DNA of 59,798 nt from a bacterium (GTDB lineage: Bacteria; Pseudomonadota; Alphaproteobacteria; Rhizobiales; JAKIUO01). A model generated the notes under the pieces. The model did not search any database. It saw nothing but the letters and a program-made list of their open reading frames with translations, and had not been told where the DNA came from. The number at the start of each line of letters is the position of its first letter. Position 1 is the stretch's first letter. Where the stretch lies: the NCBI GenBank assembly GCA_024228495.1, contig JAAETJ010001080.1:1-59798 (forward strand), in the 5' to 3' direction. This document shows positions 1-59,798 of the stretch, piece by piece. Both the position numbers and the translations under genes were made by a program.

Positions 1-44
1 AACCACCCTTGATCTCCTGACGAACGTCGCGATCAAGGGTGGTT
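1..44. repeat. Perfect 14-bp inverted repeat at window edge
   Basis: Arms 1-14 (AACCACCCTTGATC) and 31-44 are exact reverse complements around a 16-nt loop. No T-run follows the right arm, so it is either the bidirectional terminator of a gene outside the window or a leader structure of the dctB-like gene that starts 35 bp later. Confidence 0.7.
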
Positions 45-78
45 GATATTAGCGTCAATTGTATCATCTGGATAAGCC

Positions 79-1887
79 ATGCGAAAAGCTCGACATCAAG
101 CTGACTGGAACCATGTCCTTTATGCCTTGTTTGCCATTGCCATTTTAGGTCTGTCATCGTTTGGTGGTCTTTTTGTTGAACGCTGGTCCTTGTCAAGCAT
201 CAAAACTACCGCCATTGAACGCACCTTGCTGTACAAAAGCACCTTGAATAACGCCATCAACCGCCTGCGCTATTTGCCATTGGTCATTTCTCGCCATCCC
301 GTCATCTCCGATTTGCTTGAAAAACATCAAGGCCTTGATGATGCGCGCACCTACCTCTCGAGCATCAACACGGCGTCCAACGGCGCGGTGATCTATGTCC
401 TTGATAAAACCGGCCGCACCATCGCCTCCAGCAATTGGCAACACGCCAAGAGTTTTGAAGGCAACAATTATGGTTTCCGCCCCTATTTCCAACAAGCACT
501 GGCGGGAGGCGAAGGACGCCTGTTCGCCATTGGCGTGACAACAAAACGGGCTGGATATTTTTTCTCGCGGCCCGTTTATTCACGTCTACAATCCAACAAT
601 GTGCTTGGCGTCGTCGTCGTCAAGGTGGAACTGGAGCAGCTGCAATCCGAATGGGAAGAAGGCGGCGAGAACGTCTTTGTCACCAGCAAGGATGATGTGA
701 TCATTCTCTCCAGCAATCCCCTGTGGACCTATAAAACAACCAAGCCCTTGTCGATCAAAACACGAGAGAAAATTGCAGCGAGTCGTATATTCGATGAACA
801 AAGCCTGGACCCTCTCGACTTTAAAGGGGTGCAACACCAATTTGCGGGGTCGGTGTCCATTAGCGGCGGGCAATATCATGCCTTTGCCGGCAAACCCGAT
901 CAAAACGGCCTGACAGTCTTTTATCTTACCGAACTTCGTGCGGCGAAAAACGCCAAATGGCTGTCGATGATCCTGCTGCTCACCGCCGGATTTCTGTCCT
1001 TGATGATTTTTCTTTATTTGCGCGAGCGAACGCGCAAACTGGTGCTCGACAAGGAGGCGCGTGAAGCGCGCCGCATCAGACGGATCAACGAACAACTGGA
1101 AACAGAAATCAATACCCGCAAACATGTTGAAAAAGAATTGCGCAATGCCCAAAAAGAACTCGTTCTGGCAACAAAAATGGCCGCTCTAGGCCGTATGTCA
1201 GCCGCCATTGCCCACGAAGTCAATCAACCAATAGCCGCCATTCGCACCTTTGCTGCCAGCAGTAAACTGCTGGTCCAACGTGGTCACAGCACAGACGCGG
1301 TACAAGCCCTTGACGATATTTCAAAAATGACCGAGCGCCTGGCGATCATCACAGGCGATCTCAAATTACTGGCCAGAAATTCCAACGAACAACATAGCCG
1401 CGTCGATCTGCGCGTGGCGATCGCCAATTCGATGAAATTGTTTAACGCAGAATTTAAAAGCTCAAAGATAGCGGTCACCAAGAATATTCCAGCGCATCCG
1501 GTTTGGGTTGAAGGCAGCCTGACGCGGATCGAACAAGTGCTGATCAACCTTATCCGCAACGCGCTGGACGCGATGAAAGACAGCACCAACAAACACCAAC
1601 TCGGCGCTTCCTTGTTCATCGAAGATATGCAAGCGGTTCTACACATTGAAGATAATGGCGTCGGTCTTAGCAGCAAAGTTGCTGAATATCTGTTCGACCC
1701 GTTTTTTACAACCAAACCACTGGGCGAGGGAACGGGCCTGGGGCTGGCAATTTCCTATGGTATTGTGGAAGAAATGGGCGGTAAGCTAAGGGCGCGCAAT
1801 CTGCCAAATGGCGGTGCCTCCTTCTCAGTCCGTCTTGGATTGGCACCAAAGCTTGTCGACCATAAAACACTGGAGATCACCACGTGA
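79..1887 (+). CDS. dctB: DctB-type sensor histidine kinase (first pair)
   Basis: Membrane sensor kinase expected to sense an organic acid in the periplasm and phosphorylate the response regulator encoded next. Seen: membrane segments at about residues 13-34 and 294-314 enclosing a periplasmic Cache-like sensor region (the GNNYGFRPYFQQAL type motif is typical of DctB), a short coiled linker, a HisKA segment with AHEVNQP (phospho-acceptor His379) and a HATPase domain with an N-box (NLIRNALDAM) and the GTGLGL G-box. The 602-residue length is normal for DctB. Its end overlaps the next gene by 4 bp (GTGA), so the two are translationally coupled. The DctB family assignment is good; the ligand is unknown, and because the downstream transporter is TAXI-type it need not be a C4-dicarboxylate. 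Confidence 0.88.
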   Translation: MRKARHQADWNHVLYALFAIAILGLSSFGGLFVERWSLSSIKTTAIERTLLYKSTLNNAINRLRYLPLVISRHPVISDLLEKHQGLDDARTYLSSINTASNGAVIYVLDKTGRTIASSNWQHAKSFEGNNYGFRPYFQQALAGGEGRLFAIGVTTKRAGYFFSRPVYSRLQSNNVLGVVVVKVELEQLQSEWEEGGENVFVTSKDDVIILSSNPLWTYKTTKPLSIKTREKIAASRIFDEQSLDPLDFKGVQHQFAGSVSISGGQYHAFAGKPDQNGLTVFYLTELRAAKNAKWLSMILLLTAGFLSLMIFLYLRERTRKLVLDKEAREARRIRRINEQLETEINTRKHVEKELRNAQKELVLATKMAALGRMSAAIAHEVNQPIAAIRTFAASSKLLVQRGHSTDAVQALDDISKMTERLAIITGDLKLLARNSNEQHSRVDLRVAIANSMKLFNAEFKSSKIAVTKNIPAHPVWVEGSLTRIEQVLINLIRNALDAMKDSTNKHQLGASLFIEDMQAVLHIEDNGVGLSSKVAEYLFDPFFTTKPLGEGTGLGLAISYGIVEEMGGKLRARNLPNGGASFSVRLGLAPKLVDHKTLEITT

Positions 1888-3242
1888 CCAAAAATGTTGT
1901 GCTCATTGATGATGAACAAGCGATGCGTCGGTCGGTTGAACAATGGCTTGATCTTTCAGATTTTAATGTGCGCTCCTTTTCCAATGGCCATGAAGCTCTG
2001 AGGGAATTGTCCGCAGATTTTGATGGCGTTATTGTTTCAGATGTTAAAATGCCGGGTATTGACGGTATGGAAGTACTGGATGCGGTGATCAATATTGATA
2101 CCCAAATCCCGGTCATTTTGATCACCGGTCACGGCGAAGTGGCGATGGCGGTCGAGGCCATGAAAAGGTCGGCCCATGATTTCCTCGAAAAACCATTTTC
2201 CCCTGAACGCCTTTTAGAGGTTGTTTCGCGCGCCCATGATCATCGCACTCTGGTGCTTGAAAATCGTCGTCTGCGCGGCAAGCTCGCCGATATTTCCGGC
2301 CTCAAAAAACGCCTCATCGGCGATAGCAAAGCCATCCAGGCACTGCGCAACGAAATCACCGACCTGGCCTCGACCAATGTCAATATTCTACTGCAGGGGG
2401 AAACAGGCACCGGTAAGGAAGTAATTGCCCGCGCCCTGCATGATTTCAGCAATCGGACCACAAACCACTTCACGGCGATTGACTGCGGCGCTATCCCCTC
2501 TGATTTGTTCGAGAGTGAATTTTTTGGCCATCAAGCAGGAGCCTTTACGGGCGCCATTAACAAAAAGATCGGCTTTTTCGAGCACGCTAATCATGGCACC
2601 ATATTTCTCGATGAGATCGTCAATCTGCATTTCGCGATGCAGGCCAAGCTTTTGCGTGTATTGCAAGAGCGCCAGATTACCCCGGTTGGAGCCAACAAAG
2701 CGGTTGATATCGATATCCGGTTGGTGTCAGCAACCAATGAAACGATTGACAAAGCCATCAAGGAAGAACGCTTTCGCGCTGACCTTTATTATCGGATCAA
2801 TACCATCGAATTATATGTGCCGCCTTTGCGCGAGCGGGGAGATGATGTGATCTTGCTGTTTGAACATTTCGTGCAGATTGCCGAACGGGAATTCAAGCGC
2901 GATGCCCCCGTGCTCTCCGCAAATGACCTTGCCAAACTGCGAAGCCATGCTTGGCCCGGCAATGTGCGAGAGTTGAAAAATATCGCCGAGCGCTTCACTT
3001 TGTGGCGCGGCACCGGTTACGCACGCATAAGCGAACTTATGCAAGGGGCCAAACCACATAAAGACAGTGCAAACTGCACGCTCAAAGATCAGATGAATAA
3101 TTTCGAGCGCGATGTCATTGCCAGCTCTCTTGCCAAATATGAGGGAAATATCTCCGACGTTATGCTCGACCTTAGCCTGCCAAGGCGCACCCTCAATGAC
3201 AAGATGGTCAAGTACGGACTGGCGAAAGAAAAATACAGCTGA
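1884..3242 (+). CDS. dctD: DctD-type sigma54-dependent response regulator (first pair)
   Basis: NtrC-family activator: receiver domain (about 1-120, phospho-acceptor Asp53 in VSDVKMPG), AAA+ domain with Walker A GETGTGKE, an intact GAFTGA sigma54-contact loop (residues 219-224), Walker B-like TIFLDE, and a C-terminal Fis-type helix-turn-helix ending at residue 452. It begins with GTG overlapping the dctB stop. The intact GAFTGA loop and a -24/-12 promoter directly downstream (3364-3381) make it very likely that it activates the TAXI-TRAP genes together with RpoN (17200-18783). Product function is firmly supported by motifs; the target is inferred from position. Confidence 0.9.
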   Translation: MTKNVVLIDDEQAMRRSVEQWLDLSDFNVRSFSNGHEALRELSADFDGVIVSDVKMPGIDGMEVLDAVINIDTQIPVILITGHGEVAMAVEAMKRSAHDFLEKPFSPERLLEVVSRAHDHRTLVLENRRLRGKLADISGLKKRLIGDSKAIQALRNEITDLASTNVNILLQGETGTGKEVIARALHDFSNRTTNHFTAIDCGAIPSDLFESEFFGHQAGAFTGAINKKIGFFEHANHGTIFLDEIVNLHFAMQAKLLRVLQERQITPVGANKAVDIDIRLVSATNETIDKAIKEERFRADLYYRINTIELYVPPLRERGDDVILLFEHFVQIAEREFKRDAPVLSANDLAKLRSHAWPGNVRELKNIAERFTLWRGTGYARISELMQGAKPHKDSANCTLKDQMNNFERDVIASSLAKYEGNISDVMLDLSLPRRTLNDKMVKYGLAKEKYS

Positions 3243-3263
3243 TCGGCAGTATCTCGCCGATCA
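3240..3263 (+). terminator. Hairpin after dctD
   Basis: Eight-bp perfect stem (TGATCGGC / GCCGATCA, 3240-3247 and 3256-3263) that includes the dctD stop codon. It is not followed by a clear T-tract, so it may be a weak terminator or a processing stem. Confidence 0.4.
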
Positions 3264-3363
3264 GTCCCCTTTGTCAGCGTATTATTGCCGATAGTCGATA
3301 GCGTTATTTTTTCCCATTCTAATTTAATTACTTAATAACAATTGTTTACAGTTTGTTTACTAA

Positions 3364-3381
3364 GTTGGCCTGGACTTTGCT
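3364..3381 (+). promoter_or_regulatory. Sigma54 (-24/-12) promoter of TAXI-TRAP operon
   Basis: The sequence GTTGGCCTGGACTTTGCT has GG at 3367-3368 and GC at 3379-3380 separated by exactly 10 bases, with TTGG and TTTGC contexts as in the TTGGCAC-N5-TTGC consensus. Predicted transcription start is about 3392. It follows a gene for an NtrC-family activator, and rpoN is present in this window. Mismatch: the consensus CAC after GG is CCT here. Confidence 0.75.
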
Positions 3382-3389
3382 ACTATATA

Positions 3390-3444
3390 AAATGGGCACA
3401 CCGCCCGTCATCACTTTAAATGGGCACACCGCCCGTTATCACTT
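3390..3444 (+). repeat. Tandem 28-bp repeat with GGGC-N5-GCCC dyads in the leader
   Basis: Two head-to-tail copies (3390-3416 and 3418-3444) of AAATGGGCACACCGCCCGT plus an ATCACTT tail, with one C/T difference. Each holds the dyad GGGC-ACACC-GCCC. They begin at the predicted transcription start and end 19 nt before the start codon, so they lie in the 5' untranslated RNA and not at an upstream enhancer position. Confidence 0.8.
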
Positions 3445-3463
3445 ATTGTTCTGGGAGGAACTC

Positions 3464-4513
3464 ATGAATAATCCAAAACGTAGTCTGGGCATTGCTCTCA
3501 GCGCCCTTACCGCTGCATCGATATTTTCCGTATCGATGTTTGCAACTGGCCACGCCAAAAAGGCCATGAAACCAAAGGCGCAAAACTTCATTTTGGCCAC
3601 TGCTTCCACGGGTGGTACCTATTATCCCGTCGGCGTTGCCATCGCCACACTGACCAAGGTCAAATTGCAGCCGAAAAAGAAAATCGGCATGGCCGCCATC
3701 AACTCGGCAGGCTCCGGAGAAAATGTCCGTCTGCTACGTGAAAATGAAGCCCAGTTTGCCATCCTGCAAGGCCTGTTTGGTCATTATGCTGCAACCGGCA
3801 CCGGCCCCGTAAAAGCCGATGGCCCACAAAAGAAACTGCGCGCTGTCACCATGCTTTGGCAAAATGTCGAACAATTTGTGATTGCCGCCAAACATGCCAA
3901 AACCGGTACCGTGTCTGACCTCGCCGGCCTCAAGGGCCAGGCAATGGCCATGGGCAAAAAGAACTCCGGCACCATCGGCTCCAACCGCACATTGCTCAAA
4001 GAGCTTGGTGTTGATATCGACAAGGACTACAAGCTCGTGCATGGCGGCTATGGCCCCTCTGCCAACGCTGTCCAAAACGGTAAAGCCGCTGGCATGGGAA
4101 CCCCGTCCGGTGTTCCCGGTGGCGCTGTGACCAAACTTTTTGCTGCGGCCAAAGGCAAGGTAAAAATGCTGTCCTTCACTCCCGAACAAGCCAAAAAAGC
4201 TGATGCTGGCAAAGGCCTGTGGACCCCATACACCATCAAGGCCGGTACTTATCCTGGACAGGACAAGGACGTCAACACCATCGCTCAACCAAACTTCCTG
4301 GCGACAAGCGTCGATGTCAATGATGAAGCAGTTTATCTCATTACCAAAACCATTTATGAAAACCTGCCATTCCTCAACGCCATCCACAAGGCAACGAAAG
4401 CCATGGCCATTGAAAAAGCCATCACCGGCCTGCCTGTGCCACTGCATGCAGGAGCCGCTCGCTACTATAAAGAAATCGGCATCAAAATTCCTGAAATGCT
4501 GATTGCCAAATAG
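3464..4513 (+). CDS. TAXI family TRAP transporter solute-binding protein
   Basis: Periplasmic binding protein of a TAXI-type (TRAP-associated extracytoplasmic immunogenic) transporter; binds an unknown organic acid and delivers it to the fused permease encoded next. I chose ATG 3464 (349 aa) because GGGAGGAA lies just upstream; an in-frame extension to 3353 would cross the promoter and repeats. Signal peptide about residues 1-32 ending in the ATGHA/K region. The family pattern ATASTGGTYYPVG is at the mature N terminus, and the GTIGSNRTLL and ATSVDVNDEAVY segments are also typical. A hairpin follows the stop codon, as expected for a highly expressed binding protein. Confidence 0.88.
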   Translation: MNNPKRSLGIALSALTAASIFSVSMFATGHAKKAMKPKAQNFILATASTGGTYYPVGVAIATLTKVKLQPKKKIGMAAINSAGSGENVRLLRENEAQFAILQGLFGHYAATGTGPVKADGPQKKLRAVTMLWQNVEQFVIAAKHAKTGTVSDLAGLKGQAMAMGKKNSGTIGSNRTLLKELGVDIDKDYKLVHGGYGPSANAVQNGKAAGMGTPSGVPGGAVTKLFAAAKGKVKMLSFTPEQAKKADAGKGLWTPYTIKAGTYPGQDKDVNTIAQPNFLATSVDVNDEAVYLITKTIYENLPFLNAIHKATKAMAIEKAITGLPVPLHAGAARYYKEIGIKIPEMLIAK

Positions 4514-4528
4514 CTGTCTTGAAACCGA

Positions 4529-4556
4529 TCGAGAGAGGGGGAGACCTCTCTCTCGA
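4529..4556 (+). terminator. Hairpin between TAXI binding protein and permease genes
   Basis: Nine-bp stem TCGAGAGAG (4529-4537) with CTCTCTCGA (4548-4556), loop GGGGAGACCT, then a short T-run. Probably a partial terminator or 3' stabiliser that lowers permease expression relative to the binding protein. Confidence 0.6.
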
Positions 4557-4601
4557 CCATTTTGCTCCAACGAAACATGATTGAATGATCTATTACCAAC
4601 C

Positions 4602-6695
4602 ATGAACAACCAATCAGACTATAGCGATCCCCAATTTCTCACCTGGACAAGCGCTGGCCTCGGCGTTTGCTTGGCTATCGGCCATATCTGGATGAATATA
4701 TTCGGCAATGTCTCGACCCTGCTGCAAAATGGTATTCACTTCGCCGGGTTTGCACTTTTGTGCTCGCTTGTCTATCCTCTCTCTCCCAAGACCTTTGCCA
4801 AATTTCCAGCCTTGCGCGCTCTTGATATCTGGTTTGGGTTAGTGGTAGCGGCTTCGGCGATTTATCTGGTGCTGGCCGAAGACGCCATTTACGCACGAGG
4901 GGTCCGCCTTGTGACGCTGGACTGGATTGCTGGCGTCATCACCATTATCGGCGCCATTGAATTTACCCGCCGCACAACCGGCTGGATCATCCCCATCCTG
5001 ATCCTTATTGCTCTGTCCTATATCAGCTTTTGGGGAGCGCATATTGGCGGCATATTCGCGTTTGGCGGCCTGTCGCTCGAAACCTTGATGTTCCGCTCAA
5101 TTTATGGCGACGACGCCCTGTTCGGCTCCATTGCCGGTATCAGCTCGACCTTTGTATTCATGTTCATCCTGTTTGGGGCCTTTTTGCTGAAATCGGGAGC
5201 CGGACAGTTCATTATTAATCTGTCGCAGGCGGTTGCCGGGCGCTTTGTAGGTGGTCCTGGCTTCGTGGCAATTTTGGCCAGCGGACTGACAGGGACCATT
5301 TCAGGATCCGCCATAGCCAATACCGCGTCCACCGGTGTCATAACCATTCCCATGATGAAAAAAGCCGGGTTTCCAGGGCATTTTGCGGCAGGCGTTGAAG
5401 CCTCGTCTTCCACTGGCGGGCAGTTAATGCCACCCATCATGGGTGCTGGCGCCTTTGTTATGGCCGCCATCACACAAATTTCCTATACGTATATCGTCGC
5501 CATGAGTATCTTGCCTGCCGTGCTGTATTTTGCCTCTGTCGCCTTTTTTGTGCGCATTGAAGCGCGGCGCTCCCATGCCAACCAGCAGGCAGAAGAAGAT
5601 GCCCCCTCGCTCGCGCATGTCATGAAAAATGGCGGCCCATCCTTTATCATTCCCGTCACCTTGTTGATCACTTTGCTGGTCAATGGCTATACTCCGACCT
5701 ATGCTGCAGGCTATGCAATCTTGTCCTGCGTTGCCGCCTCCTGGCTGACACCGCATCGCATGGGCCCCAAAGCCATTTTCGAAGCTCTGTTCCTTGGAGC
5801 CAAAAATATGATCATGACCGCCGTTCTGCTTTGTGCTGTCGGACTGGTTGTCAATGTCATCGCAACGGCTGGGATCGGCAACACCTTCTCCTTGATGATT
5901 TCAAACTGGGCTGGAGGCTCGCTACTCATCGCCTTTGTGCTAGTGGCGCTGGCCTCCTTGATCCTTGGCATGGGGCTACCGGTCACAGCCGCCTATATCG
6001 TGCTAGGCACCTTGTCTGCTCCGGCTCTCTATCAGCTTATATTACAATCACAGATGGTCGATTTGCTGGTTGCCGGGTCCGTTCCAGATACCGCCAAAGC
6101 CATTTTCATGATCGCAGTTCCCGACAAGCTCGCCGCCCTTGGTGCGCCCATGAGCCATATCGATGCCACGGCCATTGTTTCTCAGCTTCCTCTTGAGACC
6201 CTTGGCCTGCTCTATGACAAACTGTTTGATCCAGCCTTAATGCTCACCACTTTGCTGTCAGCTCATATGATCATTTTCTGGCTCTCGCAAGACAGCAATG
6301 TCACCCCACCGGTTTGCCTTGCTGCATTTACAGCCGCCGCCATTGCCAAATCGCCCCCCATGAAAACCGGCTTTTCAGCGTGGAAAATCGCCAAGGGACT
6401 TTATGTCGTGCCCTTGCTATTTGCCTATACCCCCCTGCTCTCGGGTGACTGGCTAAAAATGATGGAAATTTTTGTCTTCGCGCTGTTTGGCTTGTGGATA
6501 TTGAGCGCTGCGGTCGAGGGCTATTGGGAAAACCGGCTGTCCATCATTCCGCGTCTGCTGGGTCTTGGCATCGGCATCGCCCTGATCTGGCCTGCCCCGC
6601 TGCTATTCCACCTGATGGCGCTGGCGGGGTTTGTTGCCTTGTTCGCATGGAACATCAAGTTCCCAAACACGGTGTCAAGCACGAAAGCTGCGTAA
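4602..6695 (+). CDS. TRAP transporter permease, DctQM-fused (TAXI type)
   Basis: Integral membrane permease using ion-gradient driven uptake. About 697 aa with an N-terminal small-subunit-like hydrophobic region (residues about 20-150) followed by a DctM-like large domain (many TM segments, with conserved patches FILFGAFLLKSGAG, SGSAIANTASTGVITIP and GGQLMPPIMGAGAFVMA); a third hydrophobic block forms the C terminus. This fused form is the normal partner of TAXI binding proteins. Start uncertain: TTG 4581 gives seven more residues, and neither start has a strong ribosome-binding site. Belongs to the operon driven from 3364. Confidence 0.88.
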   Translation: MNNQSDYSDPQFLTWTSAGLGVCLAIGHIWMNIFGNVSTLLQNGIHFAGFALLCSLVYPLSPKTFAKFPALRALDIWFGLVVAASAIYLVLAEDAIYARGVRLVTLDWIAGVITIIGAIEFTRRTTGWIIPILILIALSYISFWGAHIGGIFAFGGLSLETLMFRSIYGDDALFGSIAGISSTFVFMFILFGAFLLKSGAGQFIINLSQAVAGRFVGGPGFVAILASGLTGTISGSAIANTASTGVITIPMMKKAGFPGHFAAGVEASSSTGGQLMPPIMGAGAFVMAAITQISYTYIVAMSILPAVLYFASVAFFVRIEARRSHANQQAEEDAPSLAHVMKNGGPSFIIPVTLLITLLVNGYTPTYAAGYAILSCVAASWLTPHRMGPKAIFEALFLGAKNMIMTAVLLCAVGLVVNVIATAGIGNTFSLMISNWAGGSLLIAFVLVALASLILGMGLPVTAAYIVLGTLSAPALYQLILQSQMVDLLVAGSVPDTAKAIFMIAVPDKLAALGAPMSHIDATAIVSQLPLETLGLLYDKLFDPALMLTTLLSAHMIIFWLSQDSNVTPPVCLAAFTAAAIAKSPPMKTGFSAWKIAKGLYVVPLLFAYTPLLSGDWLKMMEIFVFALFGLWILSAAVEGYWENRLSIIPRLLGLGIGIALIWPAPLLFHLMALAGFVALFAWNIKFPNTVSSTKAA

Positions 6696-6705
6696 TGGTC
6701 CCGAA

Positions 6706-6732
6706 TTGCCATTCTCGCTATTGCTATGGCAA
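6706..6732 (+). terminator. Weak hairpin after the TRAP permease
   Basis: TTGCCAT (6706-6712) pairs with ATGGCAA (6726-6732), stem 7 bp, no T-run. The rest of 6733-6857 shows no convincing gene or signal. Confidence 0.3.
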
Positions 6733-6857
6733 GCGCCGCTGTACACGTGCGTATTTTTGATCGGCACACCTATTTCATCACTTACTTACCTAACGATATT
6801 TCGTAATCCAGACAATATGACACCGATGATGAAAAATTGTGTGACTTCCCTTTCAAT

Positions 6858-6937
6858 AGCCCATACCCTGTCTCCTTAAAATGAGTGTGTGAGAAGCCTG
6901 TAAGCACACTTACTTTTAAGGAGACAGGGTATGGGCT
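6858..6937 (+). promoter_or_regulatory. Perfect 24-bp inverted repeat that can hide a ribosome-binding site
   Basis: Left arm 6858-6881 (AGCCCATACCCTGTCTCC then TTAAAA) is the exact reverse complement of 6914-6937, with a 32-nt loop that has further GTGTG/CACAC complementarity. The right arm carries AAGGAG (6918-6923) and ATG (6931-6933) of the small ORF that overlaps truB, so in RNA the hairpin would occlude initiation. A miniature mobile repeat is the main alternative. Confidence 0.75.
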
Positions 6938-7041
6938 GGCTAAAGCCGTTTCCATCTGAAGACGGAAGTTTTAGACCAATTCTAAAAAATGAACAATTAG
7001 TGAAACAAACATGGCCCGACGCAAACGTGGTCAGCCGGTGA
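6931..7041 (+). CDS. Small ORF (36 aa) overlapping the truB start
   Basis: ATG at 6931 is preceded by AAGGAGA at ideal distance (7 nt between AAGGAG and ATG); the frame stays open for 36 codons and stops with TGA at 7039-7041, 31 bp inside truB in another frame. The truB ATG (7011) itself has no clear Shine-Dalgarno, which fits a leader peptide that couples translation. The protein begins MGWLKPFPSEDGS and shows no family I recognise. It could be fortuitous; the evidence is the ribosome-binding site and the arrangement, not homology. Confidence 0.45.
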   Translation: MGWLKPFPSEDGSFRPILKNEQLVKQTWPDANVVSR

Positions 7042-7931
7042 ATGGTTGGCTTATACTCGATAAACCCCTGGAAATCACTTCGACCAGTGCCGTTAATGTG
7101 CTCAAACGTCTGTTTGATGCGCAAAAGGCTGGCCATGCCGGTACTCTCGATCCGCTGGCCTCTGGTGTACTGCCCGTGGCTTTTGGCGAGGCCACCAAAA
7201 CCATGCCCTATGTCATGGACAGCGAAAAGAGCTATCGCTTCATGGTCCGCTGGGGGGAGCAAACCAACACCGATGACGCTCAAGGCAAGACCATCAAAAC
7301 CAACGATCAACGCCCCTCAAAAAACGATATTGAAACCTTGCTGGATGATTTTTCGGGTGAGATCGAGCAAACACCACCCGCTTTTTCGGCCATCCATATC
7401 AAGGGTGAGCGCGCCTACAAGCTGGCCCGGCGAGGCGAGGAGGTCGTCATGCCCTCGCGCCTTGTGCGTATCGATGGCCTGACAATCACCGCGCAGCCCG
7501 ATGCTGATCATTGTGAATTTGAGGTCGATTGCGGAAAAGGCACATATGTACGCGCTTTTGCCCGCGATCTGGGGCAAAAACTGGGCTGCTATGGCCATAT
7601 AGTTGAATTGCGTCGAACGCGCGTCGGGAAGTTCCTTGAACCAATGTCGATTTCACTGGATAAACTGCGTGAGTTAAGCCATAGTGCCGCGGATCGAGAA
7701 GCATTACTTGCAAAACTGCTTTGCGTGGAGACCGCCCTGGACGACATCCCGGAGCTGGCCATAAACGCAAATGACGCCTTTCGACTAAAACAGGGACAAT
7801 CCGTGCTGCTACGTGGCGCAAATGCCCCCATCATAACCGGAGCGGTCTATGCAACCTTGCAAGGCGAACTCATTGCAATCGGCGACGTCGAGCGCGGAGA
7901 GTTAAAGCCAACCAGGGTTTTTAATTTATAG
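7011..7931 (+). CDS. truB: tRNA pseudouridine(55) synthase TruB
   Basis: Forms pseudouridine 55 in the T-arm of tRNAs. 306 aa, normal length. N-terminal NGWLILDKP, catalytic motif GHAGTLDPLASGVLPVA (the Asp of TLDP is the nucleophile), then the YRFMVRWG and CGKGTYVRA blocks and a C-terminal PUA-like region (GELIAIGDVERGELKPTRVF). Followed 34 bp later by rpsO, the conserved order in Proteobacteria; rbfA and infB, which often precede truB, are absent here. The start codon lacks a good ribosome-binding site and lies within the 36-codon ORF. Confidence 0.96.
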   Translation: MARRKRGQPVNGWLILDKPLEITSTSAVNVLKRLFDAQKAGHAGTLDPLASGVLPVAFGEATKTMPYVMDSEKSYRFMVRWGEQTNTDDAQGKTIKTNDQRPSKNDIETLLDDFSGEIEQTPPAFSAIHIKGERAYKLARRGEEVVMPSRLVRIDGLTITAQPDADHCEFEVDCGKGTYVRAFARDLGQKLGCYGHIVELRRTRVGKFLEPMSISLDKLRELSHSAADREALLAKLLCVETALDDIPELAINANDAFRLKQGQSVLLRGANAPIITGAVYATLQGELIAIGDVERGELKPTRVFNL

Positions 7932-7965
7932 ATTTTCTCTTAGATAAATTTTAAAAGGAGTTCCG

Positions 7966-8235
7966 ATGTCGATCACGAACGAACGAAAAGCCGAATTGAT
8001 GAAAGAATATGGCATCAAGGATGGCGATACAGGTTCACCCGAAGTGCAGGTTGCCGTTCTCACCGAACGGATTGTCAACCTGACTGAACATTTCAAAGGC
8101 CACAAAAAAGACAATCATTCTCGTCGCGGCCTGCTGAAAATGGTGAGTACACGCCGCCGCCTTCTTGACTATGTCAAAGGCAAGGATGTTTCACGCTATG
8201 AAGGCTTGATAAAACGCCTCGGCCTGCGCCGCTAA
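7966..8235 (+). CDS. rpsO: 30S ribosomal protein S15
   Basis: 89 aa, the exact family length; binds 16S rRNA in the central domain of the small subunit. Recognisable segments [35 protein letters not shown] and [11 protein letters not shown]. Start ATG with AAAAGGAG 6 nt upstream. Lies between truB and pnp in the canonical order. Confidence 0.98.
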
Positions 8236-8261
8236 CTCAAAGGACTAATAGGAATTTACAT

Positions 8262-8441
8262 GGTGTGTTCGCAAAACGTAACGCGCCTTCCCTACTTCCA
8301 GTGGTGTGTGACGCATTGCTAACACACCCTACATTGAGATGTTTCACCACCCGGCTAATCAGATTTCAGGGTGGGGCAACATCAAATACCAAAAAAATAT
8401 CCGTAAGCTAGACCGTGCTCATTTGGCCAGGAGGCCCGAGC
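8262..8441 (+). promoter_or_regulatory. pnp leader with three inverted repeats
   Basis: Region between rpsO and pnp. (a) GGTGTGTT at 8262-8269 and a second GGTGTGT at 8303-8309 can each pair with AACACACC at 8321-8328, giving mutually exclusive stems. (b) CCACCC 8347-8352 pairs with GGGTGG 8369-8374. (c) GCTC 8417-8420 / GAGC 8438-8441 enclose GGCC-AGGA-GGCC. In enterobacteria the pnp leader is folded, cut by RNase III and degraded by PNPase itself; a similar autoregulation is inferred. Confidence 0.5.
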
Positions 8442-8467
8442 AATTTTAAAGACCGAAAGAAAACGAT

Positions 8468-10585
8468 ATGTTTGAAATACACAAAGAAGAAATCGAATGG
8501 GGTGGACGTACCCTTTCCCTCGAAACCGGCCGCATCGCCCGTCAGGCCCATGGCTCTGTGCTCGCCAAGTATGGTGACACCACCGTCCTTGCTTGTACCG
8601 TTTCTGAAAAATCAGTACGCCCCGGTATGGATTTTTTCCCCCTCACCGTTCATTACCAAGAAAAAACATTCGCTGCCGGTAAAATCCCAGGTGGATTTTT
8701 CAAGCGCGAAGGCCGCCCCGGTGAAAAAGAAACGCTCACCTGCCGCCTGATTGATCGTCCAATCCGGCCCTTGTTCCCAGATAGCTTCAAAAACGAAACC
8801 CAGATCATCATTACCGTGCTCTCGCACGATCTTGAAAATGATCCAGATATCGTCGCTATGGTCGCAACCTCGGCTGCTCTGACCCTGTCTGGCGTTCCCT
8901 TCATGGGCCCCATTGCTGGCGCACGTGTTGGTTATATCGATGGCGAATATAAATTGAACCCACTGCTTGGCGAAGAAATGGACGCAAGTGATCTCGATCT
9001 CGTGGTTGCTGGTACCAATGACGCCGTTTTGATGGTGGAATCTGAAGCACAAGAGCTTTCCGAAGAAGTGATGCTTGGCGCTGTTATGTTTGGTCACGAG
9101 AAATCAAAACCTATTATTGACATGATCATCAAGCTGGCTGAAAAAGCAGCCAAAGAGCCTTGGGATCTGGTTGATGTCGACAACAGCGCCTATACGGACA
9201 AGGTCGCGCAACTGGCCGAAACTGGTCTACGTGAAGCTTATGCCATCACCGAAAAAACCAAGCGTTCTGGCATGGTGTCTGAGCTGAAGAAAAAAGTTTT
9301 TGACGAACTGATGCCCGAAAAAGACGATGGCACCCAAGCTGTTCTTTTGGGCGACACGTTCAAATCACTTGAGAAAAAAGTCGTGCGCGGCGACCTCATC
9401 AAAACCAAAAAACGTATTGATGGCCGTGATCTCGTAACCGTTCGCCCCATCAAGGCTGAAGTTGGTGTGCTGGATCGTACCCATGGTTCCGCCCTGTTTA
9501 CACGCGGCGAAACACAAGCCCTCGTGGTTACCACGCTTGGTACCGGCGAAGACGAGCAGATCATTGACGCGCTGGAAGGCAGCTATCGCAACAATTTCAT
9601 GTTGCACTATAACTTCCCTCCCTACTCCGTTGGTGAAGCACGCCGCTTTGGTACGCCTGGCCGCCGTGAAATCGGTCACGGCAAACTCGCTTGGCGCGCT
9701 ATTCACCCGCTCCTTCCGGAAAAAGAGAACTTTCCTTACACGATGCGGGTTGTTTCCGAGATCACGGAAAGTAACGGATCCAGCTCAATGGCAACCGTTT
9801 GTGGTACCTCGCTGGCTCTTATGGACGCTGGTGTACCGCTTGAACGCCCGGTCGCTGGAATCGCCATGGGTCTGATCATGGAAGGTGACGACTATGTTGT
9901 TCTGTCCGATATCCTTGGTGACGAAGATCACCTTGGCGATATGGACTTCAAGGTAGCTGGAACCGATCGCGGTATCACCTCCTTGCAGATGGACATCAAA
10001 ATCGCTGGTATCAACGAAGAGATCATGCAGGTTGCGCTGGCCCAGGCCAAAGGCGGCCGCGAGCATATTCTTGGTGAGATGGACAAGGCTCTGCACGGAT
10101 CTCGCGATCATGTTGGTGAATACGCTCCACGCATCGAAGTGATGACCATTCCTGTCAACAAGATCCGTGACCTGATTGGCCCTGGTGGTAATGTTATTCG
10201 TGGCATTTGTGAAGAAACCGGTGCCAAGATCAACGTCACCGACGATGGTACAGTTAAAGTGGCTTCCGCCAATTCTGCCAGCATCGAAGCGGCGATTGAC
10301 GCCATCAACGGCATTTGCGCTGAAGCGGAAGTTGGTAAGATCTACAAAGGCAAGGTCGTAAAAGTCGTCGATTTTGGAGCTTTTGTTAATTTCTTTGGTC
10401 CAAAGGATGGCCTCGTGCATATCTCACAAATGGCCAAAAATCGCGTCAACAAAGTCACGGATGTGGTCAATGAAGGCGACGAAATCTATGTCAAACTGAT
10501 GGGCTTTGATGATCGCGGCAAGGTACGCCTGTCGATGAAAGTCGTCGACCAGGAAACCGGCAAAGAAATCAGCAGTGATGACTAG
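8468..10585 (+). CDS. pnp: Polyribonucleotide nucleotidyltransferase (PNPase)
   Basis: 3'-5' phosphorolytic exoribonuclease, core of the RNA degradosome. 705 aa. Two RNase PH domains (about 1-210 and 310-540; second with [13 protein letters not shown] and the [11 protein letters not shown]-like [14 protein letters not shown] patch), a helical linker between them, KH domain around 550-610 ([15 protein letters not shown]) and C-terminal S1 domain ([17 protein letters not shown]). All catalytic patches seem intact. Start ATG follows the folded leader; ends before a strong terminator, so pnp closes the operon. Confidence 0.97.
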
Positions 10586-10626
10586 TCCTGGTGCCAAAAG
10601 GAAGCTCTTTTGGCAAATCTAAATCT

Positions 10627-10667
10627 AAAAGCGGCCCTTTCAGCAATGATAGGGACGCTTTTTTTTC
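10627..10667 (+). terminator. Rho-independent terminator of pnp
   Basis: AAAAGCG / CGCTTTT outer stem with CCCT / AGGG inner stem, followed by eight T residues from 10659. Confidence 0.85.
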
Positions 10668-10734
10668 TTGATCGGCGAAATACCGTTCATCCTGGATCAA
10701 ATACGAAATATCAGAGAAAGCATGAATAATCTAC

Positions 10735-10757
10735 CCCCTCTCCCCATGAGAGAGGGG
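10735..10757. repeat. GC-rich hairpin CCCCTCTC / GAGAGGGG
   Basis: Eight-bp perfect stem (10735-10742 and 10750-10757) followed by CGGGGTGAG. It has the look of the dispersed CCCTCTCC-type extragenic repeats common in bacterial genomes; only one copy is in the window, so dispersion cannot be tested here. Confidence 0.5.
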
Positions 10758-10853
10758 CGGGGTGAGAAGGTAAATTTCTAGCTTGTTTGATGATTTCGTA
10801 CGATATATATCGATTCCATCTTTTTGTCGCGAGAGGATTGTCTGAATACGAAC

Positions 10854-11630
10854 ATGCTTATGGAAACTGCTCTTCTCTTTATCGCCGGTTTTTTTGGCGG
10901 GGCATTGAACTCGATAGCGGGGGGCGGCAGCTTTATCACCTTCCCCGCGCTGATTGCAGCCGGGGTGCCCGCCATCAGTGCTAATGCCACCAATACATTC
11001 GCGTCCATGCCGGGTTACATGGCTGGTGCTTGGGTATTGCGCCATAACATTATAAAGGCGCGTAAAAAGCTTCCCCTGACCGTGATCATCGCCTTCATCG
11101 GCGGCATTATCGGAGCCTGGCTTTTACTTCGCACTCCCCCGACTCGCTTTGTCGAGATCATTCCATGGCTTTTGCTATTTGCGACCATGCTCTTTATCAC
11201 TGGCAGCAAGATTAATCAATGGATCGGGCATCACACCAAACATCATCGCCACGCTTCGATTATCGGCACCCTCTTTCTTTCAGGCCTCTTGCTGATCATA
11301 TGTATTTATGGCGGGTTCTTTAATGCGGGATTCGGGATCATCGGCCTGTCTTATCTGGCACTGGCGGGCATGAGCGACATTCGCACGATGGCGGGTCTCA
11401 AGCTGGTGATTTCCAGCTGCGTTTCCAGCATCGCTGTGGTTTATTTCATCATGGAGAGCGCCATTGCCTGGCAACCAGGCCTCGCCGTTCTTGCTGGCAC
11501 AGTCTCAGGGGGCGCCATCAGCGCTCATATCGCGCGCCACCTACCCCAAACAATTGTGAGAAACTTCGTCATCATCGCGAGCATTTGCATCACCAGCTGG
11601 TTCTTTTATGATGTCTATTGGAGAAGGTAA
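10854..11630 (+). CDS. TSUP (TauE/SafE) family membrane transporter
   Basis: Probable inner-membrane anion exporter of the sulfite exporter TauE/SafE family. About 258 aa from ATG 10854 with 7-8 hydrophobic segments; the family repeats are visible at the N terminus (FGGALNSIAGGGSFITFP) and again mid-protein (YGGFFNAGFGIIGL). A TTG at 10824 would extend it by ten residues that look non-membrane. Stands alone between the pnp terminator and an oppositely oriented acetyltransferase gene. Substrate cannot be told. Confidence 0.85.
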   Translation: MLMETALLFIAGFFGGALNSIAGGGSFITFPALIAAGVPAISANATNTFASMPGYMAGAWVLRHNIIKARKKLPLTVIIAFIGGIIGAWLLLRTPPTRFVEIIPWLLLFATMLFITGSKINQWIGHHTKHHRHASIIGTLFLSGLLLIICIYGGFFNAGFGIIGLSYLALAGMSDIRTMAGLKLVISSCVSSIAVVYFIMESAIAWQPGLAVLAGTVSGGAISAHIARHLPQTIVRNFVIIASICITSWFFYDVYWRR

Positions 11631-11648
11631 TTTTTGGGCGGCAGCGCC

Positions 11649-12122
11649 TTAAAGATATAATTTGAAACCTGTATGGGAGGCTTCAAAGCCCAACTTCTCA
11701 TAAAATTTTAGCGCATCGGAGCGCGTATTATTACTCGTCAGCTGAACGATTTTGCATCCCCTAATTTTTGCCTGATCAATCGCATACTGGATCATTAGCT
11801 TGCCCAGCCCGCGCCCCTGAAACTCTTTCGAGACGCGCACGCCCTCGATCTGGCAGCGCTTTGCACCCCTAAATGTGAGATTGGGAATGATGGTGATTTG
11901 CGCACAGCCAATCACCTTATCTGCCAGCTTGATAATCAAAACAGCATTACTTTGGGATTGTTCAATATCCGCAAAGGCCACGTCATAATCCGATCGCGTA
12001 CTCGCCATTGATTGCTCCCGCAAGCGACCCAAAGGATCATCTGACAAAAGGGCTATGATCTCATCAAGATCTCGTCTTGTCGCGGTACAAAACTCATATT
12101 TTTCATCAGTTTCTGGGGCCAT
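11649..12122 (-). CDS. GNAT family N-acetyltransferase
   Basis: 157-aa acetyl-CoA-dependent acetyltransferase. Motif A is clear: IEGVRVSKEFQGRGLGKLMI, with the R/Q-x-x-G-x-G/A acetyl-CoA loop, then the SNNTRSDALKFYEKLGF motif B close to the C terminus. I start it at ATG 12122; a GTG two codons upstream is also possible. Convergent with the TSUP gene, 18 bp apart. Substrate unknown. Confidence 0.85.
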   Translation of the reverse strand: MAPETDEKYEFCTATRRDLDEIIALLSDDPLGRLREQSMASTRSDYDVAFADIEQSQSNAVLIIKLADKVIGCAQITIIPNLTFRGAKRCQIEGVRVSKEFQGRGLGKLMIQYAIDQAKIRGCKIVQLTSNNTRSDALKFYEKLGFEASHTGFKLYL

Positions 12123-12611
12123 GGTCACGCTCGTTGAATTTAACTGTAATCCATAAAGACATAACGACCATGTCGCTATTCATCAAGACTGCATCAAGTC
12201 AGCAAGGCGAACGAGTTCGCTCGCAGCTCACAGCGAGCTCGGCGTGCTCATGACTAAGCATCATGCGCCCGACATCGGCCCAGTAAATGAAGGTAACGCG
12301 GGCCTTTGCCTATTTATCTGCACGTCTCGAAACGACAAGCAATGTACGGATATAATCGATGCGCCTTTGATCAACCTCGCGTATGGCTGCGGCCGCCGCC
12401 GCATTTACTATCGCCCAGGATCGCACCGCTCGCTCAAGCTGCTGATCACCTGTACCTGATACAATCAACAAGGTGAAGACGCTTTTCCAAATGGGGCAAG
12501 GCAAAACGAAAAAATCAGGAAGCGGGGCTCTCCGCATCCTGATCTTTCAGTGTATCCAGATGGTTAGTGACATCCTGGATTAGGTTTTGGCAAAACTAAT
12601 ATTTGCCAAGA
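12123..12611. other. Gene-poor stretch between GNAT and L,D-transpeptidase
   Basis: No gene I can support. It holds short dyads (GCGAAC-GA-GTTCGC near 12207-12220; GCTCGC / GCGAGC next to it) and a 75-codon minus-strand frame (12310-12537) without a ribosome-binding site. The local codon use of that frame looks vaguely protein-like, so the region could be a degraded gene. Confidence 0.4.
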
Positions 12612-13415
12612 TTAATATTGCCAGCTGAAGATCCGGCCATGTGACGTACGTCTCACGCGTCTTGTCGGGCGACCAATTCTGATGCGGCGCGTATTGGCAG
12701 CGGGGCGGCGGCGGGCACTATAGCTGACATAGTTGCCGGCATATCCCGTATAATTGTCCCAGCTGGTACGGCGTGGACGAGAAGCTCGTGCATAGCGCTT
12801 TTTAAAGCCGCGTGACTTGGGTGTCGATCCTGCAATCTTGATACGGGTTCCTGCTTTTTTATATCTTTGTACCAACTTGAAAAACTTTTTCGCATTCCCG
12901 GGAGACAGACGCACACAACCGTGTGACGCAGGGTTGCCAAGCCGCCGGACAGCACCTGTCGCATGAATCGCATAACCGCCACGGAAAAATACCGAATGAG
13001 GCATGGGGGCATTATCATATTTCTTCGAATAATGTATTGAGGTCATATAATAGGGCTTGTAAGAACCGGTTGGCGTATGATGGCCTTTGGCACCGCTGGA
13101 AATTTTCCAGTTATGCTTGACCTTGCCATCCACCAGAATATTCATAGTTTGGGAACTCAGATTGATTTTAGCAACCAAACGTTCTGGAATTCTCTTTTTA
13201 ACTGTTTTCTTTTTGGAGATTTTTTCTGGCTGAGCAGCTGGTTTTGCCATCTCAACAGCAGCAGGTGTTTCAGTCGCCGCTATTTTACCGTTTTTTTCAA
13301 CCGTCAAAGCAGCCAGCTTGTATGATTGGCCGATATCAGCCTCTTCCGCCATCGCGGGTCTGGCCATAAGACACACTATAAACGTGGCACCTAAAAGTGC
13401 ATAATTTTTACGCAT
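12612..13415 (-). CDS. L,D-transpeptidase (YkuD family), exported
   Basis: 267 aa. Signal peptide (residues 1-23, ...ARPAMA). YkuD domain from about residue 78 to 185 with the catalytic signature: His151 in AIHATG and SHGCVRL with catalytic Cys167. Acts in the periplasm on peptidoglycan stem peptides (3-3 cross-links or protein anchoring). The C-terminal 80 residues are unusually rich in Arg, Ser and Tyr (RRPAANTRRIRIGRPTRR), suggesting a basic wall-binding tail. Monocistronic by position. Confidence 0.92.
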   Translation of the reverse strand: MRKNYALLGATFIVCLMARPAMAEEADIGQSYKLAALTVEKNGKIAATETPAAVEMAKPAAQPEKISKKKTVKKRIPERLVAKINLSSQTMNILVDGKVKHNWKISSGAKGHHTPTGSYKPYYMTSIHYSKKYDNAPMPHSVFFRGGYAIHATGAVRRLGNPASHGCVRLSPGNAKKFFKLVQRYKKAGTRIKIAGSTPKSRGFKKRYARASRPRRTSWDNYTGYAGNYVSYSARRRPAANTRRIRIGRPTRRVRRTSHGRIFSWQY

Positions 13416-13773
13416 AACATTCCCTAATTAAAACACTAGCTTCAATAAACCCGGAGTGTCTCTCAAACTTATTTTTTTCCAGAGCCCCAAAGGTCCTAAG
13501 TTCATATGACCGAAAATACAAAAACAATCGCCGCCACACAAGAAGAAATCTATGGTAAACTGGCTAATATTCACCTAGCAGATAAGGTTAATGGAATATG
13601 AACAAGGCCTATAGTTTACAAATGCTTAAAATAGTGGAAACAGCTTTTTACACTTGCGACCAATGGAATCGTATGGAGGAAGCACCAACCACATCATGAT
13701 CCCTTGTCCCCTTCATGAAGATTATGGCATAAGAGCCCTAAGATGAATGTTGAAATCAGGGGATCAAGCAAAC
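13416..13773. other. Intergenic region, no confident gene
   Basis: Divergent promoter region of the L,D-transpeptidase and RNase D genes. The only open frame of note is 31 codons at 13506-13601 (+), starting MTENTKTIAATQEE; it lacks a clear ribosome-binding site. The RNase D ribosome-binding site (GGGGA) is near 13759. Confidence 0.4.
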
Positions 13774-14388
13774 ATGACGATTGAATTACACAAGGGTGAC
13801 CTGCCAGATGGCATCGATTTTGGTTCCTCGGTAGCCATTGATACGGAAACACTTGGCCTCAACCCCATGCGGGATCGCTTGTGTCTAGTGCAGCTGTCAT
13901 CAGGGGACGGCAACGCCCATCTCGTGCAGTTTGCCAAAGACGAGTATAACGCCCCCAATCTGAAGGCATTGCTGGCTGATGCGGATGTCTCCAAGATCTT
14001 TCATTTTGCACGCTTTGACATTGCCACGCTCTACCATCACCTCGGCGTCATGACCACACCGGTCTATTGCACGAAGATCGCCTCCAAACTAACCCGCACC
14101 TATACCTCCTATCATGGTCTGAAAGATCTGTGCCGCGAACTTGCTGAAGTCGAGATTTCAAAACAACAGCAGAGTTCCGACTGGGGCACCGACAACCTTA
14201 GCGAAGATCAAAAGAAATATGCAGCCTCTGACGTCTTGTATTTGCACAAGTTGCGCGATGAGCTTGAAATTCGACTGGCCCGTGAAAACCGCACCGAACT
14301 GGCCGCCAACTGTTTCGACTTTCTCCCCACAAGAGCCTTGCTTGATCTGCAAGGATGGCCCGAAACAGACATATTCTCTCATTCATAA
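13774..14388 (+). CDS. rnd: Ribonuclease D (short form)
   Basis: 3'-5' exoribonuclease of the DEDDy family, acting on tRNA and other structured RNA 3' ends. 204 aa from ATG 13774 (GGGGA upstream). ExoI motif AIDTETLGL (Asp23, Glu25), ExoII motif FHFARFDIATLY, ExoIII motif YAASDVLYLHKL. It ends after the exonuclease domain and has no HRDC domains, the short type common in Alphaproteobacteria. Precedes lptC by 120 bp. Confidence 0.9.
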   Translation: MTIELHKGDLPDGIDFGSSVAIDTETLGLNPMRDRLCLVQLSSGDGNAHLVQFAKDEYNAPNLKALLADADVSKIFHFARFDIATLYHHLGVMTTPVYCTKIASKLTRTYTSYHGLKDLCRELAEVEISKQQQSSDWGTDNLSEDQKKYAASDVLYLHKLRDELEIRLARENRTELAANCFDFLPTRALLDLQGWPETDIFSHS

Positions 14389-14508
14389 GGAAGCGTTCGG
14401 GCATAAGGGAGCGTTCGGGCGGCCAAATATGCAGACATGCCGAATTCTAACCGTATTGATCGACTAAAAATAACTTGAATCCTCAAAGGAACCAACAGAC
14501 CCGATATT

Positions 14509-15195
14509 ATGCATAATGCCGCCCCACAATTTCAGTCTGCTGATCTTGCTGATCTTCCCAATATTTTGTCTAAGGAGGACCAACAAAAAGCCTTTGGAAA
14601 AGCCAAGCGCCACACTTATGCGGCCAAGGCGTTGAAATTTTTACTGCCCTTGTTGTCTCTTGGTATTCTAAGCCTATATTTTGTCCCCAATGGCTCCAAC
14701 CCTGTTTCACTGGACCTTCCTGTGAGCATCGAGGGGATTGATCTGTCGAGTGAAGGTCTCAAAATGATCAATCCGCGCTATTCCGGGGGTAATGACAAGC
14801 TTGGCCGCTATAAAATTGAAGCGGAATATGCCCTGCAGCAGATCACCAAAACACATCTATTGGCACTGCATAAAATATCAGGCTTCCTCGAGCAGCCAAA
14901 CAAGAAATGGATCAAAATGATTGCCAACAAAGGCAGTTATAATACCAAAAGTGAGAAAATGACCCTGCAAGGCAATATTCTCATCACCTCCAATCAGGGT
15001 ATGGGAGTAAAAATGAAAAGTGCTGATATCGATATGAAAACGCAAACAATCACCACCGCTCAACCAGTGCACATGATACTAAATGAAAATACCATTGATG
15101 CCGCAGCCATGACTCTGTCGAGTGCACAAAAAAGTGTCTTGTTCAGTGGCGGCGTCAAAGTCTCACTACAAAAAAACAAACCACTGACAAAATAG
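14509..15195 (+). CDS. lptC: LPS export protein LptC
   Basis: Bitopic inner-membrane protein that passes LPS from LptBFG to LptA. 228 aa: one membrane segment (about residues 43-62, KFLLPLLSLGILSLYFV), then a periplasmic beta-jellyroll with YKIEAEYALQ, a GSYNTKSEKMTLQGNI segment and GMGVKMKSADIDM, typical of LptC. The gene precedes lptA, which supports the assignment more than sequence alone since LptC diverges strongly. Confidence 0.85.
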   Translation: MHNAAPQFQSADLADLPNILSKEDQQKAFGKAKRHTYAAKALKFLLPLLSLGILSLYFVPNGSNPVSLDLPVSIEGIDLSSEGLKMINPRYSGGNDKLGRYKIEAEYALQQITKTHLLALHKISGFLEQPNKKWIKMIANKGSYNTKSEKMTLQGNILITSNQGMGVKMKSADIDMKTQTITTAQPVHMILNENTIDAAAMTLSSAQKSVLFSGGVKVSLQKNKPLTK

Positions 15196-15223
15196 GCCCT
15201 TGTTTGGGCCATGAAGAAAAGAG

Positions 15224-16024
15224 ATGATGAATAGAATACTCCACAAGACAGGCAATCAAATGCGCATGAAACATCTAAATCGAGCCATTGCCATGAGCCT
15301 TGGTGGACACAAGGGGAGGCCGCTCTCCTTAGCCCGTTGGCTTGCTTGGCCGCTGTTTGTCTTGTCAATATTACTGTCTTTTTCAAACCTGAATGCTATT
15401 CATGCGCAATCCATTGCTGATAGCTTTGGCGGTTTTTCCAATAAGAATAACAAAGATCCCATCAAGATCGAAGCCGATACGCTTGAAGTCCTTGACGACA
15501 AGAAAATCGCCATTTTCAGTGGTAATGTCAAAGTCGTTCAGGGCAAGTTTCAGCTAGTCTCCAAAAAACTTGAAGTGACCTATTCCAGCGGCGCTGGCGG
15601 CAAGAAGGGAAAATCTGGCATCAAGCGCATTGATGCTACCGGCAAGGTGGCGATCACCACCCCCGACAACCAATCGGCGACTGCCAGCTGGGCAAAATTT
15701 GATGTGCTGGCAAAGATTGTCACCATTGGCGGAAATGTAGTGCTTTCACAAAGCGGCAATGTGATGCGCGGTGACACGCTCGTCATTGACCTCAATACAG
15801 GTCGATCAAAGTTCCGTACGACCGCCCCGGTAACAAGCGGTAAAAAAGGCAAGCGGCCCCGCATCTCTGGAGTGTTCTTTCCCGGTAAAGCCAAAGCTCA
15901 GGCCAAAGCCAAAAAAGCTGCCGGTAAGAACCAGACAAAAAAACCAGAGACACAGAAAAAAACTCAATCTACTAACAAACCTCCTCTTCCCTGGCAGAAG
16001 AAAAACTCGTCAGGAAATCAATAA
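15224..16024 (+). CDS. lptA: LPS transport periplasmic protein LptA
   Basis: Periplasmic bridge protein for LPS transport. 266 aa; long N-terminal leader with hydrophobic stretch WPLFVLSILLSFSNLNAI and likely cleavage after AIHA; OstA/LptA domain with PIKIEADTLEVLDDKKIAIFSG and VVLSQSGNVMRGDTLVIDL. The C terminus is a low-complexity Lys/Ala/Gln tail (about 45 residues), typical of alphaproteobacterial LptA. Start uncertain: ATG at 15227 or the internal ATGs at 15260 and 15266 would shorten the unusually long leader. Confidence 0.88.
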   Translation: MMNRILHKTGNQMRMKHLNRAIAMSLGGHKGRPLSLARWLAWPLFVLSILLSFSNLNAIHAQSIADSFGGFSNKNNKDPIKIEADTLEVLDDKKIAIFSGNVKVVQGKFQLVSKKLEVTYSSGAGGKKGKSGIKRIDATGKVAITTPDNQSATASWAKFDVLAKIVTIGGNVVLSQSGNVMRGDTLVIDLNTGRSKFRTTAPVTSGKKGKRPRISGVFFPGKAKAQAKAKKAAGKNQTKKPETQKKTQSTNKPPLPWQKKNSSGNQ

Positions 16025-16110
16025 GGCGAACTCAGAGGCTCAAGATTGGATTATGGTCCCGTCTATGCGACAATGACGTAGACGGAGCTCACACAGGATT
16101 TGCGATTATC

Positions 16111-16953
16111 GTGCTGAAGATATTATCATTTGGAAAAAAGGCTTCCCAAACGGGTGATAGCGGTGCGGATGCGTCCAACCAATCCTCTCCCCTTGTGCCA
16201 GTTCGCCACCAGCACGAACCCATTGCGGGAGAAGGCTGGTTGACGGTCCATTCGGTATGGAAATCCTATAAGGGCCGCCCTGTTGTGCGCGGCGCATCTT
16301 TATCAGTTGGTCGCGGCGAGTCTGTTGGCCTGCTTGGCCCAAACGGCGCTGGCAAAACCACTGTCTTTTACATGATCACCGGTCTTGTTGCTCCCGACAA
16401 AGGACAAATTCAAATCGATGGCCATGATGTAACGCTCCTGCCCATGTATCGTCGCGCCCGTCTTGGCGTTGGCTATTTGCCACAGCAAGAGTCAATTTTT
16501 CGCGGCCTCAGCGTTGAAAAAAATATCAACGCCGTACTCGAACTCGTTGAACCTGACAAAAAACGCCGACGGGGGCAGTTAGATGCCTTACTCGAAGAAT
16601 TCCATATCTCCCATTTGCGCAAATCAAAGGCCATCGCCTTGTCGGGGGGTGAGCGTCGCCGCCTCGAGATCGCCAGAGCACTGGCCAGTCGTCCCTCATT
16701 CGTGCTGCTTGATGAACCATTTGCTGGTGTTGATCCCATCGCCATCAATGATATTCGTATCCTGGTGCGCCATTTGACCCAGCGCGGCATTGGCGTGCTG
16801 ATCACCGATCACAGTGCCAGAGAGACCCTGTCGATCACCGATCGCACCTATATCATCGCCGAAGGACAGGTGCTCACGCACGGTACGCCTTATGAAATCG
16901 CCCACAATGAAGAAGTGCGACGTGTCTACCTTGGTGAAGATTTTATTCTTTAG
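16111..16953 (+). CDS. lptB: LPS export ABC transporter ATPase LptB
   Basis: Cytoplasmic ATPase that powers LPS extraction. Walker A GPNGAGKTT (residues 76-84), Q-loop in YLPQQESIFRGLSVEKN, signature LSGGERRRLEIARAL, Walker B FVLLDEPFAGVDP, H-loop ITDHSARET. Starts with GTG and carries a ~42-residue N-terminal extension before the ATPase core, as in other alphaproteobacterial LptB. Together with LptC and LptA it forms an operon; LptF/LptG lie elsewhere. Confidence 0.95.
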   Translation: MLKILSFGKKASQTGDSGADASNQSSPLVPVRHQHEPIAGEGWLTVHSVWKSYKGRPVVRGASLSVGRGESVGLLGPNGAGKTTVFYMITGLVAPDKGQIQIDGHDVTLLPMYRRARLGVGYLPQQESIFRGLSVEKNINAVLELVEPDKKRRRGQLDALLEEFHISHLRKSKAIALSGGERRRLEIARALASRPSFVLLDEPFAGVDPIAINDIRILVRHLTQRGIGVLITDHSARETLSITDRTYIIAEGQVLTHGTPYEIAHNEEVRRVYLGEDFIL

Positions 16954-17199
16954 TAACCATTTTACAAACTCCCAAGCTCCCCTTTTTCCACCTAAAAACC
17001 TCAATTTTACGCACTTTACTCCTGTTTTTTGGAGCATTTCAACCGTTTTTCCCGGCTCGATGGTCAGATGTTGTTGAGGATTTAGGTTTATAAGCGAAAC
17101 TAAGATACAATCAAATGGCGATCTGATCTTCACTGACTCGAAAAGAGTTAGAGCAAAGATTAGAACAAAGGCACAATTCGCTCAGGAATAGGCAAGAGA

Positions 17200-18783
17200 A
17201 TGGCACTGTCTGTAAAACTTGAATTTCGGCAAAGCCAATCGCTGGTGATGACGCCGCAGCTACAGCAAGCGATCAAGCTGTTGCAACTGTCCAATCTTGA
17301 GCTCAACGAATTTGTCAATGCAGAACTTGAGCGCAACCCCCTGCTAGAGCGAAAAGAGCAAGAAGAAGGCGCCCCTCTGGAGCCACAAGATGATCGCCCC
17401 GGCGACATCAGTGCCAAAGATCAGGACAAAAAGGACGGGAGCTCACAAGACGGCGATAAATCCGAGTCTGTAAACGAAACAACTGACAGCTTTAGTGATC
17501 TTGCAAGTGAAAGCGGCCAGCAAGAGCGTGTCTCCGACCTTGATAGTAATTTTGACGATGTCTACCCGGATGCTGGAGCTCTTGCACCATCGGCAGGGCT
17601 TGATAGCGGCTGGCAGCAGCTTGGCTCTGGTGGCGGACGCGGATTTGACAGCAGTGACAATAATCTTGAGGCCTATGTTGCCGAGACCATTTCACTGCGC
17701 GATCATCTTGTCAGACAATTGCATCTCACCATCAGCGATCCCGTGCAGTTGATCATTGGCCAATATCTGATCGACATGATCGATGATACGGGCTATTTGC
17801 GCAGTGACCTTGAGGAACTGGCCGATCAGCTTGGCACCTCGTTAGAAGTTGTTGAACGCACCTTGCATGTGATGCAAGCGTTTGAACCAAGCGGCGTATT
17901 CGCCCGCGACATTGGCGAATGTCTGGCCATTCAGCTTTATGATCAAGGTGATCTCACACCGTTGATGCAAACGTTATGCGATCATCTTGAGCTTCTTGGC
18001 ACCCACAAGATCAAAGAATTGAAGCGGGCTGTCGGGGTTGATATGGACGAATTAGGCGAAATGATCGCCCATATTCGCCAGCTCAATCCAAAACCTGGAC
18101 ATGAGTTTGATCAAGCAATGGTACAGCCAATTGTACCCGATGTGTTTGTGCGCCAGATCAGCAATGGTGGCTGGCATGTGGAATTGAATAGCGAAACGCT
18201 ACCGCGCATATTGGTCAATCGCACCTATTATACCACCGTCTCAAAGGGCGCTCGCTCCTCAGATGACAAAACCTATTTGTCTGAATGTCTCAATACCGCC
18301 AACTGGCTCACAAAAAGCCTTGATCAACGCGCCCGCACCATTTTGAAGGTCGCCCAGGAAGTAGTACGCCAGCAAGACGCGTTTTTTGTCCATGGCATTG
18401 AGTATTTGCGCCCGCTTAATCTCAAAACCGTCGCCGAAGCCATTGAAATGCACGAAAGCACTGTCTCTCGCGTTACTTCAAACAAATATATCGGCACGCC
18501 GCGCGGCGTCTTCGAATTGAAGTATTTCTTCACCTCGGCAATTGCCTCTTCAGAAAATGGTGAAGCCTACTCCTCTGAAAGCGTGCGCTACAAGATCAAG
18601 CAATTGATCGATGCAGAACCTGCTACCAAAGTGCTGTCCGATGACAAAATCGTCACCTTGTTGCGCGATGACGGGGTAGATATTGCACGGCGCACTGTCG
18701 CCAAATATCGCGAAGCCCTGCACATACCCTCCAGTGTGCAACGCCGCCGCCAAAAGAAAATGGAACTGGCGCAAGCTGGTTGA
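17200..18783 (+). CDS. rpoN: RNA polymerase sigma-54 factor RpoN
   Basis: Alternative sigma factor for -24/-12 promoters, needing AAA+ activators such as the DctD proteins here. 527 aa. Region I Gln/Leu-rich segment (SLVMTPQLQQAIKLLQLSNL), acidic region II (about 50-130), core-binding region III, HTH around ESTVSRVTSNKYIGTPRGVF and the diagnostic RpoN box (ARRTVAKYRE, about residues 497-506). Upstream 246 bp hold no gene. Follows lptB, the conserved order. Confidence 0.97.
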   Translation: MALSVKLEFRQSQSLVMTPQLQQAIKLLQLSNLELNEFVNAELERNPLLERKEQEEGAPLEPQDDRPGDISAKDQDKKDGSSQDGDKSESVNETTDSFSDLASESGQQERVSDLDSNFDDVYPDAGALAPSAGLDSGWQQLGSGGGRGFDSSDNNLEAYVAETISLRDHLVRQLHLTISDPVQLIIGQYLIDMIDDTGYLRSDLEELADQLGTSLEVVERTLHVMQAFEPSGVFARDIGECLAIQLYDQGDLTPLMQTLCDHLELLGTHKIKELKRAVGVDMDELGEMIAHIRQLNPKPGHEFDQAMVQPIVPDVFVRQISNGGWHVELNSETLPRILVNRTYYTTVSKGARSSDDKTYLSECLNTANWLTKSLDQRARTILKVAQEVVRQQDAFFVHGIEYLRPLNLKTVAEAIEMHESTVSRVTSNKYIGTPRGVFELKYFFTSAIASSENGEAYSSESVRYKIKQLIDAEPATKVLSDDKIVTLLRDDGVDIARRTVAKYREALHIPSSVQRRRQKKMELAQAG

Positions 18784-19226
18784 GACCCCTTGAAGGTCAA
18801 TTTTTCTAGAATCCCGTCCCCTCAGAAAAATACCAATCAAAGTACCATACTACGGGGCCATTGGGATAATTATCCCATGATCCCAAAAGGACTCTCCCGC
18901 CTAAACCTCCCCCTGGGTTACCTTTCTCAATGGAACAGTTGGAATAATTCCCGACAATCCCCATTGCGTTCTCTCCTGATCGTTATACATACCTAGTAGG
19001 ATTGATGGGTTCTAAACTTGACGCAGCGGGGAGCTTATTGGATCATATAAGAATGCGGATTAATAACTTAAAAAGTGATTTTTTGAAATAATCCACAGTT
19101 AGTGAAGGATTTAAGGTCAAAATTTGATATGCTCATATAAGACAAGACCTTGATGATTCGACCTTGACAGATCCAAACAAGGTTTGGTCTGATCAGATAC
19201 CATTTTAAGGGAGGGTGCCATAGAAT
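18784..19226. other. rpoN-hpf intergenic region with a perfect 16-bp palindrome
   Basis: No gene seen in 443 bp. A weak hairpin with T5 follows rpoN (18779-18808). TGGGATAATTATCCCA at 18862-18877 is a perfect palindrome, and TTGGGAT (18861-18867) can alternatively pair with ATCCCAA (18880-18886). The hpf ribosome-binding site (GGGAGGGTG) is near 19210. Confidence 0.5.
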
Positions 19227-19802
19227 ATGACAATACAGATAACGGGTAAAAATCTGGACGTTGGCGATGCATTACGAGAGTATACAGAACATCGCATACA
19301 CGAAATGTTGGAAAAATATGTAGGAAAAAGCTTTCCAGGGCATATTCGTATCGAGAAAAACAAAAACGAGTTCAACACCCATTGTTCGGTCGATCTCTGG
19401 TCAGGATTGTCCCTTCATTCTCAAGGAAACTCAGACAACGCTCATACTAGCGTTGATATCGCCCTTGAGCGTCTCGACAAGCGTCTTAGGCGTTATAAAA
19501 GCCGATTGCGCGATCACCACAACAATCAGCATAATTCTGCCGCTGAACTGGCAGCAACCGATTATCTCGTGGAACATGAAGGTGTAGACGAAATAAATTC
19601 AAAGAACCTCAACCCCGTTATTATCGCTGAAAAACAAACGATTATACGCGAATTGACGGTGAGTGATGCCGTTATGGAACTCGATCTTGCGAATCGGCCC
19701 TTTCTGCTCTTCAAAAATGCCGCGCATGGGCGTATAAATGTGGTATACCGTCGCGAAGATGGTAATATTGGATGGATAGATCCGGGCACATTGTCGCAGT
19801 AA
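19227..19802 (+). CDS. hpf: Ribosome hibernation promoting factor, long form
   Basis: Binds the 30S subunit in stationary phase and promotes 100S dimers. 191 aa: N-terminal S30AE/YfiA fold (about 1-105, MTIQITGKNLDVGDALREY) and the C-terminal dimerisation domain of long HPF (about 135-190, with RPFLLFKNAAHGRINVVYRR). Conserved position between rpoN and ptsN. Confidence 0.95.
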   Translation: MTIQITGKNLDVGDALREYTEHRIHEMLEKYVGKSFPGHIRIEKNKNEFNTHCSVDLWSGLSLHSQGNSDNAHTSVDIALERLDKRLRRYKSRLRDHHNNQHNSAAELAATDYLVEHEGVDEINSKNLNPVIIAEKQTIIRELTVSDAVMELDLANRPFLLFKNAAHGRINVVYRREDGNIGWIDPGTLSQ

Positions 19803-20001
19803 GGTCAAAATTCACACGCTATAGTGTTTTGACAAAAATCTGATGCGAATTTTTCTCTATTGCGAGCCGTAGTTACGGTTACAGAGAACTCGATTGGTCG
19901 CTACACGGCCTGGCTCTGTATCGTATTTGACAATGATAGATCGCGAAATCAAGACGGCACTGAGTCAAATGATTGGTGCTCTGTAACATGGGACGAAACT
20001 T

Positions 20002-20460
20002 ATGGATCTTGGTAATCTCATTTCAAGAGACGGCATACTCCCGCTCCTTAAGGCCAATAGCAAGAAACAGGTCCTGCAGGAACTTTCCAGTCAGGCCGAA
20101 GAATTGACCGGTCTTGATCAACGTGACGTGTTTGATACTTTACTGCAGCGTGAACGCCTCGGCTCCACCGGTGTTGGTCATGGTATTGCCATACCTCATG
20201 GCAAGATTTCCGGTCTCAAGCAGATCATTGGTCTGTTCGCCAGGCTGGACGATCCTATTGATTTCGATGCCATCGATGATCAACCCGTTGATCTGATCTT
20301 TGTACTGCTGGCCCCCGAAAGCGCCGGCGCCGACCACCTCAAAGCCTTGGCCCGCATCTCACGTCTGCTGCGCGAACCCTCCGCCATAGAAAAACTGCGC
20401 GTCACCAAAGACCGCCACGGCCTGTACGCCATCCTCACAGAACCAGCCGCGGCTGCCTGA
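20002..20460 (+). CDS. ptsN: PTS IIA-like nitrogen regulatory protein PtsN
   Basis: EIIA-Ntr, phosphorylated on a histidine by the PtsP-NPr chain; regulates potassium, nitrogen and sigma54-related functions. 152 aa. Phospho-acceptor His66 in GIAIPHGKI; GSTGVGHG before it and the LAPESAGADHLKALARISRL helix near the C terminus are typical. Last gene of the lpt-rpoN-hpf-ptsN block; the next gene is convergent. Confidence 0.95.
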   Translation: MDLGNLISRDGILPLLKANSKKQVLQELSSQAEELTGLDQRDVFDTLLQRERLGSTGVGHGIAIPHGKISGLKQIIGLFARLDDPIDFDAIDDQPVDLIFVLLAPESAGADHLKALARISRLLREPSAIEKLRVTKDRHGLYAILTEPAAAA

Positions 20461-20488
20461 CCTCACTCGTGAGTGAGATCAAACAGAT

Positions 20489-22228
20489 CTAGCGCGACAG
20501 CGTTCGGTCAGCAGGCCAGGTGATCGTATAATCGAGATTGATCGACTTCTTGTCGCTCGGTGGCAAACGAAAATCCCAGGCGAGAATGCCGCGCTTTTCC
20601 TTGATATTCTGGCGGCTGGGCGTTGTACTGCTAGGCAATAGGCGCACAACAACTTTTTCATTTACGGAAAATGGAATTTGATCAATCACTTCCACATCAA
20701 TCGCTGTTTGATGTAGATTGGAGATCTTGATAATGTAGCGTCGTTCATCGGTCTTAGAACTGGTAAAAACACCAGCTTGTCCCTTGGTGCGTTTGACTTC
20801 AGATCGCACCACCTTGACCGCATCATCTCCTCCGAACCCCAGTTCATACTCATCACCGGCATTGACCAACTGCATATGACTATTGCCCGTGAAGGTGCCG
20901 TCTCGATAGAGAGCCACAGATCCCGGCAATAGCGGTGTAGCCTTCTTATCATGAGTGAATTTGGCATAAAGAAATGCAGTTGTGTTGATCTTGGGAACGG
21001 CCTTTATTTTCAGCATCGGATCAATATAATCGCTGCTGATGGCCACTTTTTTTTCATCTCCCGTGGGCAAAATACTAATCAGGCCCGGTATATCAAAAAC
21101 TGCCTGGAACGCATATTGGCGGATACTGGCACGCCGCTGACGAGCAAATACACGCTTCTTTTTTTGCTCTACAACCGGAGCTGGAGCTGCTTCCATCGTG
21201 TCTTCTGATCTCATTTCGTTGCTTACCCCGCCGCGCTCCTTGTCACTCAAATAACTGGTTGTGGTAGGTTTGGAGGCAGGATAATTGGTCACCAGGTCAA
21301 GCCGCTTTGGATGCAAAACAGCTGCCTGCGCTCCTTTTTGCGGACTGGTGGTCGATAGGGAAAGCTTGACATTGCTCCAGTCTTCCCCGGACCACTGGCG
21401 AATACCCGCCCGCCTTGATAACGCAAGTGATGGCTTGGCTCCCTTTTCGCCCGTTGTCAGTCTCGCATCATAAAAGGGGCGCCACGAGGCCTCACGCACC
21501 TGATATTTGATTTTCAGCACCCCGGACATCTGGGCATTGGCATGAACGGCCACCCGTACCTCCATCTGGCGCTCTTTCTTGGGAGGTTGCTCTGTCAGGC
21601 GCTTTTTCAGCTTGGCAATATCCTTGGCTTTTTCTCGTTTCTGCCTACGATATTTGAGAATGAGATCGTCGGCCACAGCCAAACGCGTACCAATCAGATC
21701 AAAAATCTTGCCCCAGTTCTCAACGGAAAACAGACCAGCTCCCCCCCCAGCGCCTTGTTTGTCAAACAGGCTGCCAGGTGATTGCCCTGGCAAATCGGTC
21801 AAGCGTTCCATCAAGCGGCGCTGCGTTTGTGCGGCACTGATACGCGATGTCAAAAGCGTCATATCATCACCCAGTTTCTCGATAATATCTTCCAACTGCT
21901 TGCGCTCACTTTTATCAAGCACGCCCTCTTTGTCTTTCACATTGACATAGATACGCTTGCTATCGACCGACCCGATCTCAAAACCTTTTTCTCCCGCTCC
22001 CTCAACCCGCAGCGAGCCGGGAATCAATCTCTCGGGCAAATCTTGTAGCACGATGGTTTGATCTCCAGCTGGCAGCTCAATTTTCGCGATGCGGACAATT
22101 TGAGCACCAGAAGGGAAAACAGTGACTTTTGTCACCGCCGACTTGACGAGAATCTCGGCCGCCTGTGCAGAACTATTCATCATCAGAAGAAAAAGCGAAA
22201 AAACCAAAACGAAAAAGCGAAATTGCAT
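20489..22228 (-). CDS. MuiA (mucoidy inhibitor A) family protein, DUF4139
   Basis: Exported protein of unknown biochemical role; the family name comes from a suppressor of mucoidy. 579 aa from ATG 22228, chosen because AAAAAAGGA lies 7-8 nt upstream and a signal peptide starts there (MQFRFFVLVFSLFLLMM...SAQA). N-terminal DUF4140-like domain (VTKVTVFPSGAQIVRIAKIELPAGDQ type opening), a central coiled coil (about 85-200, KREKAKDIAKLKKRL) and a C-terminal beta-rich DUF4139 domain ending in LDYTITWPAD. Convergent with ptsN, no operon partner. Confidence 0.85.
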   Translation of the reverse strand: MQFRFFVLVFSLFLLMMNSSAQAAEILVKSAVTKVTVFPSGAQIVRIAKIELPAGDQTIVLQDLPERLIPGSLRVEGAGEKGFEIGSVDSKRIYVNVKDKEGVLDKSERKQLEDIIEKLGDDMTLLTSRISAAQTQRRLMERLTDLPGQSPGSLFDKQGAGGGAGLFSVENWGKIFDLIGTRLAVADDLILKYRRQKREKAKDIAKLKKRLTEQPPKKERQMEVRVAVHANAQMSGVLKIKYQVREASWRPFYDARLTTGEKGAKPSLALSRRAGIRQWSGEDWSNVKLSLSTTSPQKGAQAAVLHPKRLDLVTNYPASKPTTTSYLSDKERGGVSNEMRSEDTMEAAPAPVVEQKKKRVFARQRRASIRQYAFQAVFDIPGLISILPTGDEKKVAISSDYIDPMLKIKAVPKINTTAFLYAKFTHDKKATPLLPGSVALYRDGTFTGNSHMQLVNAGDEYELGFGGDDAVKVVRSEVKRTKGQAGVFTSSKTDERRYIIKISNLHQTAIDVEVIDQIPFSVNEKVVVRLLPSSTTPSRQNIKEKRGILAWDFRLPPSDKKSINLDYTITWPADRTLSR

Positions 22229-22538
22229 AATAAAATCCTTTTTTATAACCAATTACGAGAATAACGCAGATTAGTTATTTGCCAAATAAATCAGGCCGAT
22301 ATATGATAGTAAACAAGTTATCTCCGATATATCATTCTATGGCACTAAATTTGCTCATACAGTATTTGTGATGGCAAGAAACACTAGAAAACTGTGCCAT
22401 TTGTATCGATATGGGTGAATTTGACCCGGAGATCAATCACGAGACTGGAATTTTTCTTCCCGTGATCTGTTTTCGAGAATTGTGACGTGTAGAGAGTATG
22501 TGCGCTGCTTCGAAGTAGCGCGTGCGAGGAAAAGTTAG
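22229..22538. other. Divergent intergenic region
   Basis: 310 bp between the MuiA-like gene and the Sel1-like gene. Two near-identical direct repeats CCGATATATGAT (22296-22307) and CCGATATATCAT (22324-22335), 28 bp apart, may be an operator pair. Nothing else seen. Confidence 0.4.
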
Positions 22539-23876
22539 ATGGCAAAAAAGTTCAGTACATCCGGTCTCGCTGGATCCACTAGCAAGAAACGCCGTCAAAG
22601 CAAGCCTCGGCAGCGCAAGTCCAAATCAACCCCGCAGGAACAGGAATTGATTATATTGCCAGCAATCGAGGCAACAAAGACCACACCAAAAGCCAGCACC
22701 TCTTATGAAAAAGCCAAGGCCGCAAAACAGTCTGTGTCGCCGGGCGCTACCTGTAAGCATCACAAGGGTTTTGCACTTGAAGAGACTTTTGACAAGGCGT
22801 CTACTTCTACAAAACGCACTCAAAAAAAACAACAGAGCATCTCGCAAAATGAAACGCCCGGCGAAGCCGTTGATTATCTGCCCGAATATCGCTCACAGAC
22901 AAATGGGCTACGAGAACTATTGTCGACCATCGATCCACTTGATCATACCTATCCCCCACATGCCAATCCCCAACAAGGGCCCCTCTTTGACGCTTATCAC
23001 ACAGAGACTGCCATGCACATTCCCCACTCAAGACCAGGTATTCCCGTATCCCCCGACCTTCCCATAGGCCCTACCAGATGGGGGGTGTATTTTTCTGGAG
23101 CACTTGGTGCGGTGGCGATGCTATTTGTTTCCGCCCTGGCCTTTTCTCACTTCACATCACCAACTGGTATCGACTGGACCAAGGCACAAGCAAGAGCCGG
23201 CGAGACTTATTCGTGGATTGTTGCAAGCCTGTCAGCCAAACCAGCCTACCAATATGCTGAAAGAGAATCTATCGCCCCTGACGTGTCTGATCCACTGGCT
23301 GGTATGGCTGGTCTTGACGAAACCCAGGTGGCAACCACTTCACGGATCTCAACAACAGCCGCTTCACCCAAAAAAGGTACCGTCAATACCCCGACGGCCA
23401 ACGAAATCTTCATGACCCCCGAAGAGCTGGAAAACCAAATCAAGGCTTTTGAGAAGCGAACCGGTCGCAGCCCAAAAAATCTGTTTGCCGTGCGCAAAAC
23501 AGCCCAAAAATCACCGACCACTACAAATGCGCGCACTAAAGCAAAGCGTGCCCCTCAACCTCGCGGCTTCGAACAGCTCGTCGTCATCCCCGCTGCCAAT
23601 ATCGATCCGGATATGGAAAGTCAGATTTTCAAGCGGGCCAGCAGCTATCTCAAACAGCGCGATATCAGTTCAGCGCGCATGATCCTGCAATATGCCGCGA
23701 CCCTTGGCAGCGGTATTTCGGCCATGGCTCTGGCCGAGACCTTTGATCCGAGCTATCTCAAAGGGGTCAATTTACATGATGTCAGAGGTAGCCGCGCAGA
23801 CGCGCGTAAATGGTATGATATGGCAGCCCGCCTTGGCATTAAAGAAGCCAATGCCCGCCTGACGGATTTGAAATAA
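22539..23876 (+). CDS. Hypothetical membrane-anchored protein with Sel1-like C terminus
   Basis: 445 aa, no family recognised for the whole. Residues 1-180 are basic, disordered and Lys/Ser/Gln-rich (SKKRRQSKPRQRKSKS), so cytoplasmic; one membrane segment at about 188-206 (GALGAVAMLFVSALAFSHF); a Pro/Thr-rich periplasmic linker; and a C-terminal helical repeat (about 360-445) with ARMILQYAATLGSGISAMAL and ARKWYDMAARLGIKEAN, Sel1/TPR-like. The layout resembles localisation or cell-envelope scaffold proteins such as PodJ or the ExoR group, but that is analogy only. Single gene, convergent with the protease gene. Confidence 0.6.
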   Translation: MAKKFSTSGLAGSTSKKRRQSKPRQRKSKSTPQEQELIILPAIEATKTTPKASTSYEKAKAAKQSVSPGATCKHHKGFALEETFDKASTSTKRTQKKQQSISQNETPGEAVDYLPEYRSQTNGLRELLSTIDPLDHTYPPHANPQQGPLFDAYHTETAMHIPHSRPGIPVSPDLPIGPTRWGVYFSGALGAVAMLFVSALAFSHFTSPTGIDWTKAQARAGETYSWIVASLSAKPAYQYAERESIAPDVSDPLAGMAGLDETQVATTSRISTTAASPKKGTVNTPTANEIFMTPEELENQIKAFEKRTGRSPKNLFAVRKTAQKSPTTTNARTKAKRAPQPRGFEQLVVIPAANIDPDMESQIFKRASSYLKQRDISSARMILQYAATLGSGISAMALAETFDPSYLKGVNLHDVRGSRADARKWYDMAARLGIKEANARLTDLK

Positions 23877-23912
23877 CTACCATCGGACGAATTTATTTTC
23901 TATGGAGATGCA

Positions 23913-25207
23913 TTAACCGCCCCTTGTTTCGCCAAGAAAATTGCTTATGAGCCTGTCTCCAATCTGCTCCGCGATGGATTCCATTTCCCTGTCCGTGCAT
24001 TTCCAGCCTTCATCAGACAAATGGTAAAGTGGCTTATCGATTTGATGCGCCAGCAAAAATCTCACTCTGAATGAGGTCGGTGGATGGGTATTATCCAATC
24101 TTGAGAGTTCTTTTGTATTCGCGCGCGCCACACGGTCCCGTTCGCGTTGCGGGATGGCATTGAAAAATTCGCGCTGTTTTTCGAAAATTACACGGCCGGA
24201 CTGCTCGGTCGAATAAACATTCTCAAGCAAAAAACGGTGTATCTGCGGTCCAAAAGAAACCTTGTTCAGACTTTTGATCATCGCCTTTGTGCCTACCAGG
24301 GTCGTCGCCAGGTAATCCGCGTAATACTCTGCTTTTTGATGATCGTGCCACAAGAAATGCGCAAGCGTGGCCTGCAAGAGCGCCATGGGCCGCGAGATCA
24401 GCCACATCAACATAGCAATGGGGCCACCGGTGCCTGGTGAAAGAAAAAACAGCCACTCGCTCAACGCATTGAGGGCAGATCCAATCCACCCCCCCTCTCC
24501 GCATCGCCGTTAACTCCGTGAGATAACTCATGAGCGATGACCGCAAGCCTCTCTTCGTGATCAAGTACATTCCATAATGGCAGACCTATCGTCAAAACAG
24601 GGTGCCGGGACCACCCGGCAAAGGAAAAAGACGCATTGAATTCCTCATTGATCACCAGATAATCTATTGGCCGTCCTCCCAGTTTCTCATTCATCTCATT
24701 GATGACGCGAAAAAACACAGGGAAGTCCTTCGGCGAAACGCGATTGTCCGGTACGCGTGGAACTCTCGGACGCAAAAGCCAGACTAGGCCAAATGCGGTA
24801 CAACCCAGCAATATGAGAAGAAAATTGGGCCATTCCAATGTGATGAGATAGAACCCAAGGACAATCATTGCCCCTGTCAGCAAATGAACGGTCGATGAAA
24901 GTGCGAGAGTCAATAGGTAAGAAAAGGACCAGCTGGGCTTCAGCTGTTCGGGCATCCTGGAGACCAGCGTATCAAACAGTTTCGCGCCCTGCCTCTTGCC
25001 AAGTTTCAGGTAAATTTTCTCAAGCAGGTTAGCATCTTTATCGGAGACAGCCTGCACAACTCCCCAACCACAATTTTCGCACCAGTTCTGGAATGGTTTT
25101 TCTATTGGATTTTGCTTGCCACAATCTGGGCAATCAAATTCACCTTGGGTTGACAGAAATTCCCCTTTATCTAACCCGTGAGGCGATGGAGATATCGCGC
25201 ATGACAT
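23913..25207 (-). pseudogene. M48 family zinc metalloprotease, apparently frameshifted
   Basis: Membrane zinc protease of the HtpX/M48 type. The N-terminal part has a zinc-ribbon (CPDCGKQ...CENCGWG), two to three membrane segments and the HELSH active site (VIAHELSHGVNGDAERG); the third ligand region KAEYYADYLATTLVG lies in a different frame further on. The frame breaks at a run of seven C (24489-24495; G7 on the coding strand): one additional G restores a continuous protein through GWIGSALNALSEWLFFL. So either a recent frameshift, a sequencing error in the homopolymer, or a slippage-controlled gene. Start uncertain: ATG 25207 overlaps the CBS gene by 41 bp; CTG near 25155 has AAAGGGGA upstream. 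Confidence 0.7.
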
Positions 25208-25607
25208 TGGCTTCGAGCTCTTTTTTGCGGACCATATCTTCCAGCGCATCGCGAATAGACAGCATACCAACCAGCTCTTCGCCGTTCATAACGGGGAGAT
25301 GGCGGAAGCGGTGTTGATTCATCAATTTCATGGCACGTTCCATCTCATCATCAAAATTGCATGTGATGGGATTAGGCGACATCAACTCCTTCACCAGCAT
25401 AGTCATAATATCACAATTGCGCATGGAAAAGGCCCGCACAATATCGCGCTCGGACAATAAGCCAACCAACTTGCCTTTTTCATCGACCACCGGCATGGCA
25501 CCAATTTTATTGGTAGCAAGCAGGGTCGCCGCCGATTTCACGCTATCTTCGGGTCGGCAAGAGATCAATATGGGCTGATGCCCGTCCAGATAACTATTAA
25601 TGGTCAT
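25167..25607 (-). CDS. CBS-domain pair protein
   Basis: 146 aa, almost entirely two CBS domains (about 10-65 and 75-130), which usually bind adenine nucleotides and form a Bateman module. Typical patches: SVKSAATLLATNKIGAMPVVDEKGKLVGLLSERDI and MNQHRFRHLPVMNGEELVGMLSIRD. Start at ATG 25607 with AAGGAGA 7 nt upstream; a longer frame to 25694 has no such site. Lies directly upstream of, and overlaps, the M48 protease gene, so it may regulate it or just share the transcript. Confidence 0.9.
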   Translation of the reverse strand: MTINSYLDGHQPILISCRPEDSVKSAATLLATNKIGAMPVVDEKGKLVGLLSERDIVRAFSMRNCDIMTMLVKELMSPNPITCNFDDEMERAMKLMNQHRFRHLPVMNGEELVGMLSIRDALEDMVRKKELEANVMRDISIASRVR

Positions 25608-25924
25608 TGCGCAAATTTCTCCTTGAATTGGTAAATGTCGGCAAGATCCAACACCCCCGCAAGAGAGGGGCGATCTTTTCGAAATAGCGGTCATTTCCCG
25701 CTACACAGCAAACTCATTGATGCGTCTGATTAACCTGACATTCTTATATCATGATATTCTATAGTGACAGTTTGCCACATCTATCGCCACTTGTCCAAAG
25801 ACAAATCTCATCCCAGATACATATCTTTAATGGACGCCCGTATTGTTGCCTCACAAAGTCAGTAAAGTGCGCGTGGCATCTTAACGCTGAGCACAAATTT
25901 TTCGCGTATTGAGTAGTTTGGAAC
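25608..25924. other. Leader of CBS gene and divergent spacer to groES
   Basis: No gene. A hairpin AAGATC...CCCC / GGGG...GATCTT lies at 25643-25677, within the probable 5' leader of the CBS gene (minus strand). Nothing else recognised before the groE promoter. Confidence 0.4.
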
Positions 25925-25953
25925 TTGACAAAAACCCTCCTCACATATACATA
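25925..25953 (+). promoter_or_regulatory. Sigma70-type promoter of groESL
   Basis: TTGACA at 25925-25930; the -10 is TATACA (25946-25951, 15-bp spacing) or TACATA (25948-25953, 17-bp). The CIRCE operator begins 13 bp further on, covering the expected transcription start region. Confidence 0.65.
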
Positions 25954-25965
25954 GCCGAACAGTTG

Positions 25966-25992
25966 TTAGCACTCACTAATGAGGAGTGCTAA
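25966..25992 (+). promoter_or_regulatory. CIRCE operator (HrcA binding site)
   Basis: TTAGCACTC-N9-GAGTGCTAA, a perfect match to the CIRCE consensus and spacing. Repression by HrcA is established for this element; hrcA itself is not in the window. Confidence 0.97.
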
Positions 25993-26124
25993 TCGCACCA
26001 GCGAGCCAATGGCCCCCTGCATCGCACGGAACTCTTGCCAAAAATGCAAGAGCCTTCGCGAGGTCAAAACCATTGTCTCGATGAAACTGACCCGCATTAA
26101 AACTTAAACCGGAGTAGAAAAACA

Positions 26125-26415
26125 ATGAAATTTCGTCCCCTTCATGATCGCGTCGTTGTACGCCGTGTCGACGAAGAGCTGAAAACAGCAGGCGGCATCA
26201 TCTTGCCTGACAGCGCAGCAGAAAAACCTCAAGAAGGTGAAATCATCGCCGTTGGTGCCGGTGGACGCGATGAAGGCGGCCGCATCATCGCTCCAGACGT
26301 CGAAGTCGGTGACAAAGTGCTGTTTGGCAAATGGTCAGGCACAGAAGTCAAGATCGATGGCGAAGACCTTCTGATCATGAAAGAAAGTGACATTATGGGC
26401 GTGATTGAAGGCTAA
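26125..26415 (+). CDS. groES: Co-chaperonin GroES
   Basis: 96 aa lid protein of the GroEL chaperonin. [18 protein letters not shown] opening, mobile loop [15 protein letters not shown], and [21 protein letters not shown] end. Leader of 130 bp contains the CIRCE element. groEL follows after 82 bp. Confidence 0.99.
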
Positions 26416-26482
26416 TCCTTCTCCCCCACCAACAAAAAACATACCGGTCTCATACAGGCACCAGCCGATAGACCCAATATAG

Positions 26483-28153
<1,671 letters not shown>

Positions 28154-28181
28154 CCCGCCGCTTCAATCGTTAGAACAAATC

Positions 28182-28218
28182 AAAGCCCCTCACGGTGAGA
28201 ACCGCGAGGGGCTTTTTT
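28182..28218 (+). terminator. Rho-independent terminator of groESL
   Basis: AAAGCCCCTC stem pairs with GAGGGGCTTT, followed by T6 (28213-28218). Confidence 0.92.
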
Positions 28219-28329
28219 ATATTCGCTTATTCCAACTCGATATATTTTTATGCCGCTTGTCTTCATAAATCCCTATTATCATATTAGCAGACAAGGAAAG
28301 CATCAAAATTCTAAGTAGATGGAGCTTTA

Positions 28330-28521
28330 ATGATGGAACTGGTTGGCCAACTAATCAACTCACTTGGCATGGGGGGCCTAATGGCGCTCGGTGCCGCGAT
28401 TATCGTACTACTCCTCGCCCTATTCCTGCTATTCAAACCAAAGTCCCGCCTTGCTCGGCGAGGACAAAACACCGAAATTGAGCAGCTGATCCGAGCCGGG
28501 ATGTCTTTATCTCAGGGCTAG
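28330..28521 (+). CDS. Small single-span membrane protein
   Basis: 63 aa. TGGAG lies 6-7 nt before the ATG pair (28330/28333). One hydrophobic helix (about residues 17-36, MALGAAIIVLLLALFLLF) and a basic then amphipathic C-terminal tail (KPKSRLARRGQNTEIEQLI). No family recognised. Distinct transcript, since a strong terminator separates it from groEL; it is convergent with the next gene. Confidence 0.55.
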   Translation: MMELVGQLINSLGMGGLMALGAAIIVLLLALFLLFKPKSRLARRGQNTEIEQLIRAGMSLSQG

Positions 28522-28540
28522 ATCATGGACCTTAGCTCAC

Positions 28541-29236
28541 CTAAAATGGACAGGGCGCGGTAAAACTCACCCGTTCACCATTGCCTGGATGAAGAAAGCT
28601 TAGATCTCGAGCATGCAACATCAAACGAGGGGCGGCCTCACTGGCGCTTTGGTGAGCATAAAAGCTATCCCCCAATATAGGGTGGCCGATGCTGGCCATA
28701 TGCACGCGCAACTGGTGCGAGCGCCCGGTTAGCGGCGTCAACCCTACCCTTGTGTGATCACCCTCAACACCTATGACGCACCAGCTCGTTTGTGATGGCC
28801 GCCCCGTCTCAAAATCGACTTTCTGACGCGGGCGATTGGGCCAGTCACAAGTCAGTGGCAGATCAACCTGCCCCTTAAGCTCGCTCATATGCCCACAAAC
28901 AAGCGCCTCATAGGCCTTGTCTACGAGACGGCGTTCAAAGCCGATCGACAGATAACGGTGAGCCTTCTCATTTAGTCCCATAAGCAGCAGGCCAGACGTG
29001 CCCAAATCAAGGCGATGAACCGGTTTGGCAAAGGGAAATTGCGATTGCGCCCGCAACTCAAGACAATCTTTATGGGCGGCAGGTTTTCCCGGTACGCTTA
29101 GCAAGCCCGCAGGTTTGTCCAATAGCAATACATCCTCATCTTGATGAACAATATCAAGATAAGGTGCCTGCGGTGGATCATAGGTAAAATCGGGCGGCGG
29201 CCCCTCTGGGAGCTGAACGAGGGGAAGTTGAACCAT
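28541..29236 (-). CDS. RluA family pseudouridine synthase
   Basis: Isomerises uridine in rRNA or tRNA; 231 aa. Catalytic motif HRLDLGTSGLLL (Asp as nucleophile), preceded by VLLLDKPAGLLSVPG and followed by the PLTGRSHQLRVHMASIGHPILGD motif, all diagnostic. No S4 domain, so closest in form to RluA itself or TruC. ATG 29236 is preferred; a TTG at 29263 would add nine residues. Confidence 0.9.
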   Translation of the reverse strand: MVQLPLVQLPEGPPPDFTYDPPQAPYLDIVHQDEDVLLLDKPAGLLSVPGKPAAHKDCLELRAQSQFPFAKPVHRLDLGTSGLLLMGLNEKAHRYLSIGFERRLVDKAYEALVCGHMSELKGQVDLPLTCDWPNRPRQKVDFETGRPSQTSWCVIGVEGDHTRVGLTPLTGRSHQLRVHMASIGHPILGDSFYAHQSASEAAPRLMLHARDLSFLHPGNGERVSFTAPCPF

Positions 29237-29276
29237 ATTCACTATCGCTTGCCACCGTCTCAATTTGGGTTCTCAA

Positions 29277-30425
29277 CTACAGATCGCCAGTTGTGCCAGC
29301 GACCATAATCTCCAGCATCTTTTGATTGACGCCAATAACAGTCTTGACGATGTCTTTGGATACCAGCGTATTGTCGACAAGGATATCCAGATTAAGCATC
29401 ATCAGCCAGATCTTGCCGCTTGTATCTTCCACCATGGCTACCCGGCAGGGCATATAGGCGGCATAGAGTGGGTTATTGTGAACAATGGCTTTGGCATCCG
29501 AAAGGTTACAGAACTGGAAAATTGCCAGATAAGGCGTTTTCTCACCCCGCTTCTCCAAGGCCCTGGAAACATGCTGTTCGCCAACAAGACGCATATTGAG
29601 CTCAACCGCCTTGTTACGCATGGCGACAATGGCTTCATCCCTGGAGATACCAGTGCCAAGCTCCATCTTGGCCACCGTCTGGGTAATTTCGCTGACTCTT
29701 GCTCCAGGCACTACCTCCTGACTTGGTGCTTTGGCGATGTTAGTCTTTTTACTTTTGACGGCAGGGTTTCCTTTGGCCAGAATGCTCTTGCCACCAGGCA
29801 GCGTCGCTGATATTGGCTCTGTGACATCATCAAGGGTCGAGAGATAAGCTGTAAGATTGAGCATATCTTCCTTCTTGGGAAACATCTCATCAAACAAATC
29901 ATCTTCTGGATCATCATCATGGACACGATTGCGCGCTTTGAATCGCTCGATCGTGTTGATAATATATTTGGTTTGCTGACCCGCCAGCGCCGGAATGCCT
30001 TTTTCGGGTTTGCCATAACCAGTACGGCGATGGCAGCCCTTACATTCCGAATTAAAGATTTCCTTGCCTTTGGCCTTGTCACCCTTCGCATGATCCACAT
30101 CAAAGCGCGGATCGTTACGTAGATCAATACCCGCCAGATAGGTAGCAATATCCTGGATATGCTTATCGGTCATTTTATGAATACCAGAGGTGGTAACCAT
30201 GCCCGCATTTTTGCGTTTCTTCGAGCGATACTCGGTTAAGATCTTGACCAGAAAACCGGTGGTCATACCAGCAATACGCGGCGATTTGGCCCCAGCGGTT
30301 CCCTGTCCCCAAGCACCATGACACAAAGCGCATGTCTTGTTGATCTTCTCGCCTTTTTTCAAGTCGGCAGCCATCATCTGCGTTGAGCCAAACAAGCACA
30401 ACAGCGCAATAATAATTGATCTCAC
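29277..30425 (-). CDS. Periplasmic di-haem cytochrome c fused to DUF302
   Basis: 382 aa starting with GTG (AAGGGA upstream). Signal peptide (about 1-20), then two class I cytochrome c domains with CALCH (residues 32-36) and CKGCH (128-132), probable Met axial ligands in IAGM and later, then a Lys/Pro-rich linker and a C-terminal DUF302 domain (about 255-382) with PCRVAMVEDTSGKIWLMMLN. DUF302 proteins often occur near sulfur-oxidation or redox genes. Function unknown; periplasmic electron carrier is likely from the haem motifs. Downstream partner: the RluA-type gene 40 bp away on the same strand. Confidence 0.82.
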   Translation of the reverse strand: MRSIIIALLCLFGSTQMMAADLKKGEKINKTCALCHGAWGQGTAGAKSPRIAGMTTGFLVKILTEYRSKKRKNAGMVTTSGIHKMTDKHIQDIATYLAGIDLRNDPRFDVDHAKGDKAKGKEIFNSECKGCHRRTGYGKPEKGIPALAGQQTKYIINTIERFKARNRVHDDDPEDDLFDEMFPKKEDMLNLTAYLSTLDDVTEPISATLPGGKSILAKGNPAVKSKKTNIAKAPSQEVVPGARVSEITQTVAKMELGTGISRDEAIVAMRNKAVELNMRLVGEQHVSRALEKRGEKTPYLAIFQFCNLSDAKAIVHNNPLYAAYMPCRVAMVEDTSGKIWLMMLNLDILVDNTLVSKDIVKTVIGVNQKMLEIMVAGTTGDL

Positions 30426-30699
30426 TAATCTATCCCTTTTCTTCCCTTAACGAGCGCCTTTATTATTATGCTGCGCACCGCCTCATCCATTTCCTCATGA
30501 TTAAAAAGATAAGTAAATAGATTTTTCAAGCAAACCTCAAAACGACAATAATCAGCTCGTGCCAATTACTTATCGAGCAGATATAGCTTATACACCTCTT
30601 TGGCACGGAGCAAAATCTCGTGCTCAAACTTTAACAAAGATATTGAACAAGCTATCAATGCAATGGACTGCGCGCCGAACGCCAACGCCTCGTTGAGTA

Positions 30700-31440
30700 T
30701 CACCCCCGCCCGACATAAGGCATTTTCGTTGCCATCACGGTCATGAACTGTACATTGGCCGACAGTGGCAGATCGGCCATATAGCGCACAGCGTCCGCGA
30801 CATGTTGCAAACCCAGCAGTGGTTCTGGTAGCACATCGCCATTAGCCTGTTTGGCTCCCTGTTCCAAAAGCAGTGCCATGTCAGACGCAGCGTTACCAAT
30901 ATCGATTTGCGAGCAGGCGATATCAAAGGGGCGGCCATCCAGCGACAGGCATTTGGTCAGGCCCGTCATAGCGTGTTTGGTGGCTGAATAGGGAACGGAT
31001 CCAGGCCGCGGCACATAGGCTGAAATAGAACCATTATTGATGATGCGCCCGCCCATGGGATCTTGTCGCCGCATCAGCGAGAAAGCAGCCCTCGCACATA
31101 AAAACGATCCGGTCAGATTAATATCAACCGTGCGCCGCCATTCCTCAACCGAAATCTCGTCAATGAGCTTTCCCATATTGAAAATGCCAGCATTGTTGAA
31201 CAAGACATCAAGCCGTCCATGCGTTTTTTCGATGGTCGCGAATAAAGAACTGACCCCATCGGCGTCAGAGATGTCGCAAGCCAAGACCTCGCCGCTGCCC
31301 TCCCCTTCACTCAAAGCCTCTTGCAGCACGTCCAACCGGCGACCCGTAAATAGTACATGATAGCCAGCGCGCATCAATTCATGAGCGCAGACTTTGCCTA
31401 TACCTGTGCCCGCTCCCGTAATCAAAACCGTTCTTATCAT
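30700..31440 (-). CDS. SDR family NAD(P)-dependent oxidoreductase
   Basis: Short-chain dehydrogenase, 246 aa from ATG 31440 (GGACC upstream; the longer frame begins with non-SDR residues). Cofactor motif TGAGTGIGK at the N terminus, NNAG in the middle, catalytic Ser in NNGSISAYV and Tyr-x-x-x-Lys in PYSATKHAM. Substrate unknown. Divergent from the SAF-domain gene 75 bp away, which suggests a shared regulator region and perhaps one pathway. Confidence 0.9.
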   Translation of the reverse strand: MIRTVLITGAGTGIGKVCAHELMRAGYHVLFTGRRLDVLQEALSEGEGSGEVLACDISDADGVSSLFATIEKTHGRLDVLFNNAGIFNMGKLIDEISVEEWRRTVDINLTGSFLCARAAFSLMRRQDPMGGRIINNGSISAYVPRPGSVPYSATKHAMTGLTKCLSLDGRPFDIACSQIDIGNAASDMALLLEQGAKQANGDVLPEPLLGLQHVADAVRYMADLPLSANVQFMTVMATKMPYVGRG

Positions 31441-31515
31441 ACCAGGTCCTTTGCAACCAGAGTTCCCTACTGATAGCATGGATCAACAAAAACGCACAGA
31501 ATTGAAAGAATAAAA

Positions 31516-32817
31516 ATGAACCTGTCCTCTTTGCTCGCCACCCAATCTGCTAATGGTAAACTAGTGCGCTGCGGCCTCATCGGGGCTGGCAAGTTCGGCT
31601 CCATGTTTCTCTCGCAAGTTCCAACGATCAAGGGGCTCCAAGTCATCGCCATTGCCGATCTGAACCTCGACAATGCAAGGGCTTCTTGCGCGCGGGTTGG
31701 CTGGCAAGAAAATCGAATCGAGGCGGTGCGGTTCTTGGAAAGCGGTGCGGACCTGTGTGCGCTTGATGATCTGGACGTGGTCATCGAAGCGACGGGCGAT
31801 CCGCTGGTCGGCGTCGAGCACGCCCTTGAAGCCATCGAACACAGCAAACATATTATCATGGTCAATGTCGAAGCCGATGCGCTTTGCGGCCCCGCTCTGG
31901 CCGCCCGCGCCAATCAAGCTGGCACTGTCTATTCCATGGCCTATGGTGATCAACCAGCGCTTGTGTCTGAAATGGTTGATTGGGCGCGGGCCGCCGGCTT
32001 TCGCGTGCAAGCTGCTGGCAAAGGCACGAAATATCTCCCCAGCTATCACGATATGACGCCAGACGGGGTCTGGCAGCATTACGGGCTAAGCCCCGAACAA
32101 GCCGCAAAAGCTGGCATGAACCCGCAAATGTTCAACTCCTTCCTTGATGGCACCAAGTCGGCGATAGAAATGTCAGCGATTGCCAATGCCTGCGATTTAT
32201 CGGTTGCACCAAACAGCTTGCAGTTCCCGCCCTGCGGCGTTGATGATCTTGCCCAAACCCTTTGCCCCAGCGATCAGGGAGGACAGGTCGATGGCGAGGG
32301 TATCGTTGAAGTAATCTCCTCCCTTGAACGAGATGGCCGCCCGGTATTCCGCGATTTACGCTGGGGCGTCTATGTGGTGATCGAAGCCCCCAATGATTAT
32401 TCGCGCGACTGCTTTTCTCAGTATGGCCTGCCCACCGATCGCTCCGGTCGCTATGCTGCCATGTACAAGCCCTTCCACCTGATCGGCATGGAGCTCAGCA
32501 TTTCCGTGCTAAGTGCCGCCTTGCGCGGTGAGGCAACGGGGTGCTCGCGCAGTTTTCACGCCGATACGGTCGCGGTCGCCAAAAAAGACCTTCAACCGGG
32601 AGATCGGTTGGATGGTGAAGGCGGCTATACAGTCTGGGGCAAATGTATCGCTGCCAAAACATCCGTTGCCGGACAAGCACTGCCCATCGGCCTTGTACAT
32701 GGCATCAAAATGCTTCGCTCGGTCTCCAAGGGCCAGATGATCAGCAAAAGAGATGTAGAACCCTTGCCCCAAAGCGCCGCCCTAAGGATGCGAACAGACA
32801 CGGAAGCCATGGTCTGA
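31516..32817 (+). CDS. SAF-domain, homoserine dehydrogenase-like NAD(P) oxidoreductase
   Basis: 433 aa. N-terminal Rossmann fold (GLIGAGKFGSMFL, then DLVIEATGDP-like DVVIEATGDPLVG) and a central domain with HLIGMELSISVLSAALRGE, then a C-terminal SAF domain (about 350-420, AKKDLQPGDRLDGEGGYTVWGK). This architecture is known from sugar-acid and polyol catabolism operons in Rhizobiales, where the activity varies; I cannot name the substrate. Ribosome-binding site weak (GAAAGAA). Confidence 0.78.
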   Translation: MNLSSLLATQSANGKLVRCGLIGAGKFGSMFLSQVPTIKGLQVIAIADLNLDNARASCARVGWQENRIEAVRFLESGADLCALDDLDVVIEATGDPLVGVEHALEAIEHSKHIIMVNVEADALCGPALAARANQAGTVYSMAYGDQPALVSEMVDWARAAGFRVQAAGKGTKYLPSYHDMTPDGVWQHYGLSPEQAAKAGMNPQMFNSFLDGTKSAIEMSAIANACDLSVAPNSLQFPPCGVDDLAQTLCPSDQGGQVDGEGIVEVISSLERDGRPVFRDLRWGVYVVIEAPNDYSRDCFSQYGLPTDRSGRYAAMYKPFHLIGMELSISVLSAALRGEATGCSRSFHADTVAVAKKDLQPGDRLDGEGGYTVWGKCIAAKTSVAGQALPIGLVHGIKMLRSVSKGQMISKRDVEPLPQSAALRMRTDTEAMV

Positions 32818-32861
32818 AATATTGGAAACAGCGAAACCGTATAAAGCTCACACATACCTGC

Positions 32862-34064
32862 TCAGCTCTTTGTGCTGGTATCTCGTAGCTCGCCAATGCC
32901 TGCGATGACCGGGAGCGATAACAAAGACAAGCAAAACATGATCATCCCATGCCAGCCAATATAATCATAGATCAAGCCGCTTAAACTAATGCCGACCCAT
33001 CCACCTATATAATAGAACAGCATATAAAGTGCGTTAGCGCGTCCCTGCCCACTACGCAAATGCCGATTCAGCCCACCAACTGCCGCCGCATGGATTGTGA
33101 AAAATCCGGCGCACAATATAAACAGCCCAGCAACAATCGCAGTGAGTGATGGCAGGAGCGTCACCGCTAACGCCAGCACCATCAGCGCGCTACCGCCCAA
33201 CAAAGTTGGCCCGCTGCCTATACGATTGACGAAACCCCCGGCCAATGGCCCCATAAAAATGCCGATCACATAAACCAAATAGATCACCGTGATGGCATCA
33301 ATCGACAGATTGAAAACAGGACTTGCCAGATGAAACGGCAAATAGTTGAACAGGGAAGAAAACACCGCAAACGCACCAAAGGCGGTTAGAAAGCTGCGCC
33401 ATAAATCCCAACGCTGCAAAATATCCCAGATACCCGTCTTGAGAGATTGATCTGGCTTTGTGAAGCGCGTTTGATTGTCGGCCTGTTTGGGCAAAGTATG
33501 GAGGGTTATGAGGGTTGCAATGATCAGCAACACTGCCGAGGAAAGAAGCGCATAACGCCAATGCAGCGGCGTATGGATCCAGCCACCGATCAACCGTCCC
33601 CCAAGACCACCAAGCACGGTCGCCGAAATATAGGCCCCCATAACCACAGACAGGCGCTCAACCGGCAGACTTTTGGCAAGATAGGCTGCCAGGCTTGACG
33701 TCAGGGCAGGGATAAACAAACCCTGGGCAAATCGCAAACTGATCAGCAGATCGAGATCTTTGGTAATGGACCCAGCAATTCCCGCCACCGCCACCGCCAG
33801 CCCACCGATAAGAATAATGGGACGAATAGGAAAACGGTCAACCAATATGCCAAATGGCAAGGTCGTGAGCGCCATGCCCAAAATCACCGCCGATACCGTA
33901 AATGACACAGTGACAATATCGCTGGAAAATTCTTGCTGCAGAACGGTTAACACCGGTTGAGTGATATAGATATTGGTAAAGGCGGAGGCAACCAGCACAA
34001 ACACGCCGACTTGAAGATGCAAGGTGCCGCCTCCCTCATTGTTGTCGCCGTTCATAGGGTTCAT
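32862..34064 (-). CDS. MFS transporter
   Basis: About 400 aa, 12 predicted membrane segments in two six-helix halves. Loop motif near TM2-3 FGILVDRFPIRPIILIGG matches the MFS DxxGR-type A motif; closest in style to YnfM/AraJ-like drug or metabolite efflux carriers. Start at ATG 34064 (34055 also possible); the further upstream 24 codons contain a cysteine-rich stretch unlike a membrane protein N terminus. Convergent with the SAF-domain gene. Confidence 0.87.
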   Translation of the reverse strand: MNPMNGDNNEGGGTLHLQVGVFVLVASAFTNIYITQPVLTVLQQEFSSDIVTVSFTVSAVILGMALTTLPFGILVDRFPIRPIILIGGLAVAVAGIAGSITKDLDLLISLRFAQGLFIPALTSSLAAYLAKSLPVERLSVVMGAYISATVLGGLGGRLIGGWIHTPLHWRYALLSSAVLLIIATLITLHTLPKQADNQTRFTKPDQSLKTGIWDILQRWDLWRSFLTAFGAFAVFSSLFNYLPFHLASPVFNLSIDAITVIYLVYVIGIFMGPLAGGFVNRIGSGPTLLGGSALMVLALAVTLLPSLTAIVAGLFILCAGFFTIHAAAVGGLNRHLRSGQGRANALYMLFYYIGGWVGISLSGLIYDYIGWHGMIMFCLSLLSLPVIAGIGELRDTSTKS

Positions 34065-34237
34065 CCGTATTTTGAAGTTATTTTGAAGGCAATATAGGGT
34101 CGGATCAATGCAACAACAACTCTTTCGACAACCCATTTATTCTCGAACCACGTTAAGGCTTTGAGCACACATAGTTGGCATCTCAGCGTTCCTATTCTAT
34201 ACTCCTTGTAATATAAATAGTAAGACATGGGATTCAT

Positions 34238-36082
34238 TTGAACGCATTATTAAATTCAGGCCGATTACTGCCCTTGCTCGGCGTCTTGTTATTGTTGAGT
34301 ACTGTTGGCTGGTATACAAAAAAAATCGCAACAAACTATGTCTTCGATCAAGTGGCCCAACGCGGGCAAACCACATTGCGACTAACCGTCGAGAGCCTAA
34401 ATGGAGCGCTTGGCAGATACCGGTCTGTTCCATTTTTGATCGCCGACATCAAGGATGTGCAGAAATTTCTGGCTTCTAGCGCATCCTTGCCTCTGGACAA
34501 CCAGATCAACCACAAATTGAAGCGTATAAATGCCGCTATCAGAGCATCAGATATTTATATCATGAACGATCAAGGTCTCACCATCGCAGCCAGCAATTTC
34601 GATAGCAATACCTCCTTTGTTGGGCGCAATTTCAGTTTCAGGCCTTATTTCCAGGATGCCATCAAGGGTAAACAAGGGCGTTTCTTCGCACTTGGTACAA
34701 CCTCCTCGAAACGCGGCTATTATTTCGCCTCACCAGTCTATGTAAACGGGGCAATCAAAGGGGTCGTGGCGGTCAAGGTCAGCATTGATAAAATTGAAGC
34801 GGCCTGGAACATCAGCAATCATGAAATCGTAGTCACAGACAAGCTTGGCATCATTTTTATGGCCAGCAAACCTGCATGGCATTTTCGCTCCATGATCCCC
34901 TTGTCAGATGAGACCAAGACCGCGCTTAAATCAACCCGTAAATATAATGAGGTTTTGATCCAGGAGCTGGCTATTGTTGAAGAACCTGATGCAAGTAGCG
35001 ATCATCGGATGGTGAATATCGCCACTAACACCCGTCCACTCGAATATCTCGTGCAAAATGTGCCAATGCCCGTCGAAGCCTGGAACGTGCATATATTATC
35101 ACGCACCGCCTCCGCCCGTGCGCAGGCCTATACAATCGCAGCGGCACTCTTGTTCACATTGATCAGCATGATCCTATCTGCCACCATTTTATTATTGCGC
35201 CGGAGGCGCCTTTTGGAACGCATTGACAGCCAACAAGAAGCGCGCCTGCAATTGGCGAAGCGGGTCAAGGAGCGGACCTATGATCTCAAAATCGCCAATT
35301 CAAATCTGATCGAGGAAATAAGCGAGCGCAAGCTGGCGGAAGAAGAGCTGAAAAAGACTCAGGCTGATCTTATTCAGGCAAGCAAACTGGCCGCCCTTGG
35401 CCAAATGTCTGCGGCCTTGTCTCATGAGCTCAACCAGCCTTTGGGGGCCGCCAAATCCTACGCCGATAATGCGGCTGTTTTTCTCGACCGCGACCGCATT
35501 GATGATGCGCGTAAAAATATCACCAGTATCAGCACATTGATCGACCGCATGGCCTCGATAGGCAAACATTTGCGCAACTTTGCCCGCAAACCCCATGAGC
35601 AAACATCCACGGTGTTTCTCAATAACATCATCAATGATGCGCTCGAAATTCTCGCAACACGCATTAAGGCCATTGACGCAAAAATATCTGTCGAACTGCC
35701 GCGTGAAGAATTGTGGGTGGTAGGCGGTCAGGTGCGGCTGCAACAGGTGCTGGTCAACCTAATTGGCAACAGCCTTGATGCAATGGAAAACCTGCCACAA
35801 CCCAAAGTCGAAATAAAAGCCATACGTAATAATCAATATATTATTTTGTCTGTTCGCGATTTTGGTGCTGGCATTGAAGATGAGGCAGCAAGCCAAATTT
35901 TCGATCCTTTTTTCACCACTAAAGGGGTCGGCAAGGGGCTCGGATTAGGACTATCCATATCCTATAATATCGTCAAAGATTTCGGCGGTGAATTAAGCGC
36001 TCGCAACCACGAAGACGGAGGAGCGGAGTTTGTGATTAAACTCAATTCACAATCCGTGAAATCAAACGAGACCATCATATGA
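34238..36082 (+). CDS. dctB: DctB-type sensor histidine kinase (second pair)
   Basis: 614 aa paralogue of the kinase at 79-1887. TTG start (no in-frame ATG near). Membrane segments at about 10-30 and 295-320 flank a Cache-type periplasmic sensor (GRNFSFRPYFQDAIKG, then KRGYYFASPV). Coiled-coil linker, HisKA with SHELNQP (phospho-acceptor His396), N-box NLIGNSLDAM and GLGLGLSIS G-box. Overlaps the regulator gene by 4 bp (ATGA). Partner transporter is DctPQM directly downstream, so a C4-dicarboxylate or related acid is the likely signal. Confidence 0.9.
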   Translation: MNALLNSGRLLPLLGVLLLLSTVGWYTKKIATNYVFDQVAQRGQTTLRLTVESLNGALGRYRSVPFLIADIKDVQKFLASSASLPLDNQINHKLKRINAAIRASDIYIMNDQGLTIAASNFDSNTSFVGRNFSFRPYFQDAIKGKQGRFFALGTTSSKRGYYFASPVYVNGAIKGVVAVKVSIDKIEAAWNISNHEIVVTDKLGIIFMASKPAWHFRSMIPLSDETKTALKSTRKYNEVLIQELAIVEEPDASSDHRMVNIATNTRPLEYLVQNVPMPVEAWNVHILSRTASARAQAYTIAAALLFTLISMILSATILLLRRRRLLERIDSQQEARLQLAKRVKERTYDLKIANSNLIEEISERKLAEEELKKTQADLIQASKLAALGQMSAALSHELNQPLGAAKSYADNAAVFLDRDRIDDARKNITSISTLIDRMASIGKHLRNFARKPHEQTSTVFLNNIINDALEILATRIKAIDAKISVELPREELWVVGGQVRLQQVLVNLIGNSLDAMENLPQPKVEIKAIRNNQYIILSVRDFGAGIEDEAASQIFDPFFTTKGVGKGLGLGLSISYNIVKDFGGELSARNHEDGGAEFVIKLNSQSVKSNETII

Positions 36083-37434
36083 CCAACCCATGTATCCTGT
36101 TTGTTGATGACGAGGAGCATTTACGCATTGCCTCGCAACAAGCGCTTGATCTGGCCGGCTATGATGTCAAATGCTTTGCAGCTGCCAAGGAGGTTGCCGA
36201 TTTCGTCAGCCGCAATTTCTATGGCGTCGTCGTCACCGATATTCGCATGCCCGAACTGGATGGCATGGCACTCATGCAAAACCTGCTTGAGATCGATCCT
36301 GAATTGCCGGTGGTGCTGATAACCGGTCATGGCGATGTGCAGCTGGCGGTAGAAGCCATGCGAGCGGGCGCCTATGATTTTATCGAAAAGCCATTTGCCC
36401 CGGTCCATCTTGCCAAAGTGGTTGGGCGGGCATTGGAAAAGCGCCAGATGACCCTTGAAATCCGCAAACTGCGCTCGGCTGTTGGCGGACACGACAAACT
36501 GGAATCTCGATTGATGGGACGCGCCCCCGTTATGGTCGAGATCAGACGCCAGATCCGCGCCGCTGCGCAAACGCAAGCCGATGTGTTGATCATCGGCGAT
36601 ACCGGTACCGGTAAAGAAGTTGCTGCGCGAGCCTTGCACGCTATTAGCGAACGAAGAGACCAGCCATTTGTGGCAATCAATTGCGGGGCGCTACCAGCTC
36701 AGCTCATAGAAAGCGAATTGTTTGGCCATGAAGCCGGCGCATTCCCAGGTGCCATACGGGCGCGCTATGGCAAGTTCGAACATGCCAAACGCGGCACCGT
36801 TTTTCTTGATGAAGTCGAAAGCATGCCAATCGAATTGCAGGTCAAACTGCTACGCGCTGTGCAAGAAAAAATGATCACCCGGCTGGGTTCAAATGAACAG
36901 ATTGAACTGGATGTACGATTTATCGCATCGAGCAAATCCGACTTGGAACAATTGGCGCAAAAGGGCGGCTTTCGTCAAGATCTGTTATATCGTCTCAATG
37001 TGGTGACCCTACGCATGCCGGCAATTGAAGAACGAAAAGAAGATATTCCGCGCCTGTTTATCCATCTTGTCAATGAAGCAGCTGCCAGATATCGCCGCGA
37101 TCCTTTGGACGTACATCCAGCCACTCTTGCCAGACTAACCAATAAGAGCTGGCCGGGAAATGTGCGCGAGCTGCGCAACGCCGCCGATCGATATGTCCTT
37201 GGTCTGGATAACTTCGAAGCCGTCAATGGGGACCCCCGTGAACAGATTTTAGCCGAACAGGTTGGTGAGTTTGAGCGAAATATCATCGCTGCCGAACTCA
37301 CTGCCAATGGAGGTAGTTTGAAAAAGACCTACCAGTCCCTTGGGCTTTCTCGTAAATCTCTCTATGATAAAATGCAAAAATATGGGCTTTCGCGCGAAAA
37401 TTTCGGCGCTGACAGTGAAGAAACCCACGATTAA
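36079..37434 (+). CDS. dctD: DctD-type response regulator with GAFPGA (second pair)
   Basis: 451 aa NtrC-like regulator: receiver (Asp54 in VTDIRMPELDG), AAA+ domain with GDTGTGKEV, and Fis-type HTH (LTANGGSLKKTYQSLGLSRKSLYDKM). The sigma54-contact loop reads GAFPGA at residues 220-225 (Pro223, codon CCA) where GAFTGA is the rule. The threonine contacts sigma54; substitutions usually weaken activation, though some DctD-like proteins may carry natural variants. The protein otherwise looks intact, so it is not decayed. It may activate poorly, bind sigma54 differently, or act in another manner. Confidence 0.88.
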   Translation: MTNPCILFVDDEEHLRIASQQALDLAGYDVKCFAAAKEVADFVSRNFYGVVVTDIRMPELDGMALMQNLLEIDPELPVVLITGHGDVQLAVEAMRAGAYDFIEKPFAPVHLAKVVGRALEKRQMTLEIRKLRSAVGGHDKLESRLMGRAPVMVEIRRQIRAAAQTQADVLIIGDTGTGKEVAARALHAISERRDQPFVAINCGALPAQLIESELFGHEAGAFPGAIRARYGKFEHAKRGTVFLDEVESMPIELQVKLLRAVQEKMITRLGSNEQIELDVRFIASSKSDLEQLAQKGGFRQDLLYRLNVVTLRMPAIEERKEDIPRLFIHLVNEAAARYRRDPLDVHPATLARLTNKSWPGNVRELRNAADRYVLGLDNFEAVNGDPREQILAEQVGEFERNIIAAELTANGGSLKKTYQSLGLSRKSLYDKMQKYGLSRENFGADSEETHD

Positions 37435-37442
37435 AAAGCGGA

Positions 37443-37492
37443 TGGGTAGAAATATCGCGCATTTCCAGAAAGTTTGGGGCCATTTCTACCCA
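37443..37492 (+). promoter_or_regulatory. 11-bp inverted repeat before the dctPQM operon
   Basis: TGGGTAGAAAT (37443-37453) is the reverse complement of ATTTCTACCCA (37482-37492), 28 bp apart, in the space between dctD and dctP. A second, bulged dyad GATGTTCTGATCAGACATC lies at 37569-37587. These are candidates for regulator binding; no convincing -24/-12 promoter was found in 37435-37640. Confidence 0.5.
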
Positions 37493-37640
37493 AAAAAGAC
37501 TTTGGTCCTTAGTGCTATATGTTTTTTATTCCTCAATACCTTGCTGAGGAGCCCCTAAATCGTCTTAGATGTTCTGATCAGACATCGGGTCTTGGCCTGA
37601 TGCATCAAATATAAATAAACCACACTTGGAGGATGGAACC

Positions 37641-38645
37641 ATGCGTTTCCTGAAAATTTTAACCGCTGCAGCAAGTGTCCTTGCTATCAGCACAACCGGT
37701 GCATTGGCCAATTGCGATCCCGGCGAAGTTGTCATCAAGTTTTCTCATGTGACAAACACAGATAAACATCCAAAGGGTATTGCCGCTACTCTTTTGGAAA
37801 AGCGCATCAATGCCGAAATGAATGGCAAGGCCTGCATGCAGGTTTTTCCCAATTCATCTCTTTATGGAGACAAAAAAGTACTAGAAGCCCTGCTCAACGG
37901 CGATGTACAATTGGCGGCTCCGTCCCTGTCGAAGTTCGAAAAATTTACCAAAAAATTCCGGCTTTTCGATCTGCCTTTCATGTTTGATGACATTAATGCC
38001 GTTGACAAGTTTCAAAATTCGGCAGCTGGACAAAAACTCAAAAGTTCGATGGTCAAACGCGGTCTGCAAGGACTGGAGTTTTGGCATAATGGCATGAAAC
38101 AGATGTCGGCCAGTCGTGCATTGATCAAACCAGCAGATGCCAAGGGTCTTAAATTTCGCGTCCAGGCATCCGATGTGCTTGTTGCCCAGTTTACCCAGCT
38201 TGGTGCAAACCCGCAAAAAATGTCTTTCAAGGAAGTTTATGGCGGTCTGCAGACTAAAGTTATTGATGGTCAGGAAAATACCTGGTCCAATATTTACGGT
38301 AAAAAATTCTTTGAAGTACAAGACGGCGTGACCGAAACAAATCACGGTATCATCGACTATCTTGTTGTCACATCTGTCAAATGGCTGAACGGTCTGAAAC
38401 CAGATGTGCGCGATCAGTTCTTGAAAATTCTCAAGGAAGTCACGATAACCCGTAACGGCGAATCAACCGCTGTTAACGAAGCCAACAAGCAAAAAATTAT
38501 TGCTGCTGGCAGCAAAGTTCACACCCTCACTGCCGACCAACGCAAGGCATGGATCGCTGCGCTCAGGCCAGTATGGAAGAAGTTTGAAGGTGATATCGGT
38601 GCTGATCTCATCAAGTCAGCACAGGCTGCCAACGCTGGAAGCTAG
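37641..38645 (+). CDS. dctP: TRAP transporter substrate-binding protein DctP
   Basis: Periplasmic receptor of a C4-dicarboxylate-type TRAP transporter. 334 aa from ATG 37641 (GGAGGATGG upstream; a longer frame starts only five codons earlier). Signal peptide about 1-23 (...TTGALA), DctP-family motifs ADLIKFSHVT-like VVIKFSHVTNTDKHPKG, KFRVQASDVLVAQF and GLQTKVIDGQENTWSNIYG (arginine and Trp/Asn positions that hold the carboxylate). Substrate is probably an acidic metabolite. Confidence 0.92.
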   Translation: MRFLKILTAAASVLAISTTGALANCDPGEVVIKFSHVTNTDKHPKGIAATLLEKRINAEMNGKACMQVFPNSSLYGDKKVLEALLNGDVQLAAPSLSKFEKFTKKFRLFDLPFMFDDINAVDKFQNSAAGQKLKSSMVKRGLQGLEFWHNGMKQMSASRALIKPADAKGLKFRVQASDVLVAQFTQLGANPQKMSFKEVYGGLQTKVIDGQENTWSNIYGKKFFEVQDGVTETNHGIIDYLVVTSVKWLNGLKPDVRDQFLKILKEVTITRNGESTAVNEANKQKIIAAGSKVHTLTADQRKAWIAALRPVWKKFEGDIGADLIKSAQAANAGS

Positions 38646-38662
38646 GTCTTGCCTGACTTTTA

Positions 38663-38703
38663 CCCAGAATTCTGGGCTGTGCCGTTGCTAGATGGCACAG
38701 CCC
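38663..38703 (+). terminator. Overlapping hairpins between dctP and dctQ
   Basis: CCCAGAATTCTGGG (38663-38676) is a perfect palindrome; GGGCTGTGCC (38674-38683) pairs perfectly with GGCACAGCCC (38694-38703). The two stems share GGG at 38674-38676 and are mutually exclusive. Likely a partial terminator or mRNA stabiliser that limits dctQM expression. Confidence 0.7.
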
Positions 38704-38731
38704 ACTTTAAACATCAGTTTCGGGGAAACAT

Positions 38732-39373
38732 ATGTCAACATACACGCAGAGCCGTTTTTCCAGGGCGGTCGATAGTATCGAGGAATCCTTGATAGCGCTG
38801 CTTCTTGGCACAATGACCCTCATCACATTTGCCAATGTGATAGCCCGTTATATTTTCGATTCCAATATTTTGTGGGCGCTTGAAGCAACAGTATTTCTGT
38901 TTGCCTGGCTGGTCTTGCTGGGTGCGTCATATGCGGTGAAACACTCCATTCATATCGGCGTCGACATTATCGTACATGCGCTCTCCCCCGGGCCTCGCAT
39001 CGTCCTGACGCTGATCGGCACTCTGGCTTGTGTGGTTTTTGCTGTTCTATTGCTCAAGGGTAGTTGGGACTATTGGTATCCATTTGTGACCACACGCGCC
39101 TTTCTTGAAACCGAAGATATCCCGATGCCGGACTTTCTCCAGTTCCTCGCAGTCTGGCTGAATGATGGAGAAAAATACGAAAAGATCCCTCGCTTCATTC
39201 CCTATGCTGTTCTACCAATTAGCATGGCTCTCCTGACGTTTCGGTTTTTACATACTGCGTGGAGAGTTTTGACCGGCCAACAAGAACATTTGCTGGCCAA
39301 TCATGAAGTTGAAGACATGATAGAAGAAGCCGCACAAAGCGATCTTTCCAATAACCAGAAATCGAAGGGTTGA
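38732..39373 (+). CDS. dctQ: TRAP transporter small permease DctQ
   Basis: Four-TM small subunit, 213 aa, with the family FANVIARYIF segment followed by ILWALEATVFLFAWLVLLGASYAVK. Slightly longer than usual because of an insert between TM3 and TM4 (residues about 115-150). Ends 3 bp before dctM. Expected complex: DctP with DctQ-DctM, sodium-driven. Confidence 0.92.
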   Translation: MSTYTQSRFSRAVDSIEESLIALLLGTMTLITFANVIARYIFDSNILWALEATVFLFAWLVLLGASYAVKHSIHIGVDIIVHALSPGPRIVLTLIGTLACVVFAVLLLKGSWDYWYPFVTTRAFLETEDIPMPDFLQFLAVWLNDGEKYEKIPRFIPYAVLPISMALLTFRFLHTAWRVLTGQQEHLLANHEVEDMIEEAAQSDLSNNQKSKG

Positions 39374-39376
39374 TCC

Positions 39377-40750
39377 ATGCAGGTTGCCATACTTTTTGCG
39401 ATGATTATCGGCCTGATGCTAATCGGTGTGCCGATCAGCGTGTCATTGGGTCTCTCCAGTATACTCTTTTTAATCCTCCACTCCGATGGATCTTTGGCGT
39501 CTATCGCCCAGACCCTGTTTTCAGCCTTTGATGGTCACTTCACTCTGCTGGCCATTCCGTTCTTCATTCTGGCCTCGACCTTCATGTCAACAGGTGGCGT
39601 GGCGCGTCGCATCATTCGTTTTGCCATCTCCATTGTCGGTCATTTCCAGGGCGGCCTGGCGATTGCGTCCGTGGTTGCGTGCATGATGTTTGCCGCACTG
39701 TCAGGCTCATCTCCTGCCACCGTTGTGGCCATTGGCACCATTGTCATCGCCGGGATGCGTGAAGTGGGTTATTCGAAAGATTTCGCCGCCGGGATTATTT
39801 GTAATGCCGGTACGCTAGGCATCCTTATTCCCCCCTCAATCGTCATGGTTGTCTATGCGGCAGCAACCGATGTATCGGTCGGGCGCATGTTTCTGGCTGG
39901 TGTCATTCCCGGTTTGCTGGCCGGGTTGATGCTCATCGCCGGCATTTTCGTCTATGCCAAAGTAAAAGGCCTGCCTTCCCAGCCTTGGGCCGGTTGGGGC
40001 GAGGTTTTTTCTGCAGCACGCGATGCGATATGGGGGCTGATGCTGATCGTGATTATCCTCGGCGGTATTTATGGCGGTATCTTTACACCAACCGAAGCTG
40101 CAGCGGTCGCGGCGGTCTATGCCTTTATTATCGCAAATTTTGTCTATCGCGATATGGGACCGCTGCATAGAGCTGACAGCCAACCCATTTCACTATTAAG
40201 AAAACCTCAGGCCATTATAACGGTCTTGCTGCATCCCGACACCAAGAAATCCTTACTAGATGCTGGCAAACTGACGATCATGTTGATGTTTATCATCGCC
40301 AACGCATTAATTTTGAAACATGTGCTAACTGAAGAGCGCATCCCGCAGATGATTACCGAGACCATGCTCGCCGCAGGCTTTGGCCCGATCCTGTTCCTTG
40401 TCATCGTCAATATCATTTTGCTCATCGGTGGACAGTTTATGGAACCATCCGGACTGCTGGTCATTGTCGCGCCTTTGGTCTTTCCCATCGCCATAAAGCT
40501 CGGTATTGATCCCATTCATCTTGGAATTATCATGGTGGTCAATATGGAGATCGGCATGATCACGCCGCCTGTGGGGCTCAATCTGTTTGTCACCGCCGGG
40601 GTGGCACAAATGTCGGTCTTGCGCGTGGTCAAAGCGGCAGCGCCATGGGTCGGCATCATGTTTGTCTTTTTGATACTGGTGACCTATGTGCCGTTTATTT
40701 CAACCTGGCTGCCAACCATGCTCATGGGACCTGAAATCATCACCAATTGA
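39377..40750 (+). CDS. dctM: TRAP transporter large permease DctM
   Basis: 12-TM large subunit, 457 aa. Conserved blocks SGSSPATVVAIGTI, GILIPPSIVMVVYAAATDVSVG, FTPTEAAAVAAVYAF and IGMITPPVGLNLFVTAGV. Normal length is about 425-430; this protein is longer, with a loop insertion around residues 255-295 (ISLLRKPQAIITVLLHPDTKK). Last gene of the operon. Confidence 0.95.
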   Translation: MQVAILFAMIIGLMLIGVPISVSLGLSSILFLILHSDGSLASIAQTLFSAFDGHFTLLAIPFFILASTFMSTGGVARRIIRFAISIVGHFQGGLAIASVVACMMFAALSGSSPATVVAIGTIVIAGMREVGYSKDFAAGIICNAGTLGILIPPSIVMVVYAAATDVSVGRMFLAGVIPGLLAGLMLIAGIFVYAKVKGLPSQPWAGWGEVFSAARDAIWGLMLIVIILGGIYGGIFTPTEAAAVAAVYAFIIANFVYRDMGPLHRADSQPISLLRKPQAIITVLLHPDTKKSLLDAGKLTIMLMFIIANALILKHVLTEERIPQMITETMLAAGFGPILFLVIVNIILLIGGQFMEPSGLLVIVAPLVFPIAIKLGIDPIHLGIIMVVNMEIGMITPPVGLNLFVTAGVAQMSVLRVVKAAAPWVGIMFVFLILVTYVPFISTWLPTMLMGPEIITN

Positions 40751-40794
40751 TCGATGACATGACGAGGAGCGCTTAACCATACAGGCACAAGCGC

Positions 40795-41148
40795 TCACTT
40801 TGGGGTATCAATAACATAGATCGATACCTGCAGATCACCATCACTCGTGTTGCCCTGCGTCACCACTCGTTGGTAACCTCCCCCTTCGAACTCATCGAGG
40901 CGCTGCCAATGATCTGGCAGGTCTGATGATTCAAAAATACAAACATCGATAACTCCTCCCAAGGGATACAGAATCAATCCCGGATAGCCAAGCTCTGCTC
41001 CCCATCCAGATTCGATAAGCCTGCCTCGCACCGACCCTTGGTGCCAGATCCCCTTCAACTCTGAGAGCTGATGATAATTAACACATCCAGGTGCCAGCGT
41101 TCCGTAAGTCGCCAGACGCATATCAGCTGATAAATCAGAGTTGATCAT
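40795..41148 (-). CDS. Gamma-glutamylcyclotransferase (AIG2)-like family protein
   Basis: 117 aa from ATG 41148 (GGAGG 7 nt upstream). Opening YGTLAPG is the nucleotide-like family motif (usually YGTLxxG), and LDEFEGGGYQRVV holds the catalytic-type Glu. Members act as glutathione-specific or gamma-glutamylamine cyclotransferases, or as unknown small enzymes. Twenty bp after the ABC ATPase gene, so probably its last operon member. Confidence 0.8.
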   Translation of the reverse strand: MINSDLSADMRLATYGTLAPGCVNYHQLSELKGIWHQGSVRGRLIESGWGAELGYPGLILYPLGGVIDVCIFESSDLPDHWQRLDEFEGGGYQRVVTQGNTSDGDLQVSIYVIDTPK

Positions 41149-41168
41149 CCCCAGACCTCCATTCCCTC

Positions 41169-42251
41169 TCACCCCTCCAACAAAGTGACCTGATCAGGTG
41201 CAATGGCCATGTCGACTTGTTCGTTAACCGCGAAAACGTGGTCGCCGGGTTTGTGAACATGATCAACGAGCATGGTTTCACCATTTGTTTTGATCGCATA
41301 GCGCAAGGTGCTGCCCAAAAACTCTGTTTCGCAAACGACTGCTTTAAAGCGGATCTCTGCCTCAGAACTGTTTCCACCTGGCATATGCAGGCTGATATTT
41401 TGTGGGCGTATAGCGATGGCGGTGATCTGGTCTGAACCTTGGTTGAGCGGGATTTGCAAACCGCCACTCGATAAGAAAGCGGTCAACTCACCATTGGTTT
41501 TGGTTTCGCCTTCCAAAATATTTGCGGTGCCTAGAAAGCTCGCGACAAATTGATTGGCGGGGGCATCATACAGCTCCATAGGCGCGCCGACCTGTTGCAA
41601 AATGCCATTATTGATTACTGCAATGCGCGCCGATGTGGTGTTGGCTTCTTCCTGGTCATGGGTGACAAAGATCGTGGTTAGATTGAGCTTTTTCTGCAAA
41701 CTCAAAATATCGCGGCGCATTTGCACGCGCAAGTTCGCGTCAAGGTTGGATAAGGGTTCATCCAGCAGCAACACCTGTGGTTCAATGATGATGGTGCGGG
41801 CCAGCGCCACACGCTGTTGCTGGCCACCGGACAATTGCGAGGGGCGTCGCTGCGCATAATCCACCAGATCCACAAGGTCCAGCGCTTCCTTGACGCGCTT
41901 GTCAATTTCCGGTCGTGCCACCTTGCGTTCTTCCAGCCCGAACGCTACATTTTGGGCCACCGTCATATGGGGCCAAAGGGCATAAGATTGAAACACCATG
42001 CCGACATTGCGCTCCCAGGGCGGTAGCTTGGCAACCTCTTGACCCCCGATCAAAATGCGCCCTGTTGGCTCTGGCCCAAAACCAGCGATAGCGCGCAGCA
42101 AGGTGGATTTACCCGAACCAGAGGGACCAAGAAACGAAAAGAACTCTCCTGCCTTGATGATCAGATCAATGCCCTTCAGCACATGTGTGCTGCCAAATTT
42201 GAGACCCAGATTTTCGATGACAACATCAGAACTTTTTGTTTGCAAGCTCAT
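41169..42251 (-). CDS. Fe3+-type ABC transporter ATP-binding protein
   Basis: 360 aa. Walker A GPSGSGKST, Q-loop in VFQSYALWPHMT, signature LSGGQQQRVALARTI, Walker B VLLLDEPLSNLD, H-loop VTHDQEE; C-terminal TOBE domain (about 245-360) as in FbpC/PotA-type ATPases. Overlaps the permease gene by 4 bp. Powers the importer encoded upstream. Confidence 0.93.
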   Translation of the reverse strand: MSLQTKSSDVVIENLGLKFGSTHVLKGIDLIIKAGEFFSFLGPSGSGKSTLLRAIAGFGPEPTGRILIGGQEVAKLPPWERNVGMVFQSYALWPHMTVAQNVAFGLEERKVARPEIDKRVKEALDLVDLVDYAQRRPSQLSGGQQQRVALARTIIIEPQVLLLDEPLSNLDANLRVQMRRDILSLQKKLNLTTIFVTHDQEEANTTSARIAVINNGILQQVGAPMELYDAPANQFVASFLGTANILEGETKTNGELTAFLSSGGLQIPLNQGSDQITAIAIRPQNISLHMPGGNSSEAEIRFKAVVCETEFLGSTLRYAIKTNGETMLVDHVHKPGDHVFAVNEQVDMAIAPDQVTLLEG

Positions 42252-43963
42252 GCCCGCGCCTCCTCATTTACAGGACGATCAGAGGAGCGTCTTTTCTCGG
42301 TACGCTCGATAATCTTGTGTGAAAAATAAGTGCCCAACCCCACCAGCACCACGGCAATCATGCCAAGCGCAGCGCCAGGTCCACGGCCCGAGGCTGATTG
42401 CATGAATTCATAGATGCCAAAGGCCAATGGCGCATCCGATTCTCGTGACACCAGCATAATGGTAGCCGACAGTTCAACCGATGCGGTAGCAAAACTGGTA
42501 ACGAACCCCGCCAGGATGCCGCCGCTCATCAACGGAACGACAATACGCATAACGGTGCGCCCCTTCGTGGCGCCAAGATTTTCAGCAGCTTCTTCAAGCA
42601 TAACGCTGACCTGCTGAATGGCCGCGACGCAAGAGCGCAAGGCATAAGGCAAGCGGCGCACGGTCAAAGCAATGACAATAATCACCCACCAAGTGGCCAG
42701 CGGCTGATCAACAAAGGGTACATTGACCGTGTAGAAGGTGCGCAAATAACCGATCCCCAACACGACGCCTGGTACAGCCAGCGCCATGGTGGCTCCGTAA
42801 TCCAGCCATTTACGTCCCATCAGTTTTGTACGGAACACGATATAGGCGATGGCAGTGCCAAGGATCACATCGAACAAAGCGGCAATGCCGGCATACAGCA
42901 ATGTGTTGGTGATATATTGCGAGGCTTCGCTGGCCACCTTGAAATAGTGCTCGAACGTATAACCATCTGGCAGCACAGCGAACGACCATACCGTACCAAA
43001 GGACAATAAGAGCAGCCCCAGATGGGGTGACAGCACAATCACCAGAATGAACAACACCAGCGCATAGGTCGCGACTTTCTCCCAAGGTTTGAGATCGCGC
43101 TTCGATAGACCGCCCCCGCCTTTTTGCGCAGTTGCATAATCCTTACCCCTCATGGCCATCAGCGAGACATAAAGAGACAAAAGTGAAAAAGCAATGAGGA
43201 TCACCGAGATCACATAGCCCATGGGATCGGAGATGCCGATGCTGGTGATACGCAAATAGGCTTGCGGCGCCAGCATCTTGTTAACATCAAGCAAGAGCGG
43301 TGTGCCCAGATCATCAAACACCTTGATGAATACCAGCGCCGCGCCCGCCAGAAAACCCGGCATGGCAAGCGGAAAGACGATACGGCGGAACATGCGAAAA
43401 CCATGCGAACCAAGATTTTGAGCGCTCTCTTCCATGGACCGATCAATATTAATCAAGGCAGCGGACAGATTAATCAGGATAAACGGAAAATAATGGATGC
43501 TCTCCACCAAAATGACCCCGTTCAGCCCCTCCATAAACGGAATAACGATGCCAAAATATTCTTCAAGCAACAGATTGACCGAGCCATTAGAGCCAAACAA
43601 GAGCTTCATTGCCACCGCACCTACAAAGGGCGGCATAATGAGCGGGATAATGCCCAGTGTCTGAATAATGATGGCACCCGAAAAATTAAAGCGGGTGGTG
43701 AAATAGGCCAGAGGCAAAGCTATCAAAGACGCAAAGACCACAGACATAGCTGCCACATAAAGTGAATTATAAAAACTTTCGCGAAACAGCGAAGAAGCGA
43801 AAAAGTCCTGAAAATTTATCAGCGTCAGCTCGCCGGTATTCGCATCCAAAAACGCTACATAAACGACTTTTAAAACAGGAATGAGCAGGAACAGGGCCAG
43901 TAGTACGGCGATCACTAATCCAACAGCTGCGGGACCCCGCTCGCTTGTTGACAAAACAGCCAT
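42248..43963 (-). CDS. ABC transporter permease with two MetI domains (Fe3+ type)
   Basis: 571-aa inner-membrane permease with 12 hydrophobic segments and two EAA loops: EESAQNLGSHGFRMFRRIVFP and EEAAENLGATKGRTVMRIVVP, one in each half. This duplicated form is typical of FbpB/SfuB-type iron permeases and related phosphonate/organophosphate transporters. Sits between the ATPase and binding-protein genes. Confidence 0.92.
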   Translation of the reverse strand: MAVLSTSERGPAAVGLVIAVLLALFLLIPVLKVVYVAFLDANTGELTLINFQDFFASSLFRESFYNSLYVAAMSVVFASLIALPLAYFTTRFNFSGAIIIQTLGIIPLIMPPFVGAVAMKLLFGSNGSVNLLLEEYFGIVIPFMEGLNGVILVESIHYFPFILINLSAALINIDRSMEESAQNLGSHGFRMFRRIVFPLAMPGFLAGAALVFIKVFDDLGTPLLLDVNKMLAPQAYLRITSIGISDPMGYVISVILIAFSLLSLYVSLMAMRGKDYATAQKGGGGLSKRDLKPWEKVATYALVLFILVIVLSPHLGLLLLSFGTVWSFAVLPDGYTFEHYFKVASEASQYITNTLLYAGIAALFDVILGTAIAYIVFRTKLMGRKWLDYGATMALAVPGVVLGIGYLRTFYTVNVPFVDQPLATWWVIIVIALTVRRLPYALRSCVAAIQQVSVMLEEAAENLGATKGRTVMRIVVPLMSGGILAGFVTSFATASVELSATIMLVSRESDAPLAFGIYEFMQSASGRGPGAALGMIAVVLVGLGTYFSHKIIERTEKRRSSDRPVNEEARA

Positions 43964-44004
43964 ACTGGCACCCCCCTTTCTCGTTGTTGCAATGCATCTC
44001 GTTT

Positions 44005-44043
44005 TTGAGGGAGCAGGAGCCCTCTAATCCCTTGCTCCCTCAA
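44005..44043 (-). terminator. Hairpin between ABC binding protein and permease genes
   Basis: TTGAGGGAGCA (44005-44015) is the reverse complement of TGCTCCCTCAA (44033-44043), with T-runs on both sides. Read on the minus strand it follows the binding-protein stop codon, so it works as attenuator or 3' stabiliser. Confidence 0.75.
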
Positions 44044-44083
44044 TTTTTCTACCGTGTCGAGATGCTAAAATGACCAGCTGCTT

Positions 44084-45433
44084 TTACAGCATTGATTTTG
44101 CTTTATTGGCCAATTCAACCGCTTTGGCATAATTGACTTTCACCATACTATCCCATCCTCCTTCGACTTCAGCCTGACGGCCCGTGATCTTTGTGCTGGC
44201 TTTTTTACGCTTCTTTTTGAAGATGCTGGCAAAGTCTTTTTCGCTGGCCTTAGTTTCTGTGATAGGCATTTTGTTAATCAGCGCTTCGGCCTCATCAATC
44301 AGCTTGGCCGCATCCTCATTGGATTTGCCAGCCATCGCCGCTTTGGCATCCTGCACCGCTTTTACAGCCGCGCGCAGCTCGTCAATACGATAGGTGATCA
44401 TCACGTCAAACAAGGAGTTGACCACATTGTAGCGGCTCTTTGACAAGCCAAGATCAAATTTGACCGCCGCGCCGATAGAGCTGTCCTTGAAGGGGTTTGG
44501 AAAACCCTCAGGCGCTTTGGCATAGGTCGCTGGATTGACGGGCAGACGCCGTATCTTGGGGTCCAGCAACAATTCCTGGCCCTGCGTCGACATCAAAAAC
44601 TCGATAAAGGCGGCCGCTGCCTTGGCATTGGGTGCGTTCTTTACGATGGCGATATTGGCCGGCACCAATGTCGTGAGTTTTGGATAGGAATAATCAACCG
44701 GGAATCCTGATGCCTTTGAGGATAGACCGAAAAAATCGATGACGATACCAAGGCCAAACTGCCCCGAATTAACGCCGTCCGGCACACCAAAACTGCGCGC
44801 AGTAATGGTCTTGAAATTACCGGCAATGGCTTTCCATTCGGCCCAGCCCTTATCCCAGCCCAAGCCTTGAATAAGCGTTTCAACGGTCAAATGCGTGGTT
44901 CCCGAACGCGACGGTGCACTCATGCCGACATGGCCCTGATAAATGGGGTTTTTAAGATGCGCCCATTCCGTGGCAACTGGCAATTTCTTGGCTTTCAAAT
45001 AGCGCGTGTTCCACATGATGCCATAACCCGACGCGGCAAAGCCCTTGTAATAGCCATCTGGATCGTTGACCGGGAAGGAACCAACTTTTTCAGGGATGCC
45101 TTTGACTTTGACATCATACCTAACCAGCAGATTGTCGCCTTTGAGTACTTCAAACGCATCGGGGGCCGAGGCCCAGAACATATCTGATTTGTTATTGCTG
45201 GAGGTTTCTTGAAGATATTTAATACCGGCGGTGGTCTTTTTCTTCAGCATTTCAACTTTAACGCCGGGAAATTTCTTTTCAAATGCTTTTTTAAACGTCG
45301 TCGTTGTAGCAGGCGGGTACGAGGTGACAATCGTCAATGTGCCATCAACGGCGCGCGCGAAACCAAATGGCAAGACCAAAGCAGCAATCACCGCTCCCAT
45401 CATCAATTTTGAACATGAAGTCAGTAATTTCAT
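44084..45433 (-). CDS. ABC transporter substrate-binding protein (Fe3+-type family)
   Basis: 449 aa; signal peptide about 1-28 (...FGFARA). Extracellular solute-binding family with TLTIVTSYPP opening, DMFWASAPDAFEV, SGYGIMWNTRYLKAKKLP and MSAPSRSGTTHLTVETLI segments. Related proteins bind Fe3+, 2-aminoethylphosphonate, thiamine or phosphoglycerate; iron-type tyrosine ligands are not obvious, so the substrate is open. Longer than usual (about 340), with a C-terminal Lys-rich extension (about 375-449). Confidence 0.85.
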   Translation of the reverse strand: MKLLTSCSKLMMGAVIAALVLPFGFARAVDGTLTIVTSYPPATTTTFKKAFEKKFPGVKVEMLKKKTTAGIKYLQETSSNNKSDMFWASAPDAFEVLKGDNLLVRYDVKVKGIPEKVGSFPVNDPDGYYKGFAASGYGIMWNTRYLKAKKLPVATEWAHLKNPIYQGHVGMSAPSRSGTTHLTVETLIQGLGWDKGWAEWKAIAGNFKTITARSFGVPDGVNSGQFGLGIVIDFFGLSSKASGFPVDYSYPKLTTLVPANIAIVKNAPNAKAAAAFIEFLMSTQGQELLLDPKIRRLPVNPATYAKAPEGFPNPFKDSSIGAAVKFDLGLSKSRYNVVNSLFDVMITYRIDELRAAVKAVQDAKAAMAGKSNEDAAKLIDEAEALINKMPITETKASEKDFASIFKKKRKKASTKITGRQAEVEGGWDSMVKVNYAKAVELANKAKSML

Positions 45434-45531
45434 TGTGGGATCCTCTCAGTATGTTGCAAACACAGATAAGAGTTTAACCGCCATGAAATTAAATACAAGC
45501 AAGTCATCACCAATTTGAATCTAACTTTTAT

Positions 45532-46436
45532 TGTAACTCCCAAGCTATCTGAGTCTGGTTTACCACTGTGCGGAGCTTATTGCTAAGTTCTCGCGGATTT
45601 TTGTTATCAGTCGTTTTATTTTCTGAATCGCTTGAAGGATGGATATTCATACCGACACAAAAGCTCTGATTGATGCCTTGCTTGATGAAATTTCTGCTCT
45701 GATGCAAGAAAAAGCAGAGTTGCGTCGTCGGCTCTATCTGGACAGCGGTACCAGCTCCAAGCCGCCATCTAGCGACGGGCTGAAGAAAAATCCGCGCCAT
45801 AAAATAAAAAGCCTTGCAACAAGAGCCTTCGCGGCAAGTCCGACAAAAAGAGCGGCGGCCAGAAAGGCCACAAGGGAAATGCCCATCACCTGCGCGAACT
45901 CAAGGCCTTAATAAAATACGATAAAGAGTCGTGGGCCAGCGAGATGTACTTTTTTCTGCTGGCTACCAATTCGCTGGTTAGGCAGGCAAAAAAGAAGGGG
46001 GTACAGGCGCTTGATCTACCTCTTTTACTGTGTATTGGAGAGCTTTGCGATAATATTGTAGAGGCTGGTCTGGCTTTTTTTCACCGGTCACTGCCTGCGA
46101 TTGAAAAAAGCAAACGTGGCGGCAGGCGAAAACGTCGACCCGGGCATAATCTGGTGCGCCGATTGCGCGATTTCAAGGCGGATGCGCTACGTTTTGCCTA
46201 TGATTTTCACGTGCCATTCACCAATAATCTGGCTGAGCAGGATATTCACATGATGAAGGTCAGAATGAAAATCTCCGACGGTTTTCGCTCAGCAAAAGGG
46301 GCGCAGGTATTTATCGCCGTACGCTCTGTCATCTCCACCACCAGAAAACAGGGCTGGAATATCCTTGCCACCCTCTCGGTTAAGCCCGATGGCCTCATCC
46401 AGAAACTCAAAATTGCCGGGTAGCTTGGGAGTTACA
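45532..46436 (+). mobile_element. Internally deleted IS66-family element with intact terminal repeats
   Basis: Ends are a perfect 16-bp inverted repeat: TGTAACTCCCAAGCTA (45532-45547) and TAGCTTGGGAGTTACA (46421-46436). Total 905 bp, too short for a full IS66 (about 2.5 kb). No matching 8-bp target duplication (ACTTTTAT left, TATTATTA right). Contains a broken transposase gene; could still be moved in trans by a full copy. Confidence 0.85.
45639..46423 (+). pseudogene. IS66 transposase, frameshifted and internally deleted
   Basis: N-terminal IS66 segment (ALMQEKAELRRRLYLDSGTS, then KPPSSDGLKKNPRHK) is followed by a frameshift at about 45820, after which another frame reads LRGKSDKKSGGQKGHKGN and then joins directly to the C-terminal part HHLRELKALIKYDKE and FTNNLAEQDIHMMKVRMKIS. 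The central DDE catalytic residues and some 200-300 residues are absent. The junction lies where GHKG meets NAHHLREL. Confidence 0.85.
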
Positions 46437-46558
46437 TATTATTAACAAACGAACATATAGAAAGAATGACCTCTTTTGCGGCACGATATGTGCATACGCT
46501 AGAGACATGTAATTTTCAATAATGATACGGCGCTCAGAACAGCTGGATATAATAAACA

Positions 46559-47911
46559 ATGATAGATAACCTCCTCACTCTCATTCGGGAGCTTCGTTCA
46601 TTGATCAAGGCTTCAACAATGGTAGTTGGGGCAAGGATTATTGGCGGTTTAATCGGCATTGTTTCACAGATTATTGTGGCCCGATATATGGGTGCTGAAT
46701 CTCTCGGGCTATATTTCCTTGCTTTCAGTCTGGCGACGGTCCTCTCAATCCTGTTCAGTCTCGGTTATCCATCAATCATCGCGCGATTTGTGGCCGATCA
46801 TCACAATGGGGGAAAAACCGCAATTTTTCCGCAATTCCTTTCCAGTGCACGCAGGGATATTGTCATTACCAGTATTTGTGGGGTTTTCATCACCTCATTG
46901 CTTGTTTTATTGCTGCCACCTGTCTCTCAAGATTACCTAATCTGCCTGTTGATCGGTGTTCTGACGGCCCCGCCTTTAACCTTTATGAAGCTGAACGGGG
47001 CGCTGGCCAATGCGCACAAGAAATTTATGATTTCCTATCTGCCGGATCTGTTTTTTCGTCCCTTGCTTATGCTCGTACTCATTGCCTTGTTTTTGGGTCT
47101 GACAGATAAAATAAATATCGTTTTGCTTGTGGGCGGACATTTGATCGTCGTGCTGTTTCTGGCAATATTGCAAGGGCGTACAACTAGAAATTTGAGCTCA
47201 ACCACAAGGCCGCAACCTTCTGTAAAAGAGAAAGAGCACTCAGCGTCAGGAACTACAAAAAAACAAAGAGCACGCTGGCGGGCACACGCTTTGCCGATGG
47301 TTATTGCCACGCTGTTTTTTAGCGTATTCTCCGATCTCGACCTTGTCATTCTGGGTTTGTTACTTGAAACACGGGAACTGGCAATATTTGGGGCCAGCCT
47401 TAAAATCGCGCTCTTTCTGGCCTTTTCCATTCAGGTAGTTCATCAGTTGATTATACGAGATCTTGCCGATGCGATGCACGCGCAAAAACGTGCACTTCAG
47501 GATAAAATTATCGCCCATGCCAACATGATCTCTATATCACTCAGTCTAGGGGCTCTGTTTGTCGTCCTGTTGTTTGGCGAGAATGTCCTGCGGATTTTTG
47601 GTGAAGAGTTTGTCGAGGGCTATGACAGCCTCGTCATACTGGTGTTGGCACAGCTTATTCGCGCTGTGGCGGGACCGGCTACACAGGTGCTGGTCCTGTC
47701 CGGTGATGAGAAACACAGCCTGCCGGTATTTGCTGGTGGTATGGTGCTACTGGTTGTTGCCAATTTTGCCCTCGTCCCCCTGCTTCACCTCAATGGGGCC
47801 GCTATCGCCGCGCTCATCGTAACGCTCGGTTGGTCAATGGGCCTAATGATCGTTGCACGCAAAAAAACGGGCCTTGTCACAGCAGCCCTGCCAATTCCAA
47901 GATGGTGTTAG
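46559..47911 (+). CDS. Polysaccharide flippase (Wzx/MATE-like)
   Basis: 450 aa, 12-14 membrane helices in the MOP superfamily; exports undecaprenyl-linked repeat units across the inner membrane. Family patch ARIIGGLIGIVSQIIVARYMGAESLGLYFLAFSLA near the N terminus. First gene to the right of the IS66 remnant and convergent with the FemAB gene. Confidence 0.85.
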   Translation: MIDNLLTLIRELRSLIKASTMVVGARIIGGLIGIVSQIIVARYMGAESLGLYFLAFSLATVLSILFSLGYPSIIARFVADHHNGGKTAIFPQFLSSARRDIVITSICGVFITSLLVLLLPPVSQDYLICLLIGVLTAPPLTFMKLNGALANAHKKFMISYLPDLFFRPLLMLVLIALFLGLTDKINIVLLVGGHLIVVLFLAILQGRTTRNLSSTTRPQPSVKEKEHSASGTTKKQRARWRAHALPMVIATLFFSVFSDLDLVILGLLLETRELAIFGASLKIALFLAFSIQVVHQLIIRDLADAMHAQKRALQDKIIAHANMISISLSLGALFVVLLFGENVLRIFGEEFVEGYDSLVILVLAQLIRAVAGPATQVLVLSGDEKHSLPVFAGGMVLLVVANFALVPLLHLNGAAIAALIVTLGWSMGLMIVARKKTGLVTAALPIPRWC

Positions 47912-47943
47912 GCGGTTTTATTTCCTTCAGAAGGATGAGGTGA

Positions 47944-49038
47944 TCACCTTCGCCTGCGTCCTGGAAATTCGAATGAACGCAATTTGCGTAGAACTTTATG
48001 CGCTGTAAATATGATCTGACTGACACACCTAGCAGTGAAATCTGGACAATAGTAGAGCTCACCAGGAACTTGCATAATAATCCCCTCCTTTCCAACGAGG
48101 CCCTTTTTAAACTGCCCCAATCCGGTCGTTCCAGCCTCCCCACCAAGATCATACCATTTGATATCACGCATTCTCAGGAATTCGAGGATCGACCATTGCA
48201 CACCATAGCCTGCTTTAAGCGATAGTGCTTGATGATTGCTGGCTCCAAATACATAATAGGCCGTATCACCGCAGATACAAACGACAGCCCCGGCAACAAG
48301 TTGATCCTTGTGACGGCAAAGGAATATGGTGGGACGCAGGCTTTCTGGTAGATCGACCAGCATTTTGGGCAGCGCGTCAATCGGATCGGTGCTATCGAAT
48401 CTTTTACGTGAAATCATCGACGAATAGAGTGATTTGAAGGCTTCGATATCCTCCTCTTGATTACCAACACTGATGGTCAGGTCATTCTTCAGCACTCGCC
48501 GCAAATGATAACGCCACTTCTGCCCCAGACTTCGCAACTGCTCGTCTTCATCCAGCGTTGCGTTCACCACATAGCGATTGGGATCAATGTTTTCACGACC
48601 GCCAGTGAACCCGGCCTCACGCAGTGCTTTTTCTTCCATATCGAGCGTTTTTGGACAAGGTCGAGGCATAAAAAGTACTGCGTGTCCCTGCTTACGTCCG
48701 AACTCATTAACAAGCGCCTCAATGGCCGCGCTGTAATCACAAATATCAAGCGGAACCTCTCGGCGACGCCACAGGGGGCCGTGCTTGATATAGGCAATCC
48801 CACGCCCAAGCAATGGCAAGACAAAAAGCACAACACAGGCTCCTGCGACGATTTCATCACCATGTTTTAAAATGATGCATATAGTTCTATTTTTGCCCCA
48901 GCGCTCGTTCATGAATACGCCAGTTTGCTCCGGGCTGGTATCTTCAAACACATCAATCAGATTATCCCATGTCTCCTGATCCACTATTTCCAGAGTAAGC
49001 TCAACACCTGGTTTCGACTTTCTAGACTTTATTTTCAT
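47944..49038 (-). CDS. FemAB/GNAT-type aminoacyl or acyl transferase
   Basis: 364 aa with FemAB/GNAT_6-like fold; segments GIAYIKHGPLWRR, LRSLGQKWRYHLRRVLKNDLT and WYDLGGEAGTTGLGQFKKGL. Such proteins modify peptidoglycan precursors or exported glycans; in EPS loci they are thought to add acyl or amino-acid groups to the sugar repeat. Start ATG 49038 overlaps the stop of the preceding decayed gene (ATGA). Confidence 0.75.
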   Translation of the reverse strand: MKIKSRKSKPGVELTLEIVDQETWDNLIDVFEDTSPEQTGVFMNERWGKNRTICIILKHGDEIVAGACVVLFVLPLLGRGIAYIKHGPLWRRREVPLDICDYSAAIEALVNEFGRKQGHAVLFMPRPCPKTLDMEEKALREAGFTGGRENIDPNRYVVNATLDEDEQLRSLGQKWRYHLRRVLKNDLTISVGNQEEDIEAFKSLYSSMISRKRFDSTDPIDALPKMLVDLPESLRPTIFLCRHKDQLVAGAVVCICGDTAYYVFGASNHQALSLKAGYGVQWSILEFLRMRDIKWYDLGGEAGTTGLGQFKKGLVGKEGIIMQVPGELYYCPDFTARCVSQIIFTAHKVLRKLRSFEFPGRRRR

Positions 49039-49427
49039 ATTATTTCTGACTGTCCGTTACTGTTGATACATTTTGCTTTTTTTACTCTATTCACTATGGT
49101 CTGCCCTACCCCTACTTCACCATTCTTCAAGGCACGCTTGATAGCGCGGAGTTCCCCGGAGTTCCAAACAAATTGGATGCCGGGTTGTTAAGAGAATTCA
49201 TACTTTCCGATTTCGTCCAGCCTTTCCCCCGCAAGAACAAGGGTGACGTGAGACAGTTCCATTCCAAGCGCCTCCAAAGCCCGATGGATCGCAGAGGTTC
49301 CGGGATTTATCTCGACAAAACAAGTGTCCTTTGTTTCAGGATCAATGACAAACTGATCGCAGGCAATACCGTTATTGCCCAATGCTTCTACCATCTCTGG
49401 ATCCCGCCAATTATTTGAAACGATCAA
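49035..49427 (-). pseudogene. Decayed ATP-grasp ligase-like gene
   Basis: A 79-codon frame (no clear ATG start, TTG 49427) carries an ATP-grasp C-terminal signature: ACDQFVIDPETKDTCFVEIN then PGTSAIHRALEALGM. At 49188-49190 there is an in-frame TAA; beyond it the same frame continues (QPGIQFVWNSGELRAIKRAL...) to a TGA at 49035-49037 that overlaps the next gene's ATG. So the gene keeps operon structure but lacks its N-terminal two thirds and has a nonsense codon. ATP-grasp assignment rests on that motif (moderate). Confidence 0.55.
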
Positions 49428-50601
49428 ACATCCTTGATCGTTCCTTTCTACTTCTCAACAATTTGTTTGATTTGAGTAACAGATCTCGAAGGGTCCTGTT
49501 TTTCTTGAGGAAACCACGAGACAAAAGAAGCTTATGGGCACTAAAACGGGCAAGGAAGCCACGGCTTGTAAAAGCAATCAACGAACGGTTAAGGACCACG
49601 CTTTGCTGGCAAAATTTCATCTTGTATTCTTCATCTCCATAGCCGTAATCATAGATCCTAACACCTTGCGCGCAGGCCTGCTCCAATACATATCTGTTGA
49701 GCAATTGCCCTGGCGAAAGGCTAGCTGTAGGACCAGTGCAATAGGCCGATTGATACATGATCCAGCGATGGCGAGAGGTTAGAATATAGCTAAGGGCGAT
49801 GGGTTCTTCGTCAAGCATAAGAGCAAAAATTGCAACATTGCCTTTTGCTCCATTGGTTCTGGCGACGCTGCGAAAAAAAGTACTATAGTCCGGATCTAAA
49901 AAGGGGTTGCTTGCCCCCGTCGCCACAAGTTGTGCCGACTTCCATTCAATGAGCTTGTTAACAGCCTGATCAATGGATGCAGGTTCGCTCACACACAGGT
50001 AATTCAGGTCTCCAAGGCGCTTTAATTTATTCTGTTTACCATTTAAGCGGCCGCGCGTTCGACGCCCATAGAGCTGGGCCTCTGTATCGGACCAGTTGCC
50101 CGACAAAGTAACGAAATGCGCTCGGTCTGTCTCAGAAAAACCTCCTATACTGGCAAATTCATTCACTTCATCTAAGAGCATCACCGGCTGTTTTGCAGCA
50201 TTGACCAGATCTATCCCACCTATTAGCTTTGCAGCTAAACTCCACATTTTAACAGCCTTGGTCCTATCGAGCACGCCTCCAAAGGTTGGATGCAAAAGCG
50301 GCAAATTATAATCGTTTAGGTCTTGACCTGACCAGCAGAGCTGCCTCAATCCAAACTTCTGCTTGATTGTCAGTGGCAAGACGGCAAAAAGTCCTGCTTC
50401 ATCGGTACCAGCAACAATGATCGAGCGATGACCCTTGGCGCGGTCATGGCGCGCGCATTGCTTGAGCCAGTGCGCCGACTGGAACGGGGTAAGTGACCAA
50501 CCACTCGTTTGATCAAGGAGGACGTCGATCTCCTTGTCCTTGATAACCAGAAACCAGTTGGCGTTTTCCATGTCTGGAATAGAGGACCGTTTGTGAAACA
50601 T
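49411..50601 (-). CDS. GNAT_6/CelD-like acyltransferase
   Basis: 396 aa, FemAB-GNAT superfamily protein of the CelD/BcsL kind. Recognisable are SLTPFQSAHWLKQCARHD, the RGRLNGKQNKLKRLGDL basic helix and GQLLNRYVLEQACAQGVRIYDYGYGDEEYK. Probably adds an acyl group during polysaccharide synthesis. Start ATG overlaps the Wzy stop (TAATG). Second FemAB-like gene of the operon. Confidence 0.75.
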   Translation of the reverse strand: MFHKRSSIPDMENANWFLVIKDKEIDVLLDQTSGWSLTPFQSAHWLKQCARHDRAKGHRSIIVAGTDEAGLFAVLPLTIKQKFGLRQLCWSGQDLNDYNLPLLHPTFGGVLDRTKAVKMWSLAAKLIGGIDLVNAAKQPVMLLDEVNEFASIGGFSETDRAHFVTLSGNWSDTEAQLYGRRTRGRLNGKQNKLKRLGDLNYLCVSEPASIDQAVNKLIEWKSAQLVATGASNPFLDPDYSTFFRSVARTNGAKGNVAIFALMLDEEPIALSYILTSRHRWIMYQSAYCTGPTASLSPGQLLNRYVLEQACAQGVRIYDYGYGDEEYKMKFCQQSVVLNRSLIAFTSRGFLARFSAHKLLLSRGFLKKNRTLRDLLLKSNKLLRSRKERSRMFDRFK

Positions 50602-51896
50602 TAGCGATGCTCCAATCGTGTATTGTTTATTGGCTGATGATAGTCTTGCCGCACATTGAGACCAATTCCTTGGTGCTTGACCTCCGCGCTTGCCATCATT
50701 CCCCAGAGCAGTCCGATCAGTACATAAAAATGACGCCAGTGATCATTATCGATGACAACGCCTTCGATAACAACACCAATAAAGGAAGCATACACGGCGA
50801 TAAACACCCCTCGCGATGGAACCGGAATCAGACACTGCTGTAATCCTCGCGCCAAAGTCATAGCAATCAAATAGAGATAAAGAAATCCCCCGGCCCATCC
50901 CGCATTCAAAAACATAGTCAGGTAAACATTGTGTACCTCTTCGGGGTGCAGTTTTGCTTTATTGAAATGACTGGCCCCTATTCCAAGCGGGTTGTGAAGA
51001 ATGAGATCAAGCGCTTTTGCCTGCCCGGCAAATCTATTATTATCATAATCCTTTATGAGCACAACGCGGCTTTCCAAAAGAGTGCCAATAGTCTTGGATT
51101 GCATCGCGAACCCGACACCGACAACAATGACGATCAATCCGGCGCCAGCAAGAGCAATCAACTTCAGGCGATTTACGCTTTTTTGCGTTGTCACAAAATA
51201 CAGATAGGCCCAGCAAACCAGCGACGCGGCCAGATTGATCCAGGCTCCTCTGGAAAAGCTGATGAAAATGGCAAAAACTAACAGCATAATTGGTGGACCT
51301 AGCAACAACAACTGGCGCATATGACCAGAAATGATCCTGTATATAAGATAGAGAACAACCGGCGTCAGAAAAGGTCCCATGACATTGGGGTCTTTGAAAG
51401 TTGCTTTGGCACGACCATATCTGGTTAAATTGTCATAAGCTCCCGGTACGAGTTCAAAATAACCAATGATCGCCAAAACCGCTGTCAGAAGCGCGGCAAA
51501 CATATAACCTGAGAAAATCAGGCGAACACGGTTTGAGGGGTCAACCATTACAAACGCTGCGATCACAACCGATATAATACTCAAAAACAGAGACACAAAC
51601 ATATAGGGGATGGTTTCCCCTGGAACCGGTGAATAAACAGCTGCGATCATTCCAAGCGCGAAAATCGTAAGCCACACTGTCAATAGAATGACCAGAGAGG
51701 GACTTAGTCGCACCAGCCCGACAAGTGGTAACAAAACAGCCAAACCGATCATAAGGCCATCAAACGGAGCCGGTTCAACGAAAACCAGACCGCTCATGGC
51801 AAAGGCCAACCATATAAGAGCAAATGAGAGTTGACCTGTCGTCAGACCTGAAACGGAACGATAAACTCCCCGCGAATTAGTAGGCTTGTTCATCAT
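50601..51896 (-). CDS. O-antigen ligase/polymerase-like protein (Wzy type)
   Basis: 431 aa with about 11-12 membrane segments and a large periplasmic loop (Wzy_C/RfaL superfamily), where RAKATFKDPNVMGPFLTPV and LHPEEVHNVYLTMFLNAGW match the conserved periplasmic motif with catalytic-type His. Polymerises or ligates undecaprenyl-linked repeat units. Overlaps the next upstream gene by 20 bp. Confidence 0.83.
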   Translation of the reverse strand: MMNKPTNSRGVYRSVSGLTTGQLSFALIWLAFAMSGLVFVEPAPFDGLMIGLAVLLPLVGLVRLSPSLVILLTVWLTIFALGMIAAVYSPVPGETIPYMFVSLFLSIISVVIAAFVMVDPSNRVRLIFSGYMFAALLTAVLAIIGYFELVPGAYDNLTRYGRAKATFKDPNVMGPFLTPVVLYLIYRIISGHMRQLLLLGPPIMLLVFAIFISFSRGAWINLAASLVCWAYLYFVTTQKSVNRLKLIALAGAGLIVIVVGVGFAMQSKTIGTLLESRVVLIKDYDNNRFAGQAKALDLILHNPLGIGASHFNKAKLHPEEVHNVYLTMFLNAGWAGGFLYLYLIAMTLARGLQQCLIPVPSRGVFIAVYASFIGVVIEGVVIDNDHWRHFYVLIGLLWGMMASAEVKHQGIGLNVRQDYHQPINNTRLEHR

Positions 51897-53451
51897 GTAA
51901 TAGCTCTAGAGGTGTTTGCAGTAAAATCTGCAGATCAAACAGTATCGACCAGTTTTCTACATAGTAAAGATCGTACTCGACCCGTTTCCTTATTTTCTCA
52001 TAGGTATCGGTTTCTCCTCGCCAACCATTAATCTGAGCCCAACCGGTAATCCCCGGTTTGACCCTGTGGCGAGCAAAATAATCATCCACGACCTTGTCAT
52101 AGAGTTCACCATTCGCCTTGGCATGGGTGGCGTGTGGACGCGGACCAACAAGCGATAGGTCTCCCTTGAGAACGTTGAAAAGCTGAGGTAGTTCATCAAG
52201 GCTAGTGCGGCGAATAAAGCGCCCAACCCGTGTCACCCGGGGATCATTTTTACTCACAAGCTTTGTAGCATTTTGATCGGCGTGGTTCTCATACATCGAA
52301 CGGAATTTGAAAATCTCGATCAACTCATTGTTGAAGCCAATTCGTTTTTGCTTGAACAAAATGGTTTTGCCGCCCTCCAGTTTCAAGGCCAGCGCAATCA
52401 GAGCCATCACAGGGGCCAATCCGACAATCATGGCAGTCGCGACAATCTTGTCGAATAATAATTTCATAACAAGATTGCCCCCTGATATCGGTTTGTCGCG
52501 AAGATTAAATACCGGCACGTCTCCCACAAATGAGCAGGCCGTAGGCGTGACTTTTTTTGAGCCAGGATGGGCCGCAACGTGGATATCAATTGGAAACAAA
52601 TGCAACACCTTGAGAATTTTTTCAATATGTCGATGATCAGAAAGCGCATGTGTTATGATCGCTGCATCGATCGGATTATCTTGCGCAAAGCCAAACACTT
52701 CCTTCAATGCCCCTCTCTTCACAAGCTCGTTTGTGCTCGAAGGTTCAATTGGTGCATCACCATCATAAAAAACACCACTGATCCGCAACTCGTCCCTCTC
52801 CTTGCTTAAAAGTTGAGAGGTAATCTGTTCGGCGCTTTTCTGATCGCCGATGATAATTATATTCTGGGCGAGATTGACGGTTTTTATAATATTTTGCGTA
52901 AGATATAAAAGAATGACCCGCTCCATCATGAGCATCACACCTGCTGACAGATACCAACCCAGCAACCAGACCCGTGAATATTCAACACTTACCTTGGTAA
53001 AAAACGCCATAAGGACCACCAGCACAATCACCAAGGTCCAGCCCCCCCATAAACGGAGCAAATCTTTTGGAGACGTTGGTATTCTGTTGCTGGGATAAAG
53101 GTTGAAACTCTCAAAAACAACAGCTGTAATAATACCTGTTGAGATGATTGCCAACTGGTAGAACAGTTCTTGCGTGGGGGTTGGAAGATTGACATAGGTC
53201 AAAAAGACAGAAAAACCCAACGACACCACCACTATGATATCCAGGACACGTACAAGCGTGATGATCGTCAACATTCTGATCATGGCGGGGTTGCTCGCCA
53301 GTTTAAAGCGTTCATACTCAGTTCCCCGAGGACCGGCTGTCATTTCTTCTGGCGATATTTTTGAAGCATCAGGGGACGGTTCTGCGCGGGATTTATCGTC
53401 CGAAGATCTCAATCGATTTATGTCACTATGAGGCACGGTTGTATTTTTCAC
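51877..53451 (-). CDS. Undecaprenyl-phosphate sugar phosphotransferase (WcaJ-like)
   Basis: Initiating glycosyl-1-phosphate transferase, 524 aa. N-terminal membrane block (four to five segments, about 55-200), CoA-binding-like linker, and C-terminal PGT domain from about 330: SGGNLVMKLLFDKIVA, FKFRSMYEN, VGRFIRRTSLDELPQL, LVGPRPHA, and RHRVKPGITGWAQINGWRGE. Starts the minus operon 53451-47944. Start uncertain: GTG 53451 overlaps AAGGAG, so GTG or a codon slightly downstream may be used. Confidence 0.9.
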   Translation of the reverse strand: MKNTTVPHSDINRLRSSDDKSRAEPSPDASKISPEEMTAGPRGTEYERFKLASNPAMIRMLTIITLVRVLDIIVVVSLGFSVFLTYVNLPTPTQELFYQLAIISTGIITAVVFESFNLYPSNRIPTSPKDLLRLWGGWTLVIVLVVLMAFFTKVSVEYSRVWLLGWYLSAGVMLMMERVILLYLTQNIIKTVNLAQNIIIIGDQKSAEQITSQLLSKERDELRISGVFYDGDAPIEPSSTNELVKRGALKEVFGFAQDNPIDAAIITHALSDHRHIEKILKVLHLFPIDIHVAAHPGSKKVTPTACSFVGDVPVFNLRDKPISGGNLVMKLLFDKIVATAMIVGLAPVMALIALALKLEGGKTILFKQKRIGFNNELIEIFKFRSMYENHADQNATKLVSKNDPRVTRVGRFIRRTSLDELPQLFNVLKGDLSLVGPRPHATHAKANGELYDKVVDDYFARHRVKPGITGWAQINGWRGETDTYEKIRKRVEYDLYYVENWSILFDLQILLQTPLELLHDEQAY

Positions 53452-53586
53452 TCCTTAACACGCAATAACTGCACTAATATATGCAAATATTTTGCCATAC
53501 CAATTAATTAGGAACGATAACAGGATGTTAAAACTGTGAACCAATCAATACCACGCTCCATCAGGCTGATTTTCTTTTATTGAATG

Positions 53587-54669
53587 TCAATCCACATTCA
53601 ATCTTTTGAATCTATTCAACAGAGCAAAGGGGATACCTTTTAGATATACAGAGTTGTATTTCAGGGATTGATAATCACCGTTAAGGGAAACCCGTGGCAA
53701 GGCCATCAGATGCTCTACGTGTTCCTTGAACAAAACCCCTTTTCGGGTTGTCACGCCGGTCTTAAAACCAAATTCTGACGCTAATTCAAAATCTCGAGGG
53801 CCAGCGCTGGTCGCATCTCCGTAAGGATAGGCGTAATGTTCTATTTTCTTACCTAGTTCCGATTGCAGCTTCGATAGACCCTCACTGATTTCCCGTCGGG
53901 CCTCCGTCGCACCTAGTTTTGCGAGCGCGTAATGTCCTTTGTTATGGGCACCAAGTGTCACCAAAGGATCATCGGAGAGCTGCCTGATTTCATCCCAGTT
54001 CATGATGGATTGACGACAGATTGCTGCCATGTCGATATCATGCTGATGACAGATTTTCCTTATATATGCGCGCAATACTTCTTCATCAAGGCCGCGCAGG
54101 TGCCAATACATATGATTAAAGGTGGACCATTTTTCGGCAATAGACGCACAGGAAAATGTCCGATTTTTACCTTCTATCTCTATGGAGATCTTGTGACACT
54201 TTGAGATCACTTTCTCAAGGGCAACCCACCATAGTTCCCCATCACCGTCTGGATAGTCGGAGGGAATGTAAATGGCAAAAGGCAGGTTGAATTTTTTGAA
54301 TATGGGATAGGCGCATGTAAGGTTGTCCCGATACCCATCATCAAAGGTAAAGCAAACAAAACGCCTGTCGAATTCTCCCTCCTTTAACCGCCTATAAGCC
54401 TCATCCAACGAAACCACATCCAGCCCCTGATCCAGAACCTGAGTGATGATATCTTCGAGATATTGGGGGGTAATGGTCAAAATTCTGTTGGGAGCAAAGG
54501 CCGGAACCGGTTGCGAGTTTACCCGATGCATCGTATAGATCAGGCCAGCGCCCTGCCAATCAGCCGACATTAACTTATGTGTACCAGAATAGTAAATCGA
54601 CTTAAGCACGGTCTTCAACAGCCTTGTTTTCATCGTATCTGTTATTTGGAATGGGATGTTCATCGGCAT
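53587..54669 (-). CDS. Polysaccharide deacetylase (NodB fold)
   Basis: Carbohydrate esterase 4 family, 360 aa. Motif 1 CFTFDDGYRDN (metal-binding Asp) and motif 2 GAHNKGH (H-x-x-x-H) are intact. Lacks an N-terminal signal peptide, so a cytoplasmic or loosely membrane-bound form. Probably de-N-acetylates the lipid-linked polysaccharide. Its 5' end is 134 bp from the divergent glycosyltransferase start. Confidence 0.85.
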   Translation of the reverse strand: MPMNIPFQITDTMKTRLLKTVLKSIYYSGTHKLMSADWQGAGLIYTMHRVNSQPVPAFAPNRILTITPQYLEDIITQVLDQGLDVVSLDEAYRRLKEGEFDRRFVCFTFDDGYRDNLTCAYPIFKKFNLPFAIYIPSDYPDGDGELWWVALEKVISKCHKISIEIEGKNRTFSCASIAEKWSTFNHMYWHLRGLDEEVLRAYIRKICHQHDIDMAAICRQSIMNWDEIRQLSDDPLVTLGAHNKGHYALAKLGATEARREISEGLSKLQSELGKKIEHYAYPYGDATSAGPRDFELASEFGFKTGVTTRKGVLFKEHVEHLMALPRVSLNGDYQSLKYNSVYLKGIPFALLNRFKRLNVD

Positions 54670-54803
54670 CAAATACTTTCACTTGGAAACGGTCATATAA
54701 AGCCCATTATGCAATAACCAGGCCGGTTACCGTGACGACCCCTTGCTACAAGTGGCTGAGAAATTGCTTCTCCCATTCGACAACAACAAGCACGGGTATC
54801 CAA

Positions 54804-55946
54804 ATGAACGAAACACGACGTATTTTACAATGTCTTCGCGCTCCGGTTGGCGGTTTGTTTCGCCATGTAGCCGATCTCACCATGGAACTGTCAGATCGTG
54901 GGCATGAGGTCGGCATTTTGTGTGATGCGAATACCGGTGGCAATCAGGCAGAGGAACAACTGACCCGGCTGGAGCGGCACTGTTCCCTTGGGATTGTCCG
55001 CATTCCCATGCAGGTTCAGCCCGGCTTTCACGATATCTCGGCAATTTGGGAGACGAGCAAGCTAATTAGAAAACTCAAACCCGACATCCTTCACGGCCAT
55101 GGAGCAAAGGGGGGAGCTTATGTCAGATTGGCACGCATGATCCAATATGGATCAAAATCCCGGATCAGGACATTCTACACGCCTCATGGCGGTAGTCTTC
55201 ACTATAGCGCTGAAAAACTAAAAGGAAGGATATTTTTAGATCTGGAAAAGCGCCTGTCGGCTTTAACGGATGGAATAGTTTTCGAGAGTGCCTATAGTTC
55301 ACGCATCTACCATGAAAAGGTCGGAGCACCCAGCTGTCGTACAAAAATCATTCATAACGGTCTGAACAAATCAGAATTTTATCGCAGATCCGTTGAAAAA
55401 AAAGCTACCGACTTCTTATTTGTTGGCGAATTAAGACAGCTTAAAGGGCTTGATGTTTTTATCAAGGCTCTGTCACAACTCAATAACAAAAACATTAAAA
55501 CCACCGCCACGATCATTGGCTCGGGGAAAGCTGAAAAACAATTTAAAGAGCAGGTGAAAAGCCTGGGCCTACAAGAAAGAGTTTTCTTTCGAGGCACGAT
55601 TCCCGCCCGCAATGCCTTCCCGCAAGGAAGATGTCTTGTGGTTCCCTCTCGTGCGGAATCACTGCCCTATATTGTGCTCGAAGCGGCCGCAGCGCAGATC
55701 CCTTTAATATCGAGCCAGGTAGGTGGCATTCCAGAGATTGTCGAAGGAGTAGATTTCCCCCTTGTTCAAGCAGGAAGCGTCAGCTCTCTTGTCAATCAGA
55801 TGAATGATTTTCTGAATTCGCGCGATGAATATCTGTCACAAACCGAACGGCTGCAACACGTCGTCTCCAAAAGATTTCGAATTGAGAAAATGGTCGATGA
55901 TATCGTCGATTTCTACATGTTGGATCCGCATGATCGACACCAATAG
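54804..55946 (+). CDS. Glycosyltransferase family 4
   Basis: 380 aa from ATG 54804; a longer frame from 54624 has non-GT residues and overlaps the divergent gene. N-terminal domain with APVGGLFRHVADLTMELSDRG typical of GT4, and C-terminal EX7E motif AESLPYIVLEAAA. Adds a sugar to the lipid-linked repeat unit. Donor unknown. Confidence 0.88.
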   Translation: MNETRRILQCLRAPVGGLFRHVADLTMELSDRGHEVGILCDANTGGNQAEEQLTRLERHCSLGIVRIPMQVQPGFHDISAIWETSKLIRKLKPDILHGHGAKGGAYVRLARMIQYGSKSRIRTFYTPHGGSLHYSAEKLKGRIFLDLEKRLSALTDGIVFESAYSSRIYHEKVGAPSCRTKIIHNGLNKSEFYRRSVEKKATDFLFVGELRQLKGLDVFIKALSQLNNKNIKTTATIIGSGKAEKQFKEQVKSLGLQERVFFRGTIPARNAFPQGRCLVVPSRAESLPYIVLEAAAAQIPLISSQVGGIPEIVEGVDFPLVQAGSVSSLVNQMNDFLNSRDEYLSQTERLQHVVSKRFRIEKMVDDIVDFYMLDPHDRHQ

Positions 55947-55964
55947 TCCCGTTGATTAATAATA

Positions 55965-55994
55965 TTGATAACGTTTTGTAAATAATGGTATAAT
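55965..55994 (+). promoter_or_regulatory. Sigma70-type promoter before the Wzz/GumC gene
   Basis: TTGATA (55965-55970), 18-bp spacer, TATAAT (55989-55994). A small hairpin GAGACT-GAAG-AGTCTC lies at 56041-56056 in the leader. Confidence 0.55.
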
Positions 55995-56075
55995 TCCTGC
56001 AACCCATCTCAATCATCAAACTGCCTGCAGGCGTTGTATGGAGACTGAAGAGTCTCTAATTGTCATAAATTGAGT

Positions 56076-57566
56076 ATGAGTATGAATAACGTACAAGAAC
56101 ATCTATCGATTGATACGATTGAAATCGCATCACTGTGGAGTGCCGTTACACGTCACAAAACAAAACTGATATTTTCTGTGTTGCTTGTTGGATTGGCCAC
56201 CTATGTTTTTGTATCTTTTCTCACACCAAAATACCTGTCACATGCACAAATTCTAATTGAAAATAATGAAAGTGCCTTCATGAAGCCGCAAGGTAGCACG
56301 CTTCAAACAGAGAAGAATCCGCCAATTGACAAGATTTATATCTTGTCTCAGGTGCAGGTTCTCAAATCACGAGATATGGCGCAAATCATTGCCAGCAAAC
56401 TCCAGCTTGCAAACACCCCTCAATTCATCGATACGTCTCAATCCCCAGGTCTTGTGGGCAGTATTCTCAGCATGATTGGCGTGAATGCATCAAGGAATAT
56501 CCCGCTATCAGAAAAAGTACTCATCAAGCTGAAAAAGAACCTTCGAGTTTATCCTGTTGCAGATACACGAGTAATTACAGTTAGTTATAAATCCAAGGAT
56601 CCTGTTCTCGCATCAAAAATCGCCAATGCAACCGCTGATGCCTATATCAAATGGCAACAAGACCGTGGGGACAGACATAATGATGGCACCAATACCTGGC
56701 TTGGCAAACAGACGAATGAACTGCGGAGCCAGGTCGAAGATGCCGAAGCCAGATTGGAAGCCTATCGTATTGAGGCCGGACTAACACTCGGGCGAAATAG
56801 TGAAACCTTGAAAGTTCAGCAGCTTTCTGAAATCAGTACGCAGTTAACGGCAGCAAAAAGTCGCTACAGCGAGGCCGAAGCCCGTTCCACACTGGTCAAT
56901 ATGCTACAAAGAGGTGGCACACATGCTGATCCACAGGTGCTGAAATCACCGCTCATTCAACGTCTGCTGGAACAGAGGGTCCGAGTGCAGCGTCAGGCGT
57001 CACAACTTGCGCCCATCCTTCTGAATAAGCACCCAAAAATACGCCGTATCCGTTCAGAACTTGCCAGTATAAAAAAACAAATTCGCCTCGAAGCCGGCAA
57101 TATCGCCATCGGTCTCAAAAATGAAACGGAAATCGCCCGCAAACAGGTGGTGGCCCTTGCAAATAGCCTTGATGATCTCAAGAGACAAACGCAAACCCGG
57201 GGATCAGCACAGGGAAAACTACGTGTTCTCGAACGCGAAGCCAGTTCCAAGAGAGCCTTGTATGAGTCATATATAGGGCGCTATGGAGATACTAGTGCGA
57301 GGCGAAGCACCGTGCCTGATGTTCTTCGAGCCGAGATATTTCAACGCGCCTTTCCGTCCTTCCTCCCCGTCTTTCCAAACAAAGGCCTGATAACGCTACT
57401 CGCGGCCATGGCAACTCTGTTCTTTGGTCTGGCCTTCATTATAACGCGTGAGCTTTTGGTACCCACAGTGAAAACCGTCAATAGTCCTTTTGGAAGAAGG
57501 CGAGGGATACGGGATATATCACCGAACTGCAGAATTCGGAATATTGTCACCCATAGCCGAATGTGA
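56076..57566 (+). CDS. Polysaccharide chain-length determinant (Wzz/GumC-like)
   Basis: 496 aa. Wzz domain with N-terminal membrane segment (about 32-52) and a second near residues 440-460 (LLAAMATLFFGLAFII), separated by a large coiled-coil periplasmic region (about 200-400). No C-terminal BY-kinase domain: it ends soon after TM2, so a separate kinase would be needed elsewhere. Alternative start at TTG 56070. First of two genes transcribed from 55965. Confidence 0.85.
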   Translation: MSMNNVQEHLSIDTIEIASLWSAVTRHKTKLIFSVLLVGLATYVFVSFLTPKYLSHAQILIENNESAFMKPQGSTLQTEKNPPIDKIYILSQVQVLKSRDMAQIIASKLQLANTPQFIDTSQSPGLVGSILSMIGVNASRNIPLSEKVLIKLKKNLRVYPVADTRVITVSYKSKDPVLASKIANATADAYIKWQQDRGDRHNDGTNTWLGKQTNELRSQVEDAEARLEAYRIEAGLTLGRNSETLKVQQLSEISTQLTAAKSRYSEAEARSTLVNMLQRGGTHADPQVLKSPLIQRLLEQRVRVQRQASQLAPILLNKHPKIRRIRSELASIKKQIRLEAGNIAIGLKNETEIARKQVVALANSLDDLKRQTQTRGSAQGKLRVLEREASSKRALYESYIGRYGDTSARRSTVPDVLRAEIFQRAFPSFLPVFPNKGLITLLAAMATLFFGLAFIITRELLVPTVKTVNSPFGRRRGIRDISPNCRIRNIVTHSRM

Positions 57567-57580
57567 GAGTTGTCCATCCC

Positions 57581-58933
57581 ATGCAATTTCATCGACGCCA
57601 GATCATGGCTGCCGGGCTTGGATTAACGGTGACCTCTTTGCTAGCACACCCCCCGCGGGCAAATGCCAGAAATTGCAGTCCCGTCCAAACTGTAAGTGCA
57701 TCAGAATTTGGCCTCCTGCCAGACCTCAACACCGATCAATCAAAAATAATACAGCGGGCCATAGACGAGACCGCCACCAAAGGCCTGCCATTGTTTCTCT
57801 CGCCTGGCATCTATCTTCTTAAACGGATCAAACTTCGCTCTGGCTCCCGGTTGCTTGGCATACCGGGACAAACCATTCTCAACCTATCGGGTCCTGATGC
57901 CTTGCTATCCGCCGATGGTGGTTCTGATATCGCTCTTTCCGGACTGATTTTTGATGGCAACCAGATCCCTCTTGGCAAGGGGTATGGGCTGATCACATGC
58001 CGCAATATCAAACATTTCAACATTGATAATTGTCGCTTCCAAAACAGCGGGCGCCATGGAATTGCTGTTTATGGATGCGCCGGACGGATCAGCGATGTTG
58101 AAGTGACCCAAGCCGCCAAAACTGGCATCTTCTCTTTGGATGCCGACGGTCTGGAAATCAGCCACAATCACATTCACCACTGTGCCAATAACGGTATTCA
58201 AATCTGGCGCTCCTCGATCGGCCCTGATGGTACAATTGTCGCTCATAACCGAGTAGAACACATAAAGGCACAAGACGGTGGAAGCGGCCAGAACGGTAAT
58301 GGCATCAATATCTTTCGTGCTGACGAAGTTATCGTGACGGGAAACCGTATCTCAAATTGTGTATTTTCGGCCATCCGCTGCAATGCTGGATCGAATATTC
58401 ATATGACATCAAATTCGTGTAACAAACTTGGGGAAGTGGCTCTCTATGCGGAGTTTGGTTCCCAGGGGGCCATTATCGCCAATAATATTGTTGATGATGC
58501 AGCCACCGGCATTTCAGTCACCAATTTCAATAATGGTGGGCGGTTGGCCGTTGTGCAAGGCAATATAATTCGCAATTTGTCCAAACATCGCGGCCCGGAT
58601 CAGCGTGGCAAGGGGATCTTTGTGGAGGCTGATACCGTTATTACGGGAAATCTTGTTGAAAACGCCCCAACCCTTGGTATTGGCGTTGGATGGAAGAAAT
58701 ACATGCGCGATGTTAGCGTCAGCAATAATATCATCCGCCACGCACATATTGGCATTGGCATAACGGCACACCAAAGAGCCGGACATGCCCTGATCACCGG
58801 CAACATGATCACGGGAACTCAAAATGGCAGCATTCGCGCCATGAAAAAAAGTCAGCCGATTGGCCCGGACCTGTCTAGCAACCCTTCCAATGAATACAAC
58901 AATCTCACGATTACCAACAATGTGTCCGTGTAA
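57581..58933 (+). CDS. Twin-arginine exported beta-helix repeat protein (TIGR03808-like)
   Basis: 450 aa; signal with RRQIMAAGLGLTVTSLLA resembling a twin-arginine leader. The rest consists of many short repeats (G-x-I/V-x-x-N-x-I/V type, e.g. VTGNRISNCVFSAIRCNAG) forming a right-handed beta-helix. Resembles the TIGR03808 group found in alphaproteobacterial polysaccharide loci; possibly a periplasmic lyase or epimerase-like enzyme, unproven. ATG 57581 (not TTG/ATG 57563) because the signal starts there; 14 bp after the Wzz gene. Confidence 0.7.
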   Translation: MQFHRRQIMAAGLGLTVTSLLAHPPRANARNCSPVQTVSASEFGLLPDLNTDQSKIIQRAIDETATKGLPLFLSPGIYLLKRIKLRSGSRLLGIPGQTILNLSGPDALLSADGGSDIALSGLIFDGNQIPLGKGYGLITCRNIKHFNIDNCRFQNSGRHGIAVYGCAGRISDVEVTQAAKTGIFSLDADGLEISHNHIHHCANNGIQIWRSSIGPDGTIVAHNRVEHIKAQDGGSGQNGNGINIFRADEVIVTGNRISNCVFSAIRCNAGSNIHMTSNSCNKLGEVALYAEFGSQGAIIANNIVDDAATGISVTNFNNGGRLAVVQGNIIRNLSKHRGPDQRGKGIFVEADTVITGNLVENAPTLGIGVGWKKYMRDVSVSNNIIRHAHIGIGITAHQRAGHALITGNMITGTQNGSIRAMKKSQPIGPDLSSNPSNEYNNLTITNNVSV

Positions 58934-58998
58934 ACTATGTTCGCTAAGCAAACGGGCTTGCCAGAGAATGAGCCGGGAATATTATCCGATACCAATCC

Positions 58999-59223
58999 TC
59001 AAAATGACAATCCTATCGTAATAGCGCCATAAGCTCCTTCACCGCTGCTACCCGACGTTGCTCCTGATTCATCGGAAAAATTATAGCCTCCAGAAAGCGA
59101 AACATATAGGGGCGTTTCAGGCACGGCATTAACCATGAAACTGACAAAACCACCTATACGTTGAGCATCGAATTCCTCATTACCCAGAACACCAACAATA
59201 TTGAGATCATGGAGGCAATACTG
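58999..59223 (-). pseudogene. C-terminal remnant of an outer-membrane beta-barrel protein
   Basis: Minus-strand frame of 74 codons, closed upstream by a TGA at 59224-59226. Its end reads PLYVSLSGGYNFSDESG then GEGAYGAITIGLSF*, alternating strands with a terminal Phe, the outer-membrane barrel signature. No start codon or upstream domains remain. Probably the last part of an EPS-locus barrel protein. Confidence 0.55.
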
Positions 59224-59532
59224 TCATATGACCAAACAGGTTATGAAATCATGCGCCCAAGTTTCAATATTGAGACCGATATGCCAGCACTGGAAAGACG
59301 TGTCGCTGAACTGAAAAATGTTCGCCTGATAATCATCGACCCAATCATGGCCTTTATGGGGGAGGTGAACGCCCATAATTTGGCTGAAGTACGCGGAGCA
59401 ATGGCTCCTCTGGCATCGCTTGCCGAAAAACATGATCTGGCAATTGCACTCGTGCATCACCTCAATAAATCCTCAACCGGCAACAGTTATTTGCGCGTGT
59501 CCGGCTCAACGGGCTATCTTGATGCCGCGCGG
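59161..59532 (+). pseudogene. Truncated RepA-like AAA ATPase fragment
   Basis: Reading frame (TTG start at 59161 nominal) with homology-like sequence from about 59250: Walker B stretch VRLIIIDPIMAFMGEV, then LAEVRGAMAPLASLAEKHDL and HHLNKSSTGN...RVSGSTGY. This is the AAA_25/RepA-type plasmid or prophage helicase loader. Walker A is missing at the left and the C terminus is cut at 59532 by an IS end. Confidence 0.65.
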
Positions 59533-59798
59533 TGTCAACGCCGGAGTAAAAATGCACCGGCGGGGCGGCGTAAAAGTGCACCACTTGTGGGGTTTGTAAG
59601 ATTGACATTGTGAGGTTGTGCATGGGGCGTGGGATGGCGTTGCGCGTAAGGAGCCCATATGCCGGGCGATGTAGTCCTTGACGATGGTGTAGCTGCCGGT
59701 GAATTCATGCTCGTCACGCAGGCGCTCAAAGATACGCTTGGCCGTATGACGCTGCTTTTTAGGGCGCTCAATGTCCTCTTTCAGAATGGTGTCGATAA
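59533..59798 (-). mobile_element. End of an IS21-family element
   Basis: Begins with TGTCAACGCCGG at 59533, the IS21-type terminus, and has two copies of a 16-bp internal repeat, GGAGTAAAAATGCACC (59543-59558) and GGCGTAAAAGTGCACC (59567-59582), 24 bp apart. It interrupts the RepA-like gene. Continues beyond the window. Confidence 0.75.
59653..59798 (-). pseudogene. IS21 transposase IstA fragment
   Basis: Minus-strand frame reading KKQRHTAKRIFERLRDEHEF then TGSYTIVKDYIARH, the conserved N-terminal region of IstA. After this the frame passes without the DDE core into the terminus at 59533, so the element is internally deleted or the gene truncated. Continues out of the window on the right. 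Confidence 0.7.

Follow-up and report, generated by a model that had tools for sequence, protein, structure and literature searches.

What is a long, perfect hairpin doing in front of truB? The window (the whole stretch of alphaproteobacterial DNA analysed here, 59,798 nt) contains, upstream of this gene, an inverted repeat whose 24-nt arms are complementary at every position (24/24, 100%) around a loop of 32 nt. It is the sole perfect pair among the five inverted repeats listed across the whole window (arms of at least 16 nt, distance of at most 120 nt), and the plus strand of 6840-7040 folds at -79 kcal/mol, compared with a mean of -46.2 (SD 4.55) for shuffled versions, none of which (0/200) equalled it (z = -7.2). 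The perfect 24-bp repeat described in an earlier note on this DNA is thus real and lies well above chance. A known Rfam element was ruled out as its identity, the search of the window having returned 0 matches. The same note had pointed to a Shine-Dalgarno sequence in the right arm and to a reading frame starting there that overlaps truB; the frames and the AAGGAG at 6918-6923 of the plus strand are as it described. From these features it had proposed that the hairpin switches the expression of truB and rpsO. What it overlooked is the minus strand, which bears the same Shine-Dalgarno sequence and ATG, running into the relic of a transposase gene (Table 1).

On the minus strand, a tblastn search of the window by itself with an intact TnpA protein (L071) places residues 1-24 at 6864-6793 (75% identity, E = 6e-9), and the same spot is hit with six further TnpA proteins. 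Across 6726-6864, these seven proteins recover nothing beyond codons 1-24 and a weak piece that follows them, while DNA alignment to two further copies in the same genome (contigs C297 and C281) identifies 6769-6864 as the 5' part of tnpA with an internal deletion. The ATG of tnpA and the AAGGAG in front of it both lie within one arm of the hairpin, which is thereby placed over the tnpA start by sequence comparison, and their layout is the same in intact relatives. A catalytic HUH motif and a tyrosine are defining features of the IS200 group (IS200/IS605 family). These residues are absent from the window copy, only 5' pieces of tnpA being found by tblastn in 6726-6864, and neither the 3' part of tnpA nor the right end of the element was found in the window. 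Because only 24 codons and one fragment of tnpA survive, assignment to the family draws on the 5' part together with the relatives, and the window copy reads as a dead member of the IS200 group and not as an active one. A 57-aa open reading frame on the minus strand (6782-6955) was rejected as tnpA, as BLASTP against a TnpA found nothing and its frame differs from that of tnpA.

The start signals on the plus strand exist because the arm at 6914-6937 is the reverse complement of the real tnpA start region. The 36-codon frame, which has no family match in Pfam or NCBIfam, is most likely not a gene, and its Shine-Dalgarno sequence and ATG are a by-product of the palindrome. The earlier note was therefore right that the hairpin masks a ribosome-binding site, but the gene concerned is the minus-strand tnpA of an IS200-type relic and not a frame linked to truB. 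The trap is a general one: where an arm holds the Shine-Dalgarno sequence and ATG of a gene, the opposite strand also shows a Shine-Dalgarno sequence and an ATG, which may pass as a small open reading frame.

Table 1. Features of the window around the hairpin, with strand and basis.
Feature	Position	Strand	Basis or remark
IS200-group insertion sequence relic (left end and 5' part of tnpA)	6769..6994	-	DNA matches to C297, C281 and the C361 relic
tnpA, first 24 codons, in frame, TGA at codon 4	6793..6864	-	ATG 6864-6862; tblastn
Further tnpA fragment past the internal deletion	6769..6791	-	21/23 identical to C297
Shine-Dalgarno sequence of tnpA, AAGGAG	6872..6877	-	7 nt before the ATG, within the 3' arm of the hairpin (tnpA sense)
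Leader hairpin, 3' arm (tnpA sense; Shine-Dalgarno sequence and start codon)	6858..6881	-	inverted repeat and stem survey
Leader hairpin, 5' (masking) arm	6914..6937	-	mirror-image Shine-Dalgarno sequence and ATG visible on the plus strand
Probable left-end subterminal hairpin, TTCCGTC TTCA GATGGAA, one G-T pair	6950..6967	-	by eye
Native truB leader past the element tip	6997..7010	+	13/14 bases as in the truB leader of congener G002
36-codon open reading frame of the earlier note	6931..7041	+	no family match; start region mirrors the tnpA start
truB	7011..7931	+	Pfam TruB_N, E = 1e-52

The earlier note had also suggested looking for further copies of the repeat, and partial copies of the element are indeed present at five other places in the genome. 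A search of the assembly (5.1 Mb, 1254 contigs) with 6830-6960 returned those on C361, C297 and C281, as well as two further matches at E = 2. C297 and C281 run on into IS200-like transposase genes, both interrupted by stops (Y1_Tnp scores of 110.9 and 106.9 bits, respectively, against a cut-off of 23); no transposase remnant was seen at C361, C80 and C738. Comparison with such copies and with TnpA proteins establishes, at the level of sequence, the identity and orientation of the element. Among the six left-end relics of the genome, the full leader hairpin is kept only in that of the window, and another copy in this genome (L021) carries at the same place a distinct 32-bp stem, also perfect, that includes the tnpA ATG. 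A search of plasmid DNA with 6740-7010 gave two weak matches, both in Candidatus Megaera, one of which falls under an annotated IS200/IS605 tnpA.

Several peculiarities of these copies deserve mention in their own right. In the C361 relic (L009, 2533-2567), compared with 6859-6893 of the window, the start of the loop matches at 32 of 35 positions in the opposite orientation; relative to the left end, this is the arrangement that an inversion of the loop between the two arms would leave. The left-end relic of C80 (L147, around 1487-1564) sits inside a perfect 14-bp inverted repeat of its own, ATGAATTTTATTGT, which has 49 nt between its arms and is unlike the leader hairpin. The source genome (G000) holds 25 Y1_Tnp matches, many of them broken or at contig ends and of several distinct types, and a transposase gene of another type in the same genome (L014, on C881) has a short leader stem, GAAAGATCTCC / GGAGATCTTTC, that ends at the ATG as judged by eye.

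The six left-end relics (C1079, C361, C80, C738, C297 and C281) share their left end, while their surroundings differ. The motif AGAATTGGTC at this end is exact in three of the six and has one or two changes in the others. When the six are aligned without gaps on AGAATTGG, 49 of 60 letters agree over the 10 bases outside it, compared with 29.3 (SD 2.3) at random, and agreement drops to near chance beyond about 11 bases. Given conservation to this distance, the left tip of the element lies at about 6993-6996 in the window, uncertain by a few bases. The probable left-end hairpin of the relic has its equivalent, CCGAC..GTCGG, at the left end of intact copies. Past the tip comes native truB leader, as the match to congener G002 shows; from 6987 this match amounts to 26 of 29 bases but partly overlaps the element, so that only the last 14 bases were used. 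A right-end stem (at least 5 bp, perfect, loop of 3-6 nt) was sought in 6690-6775 and none was found; in C297 and C281 a CCGAC..GTCGG hairpin lies behind tnpA. A gene for a DctM-type transporter upstream of the relic ends at 6695, and this gene was not found beside truB in the examined flanks of four congeners. As to gene order, truB is not adjacent to rbfA in the window (4581-7011), the DctM-type TRAP transporter gene lying upstream instead; the sole RBFA match in the genome is on another contig (C498), and by eye the sequence preceding truB in congeners G002 and G004 resembles the end of rbfA.

Leader stems of the same kind recur in related elements. A scan of 84,980 species genomes for relatives of the L021 TnpA yielded 176, of which the best 80 were used; four had no recognisable start and two too little upstream DNA, leaving 74 leaders. 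Twelve of these (L105-L117 without L108; Bacteroidota, Deltaproteobacteria and others) form a more distant group that was separated post hoc. The main type thus comprises 64 leaders (62 database loci, the window and L021), mostly alphaproteobacterial, with L056, whose leader is largely N, counted as a miss. In 46 of the 64 the tnpA start region is covered by a perfect stem of 17 bp or more, and in 50 by one of 12 bp or more; the 46 stems represent 38 distinct right arms, some loci being near-identical copies. Of these 46 stems, 39 incorporate the first nucleotide of the start codon and 38 are perfect over 24-32 bp, and the 32-nt loop of the window compares with 13-21 nt in the other 45. None of 740 shuffled leaders (10 each of the 74 without N, out of 76) reached 12 bp, the maximum being 11, and among other open reading frames of the same loci the single case at or above 12 bp (1/142) was the tnpA of L057, which the filter had missed. 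The leader stem is not universal, since stems fall short of 12 bp in 14 of the 64 leaders and none of the 12 distant ones reaches that length. In L041, L049, L079, L086 and L100, inspected by eye, hardly any sequence separates the left end from tnpA, and both the leader hairpin and the Shine-Dalgarno sequence within it are gone, as if the palindrome had been lost. Behind a hairpin of this kind, intact relatives encode the complete transposase, and the intact relative L038 matches Y1_Tnp at 8e-41 and NCBIfam transpos_IS200 at 3.7e-42.

Covariation was scored in 21 of the 64 leaders that have equal geometry, picked once the stems were known, leaving out the near-identical L048, L051, L053 and L054 as well as two leaders with an altered or missing left arm (L061 and L092). 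Standard pairs fill 97.8% of the 540 cells, a figure biased upwards by the way in which the leaders were chosen, and 11 of the 27 stem pairs show changes on both sides. The covariation score was reached by none of 500 shuffles and the number of pair types by one of 500, and sliding the partners by one base lowers pairing to 48.5-49.2%. Covariation and pairing in these leaders thus show that it is the stem as such that is maintained. The same layout, with gaps, appears in a wider alignment of 43 leaders, the window among them.

Could the hairpin nevertheless act on truB, opening on a signal so that the 36-codon frame is translated and translation is coupled to truB? The plus-strand hairpin does mask an AAGGAG and an ATG, the frame does overlap the truB start, and the truB leader (...TTAGTGAAACAAACATG) has, by eye, no good Shine-Dalgarno sequence, just as the earlier note had remarked. 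However, an obvious truB Shine-Dalgarno sequence is also absent, by eye, in three of four congeners (G003 has GGAGG), so that the hairpin is not needed to explain a weak one. A truB match was obtained in 25 of 25 genomes searched, the source genome included, and TruB of the four congeners is 78-90% identical, but the 200 nt preceding truB were examined in 24 relatives, these congeners included, and in all 24 the longest perfect inverted repeat there measures 5-9 bp, against 24 bp in the window. The conserved pairing that the earlier note had proposed to look for in relatives is therefore absent from every one of them, an outcome that the note itself had held to speak against its proposal. Furthermore, the hairpin ends at 6937, 73 nt before truB, and thus leaves the start region of truB uncovered; the frame stops 31 bp inside truB in another reading frame, which is a poor layout for coupling; it lacks a match in Pfam or NCBIfam; and no sigma-70-like promoter was found in 6680-7050, although this last point is weak evidence. 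A limited literature check, covering titles and the beginnings of abstracts, brought up no truB hairpin, and one title concerned autogenous control of rpsO in mycobacteria. Missing from all 24 relatives and located within insertion sequence DNA, the proposed switch of truB and rpsO was rejected as very improbable, and a false lead towards a new truB switch is thereby removed.

The other readings accept a mobile origin in one way or another. A stand-alone small mobile palindrome or MITE, with no tie to a transposase, would account for partial copies elsewhere, some of them (C361, C80 and C738) with no transposase remnant seen, but the element runs straight into minus-strand tnpA codons, and in intact relatives a comparable hairpin precedes a complete transposase gene. 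This reading was rejected on the first of these grounds and has next to no probability; the small mobile palindrome that the earlier note had offered as its alternative comes close to the truth. Only marginally more credible, and still very improbable, is co-option of the IS200 leader, its hairpin or leader RNA being kept for truB mRNA stability or as a small RNA. In one variant, to which we give the same slight chance, transcripts into truB would carry the hairpin and the mirror start as an RNA stability element or start-site decoy for truB-rpsO in a single lineage. In favour of co-option, pairing in the stem has stayed complete while tnpA has decayed, and none of the five other left-end relics retains the whole hairpin, which could weakly hint at selection. 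Perfection of this kind is nevertheless not significant: if each lineage is taken to have gained about 2 substitutions in 75 nt (4 counted between the window and C297), a rough estimate gives 1.3 expected changes in the 48 arm bases and none 28% of the time, so that selection is not called for. Moreover, the arms of a palindrome can correct each other, which could also keep a stem perfect. The 131-bp region 6830-6960 has no match at E 0.01 in 60 relative genomes, and there is thus no sign of long retention. A precedent exists in the small RNA from the 5' part of Salmonella IS200 tnpA, which regulates host genes as outlined in PMC12594629.

The element upstream of truB is thus very probably a decayed IS200-group insertion sequence on the minus strand, and its hairpin the 5' leader of tnpA. 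In an intact element, the tnpA transcript would fold such that the stem holds the Shine-Dalgarno sequence and start codon closed, keeping transposase synthesis very low; that the leader hairpin represses translation is suggested by work on enterobacterial IS200. Here tnpA is broken by the stop at codon 4, the internal deletion and the loss of its 3' part, and the hairpin is therefore left with no working gene to regulate. The hairpin is an ordinary mobile-element relic, and the absence of evidence for any role in truB expression suggests that the relic has none. Beyond this locus, many IS200 elements, mostly of alphaproteobacteria, have long perfect leader stems, which in most cases extend into the start codon and whose pairing is preserved through compensatory changes.

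How does this leader compare with known systems? An inverted repeat in the 5' untranslated region of tnpA is common in the IS200 group, and the stem-loop of Salmonella sequesters the ribosome-binding site, while a small RNA from the tnpA leader regulates host genes (all as outlined in PMC12594629). IS200C of Escherichia coli (L143), a copy of the founding member of the group that was found as a control by a plasmid search with TnpA, resembles the window in having an IS200-type transposase and a leader stem whose 3' arm holds the Shine-Dalgarno zone; unlike it, the window copy is a relic. In IS200C, the Shine-Dalgarno zone lies in an outer stem of 13 bp that excludes the ATG and is interrupted towards the loop, whereas in the type compared here most stems are longer and perfect and extend over the first nucleotide of the start codon, in the proportions given above. 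This contrast in stem length, perfection and inclusion of the start codon did not come up among the titles, abstract openings and passages that the searches on IS200 leaders covered, although it may still have been described. Rfam STnc490 (RF01405) covers the IS200C leader just upstream of tnpA (326-449 of L143, tnpA from 459) with 146 bits, and its threshold is missed by the window and by the two loci of the alphaproteobacterial type that were tested (L144 and L021). ISPpu9 of Pseudomonas putida is a different element, likened here by description only, in which structure in the 5' untranslated region of the mRNA controls the transposase, as outlined in PMC8450116. The layout is shared by alphaproteobacterial IS200-group elements, for instance those of Ruegeria (L144) and Roseovarius gaetbuli (L045), where, as in the window, a left-end hairpin is followed by a long perfect leader hairpin and then by tnpA; their arm sequences are others and their loops measure 14 nt instead of 32 nt, and, unlike in the window, they keep their right end and an uninterrupted tnpA frame of 138 codons.
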